From Flavobacterium endoglycinae (GTDB taxonomy: Bacteria > Bacteroidota > Bacteroidia > Flavobacteriales > Flavobacteriaceae): a stretch of DNA of 64,000 nt. The stretch lies in contig NZ_CP071448.1 in assembly GCF_017352115.1 (NCBI RefSeq), forward strand, positions 1 through 64,000, given 5' to 3'. Shown here in pieces: positions 1 to 64,000 of this stretch; position 1 is the first letter of the stretch; the number at the start of each line of letters is the position of its first letter. The notes below the pieces were generated by a model that searched no databases, had not been told where the DNA came from, and saw only the letters and a list, made by a program, of their open reading frames with translations. Position numbers and translations under genes: made by a program.

Positions 1-717
1 GTCGATATTGCCAAAGAAAGCGCCGATATTATATTATTAGAAAAAGACTTAATGGTACTACGCAAAGGCGTTATTTACGGCCGAAGAACCTTTGGCAACA
101 TAATTAAATACATTAAAATGACCGCCAGCAGCAACTTTGGTAATATGTTCAGCATGCTTGGAGCAAGTGCCTTCCTGCCTTTTTTACCAATGCTTCCGGT
201 ACAATTATTAACTCAAAATTTATTATACGATATATCACAAACCGCTATTCCGTGGGATAGAATGGACGAAGATTTTTTGAAAAAACCTAAAAAATGGGAT
301 GCTTCAAGTATTCAGAGATTTATGTTTTTCATTGGCCCAATCAGCTCCATTTTTGACTTTGCAACGTTTGCTCTGATGTTCTTTTACTTCAAGGCAAACA
401 GCCCGGAACTCCAATCGTTTTTTCAAAGCGGCTGGTTTATAGAAGGATTGCTTTCTCAAACATTGATTATACACATGATAAGAACCAAAAAAATTCCATT
501 TATACAAAGCTGGGCAGCAACGCCTGTAGTAGCATTAACCACATTAATTATGGTGGTTGGTATCGCGATTCCGTTTTCGCCATTGGCTCCAATGTTAAAA
601 ATGCAGCCACTTCCTGTAAGCTATTTCCCATTTTTATTTGGCATACTAACCTGCTATTGTCTGCTTACACAATTTGTTAAAACATGGTTTATCAAAAAAT
701 TCAATCAGTGGTTATAA
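1..717 (+). CDS. Mg2+-type P-type ATPase, C-terminal part (cut by window edge)
   Basis: The frame is open from the first base, so the gene starts outside the window; 238 residues remain. The visible part starts in the cytoplasmic hinge (DIAKESADIILLEKDL) and continues into the distal membrane segments, including TASSNFGNMFSMLGASAFLP and LPFLPMLPVQLLTQNLLYDI, which are characteristic of MgtA/MgtB-type (P3B) ATPases. These import Mg2+ across the inner membrane at the expense of ATP. The phosphorylated Asp and nucleotide-binding domain lie upstream of the window. It ends 10 nt before the efflux adaptor gene, so the two are probably co-transcribed. The substrate cannot be fixed from this part alone. 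Confidence 0.88.
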   Translation, partial: VDIAKESADIILLEKDLMVLRKGVIYGRRTFGNIIKYIKMTASSNFGNMFSMLGASAFLPFLPMLPVQLLTQNLLYDISQTAIPWDRMDEDFLKKPKKWDASSIQRFMFFIGPISSIFDFATFALMFFYFKANSPELQSFFQSGWFIEGLLSQTLIIHMIRTKKIPFIQSWAATPVVALTTLIMVVGIAIPFSPLAPMLKMQPLPVSYFPFLFGILTCYCLLTQFVKTWFIKKFNQWL

Positions 718-727
718 AATTAAACGT

Positions 728-1870
728 ATGAAACTAAAAACTAAAAACAGTAAACAATTCGCATGTAACAATCTTTTAGTAACACTAATTGCTGCAGCCG
801 CATTAACAGCCTGTCACAATAAAACTGAAACGAAAGAAAACGAGTCTTTTTCTTTACAAGGCGATACCATCATAGTTCCTGCACAATCGATGATTGCTTC
901 AAAATTGAAACTGGAAACCGTAAAAAATGAACCTTACGAGTTTGAGTTACAAACTGCCGGTATTGTTAAGGCAATTCCGAACTCGTATGCCGAAATTGCT
1001 CCTCCGTTTTCCGGAAGAGTAACCAAAGTATATATAAAACTGGGCATGAAAACCCAAGCTGGAACACCGCTTTTTGAAATGGTTTCACCTGATTTTACAG
1101 ACGCGCAAAAAAACTTCTTTCAGGCAAAATCCGGTTATCAGACCGCGAAGCTTTCTTTAAAACGTCAGCAGGATTTAAAAACTCATGGCGTAGGTTCCCA
1201 AAAAGATCTCGAAGAAGCGGAAACGAGTTTTGAAGTCAGCGAGAAAGAATACCAAAATGCGGCTGCGAGCCTAAAAATATTTGGAGTTAATATCAATAAA
1301 TTAGTTTTTGGACAGCCATTAGCAGTTACTTCTCCCATTGCAGGAGAAGTGATTGCCAATGAATTGGTTATGGGACAATTTTTAAAAGAAGAAGATGCTC
1401 CCAAAGCCAAAATTGCCGATCTGAAAAAAGTATGGGTTGCAGGGCAGATTAAGGAAAAAGACATTCGGTTTATTCATGAATTGGATAAAGCCGAAATTCA
1501 GGCCGGAGCTTATCCTGACAAAAAAATCACAGGAAAAATATTCCACGTTGACGAAATAATCGACGAAACGACACGAAGTGTTCAGGTTTTAATTGAATGT
1601 CCCAATGCGGATCATCTGCTTAAACCCGGCATGTACGTATCTGTAAATTTCACCGATACCCCCGTAAATACCTTGTTTGTTCCAGCAAAAGCGGTACTGC
1701 AATTTAACGACAAAAGCTTTGTATTTGTACAATTAGCCGACAGAAAATATGCACGCCGTTATGTAGAAACCGGAGTATCACAAAACGGGAAAATAGCAAT
1801 CCAGTCGGGACTGCAACCAAATGAAACCATTATCAGTGAAGGAGCCTTTTATCTCCTTGAAGCAAAATAG
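728..1870 (+). CDS. RND efflux periplasmic adaptor lipoprotein (CusB/CzcB type)
   Basis: A 380-residue membrane-fusion protein linking an RND pump to its outer-membrane channel. The ATG at 728 gives a lipoprotein signal with lipobox LTAC and acylated Cys about residue 29; the frame is open further upstream but would bury this signal. The body shows the expected order: lipoyl/barrel-sandwich halves (EIAPPFSGRVTKVYIKLG and PIAGEVIANELVMGQFL), a coiled-coil hairpin between them (about residues 125-185), and beta-barrel/membrane-proximal domains ending IISEGAFYLLEA. It lies between an Mg-type ATPase gene and the CzcA-type pump, typical of a metal export operon. There are no Met or His clusters that would tell Cu from Co/Zn/Cd. 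Confidence 0.9.
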   Translation: MKLKTKNSKQFACNNLLVTLIAAAALTACHNKTETKENESFSLQGDTIIVPAQSMIASKLKLETVKNEPYEFELQTAGIVKAIPNSYAEIAPPFSGRVTKVYIKLGMKTQAGTPLFEMVSPDFTDAQKNFFQAKSGYQTAKLSLKRQQDLKTHGVGSQKDLEEAETSFEVSEKEYQNAAASLKIFGVNINKLVFGQPLAVTSPIAGEVIANELVMGQFLKEEDAPKAKIADLKKVWVAGQIKEKDIRFIHELDKAEIQAGAYPDKKITGKIFHVDEIIDETTRSVQVLIECPNADHLLKPGMYVSVNFTDTPVNTLFVPAKAVLQFNDKSFVFVQLADRKYARRYVETGVSQNGKIAIQSGLQPNETIISEGAFYLLEAK

Positions 1871-1992
1871 TCTGAAAAATTAGCACACTCCTGATACCCA
1901 TTGGGAGCAAAGTTAAAATCATTGAAATCTTTTAATCTGCAGTTAAGAAAATCGCAAAGCAAGCATAAAACCTTAAACTCTTAGCTTCTTAT

Positions 1993-2024
1993 TATCTCAG
2001 AACCTTAGTATCTCAGCACCTTTT
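1993..2024 (+). repeat. Short direct repeat in spacer before the pump gene
   Basis: Two adjacent 16-bp copies starting TATCTCAG (1993 and 2009), the first continuing AACCTTAG and the second CACCTTTT, lie just before the pump start at 2033. A weaker relative (CTTAGCTTCTTA) precedes them. The 162-bp spacer 1871-2032 holds no ORF. Function unknown; it could reflect slippage or a dispersed repeat. Confidence 0.5.
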
Positions 2025-2032
2025 AAAAAAAA

Positions 2033-5000
2033 ATGAAAAAAAATATATTCGAAACAACAATAGCAAAACGCTGGCTGCTTCTGGCGTTATTTCTTCTGAT
2101 TTCTTTATTTGGCTATTATTCGTGGACACAGCTTTCGGTCGAAGCCTATCCCGACATTGGCGATGTCACTTCGCAGGTGGTTACGCAGGTTCCCGGACTT
2201 GCTGCAGAAGAAGTCGAACAGCAAATTACAATTCCAATCGAACGTGCCATCAACGGATTACCAGGAATGCATGTCATGCGAAGCAAAAGTACTTTTGGCT
2301 TATCTATGGTTACCATTGTTTTTGATGATGGTGTCGAAGATTACTTTGCCCGCACCCGAATTCAGGAACGTTTAAACGATGTTGAACTGCCTTATGGAGC
2401 AGCACCGGGTTTAGATCCCCTTACCTCTCCTACGGGTGAAATTTATCGGTACATAATTGAAAGTAAAGGTTACGATCTTCGAAAACTAAGCGAATTGCAG
2501 GAATACACTATCGTTCCTCGCATTAAACAAGTTTCGGGATTGGCCGATGTAACCAATTTTGGAGGAATTACAACGCAATATCAAATTGAATTGGATCCTC
2601 GTAAAATAGAACAATACGGATTATCGCTAAGCGAAATAACCGAAACGATCGAAAAAAACAATGCCAATGTAGGCGGAAGCGTCATTAACCGCGGTGACCA
2701 ATCGTATGTGGTACGCGGAATTGGTCTGGTGAAAAACCTCGATGACATGGGGCGTATTGTAGTGAAATCCGTTAACGGAGTTCCGGTTTATCTTAATGAT
2801 ATTGGAAAACTAAAATACGGAAATCTAGAACGCAAAGGCGCATTAGGATATACAGATAAACGAGGCGTTGATTACTCAGATAATATCGAAGGAATTGTGC
2901 TTTTGCTAAAAAACCAAAATCCATCAGCGGTATTAAAAGGCGTTAACGAAGCCGTAGCCGATTTAAATAAAAATTACCTGCCAGAAGGAGTAAAGATTCA
3001 TGCTTTTCTGGACAGAACCAATTTGGTAAACACCACCCTTACCACCGTTTCACATACATTGCTGGAAGGAATGGCGCTGGTTATTATCGTATTAATTGTA
3101 TTTCTAGGCAGTTGGAGAGGCGCATTATTAGTAGCCATTACAATTCCAATTTCACTTTTGATTGCTTTTATTCTAATGAAATTCACCAATATTCCGGCCA
3201 ATCTGCTTTCGCTTGGTGCAATAGATTTCGGAATTATTGTCGACGGCGCCATTGTAATGATGGAAACTATTCTGAAAAAACGGGAAGATGACGAAACTAA
3301 GGAACTCACCGAAAATAGCGTTTCCAGCAGCGTAAAAAATGTTGCGCGTCCCATTTTCTTTGCCACTCTTATCATCATCACAGCATACTTGCCATTGTTT
3401 GCTTTTGAAAGAGTAGAGAAAAAGTTATTTACGCCTATGGCATTTACTGTTGGTTATGCGCTTTTCGGTGCTTTATTAGTGGCTTTATTGCTAATTCCGG
3501 GATTGGCTTATTTTATTTACCGTAAGCCTCAAAAAATGTATCATAACAAATGGCTGGATAATTTAACAAGCGCTTATCATAACCGAATTCAAAAAATAAT
3601 GCGGGCGCCAAAAAAGGTATTTGCCCCTTTAATAGCCGTATTAGCACTTGCTTTAATACTCACCATAACCGTTGGAAAGGATTTTTTGCCGCCTTTAGAT
3701 GAAGGTTCTATCTGGCTCCAGGTTTCGTTACCGCCGGGAATCACGTTGGAGAAATCTAAAGAAATGAGTGATACCCTGCGTCACAGAACTTTAAAACACG
3801 AAGAAGTAACTTATATGATGGTACAGGCAGGACGAAATGATGACGGAACCGATGCCTGGACGCCTTCTCACTATGAATGCAGTGTGGGTTTGAAACCTTA
3901 CAGCGAATGGAAATCAGGAAAAACGAAAGAAGATCTCATCAAAGAACTTGCGGCTGAATATGCGACGATGCCCGGTTATAATATTGGTTTTTCGCAGCCT
4001 ATGATTGATGGCGTAATGGATAAAATTTCGGGAGCACACAGCGAATTGGTGGTAAAAGTATACGGCGAAGATTATAAAGAAACCCGACGCATTGCCGAAG
4101 ACATCATCAAAACGCTGAAAGGCGTTAAAGGCGCTGTAGATCTGGCTATCGATCAGGAACCGCCTTTACCACAGATACAGGTAATTGCAGACCGTCAGAA
4201 AATTGCGCAATACGCTTTAAATGTAGATGATGTATCTCAACTTATCGAAGTGGCTATGGGAGGAAAAGCCGTTTCGCAGATTTTTGTAGGCAACAAAGTT
4301 TATGATATTACAGCGAGATACAATGAAGAAAGCCGCAATAATCCGGAGAAAATAGGAAACTTAATGCTCACAAATTCCGAAGGCGTAAAAATTCCTTTAT
4401 CACAAGTTTGCGATATCAAACTCAATACGGGAGAAAGCACCATTGCCCGCGAAACAAACAAACGCCATGTTACCGTTCGCTTAAACCTGCGAGGCAATGA
4501 TTTGAGTTCTTTTCTAAAAGAAGCGCAAGCCAAAATCGAAAAAGAAGTAAAATACAATCACGAGGAATTTAAAATAAAATGGGGCGGACAATTTGAAAAT
4601 CAGGAACGTGCCTACGGTCATCTGGCTATTATCATGCCGTTAGCATTAGCTATCATGTTTGTATTATTATATGGTGCATTTGGAAAATTCCGTCAGGCTG
4701 GATTGTTAATGAGCATTGTTCCTCTGGCATTATTTGGAGGTATGCTGGCTTTAAATGTTCGCGGTATGACTTTAAACGTATCATCAGCAGTAGGTTTTAT
4801 AGCCTTATTTGGTGTTGCCATACAAAATGGAGTTATCATGATTTCTCATATCAATCAGCTCCGGAAAAATGGAATGACGCTTATAGAATCTGTAACCAAT
4901 GGTGCAAAACAGCGTTTCCGTCCTGTTTTAATGACAGCCACAGTAGCTATATTGGGATTATTACCTGCTTCGCTGGCAACAGGTATAGGCAGCGATGTAC

Positions 5001-5146
5001 AAAGACCTCTTGCAACGGTTATTGTTTACGGGCTTTTATTCTCCACCATTTTGACCCTTTTTGCTCTCCCATCTCTTTATTATCTCATCGAGAAAAAATT
5101 TGATCTGGCAGAAACAGCAAAACAACATGAAACAGATCCTCAATAA
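2033..5146 (+). CDS. Heavy-metal RND efflux pump (CzcA/CusA family)
   Basis: A 1037-residue inner-membrane proton/metal antiporter, full length for the family. The N-terminus carries a first membrane helix and the porter signature VEAYPDIGDVTSQVVTQVPG. Transmembrane segment 4 contains DFGIIVDGAIVMME (D398, D404, E411), matching the heavy-metal RND proton-relay pattern DFGxxxDGAxxxxE and separating this family from drug-type HAE pumps. A second helix bundle is present (about 860-1025, including FGVAIQNGVIMI). It sits between the adaptor and the TolC-type channel gene, making a complete CBA export system moving metal from periplasm or cytoplasm to the medium. Metal specificity is not determined. 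Confidence 0.95.
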   Translation: MKKNIFETTIAKRWLLLALFLLISLFGYYSWTQLSVEAYPDIGDVTSQVVTQVPGLAAEEVEQQITIPIERAINGLPGMHVMRSKSTFGLSMVTIVFDDGVEDYFARTRIQERLNDVELPYGAAPGLDPLTSPTGEIYRYIIESKGYDLRKLSELQEYTIVPRIKQVSGLADVTNFGGITTQYQIELDPRKIEQYGLSLSEITETIEKNNANVGGSVINRGDQSYVVRGIGLVKNLDDMGRIVVKSVNGVPVYLNDIGKLKYGNLERKGALGYTDKRGVDYSDNIEGIVLLLKNQNPSAVLKGVNEAVADLNKNYLPEGVKIHAFLDRTNLVNTTLTTVSHTLLEGMALVIIVLIVFLGSWRGALLVAITIPISLLIAFILMKFTNIPANLLSLGAIDFGIIVDGAIVMMETILKKREDDETKELTENSVSSSVKNVARPIFFATLIIITAYLPLFAFERVEKKLFTPMAFTVGYALFGALLVALLLIPGLAYFIYRKPQKMYHNKWLDNLTSAYHNRIQKIMRAPKKVFAPLIAVLALALILTITVGKDFLPPLDEGSIWLQVSLPPGITLEKSKEMSDTLRHRTLKHEEVTYMMVQAGRNDDGTDAWTPSHYECSVGLKPYSEWKSGKTKEDLIKELAAEYATMPGYNIGFSQPMIDGVMDKISGAHSELVVKVYGEDYKETRRIAEDIIKTLKGVKGAVDLAIDQEPPLPQIQVIADRQKIAQYALNVDDVSQLIEVAMGGKAVSQIFVGNKVYDITARYNEESRNNPEKIGNLMLTNSEGVKIPLSQVCDIKLNTGESTIARETNKRHVTVRLNLRGNDLSSFLKEAQAKIEKEVKYNHEEFKIKWGGQFENQERAYGHLAIIMPLALAIMFVLLYGAFGKFRQAGLLMSIVPLALFGGMLALNVRGMTLNVSSAVGFIALFGVAIQNGVIMISHINQLRKNGMTLIESVTNGAKQRFRPVLMTATVAILGLLPASLATGIGSDVQRPLATVIVYGLLFSTILTLFALPSLYYLIEKKFDLAETAKQHETDPQ

Positions 5147-5156
5147 AACGATATAT

Positions 5157-6449
5157 ATGATTAAAAATATAAAACAAAAATGGGTAACACTTTTGATACT
5201 GCTGGTTTTTTCGGCAGTATCAAACGCCCAGGTTGATACAACATTCGTTTCGGTAAAAATGAACTATCCTGATTTTCTTTCTCTCGTCAGTAAAAATAAT
5301 CTGGGATATGCCGCCGAAAAATTTAATGTAGAAATTGCGCAGGCTAATACTGAAGCTTCAAAAGTTTTTCCAGATCCGGAACTGGCTGTAGGTGCAAGTG
5401 ATAATGGCCAGCGCAGAATGCAGATGGGTTACGGTTTTTCTACAGAATTAAGCTGGACGCTTGAATTAGGCGGTAAACGAAAAGCCAGAATAAATGTCGC
5501 AAAAAGTACAGCGGAACTAACCAAAACTTTAGTAGAAGATTATTTTAGAAATCTAAGAGCAGAAGCCACTTTAAATTATTTAACCGGATTAAAACAGAAA
5601 CAAGTTTTTAAAGTTCAATTAAACTCCTACACAATCCTTAAAAACATTGCCTCTACAGACAGCATTCGTTTTAAATTAGGAAGCATTACGGAGATTGATG
5701 CCCGGCAAAGTAAGCTGGAAGCCAATTCGATGCTGAATGATGTGTACCAAAGTGAGGCCGATTGGAAATCAGCTCTTTTGGAATTGGGTACAATGCTGGG
5801 AAATCAAAAAGCAGATACGTTGTATTTACCTTCTGGAGATTTGACAAAATTTGAACGCATGTTTGATTTAAATGAACTTATTGTTACAGCTCAAAATAAT
5901 AGAACTGATTTGCTTGCAGCTCTTAAAAACAAAAATGTCGCCCAAGAAGTTTTAAAATTAACCAAAGCCAATAGAGTTTTAGATCTGGGTTTGAGTTTAG
6001 GCGTGGAAAGTGCTTCTGTTGTTAGTAACGTTGTAGCTCCTACTCCATCTTCTAATGCTGTTTCTGCCGGAATTACGATTCCGCTTAAATTTTCAAATCA
6101 ATACAAAGGAGAATTAAAAGCTGCCGAATTCATTGTACAACAAGCCGACGCTTTATACAAACAAACGGAATTACAAATTCAAATTGAAGTTCGGAAAGCA
6201 TGGTTTGCCTATCTCACCGCACAAAAACAAGTTAAACAGTTTGATACCGGTTTATTGGCTGATGCAAAAAAACTGCTGGACGGAAAGGTTTATAGTTACA
6301 AACGCGGCGAAACCACTTTTCTTGATGTATTAAATGCACAGCGAACTTATAACGAAACGCAACTTAGTTATCATGAAACCCTTTACAATTATGCTGCAGC
6401 TTTAGTAGAACTGGAAAAAACAGCGGGTATCTGGGATATTAATTTTTAA
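5157..6449 (+). CDS. TolC-family outer-membrane efflux channel (CzcC/CusC type)
   Basis: Outer-membrane factor of the tripartite pump, about 430 residues. The chosen ATG at 5157 lies 10 nt after the pump stop and gives a signal peptide ending VSNAQ; an in-frame ATG at 5127 overlapping the pump gene is also possible. The mature protein has the duplicated long-helix pattern of the OEP family, with periplasmic helices about residues 60-190 and 265-420. The closing segment KRGETTFLDVLNAQRTYNET is typical. It completes the adaptor-pump-channel operon starting at 728. Confidence 0.92.
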   Translation: MIKNIKQKWVTLLILLVFSAVSNAQVDTTFVSVKMNYPDFLSLVSKNNLGYAAEKFNVEIAQANTEASKVFPDPELAVGASDNGQRRMQMGYGFSTELSWTLELGGKRKARINVAKSTAELTKTLVEDYFRNLRAEATLNYLTGLKQKQVFKVQLNSYTILKNIASTDSIRFKLGSITEIDARQSKLEANSMLNDVYQSEADWKSALLELGTMLGNQKADTLYLPSGDLTKFERMFDLNELIVTAQNNRTDLLAALKNKNVAQEVLKLTKANRVLDLGLSLGVESASVVSNVVAPTPSSNAVSAGITIPLKFSNQYKGELKAAEFIVQQADALYKQTELQIQIEVRKAWFAYLTAQKQVKQFDTGLLADAKKLLDGKVYSYKRGETTFLDVLNAQRTYNETQLSYHETLYNYAAALVELEKTAGIWDINF

Positions 6450-6464
6450 AATAATTCTGAAACA

Positions 6465-7129
6465 ATGAAAAAAATCTATATAATTTTATTCCTGTTTTGT
6501 TTCTGCTAAAAGTCAGCGCACAGCAAACAGGACTTGCTTTTGGCATTAGCGGCGGCATAAACGGGTCTTCATTAAATGGCCACAATGTAGACAGTTTATC
6601 GACTGGCGGGGCACTAAAAAGTTTAACCAGCCAAACCATTGGAATTACTCTTGATAATAAATTATCAAAATACTTTGGATTAAAACACGAGGTATTTTAC
6701 AGTCGGAAATTGATTTCACTTCAATTAAATGATACGCTAAACGGCGATTATAAAAGTAAGTTTAAACGCCAGTATATTGAATTATTTCCCGTCAGTCCTG
6801 CTTTTTATTACAAAGGAATACAACTATTTGCAGGTCCTTACATTGGAATATTACTAAATGCTTCCCTGCAGCGCAAGGATACCGATGGAAATTTATATAC
6901 TGATAAATCACTCTACGGTAATGGTACAACACCAAGTAAATACAGTCAAAAAATGGATGCCGGATTCACTGCTGGTTTAAACTATGAATTTTCAAATGGT
7001 ATTCGTTTAGGCGGCAGATACATTCAAGGATTTGTTCCTCTTATCGAAAATGCTAATACCAATTCACAATGGAAGATTTACAATGAAAGTTTCTTTGTTA
7101 CCATTGGATATACTTTTAAAAATAAATAA
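6465..7129 (+). pseudogene. Outer-membrane beta-barrel (PorT-like) gene with frameshift in signal peptide
   Basis: From about 6509 the frame encodes roughly 205 residues of alternating strands (GLKHEVFYSRKL, YIELFPVSPAFYYKGIQLFA, LGGRYIQGFVPL) and ends with the aromatic-rich strand FFVTIGYTFKNK, typical of small Bacteroidota barrels of the PorT / OMP_b-brl type. No ATG starts this frame; the only candidate is TTG at 6497. In another frame an ATG at 6465 encodes MKKIYIILFLFCFC and then stops at 6507. Joining the two by one extra base near 6506 would give a normal signal peptide ending VSAQ. This is therefore a frameshifted gene, a sequencing error, or a slippage-controlled gene. It follows the metal efflux operon by 15 nt. 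Confidence 0.6.
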
Positions 7130-7664
7130 ACGCTACATAACATTAAAAAAAAAATATTCTTATCATATCTATTTATATAAACTAGGGGCAAAATTAAACG
7201 CGAAATTAAATGTTTTTTTACCCCAATTCACATAAGAAAGTTCATAAGACCAATGAAGGGGTATACTAAAGTGTATGTCAATCTTCATGTATTCCATAAA
7301 TTTTATTGTAATTTGTCCCGTAGTCATAAGGAGACAACTAGCAATAGCTGTCTCCTTTCTATATAAAAATATGTAGATTTTGCAAATCTTGTTTGGCCCA
7401 GTCGTGTAATTCGAAGATCTGTAGTATTCAATATTATTTGTGCGTTTTAATATTTATAATATATTTATAAAACAAAAGAATAATATTATTACATCTTCAC
7501 AACAGCGGATAATACCATTATTTATAATTTTCAGCAGAAAATGGCAAAGAAGCAGGAATTACAGATACTTATACTATCTTTGGTTTATCGTAATTTTTTG
7601 ATATTAAATACAGTAATTCCAAAATAAATTAGCTTTGTTCCCCATCTGCCAAGGCTCTTTCTTT
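7130..7664. other. Non-coding spacer, 535 bp
   Basis: AT-rich stretch between the barrel gene and the convergent HxlR gene. It contains a strong hairpin (7328-7357, listed separately). Near 7530-7600 there is a short stretch with coding-like phrasing (ENGKEAGITDTYTIFGL) but no start or neighbour to support a gene. Nothing else was recognised. Confidence 0.5.
7328..7360 (+). terminator. Hairpin, probable terminator
   Basis: Arms AAGGAGACA (7328-7336) and TGTCTCCTT (7349-7357) pair perfectly, with a further CTA/TAG pair inside, followed by a pyrimidine-rich TCTAT. It is about 200 nt past the last efflux-operon gene, so it may end that transcript. A related stem (GAGACAACTA...) recurs at 10908-10938. 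Confidence 0.5.
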
Positions 7665-8081
7665 TTAAACCATTATCTTTTTCATTTTATCGGTCAGCTT
7701 ATCTATAAAAGCCTGTTTGTCTTTCTTGATCTCTCTTAAAAATTCGATATGATCCTCAGAAAGCATAAAATACTTTTCGCCCCAGATATACATCTCGATC
7801 AATACTGGAAGCAGATCGATGCCCTTCTCAGAGAGTTGATATAAAAATTTTACTTTGCTTTCGGGGTGATCCAGCTTTACAATAATCCCCGCGTCTTCAA
7901 GAGTTGACAATCTTGCCGCAAGGATATTGGTCGCAATTTTTTCATCCGATTTCAAAAAATCTCCATAAGTGCACTTCTTATAATACATCAGGTCACGAAC
8001 AATTAAAAGTGACCATTTATCTCCAAACAAATCAAGCGAACTGCTCACTGGACAGCCTGATCTTTTTTTAATTTCTTTCAT
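7665..8081 (-). CDS. HxlR-family transcriptional regulator
   Basis: A 138-residue winged-helix regulator, normal length for HxlR proteins. It carries the family N-terminal CPVSSSLDLFGDKWSLLIVR, including the conserved early Cys (residue 10), then the recognition region ILAARLSTLEDAGII and wing. HxlR members often sense electrophiles, quinones or aldehydes through that Cys. It is divergent from a crotonase-family gene across 97 bp containing inverted and direct copies of TTGCAAGT, the probable operator. It likely represses itself and the downstream gene. Confidence 0.9.
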   Translation of the reverse strand: MKEIKKRSGCPVSSSLDLFGDKWSLLIVRDLMYYKKCTYGDFLKSDEKIATNILAARLSTLEDAGIIVKLDHPESKVKFLYQLSEKGIDLLPVLIEMYIWGEKYFMLSEDHIEFLREIKKDKQAFIDKLTDKMKKIMV

Positions 8082-8092
8082 TATTTTTAACC

Positions 8093-8147
8093 ACTTGCAT
8101 TTTGCAAGTAAATTTATTTATATTTGTACTTTCAATTTGCAAGTAAA
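8093..8147 (+). promoter_or_regulatory. Promoter and HxlR operator sites for the crotonase gene
   Basis: ACTTGCA (8093-8099) and TGCAAGT (8103-8109) form an inverted repeat around three T bases. TTTGCAAGTAAA occurs twice as a direct repeat, at 8101 and 8136. Between them is a perfect Bacteroidota -7 box TATATTTG (8119-8126), with TTG at 8095-8097, 21 nt upstream, as the -33 element. One site thus covers the -33 box and the other lies just after the start site, a layout suited to repression by the adjacent HxlR protein. Confidence 0.65.
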
Positions 8148-8178
8148 ATTACAAAAAATTAACCAAAACGACTCAATT

Positions 8179-8982
8179 ATGATTTTTACGACACACAAAA
8201 TTACAAACGGATACTGGAAAATCACTTTCAACAATCCACCAATCAATATGTTTGATACCGAATTTTCCAAACAGCTAATGACTGTGATGGACGAACTGGA
8301 GTCAAATGAAAACCTGAAAGTTGTCGTCTTTGAAAGTGAAAATCCAGACTTTTTTGTTGCTCATGTCGAACTGCTAAATGTTGGAAACTTTCCAAAAGGA
8401 ACCGGAAAAACAGGTCTTTCGATAGCATGGCCCGATATTGCGCGCAGACTGGAAATTGCCCCTTTTGTGACCATAGCTTCGATCCGAGGCCGCGCCAGAG
8501 GGCTTGGAAGTGAATTTGCACAAGCATTTGACTTACGCTTCGCCAGCAGGGAGAAGGCATTCTTGGCTCAGGTAGAAATAGGGATCGGCTCATTTCCCGG
8601 CGGCGGAGGACTGGAACGCCTGCATCTGCTTACAGGACGCAGCAGAGCACTTGAGATTATTTTGAGCGGTAAAGATTATGATGCAGATACAGCCGCTTTA
8701 TACGGCTGGGTGAACCGCTCAATTCCAGATGCTGAACTGGATGAATATGTAGAGAAATTTGCAAAGCGTATAGATTCATTTGACAAAAAGCCAATTGCTG
8801 CCATAAAACAAATTATGAACCAAAGAGCTAAACTACCATCAAATGAAGAAATTTTAGACACACAAATTAAATTCTTTGCTTCACTCGAGGAGCCGGAAGC
8901 GCGAGGCCGCATTAAAAATCTACTTGAAAGAGGACTCCAGCAGAATGGCGATCTGGAACTAAATCTTGCTGATAACATCTAA
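8179..8982 (+). CDS. Enoyl-CoA hydratase/isomerase (crotonase) family protein
   Basis: A 267-residue crotonase-fold protein. The ATG at 8179 is used because the upstream open frame runs through the promoter and operator. The oxyanion-hole region IRGRARGLGSEFAQAFDLRFAS (about residues 105-126) and the second signature EIGIGSFPGGGGLERLHLL (about 135-155) are clear, followed by the C-terminal trimerisation helices. The usual catalytic Glu of the second region is not obvious at the classic position, so the exact acyl-CoA reaction cannot be named, and a non-CoA substrate is possible. It is divergent from HxlR and followed by a decayed MDR gene, suggesting a small inducible detoxification unit. Confidence 0.85.
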   Translation: MIFTTHKITNGYWKITFNNPPINMFDTEFSKQLMTVMDELESNENLKVVVFESENPDFFVAHVELLNVGNFPKGTGKTGLSIAWPDIARRLEIAPFVTIASIRGRARGLGSEFAQAFDLRFASREKAFLAQVEIGIGSFPGGGGLERLHLLTGRSRALEIILSGKDYDADTAALYGWVNRSIPDAELDEYVEKFAKRIDSFDKKPIAAIKQIMNQRAKLPSNEEILDTQIKFFASLEEPEARGRIKNLLERGLQQNGDLELNLADNI

Positions 8983-8985
8983 AAT

Positions 8986-9245
8986 ATGAAAGCATCCATC
9001 TTACGAAAATACGGCAAACAGAAAAATTATTTCTCAGCATGTAAAAATACCTGAAACTGGAGATTATGAGGTATTGGTGGAAATTAGTGGAAACCAGCTC
9101 TAAAGTAAGCCGTTTTAAAATTGAGGATCAGATTTATGGACGGGCAGTTGATTTTATATCGGTTCCTTCGCTGAATATATTGCTGTGAATGAAAATGATC
9201 CTGCGTTGAACCCTAAAAATATATCAATGGAACAGACGAATTTAC
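8986..9245 (+). pseudogene. Decayed MDR-family NADPH:quinone oxidoreductase remnant
   Basis: Translation in successive frames recovers pieces of a medium-chain dehydrogenase in the right order: MKASILRKYGK (from 8986), VKIPETGDYEVLVEI, then after an internal deletion SKVSRFKIEDQIYGRAVDF, and in another frame GSFAEYIAVNEND followed by NPKNISME. At least three frame changes, stop codons and the loss of the segment between the N-terminus and the GDQIYG motif show it is dead. It begins 4 nt after the crotonase stop, so the two genes once formed an HxlR-controlled operon. Nothing is left of the Rossmann NADPH domain. Confidence 0.75.
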
Positions 9246-9316
9246 CCGAAAGCAAGCCAATTTCTTTTAATCATTCATAAGATGATTTGCAAATTATTCA
9301 GTAAGGGCACAAAGTC

Positions 9317-9356
9317 AAATGACGCCAATTGAATACAATTGGCGTCATTTTTTACT
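9317..9356 (+). terminator. Rho-independent terminator
   Basis: A perfect 14-bp stem, AAATGACGCCAATT (9317-9330) with AATTGGCGTCATTT (9337-9350), loop GAATAC, followed by more T residues. It ends the crotonase/MDR-remnant transcript. The stem core and loop recur exactly at 13234-13261. The rest of 9361-9566 holds no recognised feature. Confidence 0.8.
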
Positions 9357-9566
9357 TATACTATAAAGTATCATTGAAATATTTTATTTTATTCTGCTAT
9401 CGGTTTTAAAATGTCCGAAAACGTCGGTGGCTTTTCGATAGTTGCAGCCTTCCAGAGATTGTTCTCTCCACCGATTCTAAAAGTACTAAAATTAATGTTT
9501 TACGGCTTAAAAAAATTATGTTTTTACTGCCTCGCATAACGGGAAACCCTGTTAAGGGTAGTGTAT

Positions 9567-10679
9567 TTAATTGCGGAGCTTTAATAATTCTTTGATAGCT
9601 GTGTCTAATACTGGATCATTCCTGTTTAGCAAATCATTTTGAGTATTTAGAACATAAATGTCAACAGGTGCACCGATTCCTTCATAACAAATCATTTTGT
9701 TGTCGTAGTACCGTTCATTAGAGAGTGAAATAAGCCACCCATTCGGAAGTGTAAAGCCATACATATTTGAGTAAATGCCTCGTGTATTTGAACCGACAAT
9801 TTTTACATTAGGCAGTTCTCTCATTATCGAAGCAAATAAATCTCCGGCGCTTACTGTTTTGTCATTCGTTAAAACTACAACAGGTTTTGTAAATTGAAAA
9901 ACACCTTTAGGCTCAGTGTACCAAGTTTCAAGCTGCCCAAAATCTTCATACCCTCCCTTTCTTATTCTTGTTTTTTTATGCATGCCAATTACTTTACTAG
10001 CTGTAAATCTGCCTGCAACTTCATAAGCAAATTCATCATTACCCCCAATATTATCTCTTACATCTACGATAATTGATTTCACATCTTTAAAACTTGCAAA
10101 CAGCGTATCCAATAGCTTACCTGCAACTACTGCATCAGGCACATTATCAGAATCTTGATTAACGAAGCATCTGTTGAAACGCAGGTATCCAATACCATTT
10201 GAAAACGAATAAGCGAACAGAGGTACATGATTAAATTCAGGACCTGCGTATTGCAGCGCTGCAAATTTTTTTTGAGATAAGGAAGAATTTACCATTTGCC
10301 AAAACTTAGTACGTAAACTATCTGTTGGGAACTCTTTTACGAACTGCGAAGGTTTCACGGATTTGAATTGCTTTATTCCTGGAACGATAACATTGATATG
10401 ATTGTCATTAAAAGGAGCCAGCATCTGAGAAAAAACCGTATACAAAGAATCATCAGAAGTATTGACGTTTATCAGTGGCCTATATTTTTGATAGGTGGCA
10501 TGCCAGTCAATATTCCTTAACTTAAAGAAGGCATAGTTGTCTTCGAAAGTATGCCATAACACTTCGAAGTTTAATTCCGGTTTTGAAATAGTAGTGTCCT
10601 TCGGATATGACACCAGATTTTGAGCGTTAGTTATATTTACGGTGAAAATTAACAAAATCAAATAGCTAAAAATTTTCAT
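9567..10679 (-). CDS. S41-family peptidase, exported
   Basis: A 370-residue protein with a cleavable signal peptide (LLIFTVNITNAQ). It has the core of the tail-specific protease family S41: IGYLRFNRCF, the strand-loop IIVDVRDNIGGNDEFA, and the catalytic nucleophile region LTNDKTVSAGDLFASI with Ser in TVSAGD, followed by GSNTRGIYSN. No PDZ domain is obvious, as in the shorter IRBP-like or tricorn-core S41 proteins of Bacteroidota. It probably acts in the periplasm or on the surface; the substrate is unknown. It is a stand-alone minus-strand gene with hairpins on both sides. Confidence 0.85.
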   Translation of the reverse strand: MKIFSYLILLIFTVNITNAQNLVSYPKDTTISKPELNFEVLWHTFEDNYAFFKLRNIDWHATYQKYRPLINVNTSDDSLYTVFSQMLAPFNDNHINVIVPGIKQFKSVKPSQFVKEFPTDSLRTKFWQMVNSSLSQKKFAALQYAGPEFNHVPLFAYSFSNGIGYLRFNRCFVNQDSDNVPDAVVAGKLLDTLFASFKDVKSIIVDVRDNIGGNDEFAYEVAGRFTASKVIGMHKKTRIRKGGYEDFGQLETWYTEPKGVFQFTKPVVVLTNDKTVSAGDLFASIMRELPNVKIVGSNTRGIYSNMYGFTLPNGWLISLSNERYYDNKMICYEGIGAPVDIYVLNTQNDLLNRNDPVLDTAIKELLKLRN

Positions 10680-10710
10680 ATTTTTTTAATGATTAAATTT
10701 TGATTCAAAT

Positions 10711-10732
10711 TAGTGCTAACGTTCTGGCACTA
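10711..10732. repeat. Imperfect palindrome upstream of the S41 gene
   Basis: TAGTGC (10711-10716) and GCACTA (10727-10732) pair around TAACGTTCTG. It lies in the 5' leader of the S41 peptidase gene, 30-55 nt before its start, and could be an operator, an mRNA hairpin or a cassette-boundary relic. The remainder of 10680-10906 shows no gene. Confidence 0.35.
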
Positions 10733-10907
10733 AACGAGTTTTTCAACTAAAGATGCGAGATTTTTCCGTTATTCACAAATTTTCCAAGTACAAAACCAAG
10801 AATTAAGTCAATTTAACCTCAATTGAAAGACAATTAATGAGTTAAATTAAAATATTATTTTTATTAGTACGGAAAATGGTTCATAAATTATTCAGTAAGA
10901 ATCACTA

Positions 10908-10940
10908 AAAGAGACAACTAATTACTAGTTGTCTCTTTCT
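10908..10940. terminator. Bidirectional terminator hairpin
   Basis: A perfect 13-bp stem AAAGAGACAACTA (10908-10920) with TAGTTGTCTCTTT (10926-10938), loop ATTAC. It sits directly after the stop of the minus-strand gene at 10941 and most likely terminates it. Its core resembles the hairpin at 7328-7357. Confidence 0.7.
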
Positions 10941-12365
10941 TTATTTTTCTTGATTTATTAATTGATTAATCATGCCGTTAAAAATAAAACCATGAAAAGG
11001 CAGTACAGCGTACCAATAAAGTTTACCTGCCAATCCTTTCGGCCTGAAAGTTGCCGCTTGATATAAGGTGTTGTTGAAAATTTTAAATTCAAGCCATGCT
11101 TCGCCGGGCAGTTTCATTTCGGCATACAAGATTAGTTTTCCCTGCTTTTTATCAGCGTAAACCACACGCCAGAAGTCCAGCACATCTCCCACATGGATAT
11201 TTTGTCGGTTTGTTCTGCCTCGTCTAGCTCCCACTCCGCCAAAAATCTTATCTATAAAACCACGCAGAATCCAAAGCCAATCTGCATAATACCATCCGGT
11301 TTCTCCACCTATAGACCAAATTTTTGCAATAACAGCATCGCGGTCTGTGATTTCTCTTTTTCTTCTGTCAATAAAACAATCTTTTTTAGGCACTTTTAAA
11401 TAGTATCCAACACTTCCTTTAAATTGTCCGCTTATCTGTGAATCCTTCCAGCTAGAAGCCACAGCATCTTCATCAATTTTAATCAATGCTTTCTGCAGCG
11501 CTTGGTTATAAGTAATAGGCTTTACGTCTAATAGAGTATTAATTCTAGTATCACTGCAGATTACTTCGACTTTCATACTGCTCACTAAGGCCGAAGCTAG
11601 TTTGAATGAAGTTGAAGTTATGAAGTACAACCAGTAAGACGATAATTTGGGTGTCATGACCGGCAGGGTAAAAATATATCTTTTGAGTTTTTTGACTTCT
11701 GCAAACTGCAATAACATCTGCTTATAGGTAAGAATGTCAGGACCGCCAATATCAAAGCTTTCATCGTACGTTTTAGAATTCAGCAGTGATTTCATTAAAA
11801 ATTCCAAAATATCAGCAATAGCAATGGGCTGGCATTTGGTGTTAAGCCATTTTGGAGTAATCATTACAGGCAGTTTGTAAACCAAATCACGTATAATTTC
11901 AAAAGAAGCACTTCCAGATCCTACGATAATTCCCGCTCTAAGTGTTGTAGCTGGAGTGGTTCCTGATTTTAAAATTTCCTCTACCGCTTTTCGGGATGAC
12001 AAATGTTTTGACAATGATTTATCATTGACAATGCCGCTTAGATAAATAATCTGTCTAGCATTGGTCCTATTTATTTTTTCTTTAAAATTATTAGCGGCAA
12101 TACTCTCCAGCTCATCATAATTTACAGCTCCAGACATGGAATGAATGAGATAATAAGCGGCATCAATATCGTCGGGAATTTTATCTACACTCTTCTGATC
12201 TAAAAAGTCAACTTCAATGATTTGTATATTTGTTGAAGGCGTTTCAGGATAATAAAAACGGCTTTTATCCCGTACACAGCAAATTACCTCATACCCTTTT
12301 TCAAGCAGTAAAGGCAGCAGTCTTTTGCCTATATATCCCGTTGCTCCTGTTAGTAGAATTTTCAT
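10941..12365 (-). CDS. NAD(P)-binding protein with C-terminal DUF2867 domain
   Basis: A 474-residue two-domain protein. The N-terminal half is an NmrA/extended-SDR Rossmann fold: nucleotide-binding GATGYIG at residues 7-13, AAYYLIHSMSG, IIYLSGIV and a substrate-side segment ending FDIGGPDILTYKQML. The C-terminal part (about 330-470) has the DUF2867 pattern, including GGVGARRGR and LPGEAWLEFKI. Such fusions are widespread but without a firmly assigned reaction. It lies 12 nt after an SDR gene on the same strand, so the two form an operon. Confidence 0.82.
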   Translation of the reverse strand: MKILLTGATGYIGKRLLPLLLEKGYEVICCVRDKSRFYYPETPSTNIQIIEVDFLDQKSVDKIPDDIDAAYYLIHSMSGAVNYDELESIAANNFKEKINRTNARQIIYLSGIVNDKSLSKHLSSRKAVEEILKSGTTPATTLRAGIIVGSGSASFEIIRDLVYKLPVMITPKWLNTKCQPIAIADILEFLMKSLLNSKTYDESFDIGGPDILTYKQMLLQFAEVKKLKRYIFTLPVMTPKLSSYWLYFITSTSFKLASALVSSMKVEVICSDTRINTLLDVKPITYNQALQKALIKIDEDAVASSWKDSQISGQFKGSVGYYLKVPKKDCFIDRRKREITDRDAVIAKIWSIGGETGWYYADWLWILRGFIDKIFGGVGARRGRTNRQNIHVGDVLDFWRVVYADKKQGKLILYAEMKLPGEAWLEFKIFNNTLYQAATFRPKGLAGKLYWYAVLPFHGFIFNGMINQLINQEK

Positions 12366-12377
12366 GTCATAAACCCA

Positions 12378-13061
12378 TTAAATTTTAAAACTGACTAAAC
12401 CATAATCCATTTGAAAGATCTGTCCAGATATTGCGCCTGCGGCTTTAGAAATCAAGTAATCCGCCATTTGTGCTACTTCTTCAGGTTTTAAATAGTTTTT
12501 TAACGGGTGACGCTCTATCATATTTTCCTTCATCCGGTCATTTCTTAAAATGGAAGCTGATAATGGCGTTTCAGTAATTGTGGGCGCGATAGCATTAATA
12601 CGAATTGCAGGAGCCAGTTCTGCACCTAAAGATTTTACAAGGCCTTCAACCGCACCTTTTGCCGCCGCAATACTGGCATGAAAAGGCATTCCTAATTTTA
12701 CCGCAACAGTACTGAAAAGAACAATAGAGGGATTTGTTCCCTTTTTTAAGGCTGGCAAAAAGTGCTGAATTACTTTTACGGCACCCATAACATTGATTTC
12801 AAAATCATTTCTAAAATCGTCAATGTGGAGACTTGAAATAGGTTTCAAGTTTATGGAACCCGGACAATAAATCAGAGCATCTATTTTTTCAATTTCAGGA
12901 AGCGCATCCTGTAAAATATCTGCTGAATACTGAATGAGATTGGGATGAGAAATTTCAGAAATGCTTCTGCTCATACTATAAACCTGTCTTTTTTCTAACT
13001 GCTGTAAAACTATTGCTTTACCAATTCCTCTGCTGCCTCCTATTACTACTATATTTTCCAT
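12378..13061 (-). CDS. Short-chain dehydrogenase-like protein without the canonical Tyr
   Basis: A 227-residue Rossmann protein with GGSRGIG (residues 8-14) for cofactor binding and INAIAPTITETPLS after the active-site region. Where SDRs have YxxxK, this one reads HASIAAAKGAVEGL: the Lys is present but the residue four before it is Ile, not Tyr. The preceding Ser (VLFSTVAV) is kept. The protein may use another residue or a different reaction, or act in binding. It is the first gene of a two-gene minus-strand operon with the DUF2867 protein; the upstream region carries a 14-bp perfect inverted repeat. Confidence 0.82.
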   Translation of the reverse strand: MENIVVIGGSRGIGKAIVLQQLEKRQVYSMSRSISEISHPNLIQYSADILQDALPEIEKIDALIYCPGSINLKPISSLHIDDFRNDFEINVMGAVKVIQHFLPALKKGTNPSIVLFSTVAVKLGMPFHASIAAAKGAVEGLVKSLGAELAPAIRINAIAPTITETPLSASILRNDRMKENMIERHPLKNYLKPEEVAQMADYLISKAAGAISGQIFQMDYGLVSFKI

Positions 13062-13131
13062 TTTTTCTGCATTTCATGTTTTTATAGCTGCCTAAATTAG
13101 CTTCAAAAGCATTATTTTATACCATAAAGAT

Positions 13132-13174
13132 AGTTATTGTTTAACATTTATTCAAGAATAGTTAAACAATAACT
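13132..13174 (-). promoter_or_regulatory. Perfect 14-bp inverted repeat in the SDR promoter region
   Basis: AGTTATTGTTTAAC (13132-13145) and GTTAAACAATAACT (13161-13174) are exact reverse complements separated by 15 nt. On the minus strand the downstream arm is followed by TATCTTTATG, which resembles a TAnnTTTG -7 box. The position, 70-115 nt upstream of the SDR start, fits an operator for a dimeric regulator that is not encoded next to it. Confidence 0.5.
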
Positions 13175-13230
13175 AATACTATAGTACTGATTCAACTTAA
13201 TACACAGATTATTTCCATGCTATAAAATTC

Positions 13231-13264
13231 AAATGGCGCCAATTGAATACAATTGGCGCCATTT
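13231..13264 (-). terminator. Hairpin downstream of DUF4833 gene
   Basis: A perfect 14-bp stem AAATGGCGCCAATT (13231-13244) with AATTGGCGCCATTT (13251-13264), loop GAATAC, 30 nt after the DUF4833 stop on the minus strand. It shares core and loop with the hairpin at 9317-9350. The T tract is short, so termination is likely but not certain. Confidence 0.6.
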
Positions 13265-13293
13265 CACAACACTATTAGTTAGTAATAGGAATC

Positions 13294-13866
13294 TTATTTT
13301 AATAACATTCTCTCCGTAATTATTTTATTTGAAGAAACATCAACTCCAGTCACTTCGGCATACTTTACATTTGGTAACCAGAAGGAACCTCCCTCAATAC
13401 GGACAAATATTTTTTCTACCTGTATTTTTTTCTGATTTAAATGCACAAAAACATGGTATTTTTGATCCGCATCGATCTTTTTTAAAGTTAAAGGCAGCTT
13501 TTTATACGATACAAATCGGAGTTCGAACTCTTCATTATTTAAGGTTTTACTTTCTATACCGTATGCAAATTTTCGTTGTATATAGTTAAAATCTTCTTTT
13601 TCTCCTTTCTCAGCATATCGAATCCAATACGCTTTTATAGGATTGCTTTTGTTTATTTTTCCATTTTCCTCATAATTTATAGCATAAATAGCAGTATTTA
13701 TATTGGGATCACGCTGAATATAAAACAGCATATGATCTATATTTTTTGGTGTTGGAAAATTTAAGGGCGATGGATTTTGTGCCAATAAATCTTCGGAAAT
13801 TATATTTACAAAAATCATTATAAGCACTAATGACTTTGTAAAATATTTAAATAAAAATTGATTCAT
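13294..13866 (-). CDS. DUF4833-domain exported protein
   Basis: A 190-residue protein with a signal peptide (SLVLIMIFVNIISEDLLAQ) and the DUF4833 core: FYIQRDPNINTAIYAINYE, KAYWIRYAEKGEKEDFNYIQ, FAYGIESK, and the closing KIFVRIEGGSFWLPNVKYAE. The function of DUF4833 is unknown; the signal peptide places it in the periplasm or envelope. It is the last gene of a minus-strand operon with GtrA, a CDP-alcohol phosphatidyltransferase and a PhyH-like dioxygenase, starting 14 nt after GtrA. This suggests a role in handling a lipid or glycan made by those enzymes. Confidence 0.8.
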   Translation of the reverse strand: MNQFLFKYFTKSLVLIMIFVNIISEDLLAQNPSPLNFPTPKNIDHMLFYIQRDPNINTAIYAINYEENGKINKSNPIKAYWIRYAEKGEKEDFNYIQRKFAYGIESKTLNNEEFELRFVSYKKLPLTLKKIDADQKYHVFVHLNQKKIQVEKIFVRIEGGSFWLPNVKYAEVTGVDVSSNKIITERMLLK

Positions 13867-13880
13867 AATAAATATTTAAT

Positions 13881-14312
13881 CTAATTTGATTCGATAACAT
13901 TCTGTTTTTCGTTTACTCTAAAAACCCAATTTTTTATCAGCGGATAATTAAATCCATAAGAAACAAACAAGTCTGTGATTAATCTTCCAATTCTATAATC
14001 AATTTGAAATGCCTTTTGAAAAATAAGCGTACCAAATGATTTTAAAGAAATACTTCCTAATACAACCACAGCAAATTTAAAAAGCTGGCTATTGATGGGA
14101 CTGCTGTAACCAGATTGATTTTTAAATACCCAAAATCTATTGATGCTGAAATTGATTATGGCGCCAATGGTTCCAGAAATAAGAATGGAAAAAGTAAAAT
14201 GCAGTTTAAATACTTCTGTTAATAAGATCATTAAACCGTAATCAGTAATACCGCCTAAAAATGCCGCAACTTGTGCTTGAAGAAAAGTGAAAATAGATTT
14301 TTTCTTAAACAT
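13881..14312 (-). CDS. GtrA-family membrane protein
   Basis: A 143-residue protein with four predicted membrane helices and the GtrA signatures GGITDYGLMILL near the N-terminus, GAIINFSINRFWVFK in the middle and FNYPLIKNWVFR at the end. GtrA proteins are linked to moving lipid-linked sugars across the inner membrane for surface polysaccharide or teichoic acid decoration. Its ATG overlaps the stop of the preceding phosphatidyltransferase gene (TAATG at 14312-14314), so translation is coupled. Confidence 0.88.
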   Translation of the reverse strand: MFKKKSIFTFLQAQVAAFLGGITDYGLMILLTEVFKLHFTFSILISGTIGAIINFSINRFWVFKNQSGYSSPINSQLFKFAVVVLGSISLKSFGTLIFQKAFQIDYRIGRLITDLFVSYGFNYPLIKNWVFRVNEKQNVIESN

Positions 14313-14998
14313 TAGTATTGGTTTTTATCTTTCAAATCCCCTAACTTCAAAAGTATTAAGCTGTCTATTATATTAATTACAAATAAAATAGCTGTAATTG
14401 AGCCAGCCAAATAGGTAATTGATCCATCAAAGACAACTTCTATAATTAAAATTAAAGCAATGATAAATCGAAGTTCTGTTGGACCAACAAAGCCGGAATC
14501 TATTGTGTATTCATTTGTAATTTTGTATCGTAACTGACTGATGATGATAGACCAGCCGTAAAATGCCACAAAAGCAAAAGCTAATATCTGTGTGCCATTT
14601 TCAGCATAAATATAATAACCAAAACCAATGAGCACAATACCAATCCAATCAGCAATAATATCAAGTGCAAAACCATACCAACGACGTGGAATATTTCTGT
14701 AATATGCCAACCTTCCATCTAAAGAATCACCCAGCCAGTTTATAACTAAACCCATAATACCTAAAAGCAAATACCACTTTGTTAGATAAGCACCTAAAAC
14801 AAAAGCTAAAAAAATTAATCCCGAACCTAGTGCGCCAATTAAAGTGAGTAAATTAGGCGAAATAAATTTAGGTACTTTTGGAAGTAAAAATACAATGGTT
14901 AATTGTTCTGCTCTTTTTAAAATATTAGTTCGCTTACGGTCTGAAAATGTTCGTTGTAGAATCTCACTGTTACCTTCAACCTGTTTTTCTGTTCCCAT
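14312..14998 (-). CDS. CDP-alcohol phosphatidyltransferase family membrane protein
   Basis: A 228-residue membrane enzyme of the family that transfers a phosphatidyl or phospho-alcohol group from CDP-linked donors. The motif is recognisable as GDSLDGRLAYYRN followed by YGFALDIIADW, matching DxxDGxxA...GxxxDxxxD with all four Asp residues and both Gly. The usual Arg after Ala is Tyr, with Arg two positions later. Six membrane helices are predicted. The soluble N-terminal 30 residues are rich in charged residues. It is coupled by TAATG overlaps to the small gene before it and to GtrA after it. The acceptor alcohol is unknown. Confidence 0.85.
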   Translation of the reverse strand: MGTEKQVEGNSEILQRTFSDRKRTNILKRAEQLTIVFLLPKVPKFISPNLLTLIGALGSGLIFLAFVLGAYLTKWYLLLGIMGLVINWLGDSLDGRLAYYRNIPRRWYGFALDIIADWIGIVLIGFGYYIYAENGTQILAFAFVAFYGWSIIISQLRYKITNEYTIDSGFVGPTELRFIIALILIIEVVFDGSITYLAGSITAILFVINIIDSLILLKLGDLKDKNQY

Positions 14999-15150
14999 TA
15001 ATAACCTAATTTTAGTAAGCCTAATAGTATTGTTAATTCTAGTTTTACAATTTTAAACTTTATTCTTCCTTGAATATTTTTAAAAAAATCAGTCGTCTTT
15101 TTTAGCTTACCTGATCTTACCAGATAACTAAATGCAAGAATAAACAGCAT
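14998..15150 (-). CDS. Small 50-residue protein in the lipid-type operon
   Basis: An ATG at 15150 lies one base after the dioxygenase stop codon, and the stop at 14998-15000 overlaps the phosphatidyltransferase ATG as TAATG. The product has a hydrophobic N-terminus (MLFILAFSYLVRSG), a basic middle (KIKFKIVK type) and a hydrophobic C-terminus (LELTILLGLLKLGY). It looks like a small membrane-associated protein. The frame is open further upstream inside the dioxygenase gene but that start would overlap 67 nt. The tight packing on both sides is the main evidence for expression. No family recognised. Confidence 0.55.
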   Translation of the reverse strand: MLFILAFSYLVRSGKLKKTTDFFKNIQGRIKFKIVKLELTILLGLLKLGY

Positions 15151-15151
15151 A

Positions 15152-15958
15152 TTATTTAACAATACCAGCAAAACGTTGATAGAAAACCGTTGGGCTATTT
15201 TCATTTTTAGGAGCATATTTTCCAGCTATAATTGGAATATAAATAACTCTCCTTCTGCTTTCTTCGCCACGGATAGAAGATTCTGCGACTCTGTGCCACA
15301 AACGCCCATCGTGAATGGTTAAATCTCCTGCTTCTGGATTGATAGAAACTTCTTCTGGATCAGCTTTATGATCTAAAAAGTATTTTTTACGAAAAAGCAT
15401 TTGATATATGCTTTGTTTGTGAGTGCCTGGAATGATTTTAAGACCGCCGTTTTCGGGTTTTAACGTACTTAAGTGAATCCCCACATTTAACATTGGGTTT
15501 AATTTTGTACCATAAAAAATGTCTCTTAAACCATCTGTATGCCATCCCATTTTGCTAAACTTGCTTTCTGGTCCGTTGATATAATGATTGAAAACCATTC
15601 CATCTTTTTCTTCAGTACCTAATCTTGCATCATCGCCTGCGAGTTGTAATAAGCTGTTAAATCTTGGATCAAGTAAAAGACCGCTTAAGGTTTGATGATG
15701 TTGATTGATAAAAGCAAAACGCTGTACTATAGGAGATCCATCTAAATCTTTTCCATATTTAATGGGAACACCATTTACTTTTTGAAGATCATTGTCAATC
15801 CATTTTTGTTCTACTTCTTTCGAAGCATTAATGATTGCTGAAACAGTTTCTGGATTTATAAAATTTTTGAAGTGGATAAAGCCATATTGGTTGAAAAAGT
15901 TGATTTGCTCATCAGTTAATTGATTAGCAAGTGTGAAAGTTTTATAAGAAGATACCAT
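15152..15958 (-). CDS. Phytanoyl-CoA dioxygenase (PhyH)-family oxygenase
   Basis: A 268-residue Fe(II)/2-oxoglutarate oxygenase. The facial triad is visible: HTD within KMGWHTDGLRDIFYG (about residues 140-142) and the distal His in DGRLWHRVAES (about 222), followed by the 2-oxoglutarate-binding Arg region RRRVIYIPI. The N-terminus FFNQYGFIHFKNFINPE is typical of PhyH proteins. The substrate is unknown; bacterial members hydroxylate lipids, small metabolites or antibiotics. It is the first full-length gene of the operon 15958-13294 and lies 52 nt downstream of the poly-Cys leader ORF. Confidence 0.85.
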   Translation of the reverse strand: MVSSYKTFTLANQLTDEQINFFNQYGFIHFKNFINPETVSAIINASKEVEQKWIDNDLQKVNGVPIKYGKDLDGSPIVQRFAFINQHHQTLSGLLLDPRFNSLLQLAGDDARLGTEEKDGMVFNHYINGPESKFSKMGWHTDGLRDIFYGTKLNPMLNVGIHLSTLKPENGGLKIIPGTHKQSIYQMLFRKKYFLDHKADPEEVSINPEAGDLTIHDGRLWHRVAESSIRGEESRRRVIYIPIIAGKYAPKNENSPTVFYQRFAGIVK

Positions 15959-16010
15959 GATAAATATATTTAATAAATGAAATAATAAGTTTGAAATTTT
16001 ATCTAAAAGA

Positions 16011-16061
16011 TTAGCAACAGCAACAACAGCAACAACAACACATTCGCATGTTGGCCTGCAT
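16011..16061 (-). CDS. Poly-cysteine leader peptide (16 residues)
   Basis: On the minus strand ATG at 16061 encodes MQANMRM followed by nine consecutive Cys codons (six TGT, three TGC) and TAA at 16013-16011. It lies between a good promoter (16132-16159) and the PhyH-family gene (start 15958). A short, cysteine-saturated ORF at the head of a transcript is the hallmark of a leader peptide whose translation reports Cys-tRNA supply, as His- or Trp-rich leaders do in classical attenuation; metal or oxidant sensing through nascent Cys is an alternative. No strong terminator hairpin is evident in the 49 nt between leader and gene, so coupling might act through translation or Rho. Starts at 16049 or 16043 are also possible. 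Confidence 0.65.
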   Translation of the reverse strand: MQANMRMCCCCCCCCC

Positions 16062-16131
16062 TTGGCTTTTAGGAAAATTAAACAAATTTCTTTTACTTGA
16101 CATATTCTATCGAATTAGTAGATATTTAATA

Positions 16132-16159
16132 CGAAGATAATATAAATTTTCTTTTGCAA
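16132..16159 (-). promoter_or_regulatory. Promoter for the leader/PhyH operon
   Basis: Reading the minus strand, TTG (16159-16157), 17 nt, then TATCTTCG (16139-16132), one mismatch from the Bacteroidota -7 consensus TAnnTTTG. Transcription would start near 16126, giving about 65 nt of leader before the poly-Cys ORF. Confidence 0.55.
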
Positions 16160-16191
16160 TGATTTTTTTTTAGTTTTTTTGAAAAAAAAAT

Positions 16192-16980
16192 TTAAACCTT
16201 ATAAATCCCAGCAGCTGTTTTTTCGATAAAAGCCTTTGGCAGTATACGATTGGCATACACAGAAATGATATTCGTAAAACCTGGAATAACTTCTGATTTT
16301 TTGCTGAACATGGCTTTTACTGCCATTTTTGCCACCTCATCTGGCTGCATATTAAACTTTTCAGCCATTTTATTTAGAGCTTCTAATCCTGCTCTCGAAG
16401 CAAAACCGGTATTAACGGGACCTGGACTAAAACAAGTTACAGAAATTGAAGTTTTAGCAAGTTCAAAACGCAAAGCACGTGTAAACGATAAAACAAAAGC
16501 CTTTGTAGCCGAATACACCGCTAGCGTAGGCACAGCCTGATAGGCCGCAGTACTTGATATATTGAGAATATAAGCTTGTTTTTGTTGTGAAAGCGCTGGC
16601 AGTAATAAATGTGAAAGTTCGACTATTACATTCATGTTTAGCTGCATCATGCCAAGCTGATCGGTTAATGAAGACTTGCTAAAATCTCCCCAAACACCAT
16701 AACCAGCATTGTTTACTAAAATACCAATTGGATAGTTATTCATTTTTACCCAGTTCGTTACTTTAAGCGATGCATCATTTATTGAAAGATCAATGGATAA
16801 AAAAGGAGCAGAAATACCATATTTGAGTTGAAGATCATCAGACAATGTTTTTAATTCCTGTTCACTTCTTGCAACCAGCAGCAACGAATAACCTTGTTTT
16901 GCTAATTCGTAAGCAATAGATTTTCCAATTCCTTTGCTGGCACCTGTTATTAAGGCATACGGTTTTTTATTTTCGCTCAT
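16192..16980 (-). CDS. Short-chain dehydrogenase/reductase
   Basis: A 262-residue classical SDR: GASKGIG (about residues 13-19) for NAD(P), NNAGYG, catalytic Ser in LNISSTAAYQ, and YSATK for Tyr/Lys. The sequence after the active site (SPGPVNTGFASRAG) and the basic C-terminus resemble the DltE/YqjQ-like SDR group, whose substrates are mostly undefined. It precedes the leader/PhyH operon on the same strand but is separated by 130 nt, poly-T/poly-A tracts (16161-16195) and a separate promoter, so it is probably an independent transcript. Confidence 0.87.
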   Translation of the reverse strand: MSENKKPYALITGASKGIGKSIAYELAKQGYSLLLVARSEQELKTLSDDLQLKYGISAPFLSIDLSINDASLKVTNWVKMNNYPIGILVNNAGYGVWGDFSKSSLTDQLGMMQLNMNVIVELSHLLLPALSQQKQAYILNISSTAAYQAVPTLAVYSATKAFVLSFTRALRFELAKTSISVTCFSPGPVNTGFASRAGLEALNKMAEKFNMQPDEVAKMAVKAMFSKKSEVIPGFTNIISVYANRILPKAFIEKTAAGIYKV

Positions 16981-17078
16981 TTTATCAATTTTATTCTCAA
17001 ATATAAAAATTAATCGTAAACCATTCAGCGGAAAAACATAATTGTCATAATCCTTCCTCTATTGAATATTACAATTCT

Positions 17079-17621
17079 TTATAGTTTTGGATTGTATCGT
17101 GACGTTGTTTTTTTTCTGTTTTCATCTATCGCTGCATCATAATTAATAGTGGTTATAGCCGCTTCTGAAAACAAATTGTCAGCTGTTTTTTCTTCGTCTG
17201 ACGCTACTGCAAGCATATCACCTATTCGATTTTCATTAAGCTTATGACTCCATGCTGCTAAACTATCATAAAGTGAGATCTGATAATGGATTATTTTCTG
17301 GACTGTAGCAATAAGGGCCACATCTCTTACTGGTCCTAAAATTGTATCATAAAGTACATTTTGTCCTTCATTGATAAGTCGTTGCACTGCTATACTTTTT
17401 CTTCCTCTTGCTTTACTATTTTTGATCCCGAAAATTTGTTCAATTCTGATAATCTGCTGACGGGTAATTTCAATGTATCCTTCAATTACAGAAGTAAGGT
17501 TTGGAGAGGAGGCATTATTTCTAGCTTTAGGCAGTAATTTTAAACTCTGACGCTCACAACCCAAAAGTCTTCTCAGTTCTTCCATCCATAATTTTTCTAG
17601 TGTTATTGCATCTGCTTTCAT
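17079..17621 (-). CDS. DUF892 (YciE/YciF-type) ferritin-like protein
   Basis: A 180-residue all-helical protein of the DUF892 family: LEKLWMEELRRLLGCERQSL at the N-terminus, a QGPVRD-like ILGPVRDVALIATVQKIIHY segment, and EEKTADNLFSEAAITTINYD at the end. Family members form four-helix ferritin-like bundles and are induced by general, osmotic or oxidative stress in other bacteria; the metal-binding activity of most is untested. Several of the usual Glu/His metal ligands are weakly conserved here (for example IIHYQIS). A more typical paralog lies at 41215-41859. Confidence 0.83.
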   Translation of the reverse strand: MKADAITLEKLWMEELRRLLGCERQSLKLLPKARNNASSPNLTSVIEGYIEITRQQIIRIEQIFGIKNSKARGRKSIAVQRLINEGQNVLYDTILGPVRDVALIATVQKIIHYQISLYDSLAAWSHKLNENRIGDMLAVASDEEKTADNLFSEAAITTINYDAAIDENRKKTTSRYNPKL

Positions 17622-17729
17622 AATTTCTATTTATTATATCACTATTCCGTTACATAATCTGGAAATGAGGTCTAAGGCTTACAATTTCCATATGTTGTTT
17701 CTTTAATACTGATAGTTGATTTTGATATT

Positions 17730-19922
17730 TTACCAGCTTATACGAATACTTGAATCGCCCGCAAATTCAAATTTGTTATCATTGGAAGCTTTGATTTCAT
17801 TATATTTCGAAGTTTGTTTTACTTCAACTTTAACTTTAGATAAAGCAGATTTAGAAAGTCCCTGCAATCTCATAGAAGCTTTAAAATTTGGATTACCTGT
17901 TAAACGAAAAGTGAGTTTGGTTTTGCCAAAGCGAAAATTTACTGCTGGATAATCGATAAAACCTACAGCATCTAGAGCCTTGATTCTAAAGTACTGTCTA
18001 GGAATAACTCCAAATGACATTCCGGTGCCGTATACTTCCTGTCCCACTTCACCTGATTTTTCCCAGCCATCATGTATGTCTTCCAAAGGTACCCACAGTT
18101 CTTTCTGCACTTGTCCTGTTTTAATTTCCTCAGCGATCATTTCAGCAGGAAGAAGGGGTGGAAAATAAAAGGCAAGTCTGGAAACTGCATATTTAATAAA
18201 TTCTGGAATAAGTATTTTTAGAGAAGGCAGTATATCAATTCCATCTGTAACTTCCATATAATGATGAAGTGCCGCATATACCTCAAATTCTTCGTAAGCC
18301 GCAGTGTATGGAGCATCATTTAATGGAAAAACAGAAAAGAAACTCGGGAAATTTTTCCCATATCCATAATCACATTCCCAAAGCTGAACATTTTTAAATA
18401 CACCTGCCAAACAGCAATAGCTCAATTTAAGATATTGTTCATCTTGGGTTTCTCTGTATAATTCTACCAAAGCTCCAGCAGAAAAAGCCGTATTATTGGC
18501 CTGATAAAAAATATCGAAACCAAGTCCTTCCAAACTCTTCAAAGCTCTTTTTGCTTCAGTAAGAAATCGTTTCTCTCCTGTCAATTTATAAGCCATGAGC
18601 ATTACATGCGCATAAGATCCGGGAACATCTTTTTCACCTCCTCTTCCTGGAGCTGTTTCTGCTTTGATTACTTCAAAAGTGGTCATTTTGTAGAAAACAG
18701 GCCAATCGTAATCAAAATGATGGGCTGCTTTTATGGCATAATCAACCGAATTTAGAAAAAGCTTTTCAGCTTTCTTGTCCCCTCTGTGTGCCAGACGGGC
18801 GAGGTTTAAAAGCGGATGATGCAGATACCAGGAATCCATGACCATTTCTTGTTTTTGTTCTTCAGATTTGTCAAGCTGATCTACTAATGCCGGATGCCAG
18901 CGGACTACGCTTTTTACACGTTCATCATAAAACTGTTCAAGTCCTTTATCCAGATCATCATAAAGCGGATGGCTGTTTTCTGACCACACAAGATATTCGT
19001 GAAGAGGAAGCTTAACGGCGAGCTGCACCATAATTTCTGCGGGAGTTTTATAGTCTTGTACATAGGCATTTAAATAAGGAGAATCATTGGCCATCATCCA
19101 GCATCCTTTGTTAAGATATAGCTGTTCAAGGACTTTTTCTGCAATACAAGGCCAGTCCTGATAGGGAATTTCAGGTTTGGAAATATGCGGATACAGAACT
19201 GCGAGATAATTTAAAAACTCAGATGTAGCTTGGAGATCATCTTTTACAATATTTTCATTAAGGATTATAAAAGCATCCGAAATGGTAAATTCTACATTTT
19301 CTGGAATAGGTTTCTCTTTATTAACAGGGAATTCAAAACCAATTTCAGGCCACTTACCTCCTACTGTATCGGCAAGTGATGTTTTAGACGCATCACAATA
19401 ATGAGACATCGCACTAAGATTCTGAAAATAAAATACAGAACCATTCTGCGGCTTGGTCATACTAAAATATATATGCCCAGAACGCGATCCTACCTGATGT
19501 GTATGAATAATTCCAGAGGTATTTTCCACTCGGCCATCTGCGGTTAACGGTACAATGTCTCGTGGCCAGAATGGAATTAAAAGAGAAAATGCTGCTGTAA
19601 ACTGGGTAGTGTATCGAATTACAGGCGGATCAGATTCAGGAAATGAAACTGTGATTGTGTAACGCCCAAGACGTGTTGATGCGTTTATAACAATTTGTTT
19701 GGATTCAGTAACGAGATCTGCTTTGTAAAAGCCGCTATTCATCCCAAAAGCCATTCGAAATGCAATACGTCCTGCATCTGGCCATTGAACAGTGAGCCAG
19801 ATCGAATCACCTGCATTATAAAATTGCAAATTGTAATGTGATAATTGCATTTCATGTAAAAGACTGGCATTAACTATATCAGCCTGTACCGTGGCCGTCC
19901 ATGGTGTAACAGAATTCAACAT
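17730..19922 (-). CDS. Large protein with possible six-hairpin glycosidase fold
   Basis: A 730-residue protein without a signal peptide. The first about 200 residues look like beta-rich domains; residues about 260-600 are a run of helical hairpins with the spacing and aromatic/acidic content of (alpha/alpha)6 toroid enzymes (YLHHPLLNLARLAHRGD, PGSYAHVMLMAYKLTGEKRF, ALVELYRETQDEQYLKLS, APYTAAYEEFEVYAALHHYM). The last 100 residues are again beta-rich. I cannot name the family or the reaction; carbohydrate-active or lyase chemistry is a structural guess. The absence of an export signal suggests a cytoplasmic role. It is followed on the same strand by the DUF892 gene 108 nt away. Confidence 0.7.
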   Translation of the reverse strand: MLNSVTPWTATVQADIVNASLLHEMQLSHYNLQFYNAGDSIWLTVQWPDAGRIAFRMAFGMNSGFYKADLVTESKQIVINASTRLGRYTITVSFPESDPPVIRYTTQFTAAFSLLIPFWPRDIVPLTADGRVENTSGIIHTHQVGSRSGHIYFSMTKPQNGSVFYFQNLSAMSHYCDASKTSLADTVGGKWPEIGFEFPVNKEKPIPENVEFTISDAFIILNENIVKDDLQATSEFLNYLAVLYPHISKPEIPYQDWPCIAEKVLEQLYLNKGCWMMANDSPYLNAYVQDYKTPAEIMVQLAVKLPLHEYLVWSENSHPLYDDLDKGLEQFYDERVKSVVRWHPALVDQLDKSEEQKQEMVMDSWYLHHPLLNLARLAHRGDKKAEKLFLNSVDYAIKAAHHFDYDWPVFYKMTTFEVIKAETAPGRGGEKDVPGSYAHVMLMAYKLTGEKRFLTEAKRALKSLEGLGFDIFYQANNTAFSAGALVELYRETQDEQYLKLSYCCLAGVFKNVQLWECDYGYGKNFPSFFSVFPLNDAPYTAAYEEFEVYAALHHYMEVTDGIDILPSLKILIPEFIKYAVSRLAFYFPPLLPAEMIAEEIKTGQVQKELWVPLEDIHDGWEKSGEVGQEVYGTGMSFGVIPRQYFRIKALDAVGFIDYPAVNFRFGKTKLTFRLTGNPNFKASMRLQGLSKSALSKVKVEVKQTSKYNEIKASNDNKFEFAGDSSIRISW

Positions 19923-20062
19923 AAGTACGCTTTTAAATTAAACTTAATATCAAATTTGAGATTTAAATCAATTGGTTACTTACATAATACAATCAAAAGT
20001 TTATAAGAATTTAATTCAAAATTAGATCAGACTATTAGCAAAACTATATGGAATAGCGTTTA

Positions 20063-20431
20063 CTATTCCTCATATGAATGTTCCTCAAACTCGGAACGGC
20101 GTTTAAGACCATGAATTATGGCAGCTGTTCCCAATATTAAATGAGGCATGAATATACGATGTGAGAAATTCAGTATCCAAGGTGACACTGCCAAAAACAT
20201 ACCTGTCAATACATAAAGAAGCAGATACACGTTTAATGGCATTACCCTAATAAATCCAGTACCACATTTGGTTATCATTCCATTTAAAATCAGAGTTGCA
20301 GATGCACTGTAAAGTATAATACTTTCTACTGATGAGTGAGATAGTTTAAAAAGAAATGGAACGATGAGCATGAGAATGGGAATGAGGTATCTTTTTCCTG
20401 CTTGTGATTGATTATAATCTATAGATGACAT
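20063..20431 (-). CDS. SPW-repeat-like small membrane protein
   Basis: A 122-residue protein with four predicted membrane helices. The segment LTGMFLAVSPWILNFSHRIF has the SPW motif typical of SPW-repeat proteins, followed by HLILGTAAIIHGL. The C-terminal tail is charged (RRSEFEEHSYEE). Such proteins are uncharacterised and often occur beside stress-protein genes, as here with DUF892 and another small membrane protein. Confidence 0.72.
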   Translation of the reverse strand: MSSIDYNQSQAGKRYLIPILMLIVPFLFKLSHSSVESIILYSASATLILNGMITKCGTGFIRVMPLNVYLLLYVLTGMFLAVSPWILNFSHRIFMPHLILGTAAIIHGLKRRSEFEEHSYEE

Positions 20432-20601
20432 ATCTAAATATTTTTTTAATTGAATTTTGATGAAATGAAAGGCAAATTTAAAAGCCTTATATATTCACTT
20501 TTTTACAAGATTTCTTAAGATACTTATACAATTCTCGACTTGTAGTAATCGCATGTTTATCTTTAATCAAACTACAAAGCTTTCAGAAATTCAACTATAC
20601 A

Positions 20602-20640
20602 AATAAAGCTGCCTATTATTATGGCAGCTTTATTTTTTAA
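20602..20640. terminator. Terminator hairpin
   Basis: A perfect 12-bp stem AATAAAGCTGCC (20602-20613) with GGCAGCTTTATT (20623-20634), followed on the plus strand by T6. It lies 27 nt beyond the stop of the minus-strand gene at 20662 and probably ends it. Confidence 0.75.
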
Positions 20641-20661
20641 TACAGTAGTTAAAAATTAGTA

Positions 20662-20910
20662 TTACGATTTATCTTCAGCATCGTGTCCGTTTTGCTTAAC
20701 CAGTTTGTTATAAATACCCAGCAGCAGAAAAGGCGACGCCCATTGTCCTACAAAGAGTGCCGTGTGCTTATGACCCAGGCATTTTAATGCCAAAGAAGTT
20801 CCCATAGAAGCTAGCGAAGCATATAAAAATAAATCTGATGGCAGCTTAGAAGTCTGTTCCTCAATTGCCTTAGCAGTAGCGCTTTCTGTGTTTTCATTTT
20901 CTAGTAACAT
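20662..20910 (-). CDS. Small membrane protein of unknown function
   Basis: An 82-residue protein: an acidic/polar N-terminus (ENTESATAKAIEEQTSKL), two hydrophobic stretches (LFLYASLASMGTSLALKCLG and HTALFVGQWASPFLLLGIYN) and a short polar tail. It is flanked by a terminator and a 136-bp upstream spacer. No family is recognised, but similar short proteins accompany DUF892/SPW-type stress genes in this group. Confidence 0.6.
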   Translation of the reverse strand: MLLENENTESATAKAIEEQTSKLPSDLFLYASLASMGTSLALKCLGHKHTALFVGQWASPFLLLGIYNKLVKQNGHDAEDKS

Positions 20911-21046
20911 AATTCTAGTTTTTAAAAATTAATATAGCGCAAAGTAGACTTTCATAGTAAGGCGTATTTACAGAATTCAAATCTATTTTTACAATATACA
21001 TCTGATAATCAAATCAATAATTTACATTTAAAATAAAATGAATATG

Positions 21047-22993
21047 CTAGTTTATTAACGGTAAAGTAAAATAAAATACAGATCCTTTACCTTCTATACT
21101 CTCTACCCATATTCTGCCTCCATGCTCTAGCACAATTTGAGCAGCCAAATACAATCCTAATCCCATACCTGGAAAAGTATCCATATTATTGGTTGTGACA
21201 CGAAAGAATTTGTCGAAAACTTTATCAAGATCCTTTTCTGGAATTCCGTAGCCTTCGTCTGCAATGCTTATCGTAACATCATTTTCTCCAGTATTACTTT
21301 CAACAGTTATAAGAGATTCTTTTGGGGAGTATTTTACCGAATTAGACAAGAGATTGGTTATTACTTGTTCAATGCGCTGTTTATCTCCTTTTACCTGTAA
21401 CGGTTGTTCAATAATCAATTCAATTTTATGATTAGTAGTTCTCTGGATTTCCTGTATTCTCTCTTCTAAAATAGTATCTAGAGCCAGATATTCGAAATGA
21501 ATCGGCATTTTTCCTTGTTCAATTTTAGTAATATCCAGAAGATTATTAATCAGTATGGTAAGACGATCAATCTGCTCGTTTAGTTTACCAAGCAGCACAC
21601 TATCTTCAAGATTTCCTATTTCCTCAAGTCTTTCTTGTACGATTTCTGCATAAGCTTTTATACTGGTTACGGGTGTTTTGAGTTCATGACTGGCTACAAC
21701 GATAAATTCACTGCGTTGTTTAAGCAGATCTTTTAACTGGAATTGGTTTTCCTGAAGTATTCTTTCAGATTCCTTACGTTCTGTAATGTCGTCAAATAAT
21801 ACAGCCACCTGTCGGTTTCCATGACCTACTCTCGAAACATGAACATTATACCATCGCTGGGTTGCTTGGTTATAATTTTCAACACGCTCCGCCACGCCGC
21901 TTCGGGCCACTCTGTCATAAGTATCAATCCAGGATTTTTCGAGGTTCGGTAAAAACTCGGTGGCAAGTTTCCCTACAGTGTCATTTCCTAATCCTGTCTG
22001 ACGTGTAAATGCAGGGTTTACTTCCATCAATCTAAAGTTGACAGCTCTATCTTCTTCATCTCTCACCATCTCATGGATTAAAAATCCTTCATCAATTGAA
22101 TTAAAAAGCGTACGGTATTTATCTTCAGCATGTTCTGCTATTTCGTCTTTTAAGCTTAATATTTCTTTTTCTGCATTTTTTTGAGCTGTTATATTTTGTG
22201 CAACAAACAACAGCTGGCTAGGATTATTATTTTTATCTCTGGCAAATACTTGTCCTCTCAGCGAAATTATGACCCATTGTTCATTATTATCTTTAATGCG
22301 ATATTCTACTTTATTTTCCTCCCTGTCTTTAAGAGTATGAAATCGTTCATAAAATTCTTGAATGGCAGATATATCCTCAGGATGAAACAATTTAATACGG
22401 TCTTTAAAAGGCATTTTTTGTATTTCATCTACTTCAAAACCTATCCAGGTAAGCGTATCGCGGTTGGCATAAAGAATATTTCTAGAAGGAAACTCAACTA
22501 CTGATACAACATCGGGCATCATTTCTGTAATACTATTTATAAAATGAGATTGCTCTCTCATTCCCTGTTCTGCTTTTTTCTGTTTGGAAATATCACGGCT
22601 GGTCATTACCAATCCATCATCAGATTTTACAAGTGCTTGATAAAACCAGCCTTCAAACTGTTCATAATGATAATACTGTTCATGCTGTACGGGTTCGCCG
22701 GTTTCAACTACACTGACCATTTTATCAAAAATACCACTCGGGATCACACCTGGATTTTTAGACAGTAATGAAGAGCCAATAACGTCACCGTTTTGGGCTA
22801 CGCCTCCCTTGTTATTCATAATCCAGATAAAATCGACTATTTTATTATTTTGATCTCTAACTGATTGAAATACCTGAATAATATCAAGCGAATTATCGAT
22901 GATAGTTTGTAAAAGCTGTAACTGTTTTTCTGTACTAAGACGATCTGTTTTAGGCTTGATGTTCGTCTCATGTAACGATTTATGTTTCTTCAT
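21047..22993 (-). CDS. PAS-domain hybrid-type sensor histidine kinase
   Basis: A 648-residue cytoplasmic kinase without membrane helices. Three PAS regions are seen (about 25-140, 145-270, 290-410), the last with LNEVNPAFTRQTGL-like phrasing. The HisKA domain has VVASHELKTPVTSIKAYAEI with the phosphoacceptor near His436, and the ATPase domain shows the N box (ITNLLSNSVKYS), DEGYGIPE and GMGLGLYLA. It is complete and should be active. The stop-start spacing to the receiver gene upstream is 2 nt, so they form an operon (24555 to 21047) of kinase, receiver and kinase. Signal unknown. Confidence 0.9.
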   Translation of the reverse strand: MKKHKSLHETNIKPKTDRLSTEKQLQLLQTIIDNSLDIIQVFQSVRDQNNKIVDFIWIMNNKGGVAQNGDVIGSSLLSKNPGVIPSGIFDKMVSVVETGEPVQHEQYYHYEQFEGWFYQALVKSDDGLVMTSRDISKQKKAEQGMREQSHFINSITEMMPDVVSVVEFPSRNILYANRDTLTWIGFEVDEIQKMPFKDRIKLFHPEDISAIQEFYERFHTLKDREENKVEYRIKDNNEQWVIISLRGQVFARDKNNNPSQLLFVAQNITAQKNAEKEILSLKDEIAEHAEDKYRTLFNSIDEGFLIHEMVRDEEDRAVNFRLMEVNPAFTRQTGLGNDTVGKLATEFLPNLEKSWIDTYDRVARSGVAERVENYNQATQRWYNVHVSRVGHGNRQVAVLFDDITERKESERILQENQFQLKDLLKQRSEFIVVASHELKTPVTSIKAYAEIVQERLEEIGNLEDSVLLGKLNEQIDRLTILINNLLDITKIEQGKMPIHFEYLALDTILEERIQEIQRTTNHKIELIIEQPLQVKGDKQRIEQVITNLLSNSVKYSPKESLITVESNTGENDVTISIADEGYGIPEKDLDKVFDKFFRVTTNNMDTFPGMGLGLYLAAQIVLEHGGRIWVESIEGKGSVFYFTLPLIN

Positions 22994-22995
22994 AA

Positions 22996-23358
22996 TTATG
23001 TAATAAGACCATTAACGAGTTCCAGCATTTCGCGTCTTTTAAAAGGTTTTTCTAAAAAAGCATTTGCTCCTGCTTTAAAAGCTGCAGGTGCTACTTGTGG
23101 ACTTGCCGATATTATTATGATAGGAACTTTTGCAGTATCAGGCTTACTTTTTATCAAACTGCAGACGTCTAATCCGTCTACGCCTGATAATTGTTTATCA
23201 AGAATAAATAAATCTGGAATATCATAATTACCTTTTACCAGATTATCTCCATTTGAAAATACCGTTACTGCATAACCTGCACTTTGCAAAATCATCCTAA
23301 TGGCATCTTGAATAGCCGAATCATCTTCTGTTAATATTACTTTTTTTTTATTTGTCAT
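22996..23358 (-). CDS. Single-domain response regulator (CheY-like)
   Basis: A 120-residue receiver with no output domain. The acidic pocket is TEDDS (about residues 11-13), the phosphorylated Asp is in LFILDKQLSG (about 54), the Ser/Thr switch in IIIISASP and the Lys in FLEKPFKRR. It sits between two PAS kinase genes in one operon, so it likely relays between them or to a distant partner. Confidence 0.92.
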   Translation of the reverse strand: MTNKKKVILTEDDSAIQDAIRMILQSAGYAVTVFSNGDNLVKGNYDIPDLFILDKQLSGVDGLDVCSLIKSKPDTAKVPIIIISASPQVAPAAFKAGANAFLEKPFKRREMLELVNGLIT

Positions 23359-23367
23359 TTTATGCAG

Positions 23368-24555
23368 TTATTGAGAAAGGTAACAGTAAAAAGTACTTCC
23401 CTGACCAGGTTCACTATCGGCCTTTATAAATCCTTTATGCAGCCGGGCAGCTTTAAGAGCGATCGCCAATCCTTTTCCACTTCCTTTGTAGGCACCATGC
23501 GGATGAAGCTGCTGGAACAACTCAAAAATACGCTCGCTAAATCTGGATTCAAACCCAATCCCATTATCTTTAAACGCAATACAATAATAGCTTTCATTAG
23601 GACGAGCTTCTTTAAAAGAAATTTCTTTTCCCAAAACTTTCTCGCAGGTAATTAAAAGTTCAGGAACGACATCTTTTCGGATAAATTTAATAACATTCGA
23701 TATCAGCTGTCTGAAAATCTGCTCTAATGCATTCGAATGTCCTTTTATAACTGGAAGTGTTCCTACGTTAATTAATAAACCTGCTGCTTGTATTTCATGA
23801 CGTAAACCGTCTAGCACTTTTGACAGAATCGAATTAAGATCAACATGCTGCATTTCTTTCTTGGAAGTGCTCAGTGTAAGGAAACTAACAATATCATCCA
23901 TAAGGAGTCCTAAACGCTGAAGACTAGTCTGCATTCGTCTGACATTTCCTTTGCCGCTGTCGGATAAATTTACGGCTTCATTCTTTTTTATCTGTTCAGC
24001 AAACATGTAGATTTTTCGAACAGGTTCCATCAAATCATGAGCAGCGATTTTGGCAAATGTTGCCATTTCTTCATTAGCATACTGTAACTCTGTATACTTT
24101 AAAAGCAATTGGTCATTCAGTTCTCTCAGCTGATCTTCGGCTTTAAATCTGTGGGATACATCATGAATAATCTGTAAAATGCCATTTATTTCTCCAGAAC
24201 AATTTTGAAGAGGAACTACATGTGTTTCAAAATGTCCTTTTAAGTAGAAATCATCAGGGGGCAGAAAAAACTTTCTTCCTTCCAAAACATTCTCGAAAGC
24301 AGTATTAAAAACTGTTTTATTGGCTTCTGAAAATACGCTGAAAAAAGGTTTGTCGATTATATCATCACGCAAAAAACCTGTCCATGTTTCGATAACTGTA
24401 TTACAGCTGATGATTTTAAAATCAGTATCAAGGGCGATCATTCCGTCAATACTTGCATTATTAATACTCATTGCCAGTTCGCTTCTGGCTTTCCAAAAGT
24501 CGGTTTTTTCAGATTTTAATTTTTTTTCTTGATTATTTTCTTTTTTCTGTTTCAT
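23368..24555 (-). CDS. PAS-domain sensor histidine kinase
   Basis: A 395-residue soluble kinase. A PAS domain (about 30-145: IDGMIALDTDFKIISCNTVI) with a PAC-like end (GILQIIHDVSH) is followed by a short coiled coil and HisKA with FAKIAAHDLMEPVRKIYMF (His about 173). The ATPase domain has the N box (IFRQLISNVIKFI), DNGIGFE and GSGKGLAIALKAA. The phosphoacceptor is intact, unlike in the fusion protein at 25267. First gene of the three-gene signalling operon. The very lysine-rich start (KQKKENNQEKKLKSEK) is notable but unexplained. Confidence 0.88.
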   Translation of the reverse strand: MKQKKENNQEKKLKSEKTDFWKARSELAMSINNASIDGMIALDTDFKIISCNTVIETWTGFLRDDIIDKPFFSVFSEANKTVFNTAFENVLEGRKFFLPPDDFYLKGHFETHVVPLQNCSGEINGILQIIHDVSHRFKAEDQLRELNDQLLLKYTELQYANEEMATFAKIAAHDLMEPVRKIYMFAEQIKKNEAVNLSDSGKGNVRRMQTSLQRLGLLMDDIVSFLTLSTSKKEMQHVDLNSILSKVLDGLRHEIQAAGLLINVGTLPVIKGHSNALEQIFRQLISNVIKFIRKDVVPELLITCEKVLGKEISFKEARPNESYYCIAFKDNGIGFESRFSERIFELFQQLHPHGAYKGSGKGLAIALKAARLHKGFIKADSEPGQGSTFYCYLSQ

Positions 24556-25266
24556 TTGGGGGGACTGTTTATTTTTATATTAATCAGTCCTCAAATAGTA
24601 TAACATACCATACAATCGGAAGACTGATGAATGATTTAATATTTGGTGAAATCAGATAGACTGGTGAATCAATATCTATAAGTGAAAGCAATTTACAATT
24701 TTTCTAAGAATAATTTTACGCTATTTCATCATTTAACAATAGGTTATTGGTTTGGCGATAGAGACTAAACAAAAAGATAAAAACTAGAAAATACAGCACT
24801 TCATCGCAGGTTTTCAAGAAAAGAATACAGCGCAAAATGTAAATTATGAAGTTTTAAATCAAAATAATGTAAAACATAAGCCCGCAATAATTCTACTTTT
24901 GAAATTATCCAAAGACACCCTAATTGAATAACAGGTCTATTTAGACCTGCCTACTATAGAAAGTAATCGGTAAGACTTATAAGATTTAGATGCATTTGCC
25001 ATCATAAATTTAACATTAATGCCTGTATTTTCTATACGTTGTTATGGGCTGGTTTACAGCATCTATTTGCAGCTGTATTTTCTGCAAATAGTTTTCCTGC
25101 ATTTTGATGCATGACCAAAATATACAAGTTACATTTTATTGAATGCAATTTTTTGTAAAACACTTATTTCCAATGAAATAACTGTTTTCTAAAATATTGC
25201 CCTCTTCGCTCATTCAATTTTGCGAAGAAAAAATTTTCACTTGTATATTAATAAAATCAACATCAA
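24556..25266. other. Non-coding divergent spacer, 711 bp, with two palindromes
   Basis: This separates the kinase operon (minus) from the CheB-CheR fusion (plus). It contains an 18-bp palindrome with arms CAGGTCTA (24932-24939) and TAGACCTG (24942-24949), and a hairpin CTATTTGCAG (25063-25072) with CTGCAAATAG (25082-25091) followed by TTTTCC. These may be operators or RNA hairpins in the leader of the fusion gene. No ORF of note was found. Confidence 0.45.
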
Positions 25267-28200
25267 ATGCTTACCATAGTAAAAGAAAATATAGAAACTC
25301 ATAATGAAGAAACTTTACACAATCATTTTTCAGTTGTTGGAATAGGCACAAAAGGATCAGAAATTGAAATATTGAAAAATATAATTTCAGATTTAGCACC
25401 AGATTCTGGCATGGCATATCTAATTTTTGAAACTTTAGATTATCCCAAAACAGAAAATTTAAAAGAAATTCTTTCGACTCTCACCAAAATACCAGTGGTT
25501 GAAATTGTAAATGAAATTAATCTTCAGCCCAATCACATTTTTATTATTCCCGAAAATAATTTTTTGATAGCCGAAGATGGCATTTTAAAGCTAAAACCTA
25601 AAAATAGAAGTAGTATAAACCACAACTGTCTTGATCTGTTTTATGAGTCAATTGCTCATATATATAAAAGTCACACCATTGCAGTTCCTATTTCTGCTGT
25701 GTCATTGGACAGTTTTGCGGGCCTTAAAAAAGTCAAGGAACTTGGCGGAACAGCTTTGGCAGCTGTACATAAAAAAGGACTTATTCAAAATAAAAACACA
25801 GAAGAGTTTATCGATTATTTTGTTCCTTATCATTCTATTGCTTCTCAATTAAACCAGATACAAAAGAGTTATCTTTCCCATCCTGTTTATGAAGAAAATG
25901 ACGCAACTGTTACAATCGAAGAAACTCAATCTCTCTATGAAATAATTGAAACTATCCATTTGCATACAGGCACCAATTTTCATTATTACAGACCCGACAT
26001 TTTAAGGCGAAGGATTGCGAAACGAATGGTAATTACCAAAAAAGAAACCCTAACGGCCTATCTTACCATATTAAAAGACAATACTTCCGAACAAAGTGCT
26101 TTGTTTAACGATCTGCTTATTTCGGTAAGTTATTTTTTTAGAGATGCCCCATGTTTTGAAAAACTTTCAGAAAGTGTTTTTCCCTCTCTAATTGAAAATC
26201 AAAATCAAGAAAAAATAAGAATTTGGTCGGCTGGGTGTTCTACTGGCGAAGAAGCTTATTCGCTCGCCATCAGCCTGCATCAATATTTAGAACAAACTAA
26301 AAATCTTCACATTCACGTTCAAATTTTTGCTTCAGATTTATCTGAACATTGCATTGCAAAAGCCCGTTCCGGAATTTACAATATACAAGATGTTAAAAAC
26401 ATAAACGAAGCAGTACTTGAAAAATATTTTACCAAAAAAGACAACGGTTATCATGTTAATCAAATTATTCGTGATATGTGTGTTTTTGCTGTTCATGACC
26501 TTACTAAAGATACTCCTTTTTCCAAAATTGATTTAATAGCGTGCCGCAACGTTCTGCACTATTTTGATGCTGATTTACAAACTCAAATCTTAGCTTCGTT
26601 TCATTATTCTCTTCGTAACAAAGGGTTTCTTTTTCTGGGAGAATCTGAAACAGCAGATCAAGTTCCCTCATTATTTAAAGCAGTAGAAGAGCAAGAAAAA
26701 ATATACGGCCGAAGAAACGATGTAAAACTAAATATAGAATCCTCCTTTCCTATTACAAAACCTATTCTTACTGCCGATATAAGTATTTCAGAAACCGAAA
26801 TAGCTGAAATTAATTATGAAAAAATTGCAACCGATATCCTTCAACACTATTCTCCATCTGCTGTACTGATAAACAGTGAAATGGAAATAGTTCATTTTCA
26901 TGGCGATACAAGTGCGTTTTTACAGCAAGCATCTGGAAAACCAAGTTTTAATATTTTAAATATGGTAAGCGATGAATGGGCTTTTGAATTAAAAAATGCC
27001 ATTCTAAAATCTCGAAATAAAAAGAAAAATATCTTAGGCACAAATACCGCTACAAAGAAACAAAAGTTCCTGGCTTCCTTCGAAGTCGTTTATCTTCCTT
27101 CTTACCCAGATTTGTCTCTAATTATTTTTCGCAAAATGCCTTTATTTTCTTCGGAACAAAGTGAAAACAATGAATTTAAAAAAGACATACACACCATTAC
27201 TGAAAAATCAGTTCACGATATAAACGAAATAAAATTAAGCAGTGAAGAACTTACTCATTATAAAGAAGAACTTCAGTCAAGTAATGAAGAACTTGCCTGC
27301 GTTAACGACGAACTTCAGGACCGCAGCAAAGAGCTTTCTTTAATCCGTAATTTATATGAATCTGTAGTAAATACAATGCGTGAGCCAATGCTTATTATAG
27401 ATAAAAATGCAGTAGTGAGCAGTGCTAATGCGTCTTTCTATAGCTTCTTTACCACCAGTCCAGAAGAAACAGAAGGCCTTTCTATTTTTGAGTTAGGAAA
27501 TTCTCATTGGAACATTCCTGAATTTAAAGAAGCCGTTTTAAAAAAATTATCGAGTCAGGAAACCATCCAGAATTTTAAAATAGTATTTAATCTAGATGAT
27601 GATACCCAGAAAATAATGATTTTAAATGCCTCAAAAATACAAAATTCTGTTCCTGACGGAATGATTCTTATTGCATTGGAAGACATTACAGATCTAGAAA
27701 AAAGCAAAGAAGCTATAAAAAATAAAAGTGAAGAAATTACCAATAGCAAAAAGCAGTTAGAATACTTTACACGTGCGGCCAGCAATAATTTGCTCGAGCC
27801 TGTAAACAAAATATATATGTTTGGAAAAAAGGTTTTGGATACTGAAAAAACACTTTCGGAATCTGGCAGACATCATTTGAAACGTCTTTTAAATTCTGCG
27901 GTTAATCTTAATCAGCTTATGGAAGATTTAATAGAATATTCGCAAATTAATTGTACTGACAAACCATTCAAAAATACTGATTTAAATGTTTTGGTTAAAA
28001 AAACCGTTCATGAACTGAAAACCATAATTACTGAACATAGAGCAGATATTCATATCGATTTACTGCCAGTCCTTTCTGTGGTTCCCTCGTACATACACAA
28101 ACTGTTTCACCACATAATAACCAATTCTATAAAATATGCGCAGAAAGAAATAGTCCCCTTCATTAAAATAAGTTCGCAAGAAGCTTTACCAGAAGAACTT

Positions 28201-28461
28201 AAGACTATCGAGGCACATTCTGATTCAAAATATGTAAAACTAACGGTTAGCGATAATGGAAGCGGTTTTACCAAAGAATATGAAAAGTTAATATTCGAAC
28301 CTTTTTACAGATTGCACGGCAATGAAAAACATTACGGAAGCGGATTGGGATTAACAATAGCGAGCAAAATTGTTGCTCGTCATAAAGGATTTGTTAAAGC
28401 CATAAGCGAACCTTTAAAAGGCACAACCATATGCATTTATCTGCCAGTTCAAAACAGATAA
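25267..28461 (+). CDS. CheB-CheR-PAS-histidine-kinase fusion with degenerate CheB and kinase acceptor
   Basis: A 1064-residue soluble protein. Residues about 20-195 follow the CheB methylesterase fold, but the nucleophile motif GIGASAGG reads GIGTKGSE (Ser replaced by Lys29) and the catalytic His is not seen, so esterase activity is unlikely. Residues about 225-480 are CheR with an intact SAM-binding site (WSAGCSTGEEAYSLA) and CRNVLHYFD. A PAS region (about 520-640), a coiled coil (about 650-700) and a second PAS (700-815) follow. The HisKA-like segment reads TRAASNNLLEPVNKIYMFG, with Asn840 in place of the phosphoacceptor His, while the ATPase domain (ITNSIKYA, SDNGSGF, GSGLGLTIA) is intact. 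It may act as a methyltransferase plus an ATP-binding partner for the neighbouring kinases. Confidence 0.9.
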   Translation: MLTIVKENIETHNEETLHNHFSVVGIGTKGSEIEILKNIISDLAPDSGMAYLIFETLDYPKTENLKEILSTLTKIPVVEIVNEINLQPNHIFIIPENNFLIAEDGILKLKPKNRSSINHNCLDLFYESIAHIYKSHTIAVPISAVSLDSFAGLKKVKELGGTALAAVHKKGLIQNKNTEEFIDYFVPYHSIASQLNQIQKSYLSHPVYEENDATVTIEETQSLYEIIETIHLHTGTNFHYYRPDILRRRIAKRMVITKKETLTAYLTILKDNTSEQSALFNDLLISVSYFFRDAPCFEKLSESVFPSLIENQNQEKIRIWSAGCSTGEEAYSLAISLHQYLEQTKNLHIHVQIFASDLSEHCIAKARSGIYNIQDVKNINEAVLEKYFTKKDNGYHVNQIIRDMCVFAVHDLTKDTPFSKIDLIACRNVLHYFDADLQTQILASFHYSLRNKGFLFLGESETADQVPSLFKAVEEQEKIYGRRNDVKLNIESSFPITKPILTADISISETEIAEINYEKIATDILQHYSPSAVLINSEMEIVHFHGDTSAFLQQASGKPSFNILNMVSDEWAFELKNAILKSRNKKKNILGTNTATKKQKFLASFEVVYLPSYPDLSLIIFRKMPLFSSEQSENNEFKKDIHTITEKSVHDINEIKLSSEELTHYKEELQSSNEELACVNDELQDRSKELSLIRNLYESVVNTMREPMLIIDKNAVVSSANASFYSFFTTSPEETEGLSIFELGNSHWNIPEFKEAVLKKLSSQETIQNFKIVFNLDDDTQKIMILNASKIQNSVPDGMILIALEDITDLEKSKEAIKNKSEEITNSKKQLEYFTRAASNNLLEPVNKIYMFGKKVLDTEKTLSESGRHHLKRLLNSAVNLNQLMEDLIEYSQINCTDKPFKNTDLNVLVKKTVHELKTIITEHRADIHIDLLPVLSVVPSYIHKLFHHIITNSIKYAQKEIVPFIKISSQEALPEELKTIEAHSDSKYVKLTVSDNGSGFTKEYEKLIFEPFYRLHGNEKHYGSGLGLTIASKIVARHKGFVKAISEPLKGTTICIYLPVQNR

Positions 28462-28474
28462 AATTAAAAATATA

Positions 28475-28900
28475 TTATTCTGTGACACAAGTAATCTGAT
28501 TCTCTTTCTTGATTTTCTCGACGCCTCTTTCTCTGATTAATTCTGCTGCATCGAGCATTCTGATAAAATGAATATAAGGCGTCGTTAAATCAAAATATGG
28601 ATCTCCTGCGTGTGGCGACAATGAAAGTTCGAGCATTTGATAAAGAAATAATTCAAAATCTTCGAGTGTTTTTTCGGCGAATGCTTTTTGAAAAACCATA
28701 AAAGGATTTTCGTATTCTTGTTTTGTTAGCGAAGAAAAATGAAAAACGGTTTCGGAACGTAAAGATGCTGCTACTTTCCATTTTTTGCTTTTCTTTTGAA
28801 GGCAGTAACAGACTTTAATAAAAAAGCTGTAAGCGGTATATAAAACAAAAATATCCGATGGATTGTTCCGTGTCCGTGCCCACAAAGTATATCTTAACAC
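28475..28900 (-). pseudogene. Unknown gene, 5' end truncated by the repeat array
   Basis: An open frame of 141 codons convergent with the fusion gene. The C-terminal about 125 residues look like a real protein (FVLYTAYSFFIKVCYCL, FELFLYQMLELSLSPHAGDP, YIHFIRMLDAAELIRERGVE) of no recognised family. The first ten codons (GTG start, MLRYTLWART) lie inside the first palindromic repeat unit, and no ATG precedes PFMVFQK. The repeat appears to have replaced the true 5' end, or supplied a new non-ATG start. Whether it is expressed is unknown. Confidence 0.5.
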
Positions 28901-29286
28901 ATTAAAAAAACTAGTTTTATTAATATAGAAACGGGCACGGAAAGAATTTCCGCGCTATCGTTGTGTATATCTCACCGATCAGAACCGTTAGCGCGGATTT
29001 GCAATCCGTGCCCACAAAGTATATCTTAACACATTAAAAAAAACTAGTTTTATTAATATAGAAATGGGAACGGAAAGAATTTCCGCGCTATCGTTGTGTA
29101 TATCTCATCGATCAGAACCGTTAGCGCGGATTTGCAATCCGTGCCCGCATAGTATATCTTAACACATTAAAAAAACTAGTTTTATTAATATAGAAACGGG
29201 CACGGAAAGAATTTCCGCGCTATCGTTGTGTATATCTCACCGATCAGAACCGTTAGCGCGGATTTGCAATCCGTGCCCGCATAGTT
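28874..29286. repeat. Tandem array of palindromic REP-like units (3 x 132-133 bp plus partial)
   Basis: Units start at 28874, 29006 and 29139, each beginning CCGTGCCC, with a partial fourth at 29271. Within each, GGGCACGGA pairs with TCCGTGCCC and TCCGCGCTA with TAGCGCGGA, separated by a 7-nt internal loop, forming a long interrupted hairpin around a loop containing TTGTGTATATCTCA. Units are separated by about 50 bp of AT-rich spacer. They differ by only a few substitutions (for example CCCACAAAG or CCCGCATAG). The array lies 24 nt from the Y1 transposase gene, with another unit on the other side, as in REP/RAYT loci. Confidence 0.9.
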
Positions 29287-29310
29287 GAGTAAGCGCAACA
29301 GTAGAGCCTT

Positions 29311-29865
29311 TCAAAATAAGGATAATACAATAATATCTAAATCATTTTCCAAGCTTGAATAATTCCTTGCCAAACTAAAATAGTAATCTTCTGGTGAAGT
29401 AACGGTTTTATCTTTTACTGGATTATTATGAATGTAATCTATTTTTTGCTTAATAAACTTATTGCTGTAAATATGTTCTGCATGATAACCATTTTGCCAA
29501 ACTTTATAAGTCTGATTCTTTTTTAGATGCTCACAAGCCTTTTGGAAATATTCCATCATCCATTCTCTTCTGCTTTCAGGTTCATCGTTTATAGTCTGTA
29601 TTATTTTTTTGGATGTAAATTTTTTAAAATCTCTAATAATATCTGATAACACAAAACCATCCGTTCCTTTGCAGAGCAAATGAATATGACTGCTCATAAT
29701 ACAATAAGCATAAATTTCCAGACCTTTATTTTCCTGACAATATTTTAAAGCATTTATTAAAATGTTTTTCTGATTCAATCTAGTAAATATATCTATCCAA
29801 CCTACAGCAGTAATAGTTATAAAATAGGCTTCATCAGTTGTTGTTGCTTTGTATTTTGTCGACAT
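29311..29865 (-). CDS. REP-associated tyrosine transposase (RAYT, Y1_Tnp family)
   Basis: A 184-residue Y1-type endonuclease. FITITAVGWIDIF begins the core, IMSSHIHLLCKG carries the HxH metal-binding pair (about residues 61-63), and KIDYIHNNPVKDK contains the catalytic Tyr followed by the NNPV signature usual in RAYTs. Such enzymes nick single-stranded REP palindromes and are thought to spread them without being themselves a standard insertion sequence. It is flanked by palindromic units at 28874-29286 and 29947-30036. Length and motifs look intact, so it may be active. Confidence 0.92.
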   Translation of the reverse strand: MSTKYKATTTDEAYFITITAVGWIDIFTRLNQKNILINALKYCQENKGLEIYAYCIMSSHIHLLCKGTDGFVLSDIIRDFKKFTSKKIIQTINDEPESRREWMMEYFQKACEHLKKNQTYKVWQNGYHAEHIYSNKFIKQKIDYIHNNPVKDKTVTSPEDYYFSLARNYSSLENDLDIIVLSLF

Positions 29866-29946
29866 TATTTTTTTTCTTGCAAAAATAAATAAAATAAAAG
29901 CAAGAAAATTACTTCAATTTATAAACTACTGACGAAATCACTTTGT

Positions 29947-30048
29947 GGGCACAGATTACAAATCTGCGCTATCGTTGTGTTGATATATCTGCGTGATCGA
30001 GTTATTCTCGTTAGCGCGGATTTGCAATCCGTGCCCGCAAAGTATATC
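29947..30048. repeat. Diverged REP-like palindromic unit on the other side of the transposase
   Basis: GGGCACAGATTACAAATCTG (from 29947) pairs with the right arm GCGCGGATTTGCAATCCGTG (30015-30034), with several transition differences from the tandem units, and ends GCAAAGTATATC as they do. The loop is longer (TGTTGATATATCTGCGTGATC). It completes the flanking of the transposase gene. Confidence 0.85.
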
Positions 30049-30069
30049 ATAAAAAGAAATTACCTTTTT

Positions 30070-30144
30070 TTATTTACGTTTCCTAAAATATTTTGGGACA
30101 TAAAATAATAGAAAAATTACCAGAATAATAAATACAATTTCCAT
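30070..30144 (-). CDS. Possible 24-residue single-pass membrane protein
   Basis: ATG at 30144 encodes MEIVFIILVIFLLFYVPKY followed by FRKRK and a stop. The layout, a single hydrophobic helix with a basic C-terminus, is typical of bacterial small membrane proteins. There is no promoter or conservation evidence, and AT-rich DNA often yields such ORFs by chance. Confidence 0.25.
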   Translation of the reverse strand: MEIVFIILVIFLLFYVPKYFRKRK

Positions 30145-30253
30145 TTTTGAGCTTAATTAGATTTTAAGTATAAAAATTAAATTATTAAATCAGCTCATGA
30201 AATCCTGATCACTCGGATTTGCAATTCGCTGTGCGAAGTCTTACATTAAAGAC

Positions 30254-30287
30254 ACTTCGCAAATGTTTAGAGATTTGCGAAGTTTTT
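30254..30287. terminator. Terminator hairpin
   Basis: A perfect 11-bp stem ACTTCGCAAAT (30254-30264) with ATTTGCGAAGT (30273-30283), followed by T residues on the plus strand. It lies about 40 nt beyond the stop of the minus-strand permease gene and probably terminates it. Confidence 0.65.
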
Positions 30288-30325
30288 CGGCTAAATATTT
30301 TTGGAGTATGATTTCTAAAACTTAC

Positions 30326-31750
30326 CTATTCTTTCTTTTTAAAAACCTTATAAAACACAAAAAGAATCCCCAGCCAAATCGGGATTAATTCTACAGATAT
30401 TTTCATATTCGTCATCCACATTATGGCTAAAATACCCAATAAAAAGGCAAAACAAATGTAATTGCTTACGGGATAAAATATAGAAGCAAACTTGGTTTGG
30501 GTGTTTTCCTTGTCTTTCGTTTGTCTGAATTTTAAATGTGTATACGAAATCATAACCCAGTTAATCACCAAGCAAGACACTACTAAAGACATTAAAATTC
30601 CAAAAGCTTCTTCTGGAATTACTTTGTTTATTAAAATACAAATAGCCGCAAAACAAGAAGAAATTAAAATGGCATTAACGGGCACTGAGTGTTTGTTTAG
30701 TTTCTTTAAAAAACCAGGCGCACTTCCTTGATCTGCTAAACCAAATAACATTCGTGAATTACTGTAAACACTACTATTATAAACCGATAAAGCGGCAGTT
30801 AATACGATTAGATTAAGCACATTCGCAATAAGTTTTGTGAAAAAGATTTTTTGTCCAAATAATGTAAATTCCATTCCGTTTAAGTTTTGAAAAACCATTA
30901 CAAACGGACTGCTGTCTGTTGTAATTTGTCTCCAAGGCGACAACGCAAATAAAATGACCAATGCCCCAACATAAAATATCAGGATTCTATAAATAACCTG
31001 ATTGGTTGCTTTTGGAATGTTTTTTTCTGGATTTTCGGCTTCGGCAGCAGTAATTCCAATAAGTTCTAAACCTCCAAAAGAAAACATAATCAACGCCATT
31101 GCAGACAATAATCCTTGAAAATCTCCTTTTGCCGTTTTCTCAAAAAAACCTTTTGGAAAGAAACCTCCGTCATTATATAAATTATGAATTGTGGCGTGCT
31201 CTCCTCCTGTTCCACTTACCAATAAATAACTTCCAAAAAGAATCATAGCGATAATCGCAGCAACTTTTATAATCGAAAACCAAAATTCGGTTTCTCCGTA
31301 CACTTTTACAGAAGCAAAATTCAACGCATTAATAACCAAGAAGAAAAACAAACTAGATGCCCAAAGCGGAATTTCGGGCCACCAAAACTGTACATAAACG
31401 CCAATGGCTGTAAGTTCGGCCATACTAACGAGAATATACAAAATCCAATAATTCCAACCTGATGCAAAACCGGCAAACGAACCGCAATATTTATAAGCAA
31501 AATAACTGAAACTTCCTGAAACAGGTTCTTCAACCACCATTTCACCCAATTGTCTCATGATAAAAAAAGCGATAATTCCAGCAATGGCATATCCTAAAAT
31601 AACAGATGGTCCTGCTAATACAGCGGCTGGACCAATACCAAGGAAAAGGCCTGTTCCTATAGATCCGCCTAAGGCGATTAACTGAATGTGTCGGTTAGTG
31701 AGCCCTCGTTTTAGCTGTGTTTCTTGTGCAGTATCTTGATTATTTTTCAC
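30326..31750 (-). CDS. Amino acid permease (APC superfamily, AAT type)
   Basis: A 474-residue inner-membrane transporter with 12 predicted helices. The first helix has the APC signature IALGGSIGTGLFLGIG and the second LGEMVVEEPVSGSFSYFA, both typical of the AroP/PheP/LysP/GabP subgroup of proton-coupled amino acid importers. The conserved cytoplasmic segment AEAENPEKNIPKATNQVIYR is present. The specific amino acid cannot be told from sequence. The start codon is GTG at 31750; an in-frame stop lies two codons upstream and there is no ATG before the second helix. Confidence 0.9.
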   Translation of the reverse strand: MKNNQDTAQETQLKRGLTNRHIQLIALGGSIGTGLFLGIGPAAVLAGPSVILGYAIAGIIAFFIMRQLGEMVVEEPVSGSFSYFAYKYCGSFAGFASGWNYWILYILVSMAELTAIGVYVQFWWPEIPLWASSLFFFLVINALNFASVKVYGETEFWFSIIKVAAIIAMILFGSYLLVSGTGGEHATIHNLYNDGGFFPKGFFEKTAKGDFQGLLSAMALIMFSFGGLELIGITAAEAENPEKNIPKATNQVIYRILIFYVGALVILFALSPWRQITTDSSPFVMVFQNLNGMEFTLFGQKIFFTKLIANVLNLIVLTAALSVYNSSVYSNSRMLFGLADQGSAPGFLKKLNKHSVPVNAILISSCFAAICILINKVIPEEAFGILMSLVVSCLVINWVMISYTHLKFRQTKDKENTQTKFASIFYPVSNYICFAFLLGILAIMWMTNMKISVELIPIWLGILFVFYKVFKKKE

Positions 31751-31903
31751 AAATTAGGTTTTAAGGAGTTAAATGTTTTCCACAAATGTATAGACCTCAA
31801 ATTTAGAAAAGAAAAAAATATAAGCAATAGATTATCTGATTACATTGCTTTTGATAATAATTTGATCATTTTTTTGTTGTAATTTAAAGCCTTAAAAGCT
31901 GTA

Positions 31904-32428
31904 ATGATGAAGTTTAGTGTTTTTATTCCATTTTTTCTACTGGTAATGATGAGTTCATGTGAATCATCAAGAGCAATCGATTTTAAGAAATCTCTTTCTC
32001 AATCGGAACGCAGATTGTTTCAAATTGTTCTTGGGAAAGACAGCTGGGGAGAAAAAAAGATGCAATATGTGATCGATAATAATTACAAAGATGCATTAGC
32101 TGCTGTAGATCAACAGGCCAAAGAGTTTGATAACCTGATTAATTACCTTAAGAAGCTTCCCACTAATGACATTCCCGAAAGTGAACCGCTAAAAACTGCC
32201 ACAATTGAATATTACGAAGCTTTGAAAGCATTGCATACCTTCGACCGCAAGGAAATTGCACAACGAGAACTTCTGGTAACGCTAAAGGACAATGAACGCA
32301 AAAAAGCTAGCGATGAACTTATTGCACTTGCAAAACAGAAGAAACAGCTTTATAATACTGTGTACCAAAAGGAAGCTATTCTTCAGACAGCTTCAGAAAA
32401 ATTTGATGCTTATAACGGTTTTGATTAA
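31904..32428 (+). CDS. Small lipoprotein of unknown function
   Basis: A 174-residue protein with a lipoprotein signal (FFLLVMMSSC; the second Met of ATGATG is an equally good start). The mature part is mainly helical and charged, with coiled-coil tendency near the end (KKASDELIALAKQKKQLYNT). No family recognised. The convergent SDR gene ends 12 nt downstream. Confidence 0.75.
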   Translation: MMKFSVFIPFFLLVMMSSCESSRAIDFKKSLSQSERRLFQIVLGKDSWGEKKMQYVIDNNYKDALAAVDQQAKEFDNLINYLKKLPTNDIPESEPLKTATIEYYEALKALHTFDRKEIAQRELLVTLKDNERKKASDELIALAKQKKQLYNTVYQKEAILQTASEKFDAYNGFD

Positions 32429-32439
32429 GGCAGAATGCT

Positions 32440-33465
32440 TTATTTGTTTTTATTCTTTTTATATTCTTTCATTCTTTCTTTGGCACCATCGTCAATACCG
32501 CGTCCTTCTGGAATGGGTTCGTAGATTGAACCTTGCGTATTTGGCGTTTCTGGTCCTGTTTCAATCATGTATTTCTCAACCATATTACCTCCAAGTCGTT
32601 CAGAAAATCTTGGAAATACATTGGCACTAAATGACGAAACTTGTGCCTTCCATCCCACTGGGACTATTTTTTTACGTCTTAATGATTTTCTTAAAATAGC
32701 ATTCACGATTTTTTCAGGATCATCCATCATAGCCATTTTGGGTTCTACACCTGTGTAATTGGCCGCGTGTTTCCATATTGGCGTATCGACTGCCCAAGGC
32801 TCAATTGTCACTACTTTTATTTTATCATAGCCGTTAAGACGAAGTTCTTGGCAAAGAGCCAGGTCTAAGCTTCGTATACCCGCCTTGGTTGCTGAATATC
32901 CACTTTGATAAGCAAGCGGAATTTCACCCATAACCGAGGCTACGTTAATCAGCACGCCATTTCCTTGTTTTCTAAATTGATCGACTGCTGTTCTGCTGGC
33001 ATAGAAAAATCCTTTTAAATTAACATCTATCACCCGCATTTGATCTTCAATTGGAACTTCCCAAAAACGTCCTATTGCGGTTACTCCAGCCATGTTTATC
33101 CAAACATCTATTTTGGAATATTCTTTTAGGGCAGCCTCTCTTACTCTTATCAAATCTTCGGGTTTACTCATATCTGCAGTTACGACTACGGCTCTTCCGC
33201 CTGATTTGCATATTATGTCAGCCACTTCTTCTAAAAGATCTGTTCTTCGTGCAGCGATGACTACATTGGCTTTGTATTTTCCAAGTTGTTCTGCTACACC
33301 GCGCCCCATTCCGCTTGACGCTCCAATAATAACATAGGTTTTGCTGGAAATTTTCTTCTGTCCAGAATTGCCCACTTTCCATGTGTTACAACTTACTGCA
33401 AGCACGGAAAAGAAAAATATAAGAGAAAGTGATTTTAAAAAACGAAGAGTAATACTGATTATCAT
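32440..33465 (-). CDS. SDR oxidoreductase with a lipoprotein signal peptide
   Basis: A 341-residue protein from the ATG at 33465 (a further in-frame start at 33507 would bury the signal). It begins with a hydrophobic segment and lipobox (FFFSVLAVSC), then a classical SDR: GASSGMGRG for the cofactor, NMAG, NVASVMGE and YSATK. The C-terminal 60 residues (TQGSIYEPIPEGRGIDDG) are polar. A Rossmann enzyme anchored outside the cytoplasmic membrane is odd, because NAD(P) is not normally available in the periplasm; alternatively the segment is an uncleaved inner-membrane anchor. Related SDRs without the anchor occur widely in this family group. Confidence 0.82.
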   Translation of the reverse strand: MIISITLRFLKSLSLIFFFSVLAVSCNTWKVGNSGQKKISSKTYVIIGASSGMGRGVAEQLGKYKANVVIAARRTDLLEEVADIICKSGGRAVVVTADMSKPEDLIRVREAALKEYSKIDVWINMAGVTAIGRFWEVPIEDQMRVIDVNLKGFFYASRTAVDQFRKQGNGVLINVASVMGEIPLAYQSGYSATKAGIRSLDLALCQELRLNGYDKIKVVTIEPWAVDTPIWKHAANYTGVEPKMAMMDDPEKIVNAILRKSLRRKKIVPVGWKAQVSSFSANVFPRFSERLGGNMVEKYMIETGPETPNTQGSIYEPIPEGRGIDDGAKERMKEYKKNKNK

Positions 33466-33692
33466 GATTTTGCGGTATAGATTTAAAATAGATTTCTGCC
33501 TCACCATGAAAATACAATCTATCTTTTCTTTTTCTTTATAGGATTTAATCCGATAATTTGTAAAATTTCAATTTATAGTTAAGTCCGTAACGAATGTTAA
33601 ATGTCACAGACTATTTTGAAGTTGTACCATATGAAGAGTACATTTACCATAACAAGTATTTGCAATCTTCTAAATTCTCCCGACTTTATCTA

Positions 33693-34322
33693 ATGAAAAA
33701 TCTTCAAAGCAAGCCTTCAAAACTGCCCTTTTCCTATTACCAAAGCCATGATGTTCTTTTTCTTTCTAAAGATCTTCTAGGTAAAGTACTTTATACTCAA
33801 ATAAATGGAGAAATAACTGCCGGAATTATTGTTGAAACCGAAGCTTATATGGGCGTTGTCGACAAAGCTTCGCATGCCTATGGCGGAAGGCGCACTAACA
33901 GAACGGAAACGCTTTATAATCATGGTGGTGTATCGTATGTGTATTTGTGTTATGGCATTCATTATTTATTTAATGTGGTCACCGCTTCTGAAGATGAGCC
34001 GCATGCCGTTTTAATTCGGGCAGTTGAGCCTTTTGCCGGAATAGATGCTATAGAAAAAAGGCGTGGTTTAAGCGCTTCTAATGCTCGTATTTCCTCTGGA
34101 CCTGGTTCTGCAGCTAAAGCTTTAGGAATTGACAGTACTTTTAATAAAAAAGAATTAGACCTCGATGAAATCTGGATTGAAGATCACGGAATTCGCTACG
34201 ACGATAATCAAATTGCCACTGTACCGCGTGTTGGTGTTGATTATGCAGATGATCATGCACTCCTGCCTTGGCGGTTTTTCGTAAAAGGAAATAAATATGT
34301 CAGCAAGCCAAATAAAATCTAA
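33693..34322 (+). CDS. Alkyladenine (3-methyladenine) DNA glycosylase, AAG/MPG family
   Basis: A 209-residue base-excision repair glycosylase removing alkylated purines. It shows the AAG core: LLGKVLYTQ, IIVETEAYMGVVDKASHAYG with the catalytic Glu in ETEAY, RTNRTETLYNHGGVSYVYLC, and the end RVGVDYADDHALLPWRFFV. The ATG at 33693 gives a length usual for the family; the frame is open 99 nt further upstream from an ATG at 33594, but those residues are not family-like. It stands alone between convergent genes. Confidence 0.92.
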   Translation: MKNLQSKPSKLPFSYYQSHDVLFLSKDLLGKVLYTQINGEITAGIIVETEAYMGVVDKASHAYGGRRTNRTETLYNHGGVSYVYLCYGIHYLFNVVTASEDEPHAVLIRAVEPFAGIDAIEKRRGLSASNARISSGPGSAAKALGIDSTFNKKELDLDEIWIEDHGIRYDDNQIATVPRVGVDYADDHALLPWRFFVKGNKYVSKPNKI

Positions 34323-34331
34323 GAATATTTT

Positions 34332-35729
34332 TTACATATATCCTGCACCATCTGTTTTGCTTAATTTGGAAAAAGTAAAACTAGATAGAATTGTAAAAAC
34401 AGCCAGCGTAATAAATGTATATTGAAATGCTTTTACTGTATTTAATTCAAAAATCCCTGATTGAAATAAAGAAAGAGCCAAACTGGCTACAGAAACGCCA
34501 AAACTTACCGAAAGCTGCTGCATGATAACGAGCATGGTATTTCCGCCGCTGGCCGTATCCTGATCTAAATCTGAAAGTGTGATCGTATTCATGGCAGACA
34601 TTTGTATTGAAGTGAAAATTCCGTAGAAAATCATCAGCAGAATATAATACCCAAGCGGTGTTTCTCTAGTCACAAAACCAAGAATAATTAATATAATTCC
34701 CAACAAAATGGTGTTGCTTATTAATACGGTTCTGTAACCAAAGAATTTTATAATGTTTACCATAAACGGTTTTACGGCAACATTTGACAAAGCCGATGGC
34801 AGCAGCAGCAATCCAGAAACAGAAGCCGAATAACCAAAACTGGTTTGAAGCATAAGGGGCAGCAATAACGGAAGTCCGCCTATTCCTAATCGGGTTATCA
34901 AACTTCCTTTTAATCCTATTTTTAAAGTTCTGATGTTGAGTAAACGAAGATCAATTATGGGTTTTTCGGTTCTTTTATAGTGAATGTAATAAAATAAAGA
35001 AAGTAGTCCTGATAAAAACAATAATCCCAAAATAACCAGCATGTGGGTTCTGCCGTTTCCAATAAGTTCTAAAACCATGGTAATGAATATCAAAGCCAGA
35101 CTAAAATAAACCAATCCTCGAAAATCGAACCTTCCTACGGCGTGCTTAAAATTAGGCATAATTCGATAAGCCATCGAAATTCCAATGATTCCTATGGGAA
35201 CATTTACCAGAAAAATCCAATGCCAGCTTAGATTATCAGAAAGAAAACCTCCTAAACTAGGTCCTGCAACCATTCCTAATAATCCAAACACGGTTATAAA
35301 ATTCATGGTTTTAAGCAGTTCGCTTTTAGGATATTGATACAAAATGGCAAGCCTCGCGATAGGCACCATCATCGAAGCTCCTACTGCCTGAACAACTCGT
35401 GACATATTAAAAGATTGTAAATCTACCGAAAGGGCACAAAATAACGATCCCATGATAAATAAGAATACAGCAATCATAAACATCGTTCTGGTTCCAAACT
35501 TATCTGCCAGCCAGCCTGAAAGCGGAATAAACATAGCCAGTGTTAAAGTATAGGTTACAATAACCGAATGCATTTCTGTTGGCGTATATCCCATGTCTTT
35601 TGCGATCGATGGCAGCGAAGTATTAAGAATTGTACCATCTAATGATTGTATAAACATTGCCGTTGCTGTGACCCACGGAAGCAGGTGTACTGCGCTTTGT
35701 TCTTTTTTTACTTCTTTAATTGTCTGCAT
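34332..35729 (-). CDS. MFS drug exporter, DHA2 (EmrB/QacA-like) type
   Basis: A 465-residue inner-membrane transporter, probably 14 helices. It has the DHA2 signatures SLDGTILNTSLPSIAKDMG (motif D1 in helix 1), LADKFGTRTMFMIAVF (motif A) and GMVAGPSLGGFLSD (motif C), which mark proton antiporters. Substrates are probably lipophilic drugs or dyes but cannot be specified. No adaptor protein is adjacent, so it likely works alone. The stop is 9 nt from the convergent glycosylase stop. Confidence 0.9.
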   Translation of the reverse strand: MQTIKEVKKEQSAVHLLPWVTATAMFIQSLDGTILNTSLPSIAKDMGYTPTEMHSVIVTYTLTLAMFIPLSGWLADKFGTRTMFMIAVFLFIMGSLFCALSVDLQSFNMSRVVQAVGASMMVPIARLAILYQYPKSELLKTMNFITVFGLLGMVAGPSLGGFLSDNLSWHWIFLVNVPIGIIGISMAYRIMPNFKHAVGRFDFRGLVYFSLALIFITMVLELIGNGRTHMLVILGLLFLSGLLSLFYYIHYKRTEKPIIDLRLLNIRTLKIGLKGSLITRLGIGGLPLLLPLMLQTSFGYSASVSGLLLLPSALSNVAVKPFMVNIIKFFGYRTVLISNTILLGIILIILGFVTRETPLGYYILLMIFYGIFTSIQMSAMNTITLSDLDQDTASGGNTMLVIMQQLSVSFGVSVASLALSLFQSGIFELNTVKAFQYTFITLAVFTILSSFTFSKLSKTDGAGYM

Positions 35730-35966
35730 TGTTTAAAATAAGCTTTGGAATTATACCTCAAAAATAAAACACTCTTACAAAGCATGGTTATATAATTTTT
35801 AAAAGCATTTACAGAAACTGCAGACAAAGACTTTAATGCAAAATCTATAAATCAAATGCTTAATCCTGTAAATAAAAGTCAAAAGGGAGTTAGAAATTTG
35901 TTAGAAACTAAAAATCAACACACTACCTAAACTTTTAGATTTACTCTAAGTTAAACAAAAATAATT

Positions 35967-36545
35967 ATGAAAGCAGTTATTTTATTAGGCACATTAAAAA
36001 ACAAAGGATTATCGAATACTGAAATACTTGTTGAATTTTTTGGAGATTTTCTTTCTAAAAAGAACATAGAATTTGAAGTGATTAAACTCGTTGACCATCA
36101 AATTCTTCCAGGCAGTTATACACACCTGGATATTGAGGACGACTGGCCGCAGATTTATGAAAAAATTTTAGAAGCTGATATTCTTCTATTTGCGACTCCT
36201 ATTTGGTGGAACAATCATTCTTCTGAATTACAGCGCTGTATTGAGCGTCTGGATGAGGTTTATGACATTATAAATTCTGGAAAAGATTCTCCGCTTGATG
36301 GAAAACTAGGAGGCGTAATTGTTACAGGAGATTCAGATGGTGTAGAACATATTACAGGAAACATAGCCAATTTCTTTTCGTGTGTAGGTGTTGTAGTTCC
36401 ACCATATACTTCTCTAGGGGTTATTTGGGAAGGACACAGCAAAGACTCTAAAAAAACAAAATCACAGTTAAAACAATATTATGCTAAAAATTACACCGAA
36501 GATGCTGCAGCCATGGCAGATTCTTTAGCTAAATATCTATCATAA
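35967..36545 (+). CDS. Flavodoxin-like NAD(P)H-dependent FMN reductase
   Basis: A 192-residue flavoprotein-fold protein. The FMN-phosphate loop is LLGTLKNKGLSNTEIL at the N-terminus, and the second binding region is LLFATPIWWNNHSSELQRCI; GGVIVTGDSDG lines the third. It resembles the flavodoxin/WrbA-NADPH-FMN reductase group. The stop overlaps the next ATG (TAATG at 36543-36547), so it is translationally coupled to the SRPBCC protein. The physiological partner is unknown. Confidence 0.82.
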   Translation: MKAVILLGTLKNKGLSNTEILVEFFGDFLSKKNIEFEVIKLVDHQILPGSYTHLDIEDDWPQIYEKILEADILLFATPIWWNNHSSELQRCIERLDEVYDIINSGKDSPLDGKLGGVIVTGDSDGVEHITGNIANFFSCVGVVVPPYTSLGVIWEGHSKDSKKTKSQLKQYYAKNYTEDAAAMADSLAKYLS

Positions 36546-37270
36546 TGTCAACACATAAAACATCATATTTCACAAACCATATTTTAAAACAAATAGCTAT
36601 GAACACTACCACATTGACTAAAAACTCAAAACCATTATTAAAAAATAATGTATCAAAACTAGAAAGAATTTTAATGGTAACCAGCGGTGCATATCTTCTA
36701 TACAATGCATTATCGAAAGAACAAAAAAATATTACACAGGCAGGTGCCGGCGGAGCAATGCTTTTACGTGGTATTTCTGGATATTGTCCTGTATACGATG
36801 CAGCTGGACATTTAATGCACGATAAAGCGTCTAATGTAAATATTAGAATAAACAGTGTTATTAATAAACCTGTAAGTGAAGTGTATGCCTTCTGGAGAAA
36901 TCTTGAAAACCTGCCAAAGTTCATGAATCATCTTGACTCTGTTAAACCTATTAATTCTACTATTTCGGAATGGACAGCAAAAGGTCCTGGAGGAATTGGA
37001 AAAATATCTTGGAATGCCGAGATTATCAAAGATGAAAAAGATAAACTTTTGAGTTGGAATTCAATCGAAGAATCTACCATTAAAAATGCTGGGAAAGTTG
37101 TTTTTAAACCAAAAGGAAAAGCGACCGAAATAGACGTAACTATCTCGTACCATGCACCTCTTGGAATTGCAGGAGAAAGTGCGGCGAAACTTTTAAACCC
37201 ATATTTTGAAAAGCTGGTTAAAGATGATATTTCGAATCTTAAAGTGTATTTGGAATCTAACCAAGAATAA
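36545..37270 (+). CDS. Membrane-anchored SRPBCC (polyketide cyclase-like) protein
   Basis: Up to 241 residues; the start is 36545 (coupled TAATG) or ATG 36599, which begins MNTTTLTKNS. An N-terminal region of about 60 residues (ERILMVTSGAYLLYNALSKE and GAGGAMLLRGISGYCPVYDA) resembles the DUF2892 two-helix membrane domain. It is followed by an SRPBCC fold: INKPVSEVYAFWRNLENLPK, WTAKGPGGIGKISWNAEI and VTISYHAPLG. Proteins of this layout are common in stress-protein clusters and may bind a hydrophobic ligand. A strong terminator follows at 37313. Confidence 0.82.
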   Translation: MSTHKTSYFTNHILKQIAMNTTTLTKNSKPLLKNNVSKLERILMVTSGAYLLYNALSKEQKNITQAGAGGAMLLRGISGYCPVYDAAGHLMHDKASNVNIRINSVINKPVSEVYAFWRNLENLPKFMNHLDSVKPINSTISEWTAKGPGGIGKISWNAEIIKDEKDKLLSWNSIEESTIKNAGKVVFKPKGKATEIDVTISYHAPLGIAGESAAKLLNPYFEKLVKDDISNLKVYLESNQE

Positions 37271-37312
37271 TAAAAAAAAACGATGCTGTTTCTTGTATTT
37301 ATTTTTTTGCAG

Positions 37313-37349
37313 AAAAACGCCTTCCTAGTAATGGGAAGGCGTTTTTTAT
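37313..37349 (+). terminator. Rho-independent terminator
   Basis: A perfect 13-bp stem, AAAAACGCCTTCC (37313-37325) with GGAAGGCGTTTTT (37334-37346), ends the flavodoxin/SRPBCC transcript. Confidence 0.88.
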
Positions 37350-37357
37350 TATAGGCT

Positions 37358-37397
37358 AAAAAAAGGTGGAGTTAAAAATATAACTTCACCTTTTTTT
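37358..37397 (-). terminator. Terminator for the alcohol dehydrogenase gene
   Basis: AAAAAAAGGTGGAGTTA (37358-37374) pairs with TAACTTCACCTTTTTTT (37381-37397), one G-U pair, directly after the minus-strand stop at 37401. A/T runs on both sides make it work in either direction. Confidence 0.82.
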
Positions 37398-37400
37398 AAA

Positions 37401-38570
37401 TTATTTCCAAGGATCTAAAACCACTTTAACACAGCCGTCTTCCCTTTTCTTGAAAATATCATAGGCATGCGAAATTTCAGATAATGGAAGTCTGTGGGTA
37501 ATTATATCATCCAATTTTACTTTTCCTTGAATAACATAATCCAAAAGTTTGTCTATGTGTTTGTGTGCAGGCGCCTGACCTCCTTTTAAAATGATTCCTT
37601 TGTCAAAAAACTGTCCTAGAGGGAAATTATCATAATTAACAGGATAAACACCTAATACTGACACAATTCCGTTACGTCTTACAGCGCTCATACACGCTTC
37701 TAATACTTTTATAGAACCTTTTTCAAAATTAATGGTAGCTTTAATTCGATCGGTTATATTGCGGTCTGGTTCGAAACCAACGGCATCAATGCAGACATCA
37801 GCTCCACGTCCGTTGGTCATAGCTCGAATTTGCTCAATGACATCTTTTGGTCCGTCTTCCCAAAGCAAAGTAATGGCATCTGTAGTTGCTTTTGCTTTAT
37901 CCAGACGGTATTGCAATGTATCTACAATAATCACTAATCCAGCGCCTCTAAGCCAAGCACTTTTAGCAGCCATAATACCAACAGGGCCTGACCCAAAAAT
38001 AGCAACTGTTTCACCGCCTTTTATTTCTCCCCAGTCAACACCAGTGTATCCTGTTGGGAAAATATCAGTCAGGAAAAGCACCTGTTCATCTGATAAATCT
38101 TCCGGCACTACTCGCGGCCCATAATTGGCATAAGGAACTCTAACGTATTGTGCCTGACCGCCATCGTAACCGCCGTATAAATCTGTATAACCAAATAATG
38201 CTCCTCCTTTTTGAGTTACAATACCTCCTTCTGGACCATAATGTTCTGGATTACTGTGTTCGCAGTTTCCTGGTGAATCATGATTGCAGAAAAAACAATT
38301 TCCGCACGCAATTGGAAACGGAACTACAACTCGATCACCACGCTTTAAGTGTGTAACTGACGGACCTGTTTCTTCCACGATTCCCATAAATTCGTGGCCT
38401 AAAACCATTGGCCGTGGCTGTGGAAGTCCTCCTGAATAAATATGTAAATCAGAGCCACAGATGGCTGTAGAAGTTACTCTCAAAACTATATCATCTTTTT
38501 CTTTTAAAATTGGATCATCGACTGTGTCGTATTTAATTGAGCCGGGTCCATGAATAACAGCTGCTTTCAT
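37401..38570 (-). CDS. Zinc-dependent alcohol dehydrogenase (formaldehyde dehydrogenase-like MDR)
   Basis: A 389-residue medium-chain dehydrogenase. Catalytic Zn ligands are visible in TAICGSDLHIYSG and VLGHEFMGIVEE; the structural Zn lobe is CGNCFFCNHDSPGNCEHS. The NAD-binding motif is AIFGSGPVGIMAA, with IIVDTLQYRLDKA after it. The insertion GPEGGIVTQKGGALFGYTDLYG and overall length place it with glutathione-independent formaldehyde dehydrogenase-like and polyol-type enzymes. It probably oxidises a small alcohol or aldehyde adduct in the cytoplasm. It is monocistronic, with a 184-bp upstream spacer and its own terminator. Confidence 0.9.
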   Translation of the reverse strand: MKAAVIHGPGSIKYDTVDDPILKEKDDIVLRVTSTAICGSDLHIYSGGLPQPRPMVLGHEFMGIVEETGPSVTHLKRGDRVVVPFPIACGNCFFCNHDSPGNCEHSNPEHYGPEGGIVTQKGGALFGYTDLYGGYDGGQAQYVRVPYANYGPRVVPEDLSDEQVLFLTDIFPTGYTGVDWGEIKGGETVAIFGSGPVGIMAAKSAWLRGAGLVIIVDTLQYRLDKAKATTDAITLLWEDGPKDVIEQIRAMTNGRGADVCIDAVGFEPDRNITDRIKATINFEKGSIKVLEACMSAVRRNGIVSVLGVYPVNYDNFPLGQFFDKGIILKGGQAPAHKHIDKLLDYVIQGKVKLDDIITHRLPLSEISHAYDIFKKREDGCVKVVLDPWK

Positions 38571-38696
38571 AATAATACTCTTTAAAATTAATTTATACTA
38601 AGTAACTATAAACAAAAAAGTTATGATTACATCATTAACCATAATTCTTACAGAATATAGAACTTGTTTTGTAATTTAAATCCAAAACTAAAAACA

Positions 38697-38720
38697 AAGA
38701 CCTATCTGTCGATAGGTCTT
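38697..38720 (-). terminator. Terminator for small secreted Lys/Thr-rich protein
   Basis: A perfect 10-bp stem AAGACCTATC (38697-38706) with GATAGGTCTT (38711-38720), loop TGTC. On the minus strand it is followed by TGTTTTTAG, and it lies 34 nt past the stop at 38755. Confidence 0.78.
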
Positions 38721-38754
38721 CATCATAACAGTAAATTGAAAAAATACCACATAT

Positions 38755-39012
38755 TTATGGTCGTGTGCCATTAATAGTGTCTTTTCGTTGTGGAACTGTA
38801 GTCTTGTCGACTGGCTTTTGAGTTCCTTTCTTTTTATCTGTACGTTGTTTATTGATTGTATCAGTCTTCCGTGTTGATGGATATTGTTTGTTCTGTTTAT
38901 GATGAACAGTATCCGTTTTAGTAGAAGACTTTTTCTTCTGCGGATTTGTCTCCTGTGCCGACATATAACTGAAGCACAAAAACATACATCCCATTAAAAA
39001 TAAATTTTTCAT
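38755..39012 (-). CDS. Small exported, basic, low-complexity protein
   Basis: An 85-residue protein with a signal peptide (LFLMGCMFLCFSYMSAQ) and a mature part made almost only of Lys, Thr, Gln, Pro and Asp, with recurring KTDT / KDTIN units (TDTVHHK, KTDTINKQ, RKDTIN). It is likely disordered and periplasmic or surface-exposed. No family recognised. It has its own terminator, and a 280-bp upstream spacer (39013-39292) without other features. Confidence 0.65.
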   Translation of the reverse strand: MKNLFLMGCMFLCFSYMSAQETNPQKKKSSTKTDTVHHKQNKQYPSTRKTDTINKQRTDKKKGTQKPVDKTTVPQRKDTINGTRP

Positions 39013-39292
39013 AACAATTAATTTTAATTAACAATTTGTTTATGAAACACTTAACCTATGTTTCGTTGCAAATTTTAGAAAGAAAATGAATAGTTTTTTA
39101 TACTATAAGGATCTCATAATTATAGGATTGCCATAAATTCAAATGGAACCAAAAGGGTCTTAAGAAGCACGATATGCACAATTAATCACTCTTGAGACCT
39201 ATTTCAATTTAAAATCTATAAATTCTGATCTGAAAAATATAAGACACATGAAATGTCTTTTTTAGAAATTTGTAGTATAAATCAAAACAATT

Positions 39293-39466
39293 ATGGAAAC
39301 GAAATTTAAAAAAGGTCAGAATGTGAAACAGGAATTTGGCGGACCGGTTATGAAAGTAATTGGTTTTGAACCTGAACTTATAGAAAATATTATTACCCAA
39401 TGGGAAGACGATGAAGGAACTATAATAACAGGAAAATTTATGGATTCGGTTTTGGTTCATGCCTAA
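39293..39466 (+). CDS. Small DUF2158/YodC-like protein
   Basis: A 57-residue protein. KFKKGQNVKQEFGGPVMKVI and a later ITQWEDDEGTI match the pattern of YodC-type DUF2158 proteins (FxxGDxVxLxSGGPxMxV ... WFD). These are small beta-barrel proteins of unknown role. It starts 10 nt after TGTAGTATAAAT, a 12-mer also found at 42481, and ends before a terminator at 39481. Confidence 0.65.
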   Translation: METKFKKGQNVKQEFGGPVMKVIGFEPELIENIITQWEDDEGTIITGKFMDSVLVHA

Positions 39467-39480
39467 TAGTAAATAAAAAA

Positions 39481-39510
39481 AGCGGTAAAAATTACCGCTC
39501 TTTTTATTTT
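39481..39510. terminator. Bidirectional terminator
   Basis: AGCGGTAA (39481-39488) pairs with TTACCGCT (39492-39499), with A-rich and T-rich flanks. It separates the convergent DUF2158-like gene and the acidic protein gene at 39510. Confidence 0.8.
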
Positions 39511-39755
39511 TAACTGTTAGTTGATTCACTTCCTGTGCTTCCTGCACCTCCGCTATTGTCATTGCCCAGATTTTCTTCGCGATCTGTTTCCTCAAAATCG
39601 CTTTCGTCTCCCCAATCTCCTGTATTGGGCTTTTGAGCCGGATGTCTTTCTGTCTCACCTTTTTCTCTTTCATCATTTTCAGAAAAATACATTTGATTTC
39701 CTAAAATAGATATCAAAACAGGTTCCTGATTACGATTATAAACATTAGTATTCAT
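39510..39755 (-). CDS. Small acidic protein of unknown function
   Basis: An 81-residue protein. The N-terminal 30 residues (YNRNQEPVLISILGNQMYFS) look ordered; the rest is Glu/Asp/Gly/Ser-rich and probably disordered (WGDESDFEETDREENLGNDN). It belongs with other charged low-complexity proteins in this window at 42668, 61720 and 63415. No family recognised. Confidence 0.55.
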   Translation of the reverse strand: MNTNVYNRNQEPVLISILGNQMYFSENDEREKGETERHPAQKPNTGDWGDESDFEETDREENLGNDNSGGAGSTGSESTNS

Positions 39756-39994
39756 TGTGATTTGATTTAAAAATTAACTAGTCAAAATTCCTACTATTAA
39801 ACTAGTAATAGTTACACTATTTTGGTTCAACGTTATAATTTTTACAACTGTTTGTACCTTCAAATCAATATTTTAAAAATGAAAATTATAGAACTATAAC
39901 GATTTAATTTGTAAGAATCCAGCTGAAATCAAAACTACATTTGCCTTTTATTTATATTCATTACAATTCACTAACTAACATATTAAATCGAATT

Positions 39995-41125
39995 ATGGAC
40001 AGCAATTTAACAGTAAAAATAAATCCTCATGTAGAAACGGCTTTATTAGGAGATCAAGCGCAGCAATATGACATGATTGTTTTCAGTAATATCGAATGGC
40101 AATGCGTTTATCAACGTCCACAGCACATTGTAAATCGTATGGCCGAAACTATGAAAATTCTTTACATTGAAGAACCTTCATATAATAGCAAAATTAAAAA
40201 AGCGGGGAATTTAACGGTTATAAAAGAAAGACTTCATGTGCTGAAACCGAATGTTGGCAGCATAGAATCTATAGCAGAAATTCTGCCTTTATACATTAAA
40301 AACACACATATTCCAATGGGATGGTTTTATGATCCAGCTTTTTGTCCGTTATTAGAATCATTCCAATTTGATACAATTGTATACGATTGTATGAACGAAC
40401 TTTCTACAGTAAAAAATGCAGACAAACAGTTAATTGATCAGGAAAAATATTTAATGGCAAATGCCGATATTGTATTTACTAACGGCGAATCATTATATGA
40501 ATTGAAAAAACAAATTCATAATAATGTACATTATTTTCCAAGCTCTGTAGACGAACGTCATTTTTCAAAAGCACTGCAGAACATTTCTATTCCTGCTGAT
40601 ATTGGTGACATCCCTTCTACTATTGCAGGATTTTATGGAACCATTGATGACAGAATCGATTTGAATCTTTTAAAACAGACTGCTCAGAAACTTCCTGATG
40701 TTTCGTTTGTTATGATTGGTCCTGTACGAAAAATTGAAGAATCGACTTTGCCGCAAGCTTCAAACATTTATTACTTAGGTGCCAAATGTTATGACGAGCT
40801 CCCTCATTATTTAAAAGCTTTTGATATTGCAATGATGCCTTTTGTACTAAATGATACAACAAAATACATCAATCCTGCCAAAACTTTAGAATATATGGCC
40901 GCAAGAAAACCCATCATTTCTACAAAAATCGTTGATATTGCACGTAATTGTAATAATTGTATCAACTTAATTGAAACAGCAGACGAATTTGCAACAGCAA
41001 TTCAGGATTTAGCTAATAAAGATTTAAAAAATCTTGAATCAGATTATAGAAAAGTATTAGATACTACTTCTTGGGACACGACAGTAAATCAAATGAAATC
41101 TATTATTAAATTCTTTGCCAAATAA
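39995..41125 (+). CDS. Glycosyltransferase (GT-B, family 1/4-like)
   Basis: A 376-residue glycosyltransferase from ATG 39995 (an in-frame ATG at 39941 adds residues not typical of the family). The N-terminal domain shows FSNIEWQCVYQRPQHIVNRM, common to a group of Bacteroidota sugar transferases, and VYDCMNELSTVKNA; the C-terminal domain has GTIDDRIDLNLL, MIGPVRKIEE and the donor-site region MMPFVLNDTTKYINPAKTLE with Glu in the E-x7-E area. It probably transfers a nucleotide sugar to a cell-surface glycan or lipid in the cytoplasm. No other polysaccharide genes are adjacent. Confidence 0.85.
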   Translation: MDSNLTVKINPHVETALLGDQAQQYDMIVFSNIEWQCVYQRPQHIVNRMAETMKILYIEEPSYNSKIKKAGNLTVIKERLHVLKPNVGSIESIAEILPLYIKNTHIPMGWFYDPAFCPLLESFQFDTIVYDCMNELSTVKNADKQLIDQEKYLMANADIVFTNGESLYELKKQIHNNVHYFPSSVDERHFSKALQNISIPADIGDIPSTIAGFYGTIDDRIDLNLLKQTAQKLPDVSFVMIGPVRKIEESTLPQASNIYYLGAKCYDELPHYLKAFDIAMMPFVLNDTTKYINPAKTLEYMAARKPIISTKIVDIARNCNNCINLIETADEFATAIQDLANKDLKNLESDYRKVLDTTSWDTTVNQMKSIIKFFAK

Positions 41126-41154
41126 TTTAAAGTATTTGATATATTGACTTAAAT

Positions 41155-41193
41155 AAAAAACCTGTAATCAAAATGAATGATTACAGGTTTTTT
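41155..41193. terminator. Bidirectional terminator
   Basis: A perfect 16-bp stem AAAAAACCTGTAATCA (41155-41170) with TGATTACAGGTTTTTT (41178-41193), between the convergent glycosyltransferase and DUF892 genes. Confidence 0.9.
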
Positions 41194-41214
41194 ACTTTAA
41201 AGAAAGCTAACAAA

Positions 41215-41859
41215 TTATTCTTCATCTTGCTGATCTTCTTCAGATGCATCAAAATTGATAGTGTTGTAAGCCGCTTCCGTTAAAATAGTATCAGCTTCTT
41301 TTTCTTCTTCTAAAGTTTGCTGTAATAAAGCTGCAGCTTCTTCTTCCTCTAAAGTTAAAGCAAATGCGGCAAGTGTTCCGTAAGAAGCAATTTCATAATG
41401 TTCAATTTTTTGCGAAGCACTAATAATTCCTGCATCACGTACTGGTCCTTGCTGTGTTTCTTCCATAATACTTTCGCCTTCTTTTATAAGACCTTCCATA
41501 GCATCGCATTTTTTTGCCACTGCTTTTTCTCCTAAAATTTCAAAAACTTGCTCTAGTCTTTCTACTTGACCTTCAGTAACTGTTAAGTGCTCGTTAATAG
41601 CAGTGATTAAATTTTCTGAAGTTGCATTTTTAGCCATTTTTGGAAGTGCTTTCGTTAATGCTTTTTCAGCCCAGTAAATATCTTTTAAAGAATCTATAAA
41701 TAATTCTCTTAAACCTTCTGCGGCATCGGATTTAGCTTTTACGGTTTGTCCCTTTTGTGTTTGTTTGGCAGAAGTTTGTTTGGCAGAAGTTTGTTTTGAA
41801 GAAGCTTGTTTTGCAGGAGCCTTTTTTGTACTTGTTTTTTTAGTTTCTGTAGTTTTCAT
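41215..41859 (-). CDS. DUF892 ferritin-like protein with histone-like basic N-terminal tail
   Basis: A 214-residue protein. Residues 1-43 are a Lys/Thr/Ala/Gln tail with repeated SAKQT (KKAPAKQASSKQTSAKQT), resembling H1-type or Dps-like DNA-binding tails. Residues 45-200 are a full DUF892 domain: LRELFIDSLKDIYWAEKAL, MAKNATSENLITAINEHL, QGPVRDAGIISASQKIEHYE and EEEKEADTILTEAAYNTIN, with the usual Glu/His ligands kept. The C-terminus is acidic. Such a fusion could tether a ferritin-like bundle to DNA under stress; this is inference. A tail-less paralog lies at 17079-17621. Confidence 0.87.
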   Translation of the reverse strand: MKTTETKKTSTKKAPAKQASSKQTSAKQTSAKQTQKGQTVKAKSDAAEGLRELFIDSLKDIYWAEKALTKALPKMAKNATSENLITAINEHLTVTEGQVERLEQVFEILGEKAVAKKCDAMEGLIKEGESIMEETQQGPVRDAGIISASQKIEHYEIASYGTLAAFALTLEEEEAAALLQQTLEEEKEADTILTEAAYNTINFDASEEDQQDEE

Positions 41860-42066
41860 AATAGTATTTTTTTTAAATAATTAAACTGTTCCAAATTTAG
41901 ATTCCTAATTTCATTCATTCTTACAAAATTGGAATTGATATTTACAAAATAATCACTCATAATCATTTGTTTATGAGATAGATATTCTATAAAAAAGGAT
42001 TATTGATTTATAAAATCTTTTGTAGAAGTCTCTCTAACTTTATTAAGAATAGAAAAATGAATACTT

Positions 42067-42444
42067 ATGATACAGATAATTGATGCTCCGGCAAATACTG
42101 CCGCTTTTAGAGCTGTTGGAGAAGTAACAGCCGATGATTATAAAAATGTTCTCGTACCTGAGGTAACAAAACTTGTAGAAAAGATCAATGAAATAAATTT
42201 TCTGTTTTTAATCGATACCGAAATTAAAAATTTTACTGCTGCAGCCTGGATGGAAGATGCTTTGCTAGGTTTAAAAAATCTTGGAAAATGGAATCGTGCT
42301 GCGATCGTAACTGATTCTGAAAAAGCAATTTCATTTACTAATAGTTTCAGTTATTTCGTTCCAGGCGAGTTTAAGGGTTTTAAAAAAGACGCATTTCAAC
42401 AAGCTTTAAATTGGGTAGAAACAGGAAAAAAGGAAATACTATAA
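42067..42444 (+). CDS. SpoIIAA-like (STAS-type) protein
   Basis: A 125-residue protein of the SpoIIAA-like family: AFRAVGEVTADDYKNVLVPE, FLFLIDTEIKNFTAAAWMED, RAAIVTDSEKAISFTNSFSY and VPGEFKGFKKDAFQQALNWV. The fold is STAS-like, but these stand-alone proteins are mostly uncharacterised and appear in stress clusters. It precedes two small genes on the same strand (42547, 42668). Confidence 0.82.
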   Translation: MIQIIDAPANTAAFRAVGEVTADDYKNVLVPEVTKLVEKINEINFLFLIDTEIKNFTAAAWMEDALLGLKNLGKWNRAAIVTDSEKAISFTNSFSYFVPGEFKGFKKDAFQQALNWVETGKKEIL

Positions 42445-42546
42445 AACAACAAGCTGTAAATTATGTAATTACAGTAAGTATGTAGTATAAATTTTAAATA
42501 GAAGAGCGACTTACTTTTACCCCATAACAACTTAAAAACTATTATT

Positions 42547-42663
42547 ATGAAAACTTCAAATGCTGCAAAAGGTTCTGAAAGTACTAAAGAAACTGATAAA
42601 AAAAGCACTAAAAAAAGTACCACAAAAACTTCTGATTCCAAAAAAGGAACAACTAAAAAATAA
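42547..42663 (+). CDS. 38-residue Lys/Ser/Thr-rich basic peptide
   Basis: ATG at 42547 encodes MKTSNAAKGSESTKETDKKS followed by further KKST/KKGTTKK units, about one third Lys. It resembles the detached basic tail of the DUF892 protein at 41215 and H1-like nucleoid peptides. TGTAGTATAAAT (42481-42492) lies 54 nt upstream. The stop is 4 nt before the acidic protein ATG at 42668, so the two are probably co-expressed as an oppositely charged pair. Confidence 0.6.
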   Translation: MKTSNAAKGSESTKETDKKSTKKSTTKTSDSKKGTTKK

Positions 42664-42667
42664 AGAT

Positions 42668-43024
42668 ATGAATTTAGATAACAGAGAAAATTACAGTCCG
42701 GAAGACCAATATTTTCAAGATGACGAAACACGATATGAAGACGATCACCAATATGATGATATTGACATCGATGCACCGCCTTCAGATCATTCCATAAGTG
42801 ATAATGCAGAGCCTGATTACGGCAATGACTTTGATCAAAATGAAATCAACAATCCTACAATCGATAATGAAAATCCGGGAGGTGACGCATTCGATGAAGA
42901 ATTTGATGATGATGATAATGATGAACTCGATGAAGAGGAAAGTTACAACACCGATGAAGATCTGAATCGGAAAGATTTTAATGAAAACGACGAATCTGGT
43001 ACAGATCCTAATCGAAACAGATAA
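42668..43024 (+). CDS. Highly acidic disordered protein
   Basis: A 118-residue protein dominated by Asp, Glu, Asn and Ser with Asp runs (DEEFDDDDNDELDEEESY). The ATG at 42668 is used; the frame opens further upstream but would overlap the basic peptide gene. It starts MNLDNRENYSPEDQYF and ends DPNRNR. It is similar in style to the protein at 63415 (RENYDNYDQEDF, DDDDDFDNDANRR), suggesting paralogs. Function unknown; an osmotic or desiccation role, or binding to the adjacent basic peptide, is speculation. Confidence 0.65.
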   Translation: MNLDNRENYSPEDQYFQDDETRYEDDHQYDDIDIDAPPSDHSISDNAEPDYGNDFDQNEINNPTIDNENPGGDAFDEEFDDDDNDELDEEESYNTDEDLNRKDFNENDESGTDPNRNR

Positions 43025-43028
43025 AAAG

Positions 43029-43060
43029 AACCCGTTTGAAGAATCTTCAAACGGGTTTTT
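43029..43060 (+). terminator. Rho-independent terminator
   Basis: A 13-bp stem AACCCGTTTGAAG (43029-43041) with CTTCAAACGGGTT (43045-43057) plus T run, directly after the acidic protein gene. Confidence 0.9.
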
Positions 43061-43158
43061 AAATTATTTTAACTAGTGACAATCCTATAATGATATCAAA
43101 TTGATTTGTAAAATTTTCGACTTGATATTTTTTAATTTCAGGATATAATTTGAATATC

Positions 43159-43908
43159 ATGAAAAATCACTCTATACATATAGGAACTTCTGGATGGGCT
43201 TACAAACATTGGCGTAATACATTTTATCCTGAAAACGTAAAAGTAAAAGATCAATTTTCTTATTACATCGATAACTTCAATTCTGTAGAAATTAATAATA
43301 CTTTTTACGGAATGCCATCAGATGCAACATTTCAAAATTGGGAAAGTCAAGTACCTGAAGATTTTGTGTACGTGATAAAAGCAAACCGTTTTATTACACA
43401 TATGAAAAAACTTCATGATCCAGAAGATAGTATGCTGATTTTCATGGAGAAAGTTAAATTTTTAGAGAAAAAACTAGGTGCTGTTTTATTTCAGCTTCCT
43501 CCATCTCTAAAAGTCGATTTAAGACTTCTCGAAGATTTTTTAATGGCTCTTTCTCCCAAAAACCGATATGTATTTGAATTTCGCAATTCGAGCTGGTATC
43601 TGCCCGAAGTGTATCAGCTTTTAGAAAAATACAATTGTGCATTTTGTATTTATGAATTAGCCGGTCACATTTCACCTATAAAAGTTACCGCTGATTTTGT
43701 TTATGTCCGCCTGCATGGTCCTACTGCTGTTAAATATCAAGGAAGTTATTCTGATGAAACTTTAAAAGAATGGGCAGATCAATGTATAAAATGGTTAGAA
43801 ACCAAAGATGTTTTTATATTTTTCGATAATGATGAAAAAGGATATGCCGCTTTTAATGCATTACACCTAAAGAAAACAATTGAAATCATGCAGCATAGTG
43901 AAAAATAA
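43159..43908 (+). CDS. DUF72-family protein
   Basis: A 249-residue TIM-barrel-like protein of the DUF72 (YecE) family. Signatures: IHIGTSGWAYKHWRNTFYPE, NSVEINNTFYGMPSDATFQN, FVYVIKANRFITHMKKL, AVLFQLPPSLKVDL, YVFEFRNSSWY and VYVRLHGP. The ATG at 43159 is preferred over TTG at 43150. The biochemical function is unknown. It ends within 2 nt of the convergent kinase stop. Confidence 0.9.
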   Translation: MKNHSIHIGTSGWAYKHWRNTFYPENVKVKDQFSYYIDNFNSVEINNTFYGMPSDATFQNWESQVPEDFVYVIKANRFITHMKKLHDPEDSMLIFMEKVKFLEKKLGAVLFQLPPSLKVDLRLLEDFLMALSPKNRYVFEFRNSSWYLPEVYQLLEKYNCAFCIYELAGHISPIKVTADFVYVRLHGPTAVKYQGSYSDETLKEWADQCIKWLETKDVFIFFDNDEKGYAAFNALHLKKTIEIMQHSEK

Positions 43909-43910
43909 AT

Positions 43911-46900
43911 TTAGATCATAACTGGCAGAAAAACATGAAACGAACTGCCTTTATCTGGTTCTGATTCTGCATGTAAAACTCCTTGATGATTCATAACAAT
44001 TCTTCGGCATAATGCCAGACCAATTCCAGATCCTGGATAAATATTTTGCGGATGGAGTCGTTTAAAAATTTCAAAAATTTGATTTTCAAAACTTTTCTCG
44101 AAACCAATTCCATTATCTTTAAAAATTATATGATGAAAATTAAACGGTTGGAGCGGACTGTTAGTAAAATCAGAAACAAATTCGGGAGTTACTATTGATG
44201 AACTAATTGTAATTTCTGGAGTAACTTCTGGATTTGTAAACTTAAGAGAATTACTAACCAAGTTGTAAAACAATTGATTCATTTGTAAACCAGAAGCTTG
44301 TACAACTGGCAATTCCTTAATTTTAATTGACGCATTTTTCTCCTTAATCATAAGTTCAAAGTCAATCCATATATTTCCAATTACAGCATTTAAGTCTACT
44401 GGCTGATATATTTTTTCTGGCTGAATCAAACGCGAAAAAGTTAGCAAATCACCTATAAGCTGTCTCATACGTTCTGCAGAAGTTCCTATCTTTTTAATTA
44501 TTTCTACAGAATTGAGTGATGAGCTTCCATTTTCCAGCATATCGGCAAAAAACCTGATTTTACGCAATGGTTCCTGCAAATCATGACTTGCTACATAGGC
44601 AAATTGAGCAAGTTCTTCGTTTGAGTGTTTCAGTGCGTAATTAGACTGTTCTAGTTCTTTATTTGTTTCTTTTAGTTTATAGAGTACACTTGCCAGTTCG
44701 CTGGTTCTTAACTTCACTTCATTTTCTAATGCTAACTGCATTTCTCTTTGAAGCGTAATATCTTTAGCAGTGCCGCTAATGACGAGTGGTTTACCTTCTT
44801 CATTGAAATACGTCTGCCCCACAGAATGTATAATACGTTCCTGTCCGGTAATTCCATTAATAATTTTATATTCTGATTCGTATTTTCCTCCTGTTTCTTT
44901 GTTCTTAGCAGCAGCCAAAGCCTGAGCAACTCTTTCAAGATCAGATTCTTTAATTACCGATCTTGCCTCTTCAACTGGCATGGTAGTGTTTTTAAATCCA
45001 AATATTTCAGCATGACGTGATGAAACAGTGGTTACACCTGTAGCAACATCAATAGACCAAGTACCCATTTCGGCAATTTCTACTGCTGCACGCAGGGCTT
45101 CTTCTGCTTGTTCAATTTTTTTAATTGATGTAATTTCTTTGGTAACATCAGAACTTACATAAAGAACAGCATACACATTATCAGCATCATCCAATAACGG
45201 TGTGAGACTTAAATTATAATATGTAGGCTGGTTATCTTTAAAATGAATACCAGGAATTCCGTCTGCATTAAAGTTTTCTCCAGTTCGATATACTCTTTCT
45301 ACATCATTAATTAATTCCTTTGAATGAGCGTCTGTAAATACATCTCGAATTGACATTCCTTGTATAGAGTTCCCTTTATTGACATTTGCAATAAAAGGAT
45401 GATTCGGATTTTCGATACGCAGATCTTCTCCCACAAAAAGACAAATGGACACTGGGGCAGCTTCGATAACCGTTAAAAGTTTTGATTCACTTTCTCTAAG
45501 CGCAATTTCTGTTTGTTTACTTTGTGTAATATCTGTTGCATGAACAATGAGTCCAATTACTTCTCCCTGTGCATTTTTGTGAGGAGTATACACTATGCTG
45601 AGCCAGCGATCAACGCCCATTCTCGAAGGTGCAAACATTTCGTATCGTTCCTGCTCCCCGCCATAGGCTATAGTCAAATGCGGAAGAGTTTTAGCATACG
45701 CTGCTTCTCCAATGAATTCTCGTACTGTTTTACCAATTGCTTCTTGTTTACCAACTGAAAACCAGTCCATAAAAACAGAATTATAAGAACAGTAACGCAT
45801 TTCTTTATCTAAATAGAATATCATGGCTGGAACTGTATCTCGTAATAATTCAAGATGAGCCTCACTTTCTTCTTTTTCTTGCTGTGCTTTTACTTGAGCT
45901 GTTACATCAATTGCGATGTCCAATATGGCATAAATTTCCCCTTCATTATTATAAATCGGCGTATACGAGATATTATAGTAATTATTATTTAAAACCCCAT
46001 TCTGATTTATTTTTACTAATGATGCTGGAGAAATAAATGGAATTCCTGTTTCAAAAATATCATCTAAAATTTTCAAATAAGCCTGCCCTTCTGTAATCAG
46101 TTCCGGCATTGCTTCTCTTAATGGAAGTCCCACAATGTTTGGTCCTTTACCCACAATGTCAATAAAAGTCTGATTTGGATTTTCAATGATCAAATCACGT
46201 CCTACAAACAACCCAATACCTGCTGGAGCTGCTGCAATAATGCTCTGCATCTTCGCTTCACTTTCCTCTACTTTTCGACGGCTTAGCACTTGATTGGTTA
46301 CATCTGTTGCAATTACCAAAACAATATTAGGCTGGCCTTCTAGATTATGATGCAGCTGATAGGTTAAGTCTACATAAACATATTCAAGTTTTCCATTTCG
46401 GAAGAGTTCGACTTCGACTTCATTGGCTACATAAGCTTTACCAGAATTTATAACCTCTCTTAAAAGCCCATCAAATCCCTGTCCTTTTATTTCAGGAAGG
46501 GCTTCGAGCAGTGGTTTTCCTATTATTTCTTTCTTTTCGCGTCCTACAAGCTCACAATAAAAAGCATTTGCACTTTGAAAAACAAGTTCTTCAGTAACAG
46601 TTAAAGTAGCAATACCAACGGGAGACTGCTCAAATATAGAGGCGAGCTGATTATGATTTTCTGCAATCTGATTTTGCGCTTTAACACTTATGGTAACATC
46701 TGAACAAATATGAAGAATGGCATAAACAGCATTATTTTCATCAAAAAGCGGTGTTAGGGAATAATCAAAATAATTCTTTTCGCCTGTTTTTTTATTTACA
46801 ATTAAAGCACCAGAAGCTTTGTAAACTGAACCCGAGACATATACCTGTGTTAAACGTTCAAAAAACTCATTATTGGTAATATCAGACAGAACGTCTGTTA

Positions 46901-47960
46901 TTTTCTTTCCAATTATAGCATTGTCTTTTTTCCAGTAACCAAGCATTACATCATTGGCAAGATCTAGATAAAATTCTCTGCCTCGAAATAAAGCAGTCCC
47001 AACAGGTGCTTTGCCCACGAGGCTTTTAAAGCGATTTTCGCTGGCAATCAGTTTTTTTTCTTTTTCTTTCTGCTCTGTAATATCAATAGCAATTGCCGTT
47101 AAATATTTTCTATTTTCAGAATCAATAACGAGAGAAACACTATTATTAACCCAGATTTCATTTCCGTTTTTACACACATACCGTTTTGTCATCAAAAAAT
47201 CATTCCCATTCACAATACAGTCTTGCAGTAAAATCTTATTTTGTTCTAAATCATCAGGATGTGTAAGTTCTCCTAAATTCATTTTTAGAATCTCTTCACG
47301 GCTATAACCAAGCATCTGGCAGTAACGTTCATTAACTTCAATAATACGGCCTTCTATATTCGCCTGTGCGATTCCAGCATTAGACTGCATTAATACGCTG
47401 TTTAGCTGTGATCTAGCGCTGCTGGATTGTATAAGTGCCGGTATAGCTGCAGAACTTTCGATACAGGTTACAAAAAAACCTTTTGTGGCTCCTTTTTTAT
47501 CAAATACAGCCCTGTAACTAAGAGTTAAATAGACATCTTTTACAATAGCATTTTGAGTGAGCGATGTGGTAATATTGTCTTCATATTTCGCTATTTTACT
47601 AGCTGCCATAGTATTCAATGTAGAAGCAGCCGTTTTCCATTCTGAGTGCAGCACCTCATTTACAGGGCTGCCTAAAATATCAGAATCAACAACGAAATTT
47701 TTTAAGAAAGGACGAAAGGAATCATTGTAAAAAAAATAATGTTCATCGCTCCATACCAAAAATGAAGGAACAGAAGAACCTAGCAGAATACTTAGCGAAG
47801 AACAAAGATTTTCGCTCCAAAATTCAATAGATCCAAGAGTTGTATTGTGCCATTTGAAATCATTAATAAGTCTACCTAAATCACCACCCGTTTTTAAAAA
47901 TGTATACTTATAATCTGTAATATCTAATGACTCCACCGTACTGCTATTTATTAAATTCAA
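43911..47960 (-). CDS. Multi-PAS sensor histidine kinase
   Basis: A 1349-residue soluble kinase. About eight PAS regions succeed each other between residues 30 and 1080; three of them (starting LVGKAPVGTALFRGREF, IAAAPAGIGLFVGRDLIIEN and IEAAPVSICLFVGEDLRIEN) are so alike that they arose by internal duplication. A coiled coil (about 1085-1120) leads to HisKA FAYVASHDLQEPLRKIRFF (His about 1126) and an intact ATPase domain (FYNLVSNSLKF, KDNGIGFE, GSGIGLALCRRI). No transmembrane segments are seen, so it senses intracellular cues. The start appears to be TTG at 47960, since there is no ATG before residue about 110. No response regulator is adjacent. Confidence 0.88.
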   Translation of the reverse strand: MNLINSSTVESLDITDYKYTFLKTGGDLGRLINDFKWHNTTLGSIEFWSENLCSSLSILLGSSVPSFLVWSDEHYFFYNDSFRPFLKNFVVDSDILGSPVNEVLHSEWKTAASTLNTMAASKIAKYEDNITTSLTQNAIVKDVYLTLSYRAVFDKKGATKGFFVTCIESSAAIPALIQSSSARSQLNSVLMQSNAGIAQANIEGRIIEVNERYCQMLGYSREEILKMNLGELTHPDDLEQNKILLQDCIVNGNDFLMTKRYVCKNGNEIWVNNSVSLVIDSENRKYLTAIAIDITEQKEKEKKLIASENRFKSLVGKAPVGTALFRGREFYLDLANDVMLGYWKKDNAIIGKKITDVLSDITNNEFFERLTQVYVSGSVYKASGALIVNKKTGEKNYFDYSLTPLFDENNAVYAILHICSDVTISVKAQNQIAENHNQLASIFEQSPVGIATLTVTEELVFQSANAFYCELVGREKKEIIGKPLLEALPEIKGQGFDGLLREVINSGKAYVANEVEVELFRNGKLEYVYVDLTYQLHHNLEGQPNIVLVIATDVTNQVLSRRKVEESEAKMQSIIAAAPAGIGLFVGRDLIIENPNQTFIDIVGKGPNIVGLPLREAMPELITEGQAYLKILDDIFETGIPFISPASLVKINQNGVLNNNYYNISYTPIYNNEGEIYAILDIAIDVTAQVKAQQEKEESEAHLELLRDTVPAMIFYLDKEMRYCSYNSVFMDWFSVGKQEAIGKTVREFIGEAAYAKTLPHLTIAYGGEQERYEMFAPSRMGVDRWLSIVYTPHKNAQGEVIGLIVHATDITQSKQTEIALRESESKLLTVIEAAPVSICLFVGEDLRIENPNHPFIANVNKGNSIQGMSIRDVFTDAHSKELINDVERVYRTGENFNADGIPGIHFKDNQPTYYNLSLTPLLDDADNVYAVLYVSSDVTKEITSIKKIEQAEEALRAAVEIAEMGTWSIDVATGVTTVSSRHAEIFGFKNTTMPVEEARSVIKESDLERVAQALAAAKNKETGGKYESEYKIINGITGQERIIHSVGQTYFNEEGKPLVISGTAKDITLQREMQLALENEVKLRTSELASVLYKLKETNKELEQSNYALKHSNEELAQFAYVASHDLQEPLRKIRFFADMLENGSSSLNSVEIIKKIGTSAERMRQLIGDLLTFSRLIQPEKIYQPVDLNAVIGNIWIDFELMIKEKNASIKIKELPVVQASGLQMNQLFYNLVSNSLKFTNPEVTPEITISSSIVTPEFVSDFTNSPLQPFNFHHIIFKDNGIGFEKSFENQIFEIFKRLHPQNIYPGSGIGLALCRRIVMNHQGVLHAESEPDKGSSFHVFLPVMI

Positions 47961-48489
47961 TGGAAAGGTAGTGTTTATTTAATAAGCAGCCTAATTCTTA
48001 AAAATTAAAACGCTTAATTAAAGAAAATATCACGAGGAAATTATAGAAAAAAAGATAGTTTATGTGATGTATATATAGTTTTTATTTGAGTTTGAACAAA
48101 TGTAATTTCTAATTACTTCCCTTATGTTCAGAAACATATTTTTTATTAGAGTTATTCTTAAAACAGGTATTAGTACTTGGTTTCCATTTAAAACACCATA
48201 TTATATTTGTTATTATTTAACAATCAAATATTTACGGAATCCAGCAATGCTGGTTCAATAAAGCAACGGTATTAAATAAGTTTAGATATAATACTTCTGA
48301 ATAAAAAACAGATTAATTACATCTTAGTTTCTATATCCCCTTACCAATTAATTATTTAAAATCTCAATCAAAAAAACAGTGATATAAATAATTAAACTAT
48401 AAGCCCATAAATAGCTATTTCAGTATTACAAGTTTTTCAATTCTATTACACTTTCAAAAAACAAAAGAATAAAAACCAAATCTATTGCT
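47961..48489. other. Non-coding divergent spacer, 529 bp
   Basis: AT-rich region between the multi-PAS kinase (minus) and the molybdoenzyme (plus). It holds the promoter described at 48177-48209 and a short palindrome CCAGCAATGCTGG (48241-48253) downstream of it, which would be in the transcribed leader. No ORF of note. Confidence 0.5.
48177..48209 (+). promoter_or_regulatory. Candidate promoter for the molybdoenzyme operon
   Basis: TTG (48177-48179), 22 nt, then TATATTTG (48202-48209), a perfect TAnnTTTG -7 box. It would give a leader of about 270 nt before the start at 48490. Confidence 0.45.
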
Positions 48490-51400
48490 ATGAAAAATAC
48501 TGTACATTTTTTTCTAAATGGAAAACCTACCACCATAGAAAATCCTTCACCAGATTTGCTATTAATTGATTATTTAAGATCTCCAAATGTTGGTCTTTGC
48601 GGACCCAAAAAACCCTGTGGACAAGGAGGCTGCGGCGGTTGTACGGTTATTTTATCTGAATGGGATGATAAAGAACAAAAAGCCAATCATTTAGCGATAA
48701 ACTCTTGTCTTAGACCCGTTTGTGCAATAGGCGGACTTTCAGTAACTACTATCGAAGGAACTGGTGCCGCTCGTAAACCCGATCCTAAACATTTAGTGCA
48801 AAAATCCAGTTCGACACGTACTAATGTTACGTTTGACGAAGACGACTCTCCAGTACTCGATGAAGCCAAAAAAGAAGCCGAAAACAAACGTATTGCTGTT
48901 CAAGAAGCTATTGCCAAAAGTACTCAAAGCGGAACTTCTGTTGCTGAAGTAAAAATCATAGAAGAAATCGCTGAATTTCCATCCGAAGAAACACATTCAG
49001 GTATAAATCCCGTGGCCTATCAATTGGCATTAAACAATGGAAGCCAGTGCGGTTACTGCAGTGTAGGATTTGTAATGAACATGTCTGAATTTATACACAA
49101 TAACCCAAAAGCAACTAAAAAAGAAATAGAACAGGCATTTGATGGAAATTTATGTCGTTGTACTGGTTATCGCTCCATACTTACGGGAATGAAAACTTTT
49201 GCTTCTGACTGGAGTAAAACTGATGAAATAAAGAAAATGGACTGTAAGTTAGATCCTGTCAGTAAAGCTCAGCTTCCTGGCAATCTAGAAATTCCCTTTC
49301 CTATTGAAGCACAACAGCCAGCTTCTGGAGTTTCGACTAATCGATGGGCAACTCCTGTTACATTATCGGAATTAGCTGAAATTCTAAAAAATAACGAAAA
49401 TATCCGTCTGGTTCATGCTAACACTTCTTACGGAATTTACAAAAATGAATATTTGGACACCACATTTTATGTTGACATTCGATTTATTAAAGAACTCAAT
49501 ATCAAGAACGAAATAACAAATGGACATCTTGAATTTTCAGCCAGCTGCACCTATACTGATTTAATAAAATTACTTTCTGAAGGTATTGACAAGGCCAAAC
49601 ACAACGCTAAAAAAACATCAAAATCTGATATTACTACTTTAGAAGCATTAGATTATATGGCACGCAGAACTGCCGGCCGTATCGTTCGTAATGCCGCCAC
49701 AATTGGAGGTAATACGATGTTGGTATTAAAACACATTCCCATACATACGGGAGAACCTTTTCCATCTGATCTTTTTACGGTTTTATTTGCGGTAGAAGCA
49801 AAAATTACTTATCTCTTATTAGAAAAAAATGGCCAATTCAAAGAATACATACAAACAGCCCAAGAACTTGTTGAAGCAGTCAAAATTGATCCGAAACTGG
49901 CCGATAATATTGTTCTAAAATCGTATGAAGTTTCTTTACGAGACAGCAATGATATTGTGTTTGCACAAAAAGTCGCACTTCGTGAAGTGAACGCTCACAG
50001 TATTGTAAATGCTACTACTAATTTTAATATAAACGATGAATCCATCGTAAAATCGGCAATAATTACATTTGGTGGTATTGCTCCGTATCCGTGGAGAGCA
50101 GCAGAGACTGAAAAAGCAATGAAAAATGAAAAGGTAACATTAAAAAATATCGATACGCTCTTAAAAATTCTGTCAAAAGAAGTCTATAATGAACTTATTG
50201 CACAGGAAGAACGCATGAAAGAAGTTCCAAATGAAGGTTTTACTTTAGAATACCGCACACAATTAGCCGTTTCATTTTTTTACAAATCAGTTGTAAATGC
50301 TCTAACAGTTAAAGGGATTTCAATTCCTAAAAACCTTCTTTCAATTGCAGATAATAAATGGGGAAATTGGCCCGTGAGTGATGGGATCCAAAATTACAAA
50401 CCCCAAGATTATAAAGCGCCTGTTGCACAGCCTTATATCAAAGTCACAGCGATGTACCAAACATCAGGACAAACTCATTACACGCACGAACTTCCAGTGC
50501 CGCCGCTTACTTTAAATGGAGCATTTGTGCAAAGTCAGAGAGCGCTTATGAATTATTCGTTTGCTGTCTATGAAAAGAATGCGACAATTGCAGAATTACG
50601 AGCACATTTAAAAGATAAATTTCCCGCTTTTACAGATATCATCACTTACGAAAATATTAAAAACGGAGGTCGTAATTACCAAGGAATGGGAAATGACCAG
50701 CCTCTTTTTGCAGAACAATTAGTAAGTTATGTAGGCCAATCTATTGCCATGATATTGGCTTCAAATGAACAGGAAGCCATCAAAATTGCGGCATATGTTT
50801 CTGAAAAATGCGTACAATACACCAAACCAGGAAATCCGTGGACGGGAGAATGGAGCGAACCTATTATAGATTTATTAGATGCTATTAAAAAAGGAAGTAT
50901 TTTTCCAGATGCACCTGTCTCCGCTTCTTTTGCCTCTCATATTTGGAAAATAACCCGCCCCGGAAGTCAATTTGACTGGGTGAAAAAACATCAGCCAACG
51001 GCGCCTAAAACGCTCATCCGAGAAGAAGAAATAACGGCTCGAAAAGAAAATGTAGACAATATTCCTTGCACAGTTGTTACTGCTTCACAGCTTTGTGGCG
51101 GGCAAGCACATTTTTATATGGAACCACAAGCCTGTATTGTAACTCCAATTGATGAAGGACGCATGAAAGTGCAGCCCTCAGTTCAAAGTCCTGCAGCTAT
51201 GCACGATACAGTTGCCTTATCATTAGGAATGTACCATCATCAAATTGAAGTAAAGGTTCCACCTGTTGGGGGCGGATTTGGAGGAAAAACCGAACAAACC
51301 CGTTTTGTTGCCGGACCAACTGCAGTAGCGGCAAAAGCGACCAAAACTCCTGTTCGATTAGTAATTCCGCGTGATGAAGATACCGCCATGATAGGAAAAC

Positions 51401-53076
51401 GTCATGCTTATTATGGTGAATATGAAATTGCTGTTGATACAGGACAATATAAACCAGAAAACAAGGGAATACTTCACGGTTTTCAACTAAAAATGTGGGG
51501 CGATGGCGGTGCCTTTTATGACTGTTCATTCATTGTTTCTAACTGTGTACAGCTTCGTACCGATAATGCTTATAAGATTCAAAATTTTGAAAGCCAAATC
51601 GATGTCTGCCGTACCAATACTGCTCCCAGCACTGCAATGCGTGCTTTTGGAGATGTACAAGGAAAGAATATTGTTGAAAATGCAATAGACGATGCAGCAG
51701 TTTCCATCGATATGAGACCAGAAGATTTACGTGAAAAAAATCTTTACGACCGTGGTGATGTGACTCCGTTTGGGCAGGCGCTTACTTATTGCTATATGAA
51801 ACAAGTATGGGCTTACGCAAAGAAAGTTTCAAATTTTGAATCCAAATACGAAGAAGTTCAAAATTTCAACAAAGACAACAAATGGGTTAAAAGAGGAATT
51901 TCTATGATTCCTGTAAAATATGGTTCAGGATACAACTTACTTGCGTTAGAACAATCAGCCGCTATTGTGGTGGTAAACTCAAGTGACGGAACGGTAATAA
52001 TCCATCAAGGAGGCGTTGAAATTGGGCAGGGTTTAGTAACTCAGGCACAACAAGTCGCTGCCTATGTTTTAGGAATTCCAATGGAAATGATTTTTATTGA
52101 TAATGTCAATACAAGCGTAACCCCAAACCCTACCAGTACAGGAGGTTCTACCGGAACTCCATATTCTTGTGAAGCCGTAAAACAAACCTGCGAAGACATG
52201 CGAGCAAGACTTATGGAATTTGGTTACCAAATGCTGAAGGAAAACGGAGAAGAATGGTGTAAAAATAAAAACATAGATTTTTGGAACTACGGTGCAGGCG
52301 AAAATAAAGGCTGGGCTAAAAGAGTTAAGAACAGCAGCGGAAATGAAATCATGATCTGGCAGCAGCTTGTCAATTTAGCAGCATCCCAGCGTGTTAATCT
52401 GATTGCTTCTTTTAATACGAAAATAAAAGGCGGTGAAGTACAAATTCCCGCTATGACATTTAAAACAGAAGCAGACCAGCCTAATATTCCCGGTATAGAA
52501 CGTACTAAAAATGCACATCTGGGCGGCGGGGTTGATTCATTTGTCGGTTTTACCTATTCGGTAGCGTGCTCTGTTACTGAAGTGGATATTCTTACTGGAG
52601 AAGTAAAAATCATCAGCTCTGACATTATTTATGATATGGGATGGAGTATGAATCCTGCTATAGACATCGGGCAAATTGAAGGTGCTTTTGTTCAAGGTAT
52701 CGGCTATCTTTTAACTGAAAAACTAGTATCAGAAACGGAGGGACCAAATATAGGACGCTTAAATTCAACCAATACCTGGCGCTACAAAATTCCTGCCGTA
52801 ACCACTATTCCACTGGAAATGAATACGTTTCTTTTCCCTAGAGATGAAGATTCGGTAAAAAGCATTCCTGAAGATCCGAACCAAATATTTTCTGCAAAAG
52901 AAGTTGGCGAACCTCCTCTAGTTCTGGCGAACAGTGTCTTCTTTGCCATAAAAGATGCCATCCGTGCTTCGAGAAAAGAGCGAAACCTTTCCCCTCTTTT
53001 TCGCTTAGACGCCCCAGCTACCGTACAAGAAGTACGCAGAGCCTGTGAAATAACTGAAAAAAACCTAGTAGAATAA
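48490..53076 (+). CDS. Single-chain xanthine dehydrogenase-family molybdoenzyme
   Basis: A 1528-residue protein with the eukaryote-like order of domains in one chain. A plant-type [2Fe-2S] domain (CGQGGCGGC; Cys43, 48, 51) is followed by an atypical charged insertion (about 94-170) and the second [2Fe-2S] domain (SQCGYCSVGF and NLCRCTGYRS). Next is an FAD domain (about 285-600; RNAATIGGNTML) and the molybdopterin domain (about 660-1520: GGQAHFYMEPQA, VGGGFGGKTEQTR, GGVEIGQGL, and AKEVGEPPLVLANSVFFAIK with the catalytic Glu in GEPP). It hydroxylates purine or aldehyde-type substrates. No Tat or Sec signal is visible, suggesting a cytoplasmic location. The next gene encodes a c-type cytochrome. 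The substrate is not assigned. Confidence 0.9.
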   Translation: MKNTVHFFLNGKPTTIENPSPDLLLIDYLRSPNVGLCGPKKPCGQGGCGGCTVILSEWDDKEQKANHLAINSCLRPVCAIGGLSVTTIEGTGAARKPDPKHLVQKSSSTRTNVTFDEDDSPVLDEAKKEAENKRIAVQEAIAKSTQSGTSVAEVKIIEEIAEFPSEETHSGINPVAYQLALNNGSQCGYCSVGFVMNMSEFIHNNPKATKKEIEQAFDGNLCRCTGYRSILTGMKTFASDWSKTDEIKKMDCKLDPVSKAQLPGNLEIPFPIEAQQPASGVSTNRWATPVTLSELAEILKNNENIRLVHANTSYGIYKNEYLDTTFYVDIRFIKELNIKNEITNGHLEFSASCTYTDLIKLLSEGIDKAKHNAKKTSKSDITTLEALDYMARRTAGRIVRNAATIGGNTMLVLKHIPIHTGEPFPSDLFTVLFAVEAKITYLLLEKNGQFKEYIQTAQELVEAVKIDPKLADNIVLKSYEVSLRDSNDIVFAQKVALREVNAHSIVNATTNFNINDESIVKSAIITFGGIAPYPWRAAETEKAMKNEKVTLKNIDTLLKILSKEVYNELIAQEERMKEVPNEGFTLEYRTQLAVSFFYKSVVNALTVKGISIPKNLLSIADNKWGNWPVSDGIQNYKPQDYKAPVAQPYIKVTAMYQTSGQTHYTHELPVPPLTLNGAFVQSQRALMNYSFAVYEKNATIAELRAHLKDKFPAFTDIITYENIKNGGRNYQGMGNDQPLFAEQLVSYVGQSIAMILASNEQEAIKIAAYVSEKCVQYTKPGNPWTGEWSEPIIDLLDAIKKGSIFPDAPVSASFASHIWKITRPGSQFDWVKKHQPTAPKTLIREEEITARKENVDNIPCTVVTASQLCGGQAHFYMEPQACIVTPIDEGRMKVQPSVQSPAAMHDTVALSLGMYHHQIEVKVPPVGGGFGGKTEQTRFVAGPTAVAAKATKTPVRLVIPRDEDTAMIGKRHAYYGEYEIAVDTGQYKPENKGILHGFQLKMWGDGGAFYDCSFIVSNCVQLRTDNAYKIQNFESQIDVCRTNTAPSTAMRAFGDVQGKNIVENAIDDAAVSIDMRPEDLREKNLYDRGDVTPFGQALTYCYMKQVWAYAKKVSNFESKYEEVQNFNKDNKWVKRGISMIPVKYGSGYNLLALEQSAAIVVVNSSDGTVIIHQGGVEIGQGLVTQAQQVAAYVLGIPMEMIFIDNVNTSVTPNPTSTGGSTGTPYSCEAVKQTCEDMRARLMEFGYQMLKENGEEWCKNKNIDFWNYGAGENKGWAKRVKNSSGNEIMIWQQLVNLAASQRVNLIASFNTKIKGGEVQIPAMTFKTEADQPNIPGIERTKNAHLGGGVDSFVGFTYSVACSVTEVDILTGEVKIISSDIIYDMGWSMNPAIDIGQIEGAFVQGIGYLLTEKLVSETEGPNIGRLNSTNTWRYKIPAVTTIPLEMNTFLFPRDEDSVKSIPEDPNQIFSAKEVGEPPLVLANSVFFAIKDAIRASRKERNLSPLFRLDAPATVQEVRRACEITEKNLVE

Positions 53077-53104
53077 TTAAACCAAAAACAAATTTCTAGA
53101 TGTT

Positions 53105-54538
53105 ATGAAACAATTTAAACCATTGCTGATAATAGCAATTTCCACCCTGTTTGCTTCCTGCAATCAAAAAACTGAAGAACAACCTACAGCAAAAAAGAGC
53201 AAAGCCTTAGCTGTATTAGAACAACAAAATTATGAAGAAAACGGCTTTCCCGATTTCGGTTATATGGTAAGTCCGCAGGAATACCGAGAAAAATATTCGG
53301 ATCAGCCGATATTTCGTCTCAAAACAGATTTCCCAACCGAAATGCCTAAAGAAATGCCCAAATTTCTTGATATTGATTTCAAAAAAGAACCTTTAAAATA
53401 TATAGAAGCTGTTCGCGATTATGGTTTTGAAGGAAACACAGAAGAGTGGAATCCATACAAAAATAAAGTTCGCGACTGGTATCATATTCCGTGGCTGCAC
53501 CCAAGTGTTGAAGGACCAAATGCTTATCCGCCAAACGGAGGTACGGAAGGTTTTCATGGTCTTATTAAAGAAGCTCCTCTAGGACCTTATCAACTAGGGC
53601 CGGGACTTAAAGGTGTTGAGGGCGATTATTCCGTTTATGCCATTACTTTAATCAATGACAAAGCTGGTTATGCTATGGGCAAAATGTGGAAAGATCCACA
53701 AAATCCGAATATTAAAGTATTGGATAAACGATACGATGATGGCGGATTTCCAACAGGAACTGTGTTTGTAAAACTACTTTTTACTGACGCACCAAAAGGA
53801 ACTGATTTCGTAGATTATCTGGTAAATCCATTAACGTGGAAAGCCTATATCACTGAAAATTTCTGGAAATCAGACAAAAGAGCTGTAGCTGATGTCCATC
53901 TTTTACAAATGGATATTTCGATACGAGACCCAAGAGCAGATAGAAGCGCAAGCAATCCAGAGGGAACCGGATGGGTATTTGGAACGTTTTGTTACAATGG
54001 TAAATTGAACAATAAAAACAAATTAATGAATCTGGTACCTGTTGGACTTACATGGGGTAATGATCCGGAAAATAGAATAAACAAAACATCTCCATATCCG
54101 CCAATCAAGACAGAAGTAAATAAAGACCTTAAAGAAACCGTGATTTTCGAAAGTCCAAATCTTCCACCTCAGCACCTTGGATGGAATGGCCGATTAGACG
54201 GACCTGCAGATTTGAACACTGTATCATGTATGTCATGTCATAATGCAGCTCAGTATCCGGCAGTAACTTCATTAGTTCCGCCAAATGCAGCTCCAGACGG
54301 TGGTAAAACTCCTCCTGTGGGTGGTGGCAGCGATGAGTGGATGAAATGGTTTCAAAACATAGACTGTGGCACTTCTATGAATCCAAATGTATATTCAACT
54401 GATTTCTCTTTTCAGGTTGCTATCGCTTTAGAAAACTTTTTTACCGCCAAAGAAGCTTCCGAAAAAGGAAAATTTGCTTCACAATACAAAGCTATCCATG
54501 TGCCCATACGCCGTGGAGATGTGGCGCCTAACAAATAA
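53105..54538 (+). CDS. c-type cytochrome lipoprotein
   Basis: A 477-residue exported lipoprotein (lipobox LFASC, Cys19). It contains a single haem-binding motif CMSCH at about residues 375-379 (NTVSCMSCHNAAQYPA), embedded in a large otherwise unfamiliar domain rich in Pro, Gly and Trp (RDWYHIPWLHPSVEGPNAYP, PPQHLGWNGRLDGPADLN). The gene starts 29 nt after the molybdoenzyme, so an electron-transfer partnership is suggested by operon position, though the enzyme lacks a visible export signal. The long N-terminal region may bind substrate. Unknown family. Confidence 0.8.
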   Translation: MKQFKPLLIIAISTLFASCNQKTEEQPTAKKSKALAVLEQQNYEENGFPDFGYMVSPQEYREKYSDQPIFRLKTDFPTEMPKEMPKFLDIDFKKEPLKYIEAVRDYGFEGNTEEWNPYKNKVRDWYHIPWLHPSVEGPNAYPPNGGTEGFHGLIKEAPLGPYQLGPGLKGVEGDYSVYAITLINDKAGYAMGKMWKDPQNPNIKVLDKRYDDGGFPTGTVFVKLLFTDAPKGTDFVDYLVNPLTWKAYITENFWKSDKRAVADVHLLQMDISIRDPRADRSASNPEGTGWVFGTFCYNGKLNNKNKLMNLVPVGLTWGNDPENRINKTSPYPPIKTEVNKDLKETVIFESPNLPPQHLGWNGRLDGPADLNTVSCMSCHNAAQYPAVTSLVPPNAAPDGGKTPPVGGGSDEWMKWFQNIDCGTSMNPNVYSTDFSFQVAIALENFFTAKEASEKGKFASQYKAIHVPIRRGDVAPNK

Positions 54539-54563
54539 TCGACATAAAAGAAGCAAAATACTG

Positions 54564-54602
54564 ATGCCTATTCAAGTTTTTAAAATTTGAATAGGCATTA
54601 TA
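54564..54602 (+). terminator. Terminator of the molybdoenzyme operon
   Basis: A 12-bp stem ATGCCTATTCAA (54564-54575) with TTGAATAGGCAT (54587-54598), 26 nt after the cytochrome stop; the T tract is weak. The remaining spacer to 54778 shows nothing else. Confidence 0.65.
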
Positions 54603-54778
54603 GTATTAGGAAATCTTAAAACTAGATTCTTTTAGCACAGAAAAGCCAAAATCGGTAATATGAATATTTTGTATGTATGTTTTATTAAGACCTGTAATCT
54701 GCATACAAACTTCCGTAAACTGCAAACCTGAAATCATGACCTTCTTTAGAAATTTGTATTCAAATAAAACTCTAAAAG

Positions 54779-55777
54779 ATGAAACAGATTAAATTAGGAA
54801 ATCAAGGATTAATCATTCCGCAAATTGGCTTGGGATGCATGGGAATGACCGGATTTGAAGAAGGAAATATGTACGGTCCAGCTGACGAAAAAGAAGCGAT
54901 TTATACGATTCATCGTTCGCTAGAACTTGGAGGAAATTTTCTAGATACGGCAGATTTGTACGGGCCTTTAAAGAATGAGCAATTAATAGCAAAAGCTATT
55001 GGAAAAGAACGTGATAAATATATTTTAGCTGCAAAATTCGGATGGGAAATTGATGACAATGGAAAGGTAACCTGGGCCATCAATGGAAGTCGAAATTATA
55101 TCAAAAAAGCGGTTGAACGTTCACTTAAAAATTTAAATACAGATTGTATTGATCTGTATTATATGCATCGTTTGGACAAAAATACACCAATTGAAGAAAC
55201 GGTAAGTGCAATGAGAGAGCTTGTTAAAGAAGGAAAAGTGAAATACATTGGACTTTCGGAAGTGTCCTCTGAAACTATACAAAAAGCCCATAATGTTCAT
55301 CCTATAACTGCTGTTCAAAGTGAATATTCTTTATTTGAAAGAACTGCAGAAGAAAGAGGTGTACTAAAAACATTGGAGGAATTAGGAATCGGTTTTGTTG
55401 CGTATTCGCCTTTAGGACGTGGTTTTTTATCAGGACAAATTCGTTCTATTGATGATCTTCCCGAAAATGATTTCCGCAGAGCTATTCCTCGTTTTCAGGA
55501 AAACTATTTTCATAAAAACATCGAACTGGTAAAAGAAGTTGAAAAAATGGCTGAAGAAAAAAATGTAACCTCATCCCAGCTGGCTTTGGCATGGATCATC
55601 AGCAAAGGAATTGTACCTATTCCGGGAACTAAGCGCAGAAAATATTTGGAACAAAATATTGCTTCCGCAAATATAGAATTGAGTCAATCTGATCTTTTAA
55701 AACTGGAAAGTATTGTACCTTTAGGAACAGATACTGGAGCTCCTTATGATGAATTCAGTATGGGACTTTTAGATTAA
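54779..55777 (+). CDS. Aldo/keto reductase
   Basis: A 332-residue TIM-barrel NADPH-dependent reductase of the AKR11/13-like group. It shows GLGCMGMTGFEEG, NFLDTADLYGPLKNEQLI with catalytic Asp and Tyr, KFGWEI with Lys, DCIDLYYMHRLDKNTPIEET with the His, and the cofactor site GTKRRKYLEQNIASA. It reduces aldehydes or ketones in the cytoplasm. It begins an operon with an AraC-family regulator 18 nt downstream, suggesting inducible carbonyl detoxification. Confidence 0.92.
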   Translation: MKQIKLGNQGLIIPQIGLGCMGMTGFEEGNMYGPADEKEAIYTIHRSLELGGNFLDTADLYGPLKNEQLIAKAIGKERDKYILAAKFGWEIDDNGKVTWAINGSRNYIKKAVERSLKNLNTDCIDLYYMHRLDKNTPIEETVSAMRELVKEGKVKYIGLSEVSSETIQKAHNVHPITAVQSEYSLFERTAEERGVLKTLEELGIGFVAYSPLGRGFLSGQIRSIDDLPENDFRRAIPRFQENYFHKNIELVKEVEKMAEEKNVTSSQLALAWIISKGIVPIPGTKRRKYLEQNIASANIELSQSDLLKLESIVPLGTDTGAPYDEFSMGLLD

Positions 55778-55794
55778 ACTTAAAAAAGCTAATT

Positions 55795-56694
55795 ATGAAC
55801 ACAATTGCATCCGTATCTGCTTTTCACCGACTGCTTTCTCTTCCAGAACCCAAACATCCTATGGTAAGCGTGATCAATTTATCTAAAAGTATTTTTCTGG
55901 AAGATGAAATCTGGAAAGGATTTGTCAATAAATTTTACTGTGTTGCTCTAAAAAGAGACGCTAAAGGAAAAATTAGATACGGTCAAGGACATTACGATTA
56001 TGATAAAGGCGTTTTAAGTTTTACTGCCCCTAATCAGGTGCAGTATTTGGACTTACATAATATGGAATGCGGAGCGGGTTATTTGCTGATATTCCATGAA
56101 GATTTTATTTTGAAACATCCATTGGCACAGAAAATATTCGATTTTGGATTTTTCTCTTACGCTGTAAATGAAGCATTACATCTTTCAGAACAAGAAGAAA
56201 AATACCTTATTGAAATACTCGATCGAATTGACAAAGAATGTCAGCATATTGATCATCATACTCAGGATATTATCCTTTCGCAGATTGATCTGCTTTTACA
56301 CTATTCAAGCCGATTTTATGAAAGACAATTCATAACGCGAAAAAACAACAGTCATGCACTTCTTGCTAAGTTCGAAAAGTTTATTAATGATTACTATAGT
56401 GATAGAGCTGCAGAGAAAGGTCTTTTAAGCGTAGCCATGATTGCAGATGCTATGAATCTTTCTCCAAATTACCTCAGCGATTTCCTAAAGATACACACCG
56501 GAAGAAATACAAAAGAACATATTTATGAAAAGCTAATTAATAAAGCCAAAGAAAAACTATCTGCTACAGAATTATCTGTGAGTGAAATTGCTTATGATCT
56601 TGGTTTTGAACATCCGCAGTCATTTAGTACATTATTTAAAAAAAGAACCCAAATGGCGCCTTTAGAATTTAGAGAGAAGATTAGGAATAATTGA
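55795..56694 (+). CDS. AraC-family transcriptional regulator
   Basis: A 299-residue protein. The N-terminal part (about 1-180) is a cupin-like sensing domain with YGQGHYDYDKGVLSFTAPNQ, common to AraC proteins near aldo/keto reductases. The C-terminal about 100 residues hold two helix-turn-helix units: LSVAMIADAMNLSPNYLSDF and LSVSEIAYDLGFEHPQSFST, followed by LFKKRTQMAPLEFR. It likely activates the aldo/keto reductase gene upstream and perhaps the SDR/VOC genes on the other strand. Confidence 0.92.
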   Translation: MNTIASVSAFHRLLSLPEPKHPMVSVINLSKSIFLEDEIWKGFVNKFYCVALKRDAKGKIRYGQGHYDYDKGVLSFTAPNQVQYLDLHNMECGAGYLLIFHEDFILKHPLAQKIFDFGFFSYAVNEALHLSEQEEKYLIEILDRIDKECQHIDHHTQDIILSQIDLLLHYSSRFYERQFITRKNNSHALLAKFEKFINDYYSDRAAEKGLLSVAMIADAMNLSPNYLSDFLKIHTGRNTKEHIYEKLINKAKEKLSATELSVSEIAYDLGFEHPQSFSTLFKKRTQMAPLEFREKIRNN

Positions 56695-56729
56695 TTTTTT
56701 TAATTTCTGTATAAAATGATTCACAAAAT

Positions 56730-56764
56730 TTAAAAAGTCAGAAAAAATATTTCTGGCTTTTTAA
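56730..56764. terminator. Bidirectional terminator
   Basis: TTAAAAAGTCAGAAA (56730-56744) pairs with TTTCTGGCTTTTTAA (56750-56764), one G-U, between the convergent AraC and VOC genes. Confidence 0.8.
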
Positions 56765-56786
56765 AACTCTTAAGTGAATTAAAAAA

Positions 56787-57794
56787 TTATTCTTTTTGAT
56801 CAACAAAAACATATAGCTTTTGTACTTTTCCGTTTTCAATTACAAACAAATCCATTCCGCTTACAACAGTTGGTTTCATTTTCGAACCAAATTGCCAGTA
56901 CAATCGAACTATATTATGATTGGTTTCAACAGATTTTGCGGTAAATTTAAACTCAGGATTTTTGGTTTGAAGCTCTACAATAAATTTAATGATCTCGTCA
57001 ATTCCTTCAGCAATAAAATGACGATCCACCATTTCTACATTTGAAGCATAAACTTGATTCAATAAAACTTTGCGTTTGGCTTCGTCTTTTTCATTCCAAA
57101 TTTTCAAATGATTTTCTACAATTACAGTATTGTTTTTAGAATCGAAATCAGTTTCAGAAATTTTTTTTGCAGGCGAATTTTTTGGTGACCATAATACCGT
57201 TTTAGGATGTGATTTTTCATATCCTTTTCCATTTGGATAGGAAACCAACTCCATTTTAGAACCCCAAGGTGTTTCAAAATACACCCAAGTTTCTCCCGCA
57301 GTATCGCCAGATGGCATTGTAAAAGGTTCTCCTAAAATTTTCACGCCTTTACTTTTTAAATATTGTACCGATGCATTGATATCATTTACATAAAAAGCAA
57401 TGTGTGATGCTCCAATATCATCTGTATTTGGATGCTTGTTGCTTCCTTTATTATCTGCATATTCAAATACTTCAATGCTTGCTCCGTTTCCGGCATTGAT
57501 CATTTTTATGGTAACTGCTCCTGTTTCAGGATTAATATGATTTAATTTTTTCCAGTCAGCGTCAAGCGGAATTGGTCCTAATTGCGTTACAGGCGTAAAT
57601 CCAAGTACATCATTAAAGAATGTAACAGCTTTATTGAGATCAGGAACATTGATTCCAACATGATCAATTCCGATAATTCGCGCATTAGTTTGTGCCACTG
57701 TTTTATCCGAAGCAGAAAATAGTATTAATAAATTAAGCATTGCTGCTGCTGAAGTTTGTACTTTTTTATTTGATTTTTTATGATTTATTTTCAT
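56787..57794 (-). CDS. Exported VOC (glyoxalase-fold) protein fused to a SnoaL/NTF2-like domain
   Basis: A 335-residue protein with an atypical signal-like N-terminus (basic KINHKKSNKKVQTS, then AAMLNLLILFSASDKTVAQ). Residues about 38-190 form a VOC domain (GIDHVGINVPDLNKAVTFFN, IGASHIAFYVNDINASVQYL, WVYFETPWGSKMELVSYP). Residues about 215-335 form an NTF2/SnoaL-like cone (VENHLKIWNEKDEAKRKVLL, VSGMDLFVIENGKVQKLYVF). The reaction is unknown. Upstream is a (TATTGA)n tract that could affect expression. Confidence 0.82.
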   Translation of the reverse strand: MKINHKKSNKKVQTSAAAMLNLLILFSASDKTVAQTNARIIGIDHVGINVPDLNKAVTFFNDVLGFTPVTQLGPIPLDADWKKLNHINPETGAVTIKMINAGNGASIEVFEYADNKGSNKHPNTDDIGASHIAFYVNDINASVQYLKSKGVKILGEPFTMPSGDTAGETWVYFETPWGSKMELVSYPNGKGYEKSHPKTVLWSPKNSPAKKISETDFDSKNNTVIVENHLKIWNEKDEAKRKVLLNQVYASNVEMVDRHFIAEGIDEIIKFIVELQTKNPEFKFTAKSVETNHNIVRLYWQFGSKMKPTVVSGMDLFVIENGKVQKLYVFVDQKE

Positions 57795-57824
57795 GACTAT
57801 ATTTATTATTGTTATTGATATTCT

Positions 57825-57865
57825 TATTGATATTGATATTGATATTGATATTGATATTGATATTG
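57825..57865. repeat. Hexanucleotide microsatellite (TATTGA)6.8
   Basis: Six perfect copies plus five bases of TATTGA, preceded by a diverged stretch from 57813. It lies 31-71 nt upstream of the VOC gene start (minus strand) and directly after the SDR stop at 57877. Repeat number could change promoter spacing or leader length of the VOC gene. Confidence 0.9.
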
Positions 57866-57876
57866 TATTTTGATAT

Positions 57877-58734
57877 TTAGTTAGTGTAAGCAGCTACCCA
57901 TTTTGCTTTAATAGCAGCACGGGCCTCTATAAATTCTTTATCGGTTCCTTGTGCAATGGCATCAAGTGGAAAACGAAGTGGTCTCTCCCCTTTTTTCATG
58001 CTTACCAATTCTAAAATACCATCAGCAATGGTTTGCGGATTCATCTCGAACTGCGCCATTTTACCAAATAAGGCTGTGCCTAATGCATTGAATTTTTCGG
58101 TTGCTCCTTCTCCATATTCTTCTATAATTTCGGTTTTGTCGGCGTGAATTCCAGCTTTAGAACCGTTATTCATTTCTGTTGGATAAACTCCCGGCTGAAT
58201 GCTTACGTTTTCAATTCCGTAATCTGCCAATTCATCTTGTAATCCTTCTGTAAAACTTTCAACAACCAATTTTGATGCGATGTACGGAACCATAAAAGGA
58301 AGTGTATGTCCGCTTGCCCCAGTTGTAATGTTAATCACGAGTCCGTTTCTTTCTTTTCTCATAGAAGGAAGAACCGCCTGATACATACGAAGTACGCTAT
58401 AAACGTTTACATCGAACATTTTACGAACTTGATCAATCGAATAACCTTCTAAAAGACCAAAACCGCTCACGGCTGCGTTATTGATTAAAACATCAATTTT
58501 TCCGTATTTAATTACTACTTTTTCTATTGCTTTAGTAACTGATGCATCATCAGTAACATCAATATCTACTACTTCAATATTTTCGATTGCTTCTAATTCT
58601 TTCGCAGCAGCGGCATTTTTATCATTTGTATTGCGCATTCCTGCAATTACTGAATGACCTGCGTTTGCTAATGTTACAGCTGTTAATTTTCCAAAGCCTG
58701 TACTTGTTCCTGTAATGAAAATTGTTTTTGACAT
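57877..58734 (-). CDS. Short-chain dehydrogenase/reductase
   Basis: A 285-residue classical SDR: GTSTGFGK for the cofactor, DVLINNAAVSGFG, INITTGASG with the catalytic Thr/Ser position, and YIASKLVVE with Tyr/Lys. The Gly-rich motif form and the long C-terminal region (MNPQTIADGILELVSMKKGE) match the group of SDRs with FITGTSTGFG N-termini. Likely NADP-dependent carbonyl reduction; substrate unknown. It is upstream of the VOC gene on the same strand and opposite to the AraC/AKR genes. Confidence 0.88.
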   Translation of the reverse strand: MSKTIFITGTSTGFGKLTAVTLANAGHSVIAGMRNTNDKNAAAAKELEAIENIEVVDIDVTDDASVTKAIEKVVIKYGKIDVLINNAAVSGFGLLEGYSIDQVRKMFDVNVYSVLRMYQAVLPSMRKERNGLVINITTGASGHTLPFMVPYIASKLVVESFTEGLQDELADYGIENVSIQPGVYPTEMNNGSKAGIHADKTEIIEEYGEGATEKFNALGTALFGKMAQFEMNPQTIADGILELVSMKKGERPLRFPLDAIAQGTDKEFIEARAAIKAKWVAAYTN

Positions 58735-58871
58735 GATTTCTAATATTTAAATGTTTATAATGTTTGTTTCTTTTGAACATTACAAAGTTGCGACGAATGC
58801 AAAACCTGTACATTGATTAGAAATAAGTAAAAACTTGATATAGATCAAGAGTTTGGAAAAGGCATAAAAAA

Positions 58872-58890
58872 AGGAGCTTTTAAAGCTCCT
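58872..58890 (-). terminator. Terminator for the Crp-family gene
   Basis: AGGAGCTTT (58872-58880) pairs with AAAGCTCCT (58882-58890); on the minus strand it is followed by a run of T. It lies 5 nt after the stop at 58896. Confidence 0.8.
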
Positions 58891-58895
58891 ATATA

Positions 58896-59474
58896 TTATT
58901 TCTTTGCGGTTTGTTTCCGAATACGGCTCAGTGTTTCTGGTGTCATGCCTAAATATGAAGCGATCATAGTTTGCGGAATCCTAGATGCAAATCCTGGATA
59001 TTTATTGATAAAGTTTAAGTATTTTTCTTCAGCAGTTAAAGTCAATGTGGCTTGAATTCTGTTTTGCGCTGCTATAAAACTCCTTTGCAGAATAGCATTG
59101 ACTATATTATTAAAAGCTGGAATCTCTTTGCAAAGCAATTCAAAATTTTCATGAGTAAAAAGTACCAGTTCTGTATCTTCAATAGCATCAATATTAAAAC
59201 GTGACGGCTGCTGCATCATTAAACTTTCACGATCACCTGTCCACCAATTTTCGATACTAAAGTTATTTACATGCTCTCCTCCTTTTTCATCAACTGTATA
59301 AGTTCTGAGGCAGCCTTGAGTGATAAAAGCATCATATTTCCAAATATCGCCTTCCTGCAATAAATATTGTCTTTTTCGGAGCTTTTTAATAATGGCAAAT
59401 GATTGTATACGTTCTGATTCTGCTTGTGTCAGCTCGGCTTTTTCTTCTAGATACTTTTGGAAAATTTCATACAT
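58896..59474 (-). CDS. Crp/Fnr-family transcriptional regulator
   Basis: A 192-residue protein with a cyclic-nucleotide-binding-type beta-roll (about 20-125: RQYLLQEGDIWKYDAFITQG, SIENWWTGDRESLMMQQPSR), a dimerisation helix, and a C-terminal winged helix ending SRIPQTMIASYLGMTPETLS. It lacks the N-terminal Cys cluster of Fnr. This short Bacteroidota type often regulates a nearby SDR or monooxygenase; here the SDR (57877) and luciferase-like gene (59539) flank it on the same strand. Confidence 0.88.
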   Translation of the reverse strand: MYEIFQKYLEEKAELTQAESERIQSFAIIKKLRKRQYLLQEGDIWKYDAFITQGCLRTYTVDEKGGEHVNNFSIENWWTGDRESLMMQQPSRFNIDAIEDTELVLFTHENFELLCKEIPAFNNIVNAILQRSFIAAQNRIQATLTLTAEEKYLNFINKYPGFASRIPQTMIASYLGMTPETLSRIRKQTAKK

Positions 59475-59490
59475 AAGAATGTAAAAGTAT

Positions 59491-59527
59491 ATAAAAGCCC
59501 TCTTATTTAAAAAGAGGGCTTTTATTT
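59491..59527 (-). terminator. Terminator hairpin
   Basis: ATAAAAGCCCTCTT (59491-59504) pairs perfectly with AAGAGGGCTTTTAT (59512-59525), between the stop of the luciferase-like gene (59539) and the Crp-family start. Confidence 0.85.
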
Positions 59528-59538
59528 TTTCATAAAAT

Positions 59539-60561
59539 TTATCGCCAGTCTAATTCAGGGGCAATATATTCTAAAATAGATGACAATACATGTACATTAT
59601 AGTCAACACCTAACGTATTAGGAATCGTCAATAATAAAGTATCGGCTTCTTGAATGGCTTCGTCTTCTGCCAATTCTTTAATTAGTTGATCAGGTTCAGC
59701 GGCATAAGTTTTACCAAAAACAGCTCTTTTATCACGTTCTATATAACCAAAACTATCAGCTCCTTTTCCCTGCCCTCCAAAATAGTATTTATCTTCATCG
59801 TTGGTAATGGCAAAAATCGAACGGCTTACTGAAACTCTAGCTTCACGATCGTGTCCTGCTTTTTTCCATGCTTCCTTATACAATCTGATTTGTTCTGCTT
59901 GTTGTACATGAAAAGGTTTTCCGTTCTCATCGTACTTAAGAGTAGAACTTTGAAGATGCATTCCATTTTCTGCTGCCCATACGGCGGTGGCATTAGATGC
60001 TGCTCCCCACCAGATTCTTTCTCTTAATCCTTCAGAATGCGGCTCTATACGCAGTAATCCAGGTGGATTTGGAAACATTGGGTACGGATTTGGTTCTGCG
60101 AATCCTTCACCTTTCAATCCTTCTAAAAATGCTAATGCTTTTTGACGTCCCATATCGGCATCAGTTTGACCGTTTTCGGGTTCGTAACCAAAATAACTCC
60201 AGCCATCGATAACCTGTTCCGGCGATCCTCTGCTTATTCCAAGTTGTAAACGTCCTCCTGAAATCAAATCGGCTGCACCGGCATCTTCCAGCATGTACAA
60301 TGGGTTTTCATACCTCATATCAATAACACCAGTTCCAATCTCAATTTTACTGGTTTTGGCTCCAATGGCAGACAGCAAAGGAAAAGGCGACGCAAGCTGT
60401 TGTGCAAAATGATGCACGCGATAATAAGCGCCGTCGATACCTATTTCTTCTGCTGCTACAGCCAAATCAATAGATTGAAGCAATGTATCTGCTGCTGTAC
60501 GAGTCTGGTAAGAAGAATTATGTGACCAATGCCCAAATGATAAAAATCCTATTTTCTTCAT
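59539..60561 (-). CDS. Luciferase-like (LLM class) flavin-dependent oxidoreductase
   Basis: A 340-residue TIM-barrel monooxygenase of the bacterial luciferase superfamily. Typical segments: IDGAYYRVHHFAQQLASPFP, KIEIGTGVIDMRYENPLYML, GGRLQLGISRGSPEQVIDG, and IWWGAASNATAVWAAENG. It uses reduced FMN supplied by a separate reductase to oxidise a small substrate, which is unknown. It is monocistronic with a MarR regulator gene 48 nt upstream on the same strand that may control it. Confidence 0.9.
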   Translation of the reverse strand: MKKIGFLSFGHWSHNSSYQTRTAADTLLQSIDLAVAAEEIGIDGAYYRVHHFAQQLASPFPLLSAIGAKTSKIEIGTGVIDMRYENPLYMLEDAGAADLISGGRLQLGISRGSPEQVIDGWSYFGYEPENGQTDADMGRQKALAFLEGLKGEGFAEPNPYPMFPNPPGLLRIEPHSEGLRERIWWGAASNATAVWAAENGMHLQSSTLKYDENGKPFHVQQAEQIRLYKEAWKKAGHDREARVSVSRSIFAITNDEDKYYFGGQGKGADSFGYIERDKRAVFGKTYAAEPDQLIKELAEDEAIQEADTLLLTIPNTLGVDYNVHVLSSILEYIAPELDWR

Positions 60562-60609
60562 ATGGCTTATTTTTTAACTTTCTCAAAGATACGCCATAAG
60601 TATGGATAT

Positions 60610-61071
60610 TTACTCTTCTTTATTCTGTTCAATCAAATTCACCATATTCTCATTAAACGAGCTTAGGTGGTTTCCTAAACCTGAAAAGAAATCTATATCG
60701 GCGTTTTCAATTGTGGTTAATGCTTTCTGCAGAACTTCAGATCCTGCTGGTGTTAGTTTGATTACTTTGGCTCTTGTATCGGTTGGATGTTCTTGTCTGC
60801 TTATAAATTCTTTTTCCTCCAAAGTTCGAAGTACTTTAGAAACCATCATTCTATCGGCATTTCCTTGATTGGCAATATCTATCTGGGTAACATTTTCATT
60901 TTCGCGTGAAAGCCAGCCCAAGGCAGCCAGCAGTACAAATTGCGTTTGTGTCAAATTTAACGGATCCAAAACTTTCTTTTGTTTGCGCTGCCACAATAAT
61001 GTCATTTGTCCTAACAAATAACCAGGACTTTCATTGGGACTTTTAAACTTAAATTCTATTTTCTTTTCCAT
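60610..61071 (-). CDS. MarR-family transcriptional regulator
   Basis: A 153-residue winged-helix regulator: LNLTQTQFVLLAALGWLSRE, TQIDIANQGNADRMMVSKVL (recognition region), LEEKEFISRQEHPTDTRAKV (wing with DTRAK) and a C-terminal helix (LSSFNENMVNLIEQNKEE). MarR proteins repress detoxification genes and are released by phenolic or electrophilic ligands. It is followed by the luciferase-like gene, and a VOC gene lies 75 nt upstream on the same strand, so it may control both. Confidence 0.92.
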   Translation of the reverse strand: MEKKIEFKFKSPNESPGYLLGQMTLLWQRKQKKVLDPLNLTQTQFVLLAALGWLSRENENVTQIDIANQGNADRMMVSKVLRTLEEKEFISRQEHPTDTRAKVIKLTPAGSEVLQKALTTIENADIDFFSGLGNHLSSFNENMVNLIEQNKEE

Positions 61072-61146
61072 ATTAATTTTGATGCATTTGCCTTGGATAA
61101 ATATATAGCTTTACTTTTTATTATTAAACTTCTTGTATTTCAACTT

Positions 61147-61506
61147 TTATTTTGTTTCCAAAAATGTGAGTTTATAACCATCCAGATCTTTTACATGAAA
61201 TGCTCTTCCAAATGGTGTTTCTATAATTGGTCCTGCAGTCGTTATACCATTTGCAATGTATTTTTCTTTTAGTTCGTCTACGTTTTCGGTAACCGCAAAC
61301 CAGAGTGCTACACCAATTCCTAATTCTTTTCCTTTAATTGGTTCAAGCGGTGTGCGAATAGCAAAGCTTGCTTCTCCTTGATTATACTTAAATATACAAG
61401 CTTGCGGATTGGTATCGCCAATTTCAAAACCTAATTTTTGAGTGTAGAAGTCTTTTGATGCTTCTAGATTTTTTACTTGCAGTGATGCAAATGTTAACTG
61501 TTTCAT
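61147..61506 (-). CDS. VOC-family (glyoxalase/dioxygenase fold) protein
   Basis: A 119-residue single-domain VOC protein: LTFASLQVKNLEASKDFYTQ, CIFKYNQGEASFAIR, and the closing metal-side strand GRAFHVKDLDGYKLTFLETK. Lengths and strands fit half-sized VOC proteins that dimerise. Metal-ligand His residues are not at the classic first-strand place, so catalysis is uncertain; binding of a ligand is possible. Confidence 0.85.
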   Translation of the reverse strand: MKQLTFASLQVKNLEASKDFYTQKLGFEIGDTNPQACIFKYNQGEASFAIRTPLEPIKGKELGIGVALWFAVTENVDELKEKYIANGITTAGPIIETPFGRAFHVKDLDGYKLTFLETK

Positions 61507-61719
61507 CTTTATAAATTTTTTATTGTTGTCGCAAATATAGTATACACGACAACAATTTACAAATATTTTTAATGTATTTCAAATTGGGTATAAATGAAAA
61601 TTTAGAAACTTCAGATGAAAATTATATAAGAAAGGTATTAAACAAAGAATATAAATTAGAGTTCCTTATCTAGAGAAAAATTTGACGCGAACACTACTAT
61701 TAATTTAAACTGATTTTAT

Positions 61720-61977
61720 ATGATATCTGATAACTACTTTAATTTAGACCCACAGGAAAGCGATCTGACTTCATACGAAGAGCAGCTTTTGATAAACTAC
61801 GATAATTATTTGGAGAGCAACAATGCAGATTCATTAGCCGCCAATCATTATGGACTAAAGCTTGATGATCTTCGAGAAGATTATCTTGATGATGATTATA
61901 ATTCAGAATATGATGAAAATGATTGGGAAGAAGAAGATTATAATCTGATGGGAGATTATGATGAGAGTAAGCTCTAA
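61720..61977 (+). CDS. Small acidic protein of unknown function
   Basis: An 85-residue Asp/Glu/Tyr/Asn-rich protein. The first 50 residues (DLTSYEEQLLINYDNYLESN, NHYGLKLDDLREDYLDDD) look partly helical; the end is a disordered acidic stretch (NSEYDENDWEEEDYNLMGDY). It is followed by a strong terminator. The upstream spacer 61507-61719 shows nothing else. Similar in composition to proteins at 42668 and 63415. Confidence 0.6.
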   Translation: MISDNYFNLDPQESDLTSYEEQLLINYDNYLESNNADSLAANHYGLKLDDLREDYLDDDYNSEYDENDWEEEDYNLMGDYDESKL

Positions 61978-61999
61978 AAAAAATACAGTAAAACATTTT

Positions 62000-62027
62000 A
62001 GCCAGTGCAATCACTGGCTTTTTTTTT
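62000..62027 (+). terminator. Rho-independent terminator
   Basis: AGCCAGTG (62000-62007) pairs with CACTGGCT (62012-62019), followed by eight or more T. It ends the transcript of the acidic protein gene. Confidence 0.9.
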
Positions 62028-62159
62028 ATCCATAAAAGATGTAAGATATTCATTTTAAGGCGTATTATGTAAATCGAAAAACTAATCATATAAAACACTG
62101 GAAATCAATATCATTAATTTTAACTATTCAAAGAAAATATTAATTTAAGATTTGAAGTT

Positions 62160-63161
62160 ATGGATGATAAAAACAAAATATCACGAAGAACTGCTTTAAC
62201 AGGAATGGGAGCAATTTGTTTAACAACTGCTTTCACACCAGTCATTGGAGCTGATTTTTCTATGAAAGAAGAATGGTCTACACTCCCCGAAGATCCAACC
62301 ACAAAATATCCCCGTCCGCCCTTTAAAGAACAATCGCAGCCTTGGCCGGGACTTGTTAGTAAAATGGATCCGCGTCCTGATCATGGAGAAAAGAGTTATA
62401 AAGGTTCTGGCAGATTAAAAGGCCGTAAAGCTTTAATAACTGGTGGTGACTCAGGTATGGGAAGAGCAGCAGCTATTGCCTATGCCAGAGAAGGTGCCGA
62501 TGTAGCAATAAATTACTATCCTACTGAAGAGGAAGATGCAAAAGAAGTTATTCAGCTTATTAAAGCAGAAGGACGAAAAGCAGTAGCAATTCCGGGAGAT
62601 TTAAGAGATGAAAATTTCTGCAAATCGTTAGTCGAACAAGCCGTAAAAGCGCTTGGAGGTCTGGATATTGTTATTAATAATGCTGCAAGACAGCAAACTC
62701 ATGATTCAATTCTAGATATTTCGACAGAAGATTTTGATGCGACCATGAAAACAAATATTTATGCTCCTTTCTGGATTATAAAAGCAGCACTTCCTCATCT
62801 AAAGCCAGGTTCTTCGATAATAGGGACAAGTTCAGTTCAAGCTTATGCTCCTACTGAAGATTTGTACGATTATGCACAAACAAAAGCAGCAACTACCAAT
62901 TATATTAAATCACTGGCCCGACAACTAGCTCCTAAAGGAATACGCGTAAACGGAGTGGCTCCTGGTCCTGTATGGACGGCGCTTCAGGTAAGCGGTGGTG
63001 CGACAATGGAAAAACTTAAGAATTTTGGTTCACAAACGCCTATGGGAAGACCCGGACAACCGGCAGAGCTTGCTTCCATTTATGTTCAGCTGGTAGCTGA
63101 AGATGCGAGTTATGCGACTGGACAAATCTATGGTTCCAGCGGTGGTGAAGGAAATCCTTAA
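62160..63161 (+). CDS. YghA-like SDR oxidoreductase with a twin-arginine signal
   Basis: A 333-residue protein. The N-terminus ISRRTALTGMGAICLTTAFT has the RR pair and hydrophobic stretch of a Tat signal, consistent with export of a folded cofactor-loaded enzyme. After a Pro-rich linker (PWPGLVSKMDPRPDHGEKSY), a classical SDR follows: LITGGDSGMGRA, INNAARQQTH, GTSSVQAYAP, YAQTKAAT and VAPGPVWTALQ. It matches the YghA / general-stress-protein SDR group. It opens a likely operon with the small YdaT-like and acidic proteins (63185, 63415). Confidence 0.9.
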   Translation: MDDKNKISRRTALTGMGAICLTTAFTPVIGADFSMKEEWSTLPEDPTTKYPRPPFKEQSQPWPGLVSKMDPRPDHGEKSYKGSGRLKGRKALITGGDSGMGRAAAIAYAREGADVAINYYPTEEEDAKEVIQLIKAEGRKAVAIPGDLRDENFCKSLVEQAVKALGGLDIVINNAARQQTHDSILDISTEDFDATMKTNIYAPFWIIKAALPHLKPGSSIIGTSSVQAYAPTEDLYDYAQTKAATTNYIKSLARQLAPKGIRVNGVAPGPVWTALQVSGGATMEKLKNFGSQTPMGRPGQPAELASIYVQLVAEDASYATGQIYGSSGGEGNP

Positions 63162-63184
63162 ATAACCCATTTAATTTTTAAGTC

Positions 63185-63391
63185 ATGCCTTGGTATTCCG
63201 GAGATTATCCTCCCTCCTATAAAAATCAGCCGAAAGAAATTCGGGAAAAAGCTGTTGAAATAGCCAACGCCCTGCTTCAGGATGGCGCTGAAGAAGGAGT
63301 TGCAATTGCAACAGGATTGAAACAAGCTCGTGAATTACTTACAAGTCACAAAGAGAAAAACAGTAGAACAAACCATACAAAAAAGAATTAA
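63185..63391 (+). CDS. Small YdaT-like protein
   Basis: A 68-residue protein beginning MPWYSGDYPPSYKNQPKEIR, then EKAVEIANALLQDGAEEGVA. This matches the pattern of Bacillus YdaT-type general stress proteins (MPWxxxDYPxSxKNLxxxxRxKAIDIANAL). The tail is basic. Function unknown. It lies 23 nt after the Tat-SDR gene. Confidence 0.75.
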   Translation: MPWYSGDYPPSYKNQPKEIREKAVEIANALLQDGAEEGVAIATGLKQARELLTSHKEKNSRTNHTKKN

Positions 63392-63414
63392 GTATCACAT
63401 TAAAACTAAATATT

Positions 63415-63780
63415 ATGTCAAGAGAAAATTATGATAATTACGATCAGGAAGATTTTACTTATCAAGCAGCAGATCACGTTGCCGGAGATTCTATTAATTC
63501 AGAAACGATGGAAAAAAAAGATCCAGCAATTAATCAGCATCAAAACGAATCAGACAGACACAGTCATATACCACATCATGATGAGGATAGCATAAGTGAA
63601 CATTCTGATGAAAAAGAAAATGACACTTCAGATCCTTTCTTTCAAAAAAATGCCTCTATAGCTCAAGATTTAGATGAGGATCTTAAAGATGAAGATGACG
63701 ACGATGATTTTGACAATGATGCTAATAGAAGAACATTAGATGAGACAAAACCCGATGAAGACGAGGATGACGATTACTAA
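63415..63780 (+). CDS. Highly acidic disordered protein
   Basis: A 121-residue Asp/Glu/Ser/His-rich protein (MSRENYDNYDQEDFTYQAAD at the start; DEDLKDEDDDDDFDNDANRR near the end). It is probably a paralog of the 42668 protein. Third gene in the run with the YghA-like SDR and YdaT-like protein, followed by a terminator. Function unknown. Confidence 0.65.
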   Translation: MSRENYDNYDQEDFTYQAADHVAGDSINSETMEKKDPAINQHQNESDRHSHIPHHDEDSISEHSDEKENDTSDPFFQKNASIAQDLDEDLKDEDDDDDFDNDANRRTLDETKPDEDEDDDY

Positions 63781-63804
63781 TGTCACAAATTAATTATCGA
63801 ATAA

Positions 63805-63856
63805 AAATAAATCCTGAAAGGAATCTAAATAGTTTCTTTTCAGGATTTATTTTTTA
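63805..63856 (+). terminator. Rho-independent terminator
   Basis: AAATAAATCCTGAAA (63805-63819) pairs with TTTCAGGATTTATTT (63838-63852), followed by more T, 25 nt after the acidic protein stop. Confidence 0.8.
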
Positions 63857-63934
63857 ATGATCCGAATTGTATAGCATTGCATTTAATCAGCTGCATATTT
63901 ATTATTCCAATACAACATCAATAAAAGGGTTACA

Positions 63935-64000
63935 ATGATACAAGATGCTGTTCCTTCAAAAAACAATGAAAGACAATACGTGGTAACGGAAGGTTCTCCT
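63935..64000 (+). CDS. Start of an unidentified gene (cut by window edge)
   Basis: An ATG at 63935 opens a frame to the window end encoding MIQDAVPSKNNERQYVVTEG followed by Ser and Pro. The N-terminus, with a TxxGSP-like element after a polar stretch, is reminiscent of the beginning of clade catalases, but 22 residues are too few to assign it. Confidence 0.35.
   Translation, partial: MIQDAVPSKNNERQYVVTEGSP

Follow-up and report, generated by a model that had tools for sequence, protein, structure and literature searches.

A conserved polycysteine leader ORF upstream of a PhyH-family oxygenase gene in Flavobacterium and its probable role in cysteine sensing within a sulfur regulon

Why should an ORF ending in nine consecutive cysteine codons stand immediately ahead of a PhyH-family oxygenase gene in Flavobacterium endoglycinae? 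We analyzed a DNA stretch of 64,000 nt from this genome (the window), in which the PhyH gene (15152..15958, minus strand; Pfam PF05721), of the Fe(II)/2-oxoglutarate oxygenase family, is followed on the same strand by genes for a CDP-alcohol phosphatidyltransferase (14312..14998; PF01066), a GtrA/DPMS membrane protein (13881..14312; PF04138) and a DUF4833 protein (13294..13866; PF16117), which are possible later members of an operon. A preliminary description of the locus had proposed that these genes are controlled by cysteine or thiol status.

The leader ORF and its conservation

The nine Cys codons (16014..16040, minus strand) were found at the place where they had been described. They read TGT TGT TGT TGC TGT TGT TGC TGT TGC, followed by TAA, and the stop of this ORF is 52 nt away from the PhyH ATG. 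Such a run is not due to chance; in the 5.5-Mb genome, runs of at least six TGY codons occur only in this leader, and each of the other matches is a single run of five. The ORF also lies between a promoter and the PhyH gene, as had been proposed, but the length of 16 codons given to it had to be revised, because an internal Met had been taken as the start. The frame opens at the ATG at 16103 and encodes a peptide of 30 aa (MSSKRNLFNFPKSQMQANMRMCCCCCCCCC; 16011..16103, minus strand, 30 codons plus the stop). This ATG is likely to be the start of the leader, because in most of the relatives an ATG is located 2 nt past a conserved site, described below; in two relatives, L050 and L076, the frame is open only from the internal ATG. 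The TTG-containing promoter noted earlier was recovered as a Bacteroidota-type −7 box, TATCTTCG (16132..16139, minus strand; TTACGTTTG or TTACATTTG in the relatives), with a TTG upstream of it (16157–16159, minus strand), and the motif TTnCnTTTG is kept among the relatives. The leader ATG is ∼28 nt past the −7 box, and hence a 5′ UTR is predicted.

We compared the upstream regions of 80 loci obtained from a PhyH search, mostly of Flavobacterium and 24 of them from the Pedobacter group. In all 80, an ORF with 3–9 Cys codons following M-x-M (M-R-M, M-L-M or M-P-M) precedes PhyH, and the Cys run is thus conserved in the relatives. The leader reads MSNKRNTFNFPKGRMHTNMRMCCCCCCFR in F. johnsoniae strain CI04 (L032) and MSNKTNLFYFLSVPNHSPMRMCCCCA in the Pedobacter group, the most distant leaders being MSLKMQYFSFTHRMPMCCCM. 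TGT and TGC swap freely between the species in the Cys run, and the changes in the leader are mostly synonymous (pN/pS of 0.32 among the Flavobacterium leaders and 0.41 among those of the Pedobacter group). Among the Bacteroidia, PhyH homologues at ≤70% identity had no leader, with one possible exception, L225, and therefore the leader is confined to the close PhyH orthologues in our sample. In this distant genome, a short ORF, MMMGMRCC, and then a GC-rich hairpin are present upstream of a ∼51% identical PhyH copy.

The conservation at the peptide level extends beyond the Cys run (MSNK..N.F.F...MRM), as would be expected if the peptide itself were the product, acting as a small Cys-rich binder of metals or thiols or serving as a precursor on which the PhyH oxygenase acts. 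We consider this highly improbable, as the number of Cys varies from 3 to 9, with Tyr, Arg or Ser in their place at some positions, and neither a peptide family nor a gene for peptide maturation could be identified in Pfam/NCBIfam, where the leader peptide itself gave no credible match. Moreover, the Cys leaders found at other loci (see below) are unrelated in sequence to the PhyH leader, and those loci lack an oxygenase. An Rfam search of the window also returned no match.

A shared operator at sulfur loci with cysteine-rich leaders

Between the promoter and the leader ATG there is a 17-bp near-palindromic sequence, TCTATCGAATTAGTAGA (16106..16122, plus strand), having the features of an operator. 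In the relatives it is conserved as CTACTAATTCTATAGA, likewise positioned past the −7 box and ahead of the leader, in most of them 2 nt before the ATG. A genome search for other MRMC-type leaders by the peptide motif was uninformative, and the operator proved to be the productive probe. Only the matches with 0–1 mismatch outside the genes were used. The matches with two mismatches were discarded, as their counts were the same as those of a reversed-pattern control, i.e. background; two further 1-mismatch matches fall within genes. In five relatives, the search with 0–1 mismatch gave 40 matches versus 10 for the control.

Apart from the PhyH leader (16106..16122), the intergenic sites in this genome belong to an O-acetylhomoserine sulfhydrylase (1950212), a sulfatase (4054028), a glutamate dehydrogenase (4551871), three SusC/TonB receptors (72929, 1442686 and 4067806), an ECF sigma/FecR pair (1135261) and a SAM riboswitch (4936791; RF00162, 79.6 bits). 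Measured from the centre of the site, the −7 box is at −16, −17 or −26 where the site is downstream of it; at other loci the site is upstream, and the box is at +16, +17, +27 or +28. These spacings differ by about one helical turn. At the riboswitch locus (L147:1557-1657), the operator is upstream of the SAM-I riboswitch, so that two sulfur signals are stacked on one transcript.

Several of these loci carry sulfur genes. The sulfhydrylase leader heads the sulfate-assimilation region with CysH, CysD, CysN and sulfite reductase, and at another operator locus cysK and then a family 2A encapsulin come after the sulfatase gene. In the latter cluster (L230:8092-13650), a probable cargo desulfurase follows the encapsulin, and the whole cluster is located behind a Cys-rich leader and a terminator. 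A family 2A encapsulin of the cyanobacterium Synechococcus, SrpI, is upregulated by sulfur starvation (PMC8049743).

At most of the loci, the operator is followed by a Cys-rich leader: MKTIAKGNMMCCRMMQMCIPICCCQK, MKTTATKTYYILPKKYTYNTFCYMCSCC (TTG start), MKTTESISYYILPKKYTYNTFCYMCFCC (GTG start), MKNYSLNIIPFMCSLTMCCMSTRAMKWR together with MRSNRNIQSKMQCCLMKIPCCMCCCR, MKEQFSPSGVTNLLQKQNRQFTAVKNTSSMMCMCW, MQRLKTISYTSFLNMRGMMGSLCLMDHCY and, in this genome, MKEQ...MMCMCW. After 4 of the 9 intergenic sites there is a short ORF with at least three Cys among its 14 final codons, against a chance rate of 1.06%, and after 7 of the 9 there is one with at least two Cys (chance rate 11%), where the chance rate is the share of random positions followed by such a short ORF. 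The same Cys leaders are present at the operator loci of other Flavobacterium genomes, and in a Pedobacter genome we observed MKKVHNLMCCCC... before a SusC gene and an operator site before a siroheme-synthase-like gene. Intrinsic terminators come after the leaders at the sulfhydrylase, glutamate dehydrogenase and sulfatase loci. At the glutamate dehydrogenase locus (L232:424-2033; G000, about 4551900–4553500), the gene stands behind two Cys-rich leaders with an intrinsic terminator between them, a layout that recurs in L166 and partly in L177. Leaders ending in ..CYMC.CC, with a TTG or GTG start, precede a sulfatase or SusC gene twice in this genome and once in a relative (L110, L114 and L195), and at the SusC loci a second mini-leader (MKIMTSCCCR, MKKRMCSK) stands ahead of a hairpin.

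It could be argued that the leader ORF is a mere passenger and that these genes are regulated by the operator alone. This element, strongly conserved as it is, could suffice, and the SAM-riboswitch and ECF sigma/FecR (L131) loci carry the operator with no Cys leader. However, the low pN/pS of the PhyH leader, the retention of its Cys codons across genera and the recurrence of Cys-rich ORFs at unrelated loci of the regulon speak against a passenger, and we judge this explanation improbable.

A candidate for the regulator was also found near the sites. An Rrf2-family gene ends just ahead of the 1442686 site, and a second Rrf2 gene, 50% identical to the first, is part of the sulfate cluster and is preceded by operator-like sites in three genomes. 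From this arrangement, we infer that an Rrf2 protein may bind the 17-bp site.

The operator loci thus appear to constitute a sulfur regulon with Cys-responsive leaders, of which PhyH would be a member. The cysteine or sulfur control put forward in the preliminary description is strongly supported by this comparison: the Cys codons are conserved, and the operator is common to the loci of sulfate assimilation, the sulfatase, cysK and the SAM riboswitch, the majority having Cys-rich leaders of their own. Control of PhyH by cysteine via the leader is accordingly well supported at the level of comparative sequence analysis, and most likely the cell tunes the PhyH oxygenase to its cysteine supply in this way. 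In outline, an Rrf2-type repressor on the 17-bp site, which would cover the transcription start, would hold the promoter down as long as there is ample sulfur. When cysteine is short, charged Cys-tRNA would become scarce, and ribosomes would halt at the Cys codons and form a queue. We hold with good confidence that the ORF encodes a leader peptide by which cysteine is sensed, as part of a sulfur regulon of Flavobacterium and Pedobacter working along these lines.

Predicted RNA structure between the leader and the PhyH start

How stalling on the leader might reach the PhyH gene was considered from the intervening sequence. No intrinsic terminator is present between the leader and PhyH. Folding predicted a long hairpin, with its 5′ arm in the leader codons (16066..16097, minus strand) and its 3′ arm immediately before the PhyH start codon (15972..16009, minus strand); the arms include a CTAAAAG/CTTTTAG stem (16066–16072 with 16003–16009). 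Pairing between leader codons and the region of the PhyH start was obtained in 55 of the 55 Flavobacterium sequences folded, where 90.4% of the cells of the window hairpin are paired, compared with 37–59% when the hairpin is slid. Seven pairs are changed on both sides in these sequences, a modest covariation; the window fold is modestly better than that of shuffled sequence (z ∼ −2), and RNAalifold gave no consensus structure on the same Flavobacterium alignment. The divergence of the leader–PhyH linker is 0.110, versus 0.161 for the intergenic region between PhyH and the CDP-alcohol transferase gene. The long hairpin was not found in the Pedobacter group, where a different fold was obtained.

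Since the PhyH leader lacks a terminator and, in Flavobacterium, the start of PhyH is able to pair with the 5′ codons of the leader, we tentatively favour translational attenuation at this gene. In Flavobacterium, a leader filled with ribosomes would hold the 5′ arm off the PhyH start region and allow PhyH to be translated; with plentiful cysteine, the leader would be cleared of ribosomes and the hairpin would shut the start. A queue would be needed, because the Cys codons come after the 5′ arm and one stalled ribosome leaves the arm uncovered. Taken by itself, we give this translational switch a little less than an even chance.

The distance from the leader stop to the PhyH ATG is 41–56 nt in most of the species. 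At 18 Flavobacterium loci, the leader runs on past the PhyH start, with an overlap of 43 nt. As the overlap is in a different frame, an in-frame fusion of the leader with PhyH at these loci was ruled out. The overlapping tail has a pN/pS of 1.35, with no codon-level selection.

These short distances and overlaps would also suit a switch of the opposite sign, in which the translation of PhyH requires the leader to be completed, through coupling or by opening of the hairpin, which leader translation could achieve. Stalling at the Cys codons would then lower PhyH, and the enzyme would be made only at sufficient cysteine. Against this, the sister leaders at the sulfate-assimilation and sulfatase loci have the leader–terminator order that predicts expression to be ON in starvation, and in the overlapping species the leader stop is 43 nt past the PhyH start, which is awkward for reinitiation. 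We therefore regard the opposite sign as unlikely. Repression at plentiful cysteine, as in the translational attenuation proposed above, fits the 18 overlapping loci, because a leader read to its end crosses the PhyH start.

The PhyH oxygenase and related regulatory systems

The AF2 model of PhyH (pLDDT 89) gave Foldseek matches to generic Fe/2OG oxygenases only, and the protein looks like a generic Fe/2-oxoglutarate oxygenase in this model. The orthologues are 79–96% identical, and the invariant H140, D142 and H222 fit a metal triad. The preliminary description had also linked sulfur supply to lipid chemistry, with a sulfur-containing lipid replaced by a phospholipid. This idea found no support, as the leader tracks PhyH and not the CDP-alcohol transferase and GtrA genes. 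These two are much less conserved than PhyH, and they were not found beside PhyH at four loci in which the leader is retained (L083, L088, L090 and L091). Between Flavobacterium and the Pedobacter group, PhyH is 79–89% identical, and the neighbouring CDP-alcohol transferase and GtrA ∼60%. The strong identity of PhyH may reflect either an unusually strong constraint or transfer between orders. TauD and AtsK are 2-oxoglutarate oxygenases of sulfonates and sulfate esters, and by analogy with these enzymes it is plausible that PhyH performs a sulfur-releasing or sulfur-sparing oxidation.

The nearest known case is that of the mycobacterial polycysteine leaderless short ORFs, cysteine-responsive attenuators (Canestrari et al. 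2020, Mol Microbiol 114:93, doi 10.1111/mmi.14498, as cited in PMC13236596). As far as that citing account describes them, they too are short Cys-run ORFs ahead of an operon, and the same responsiveness is predicted for the Flavobacterium leader. They belong to another phylum and head sulfur-assimilation genes, whereas the PhyH leader heads an oxygenase gene, has a predicted 5′ UTR and adjoins the operator of a regulon. With the trp/his-type transcription attenuators, the leaders share a codon run for one amino acid, and the leader plus terminator at the sulfhydrylase, sulfatase and glutamate dehydrogenase loci is the classical attenuator layout; the PhyH leader differs in having no terminator before the gene. 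The pairing predicted in Flavobacterium, between the leader and the start of the gene that follows, resembles the ermC-type translational attenuators. However, the proposed cause of stalling is uncharged tRNA and not a drug, the sensor codons come after the 5′ arm, and the pairing was not found in the Pedobacter group. The Rrf2-family genes beside the operator and the regulated sulfur genes recall the CymR (Rrf2-family) cysteine regulons of Firmicutes; here, the regulator is a candidate by adjacency, Cys-rich leaders are combined with the operator and TonB/SusC receptors are included. Leader-peptide attenuation ahead of amino-acid biosynthesis operons has been described in the transcriptome of Flavobacterium psychrophilum (PMC9723704). 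In the open-access full-text literature, we did not find this regulon or Cys-rich leaders in Bacteroidota; subscription papers were largely outside this search, and the novelty is thus provisional.

As a more complete but tentative proposal, which we think has less chance of being right than the translational switch alone, one Rrf2-type operator and locus-specific Cys-rich leaders may act in series, with transcription attenuation at the sulfate, sulfatase and other loci and translational attenuation at PhyH, in that case a new sulfur-scavenging or sulfur-sparing oxygenase.

From the comparison, a probable sulfur regulon emerges, consisting of an operator, candidate regulators and Cys-reading leaders, in a phylum that is abundant in soils and waters. 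Its regulation alone predicts that the highly conserved PhyH oxygenase would be a part of the sulfur economy of these bacteria.
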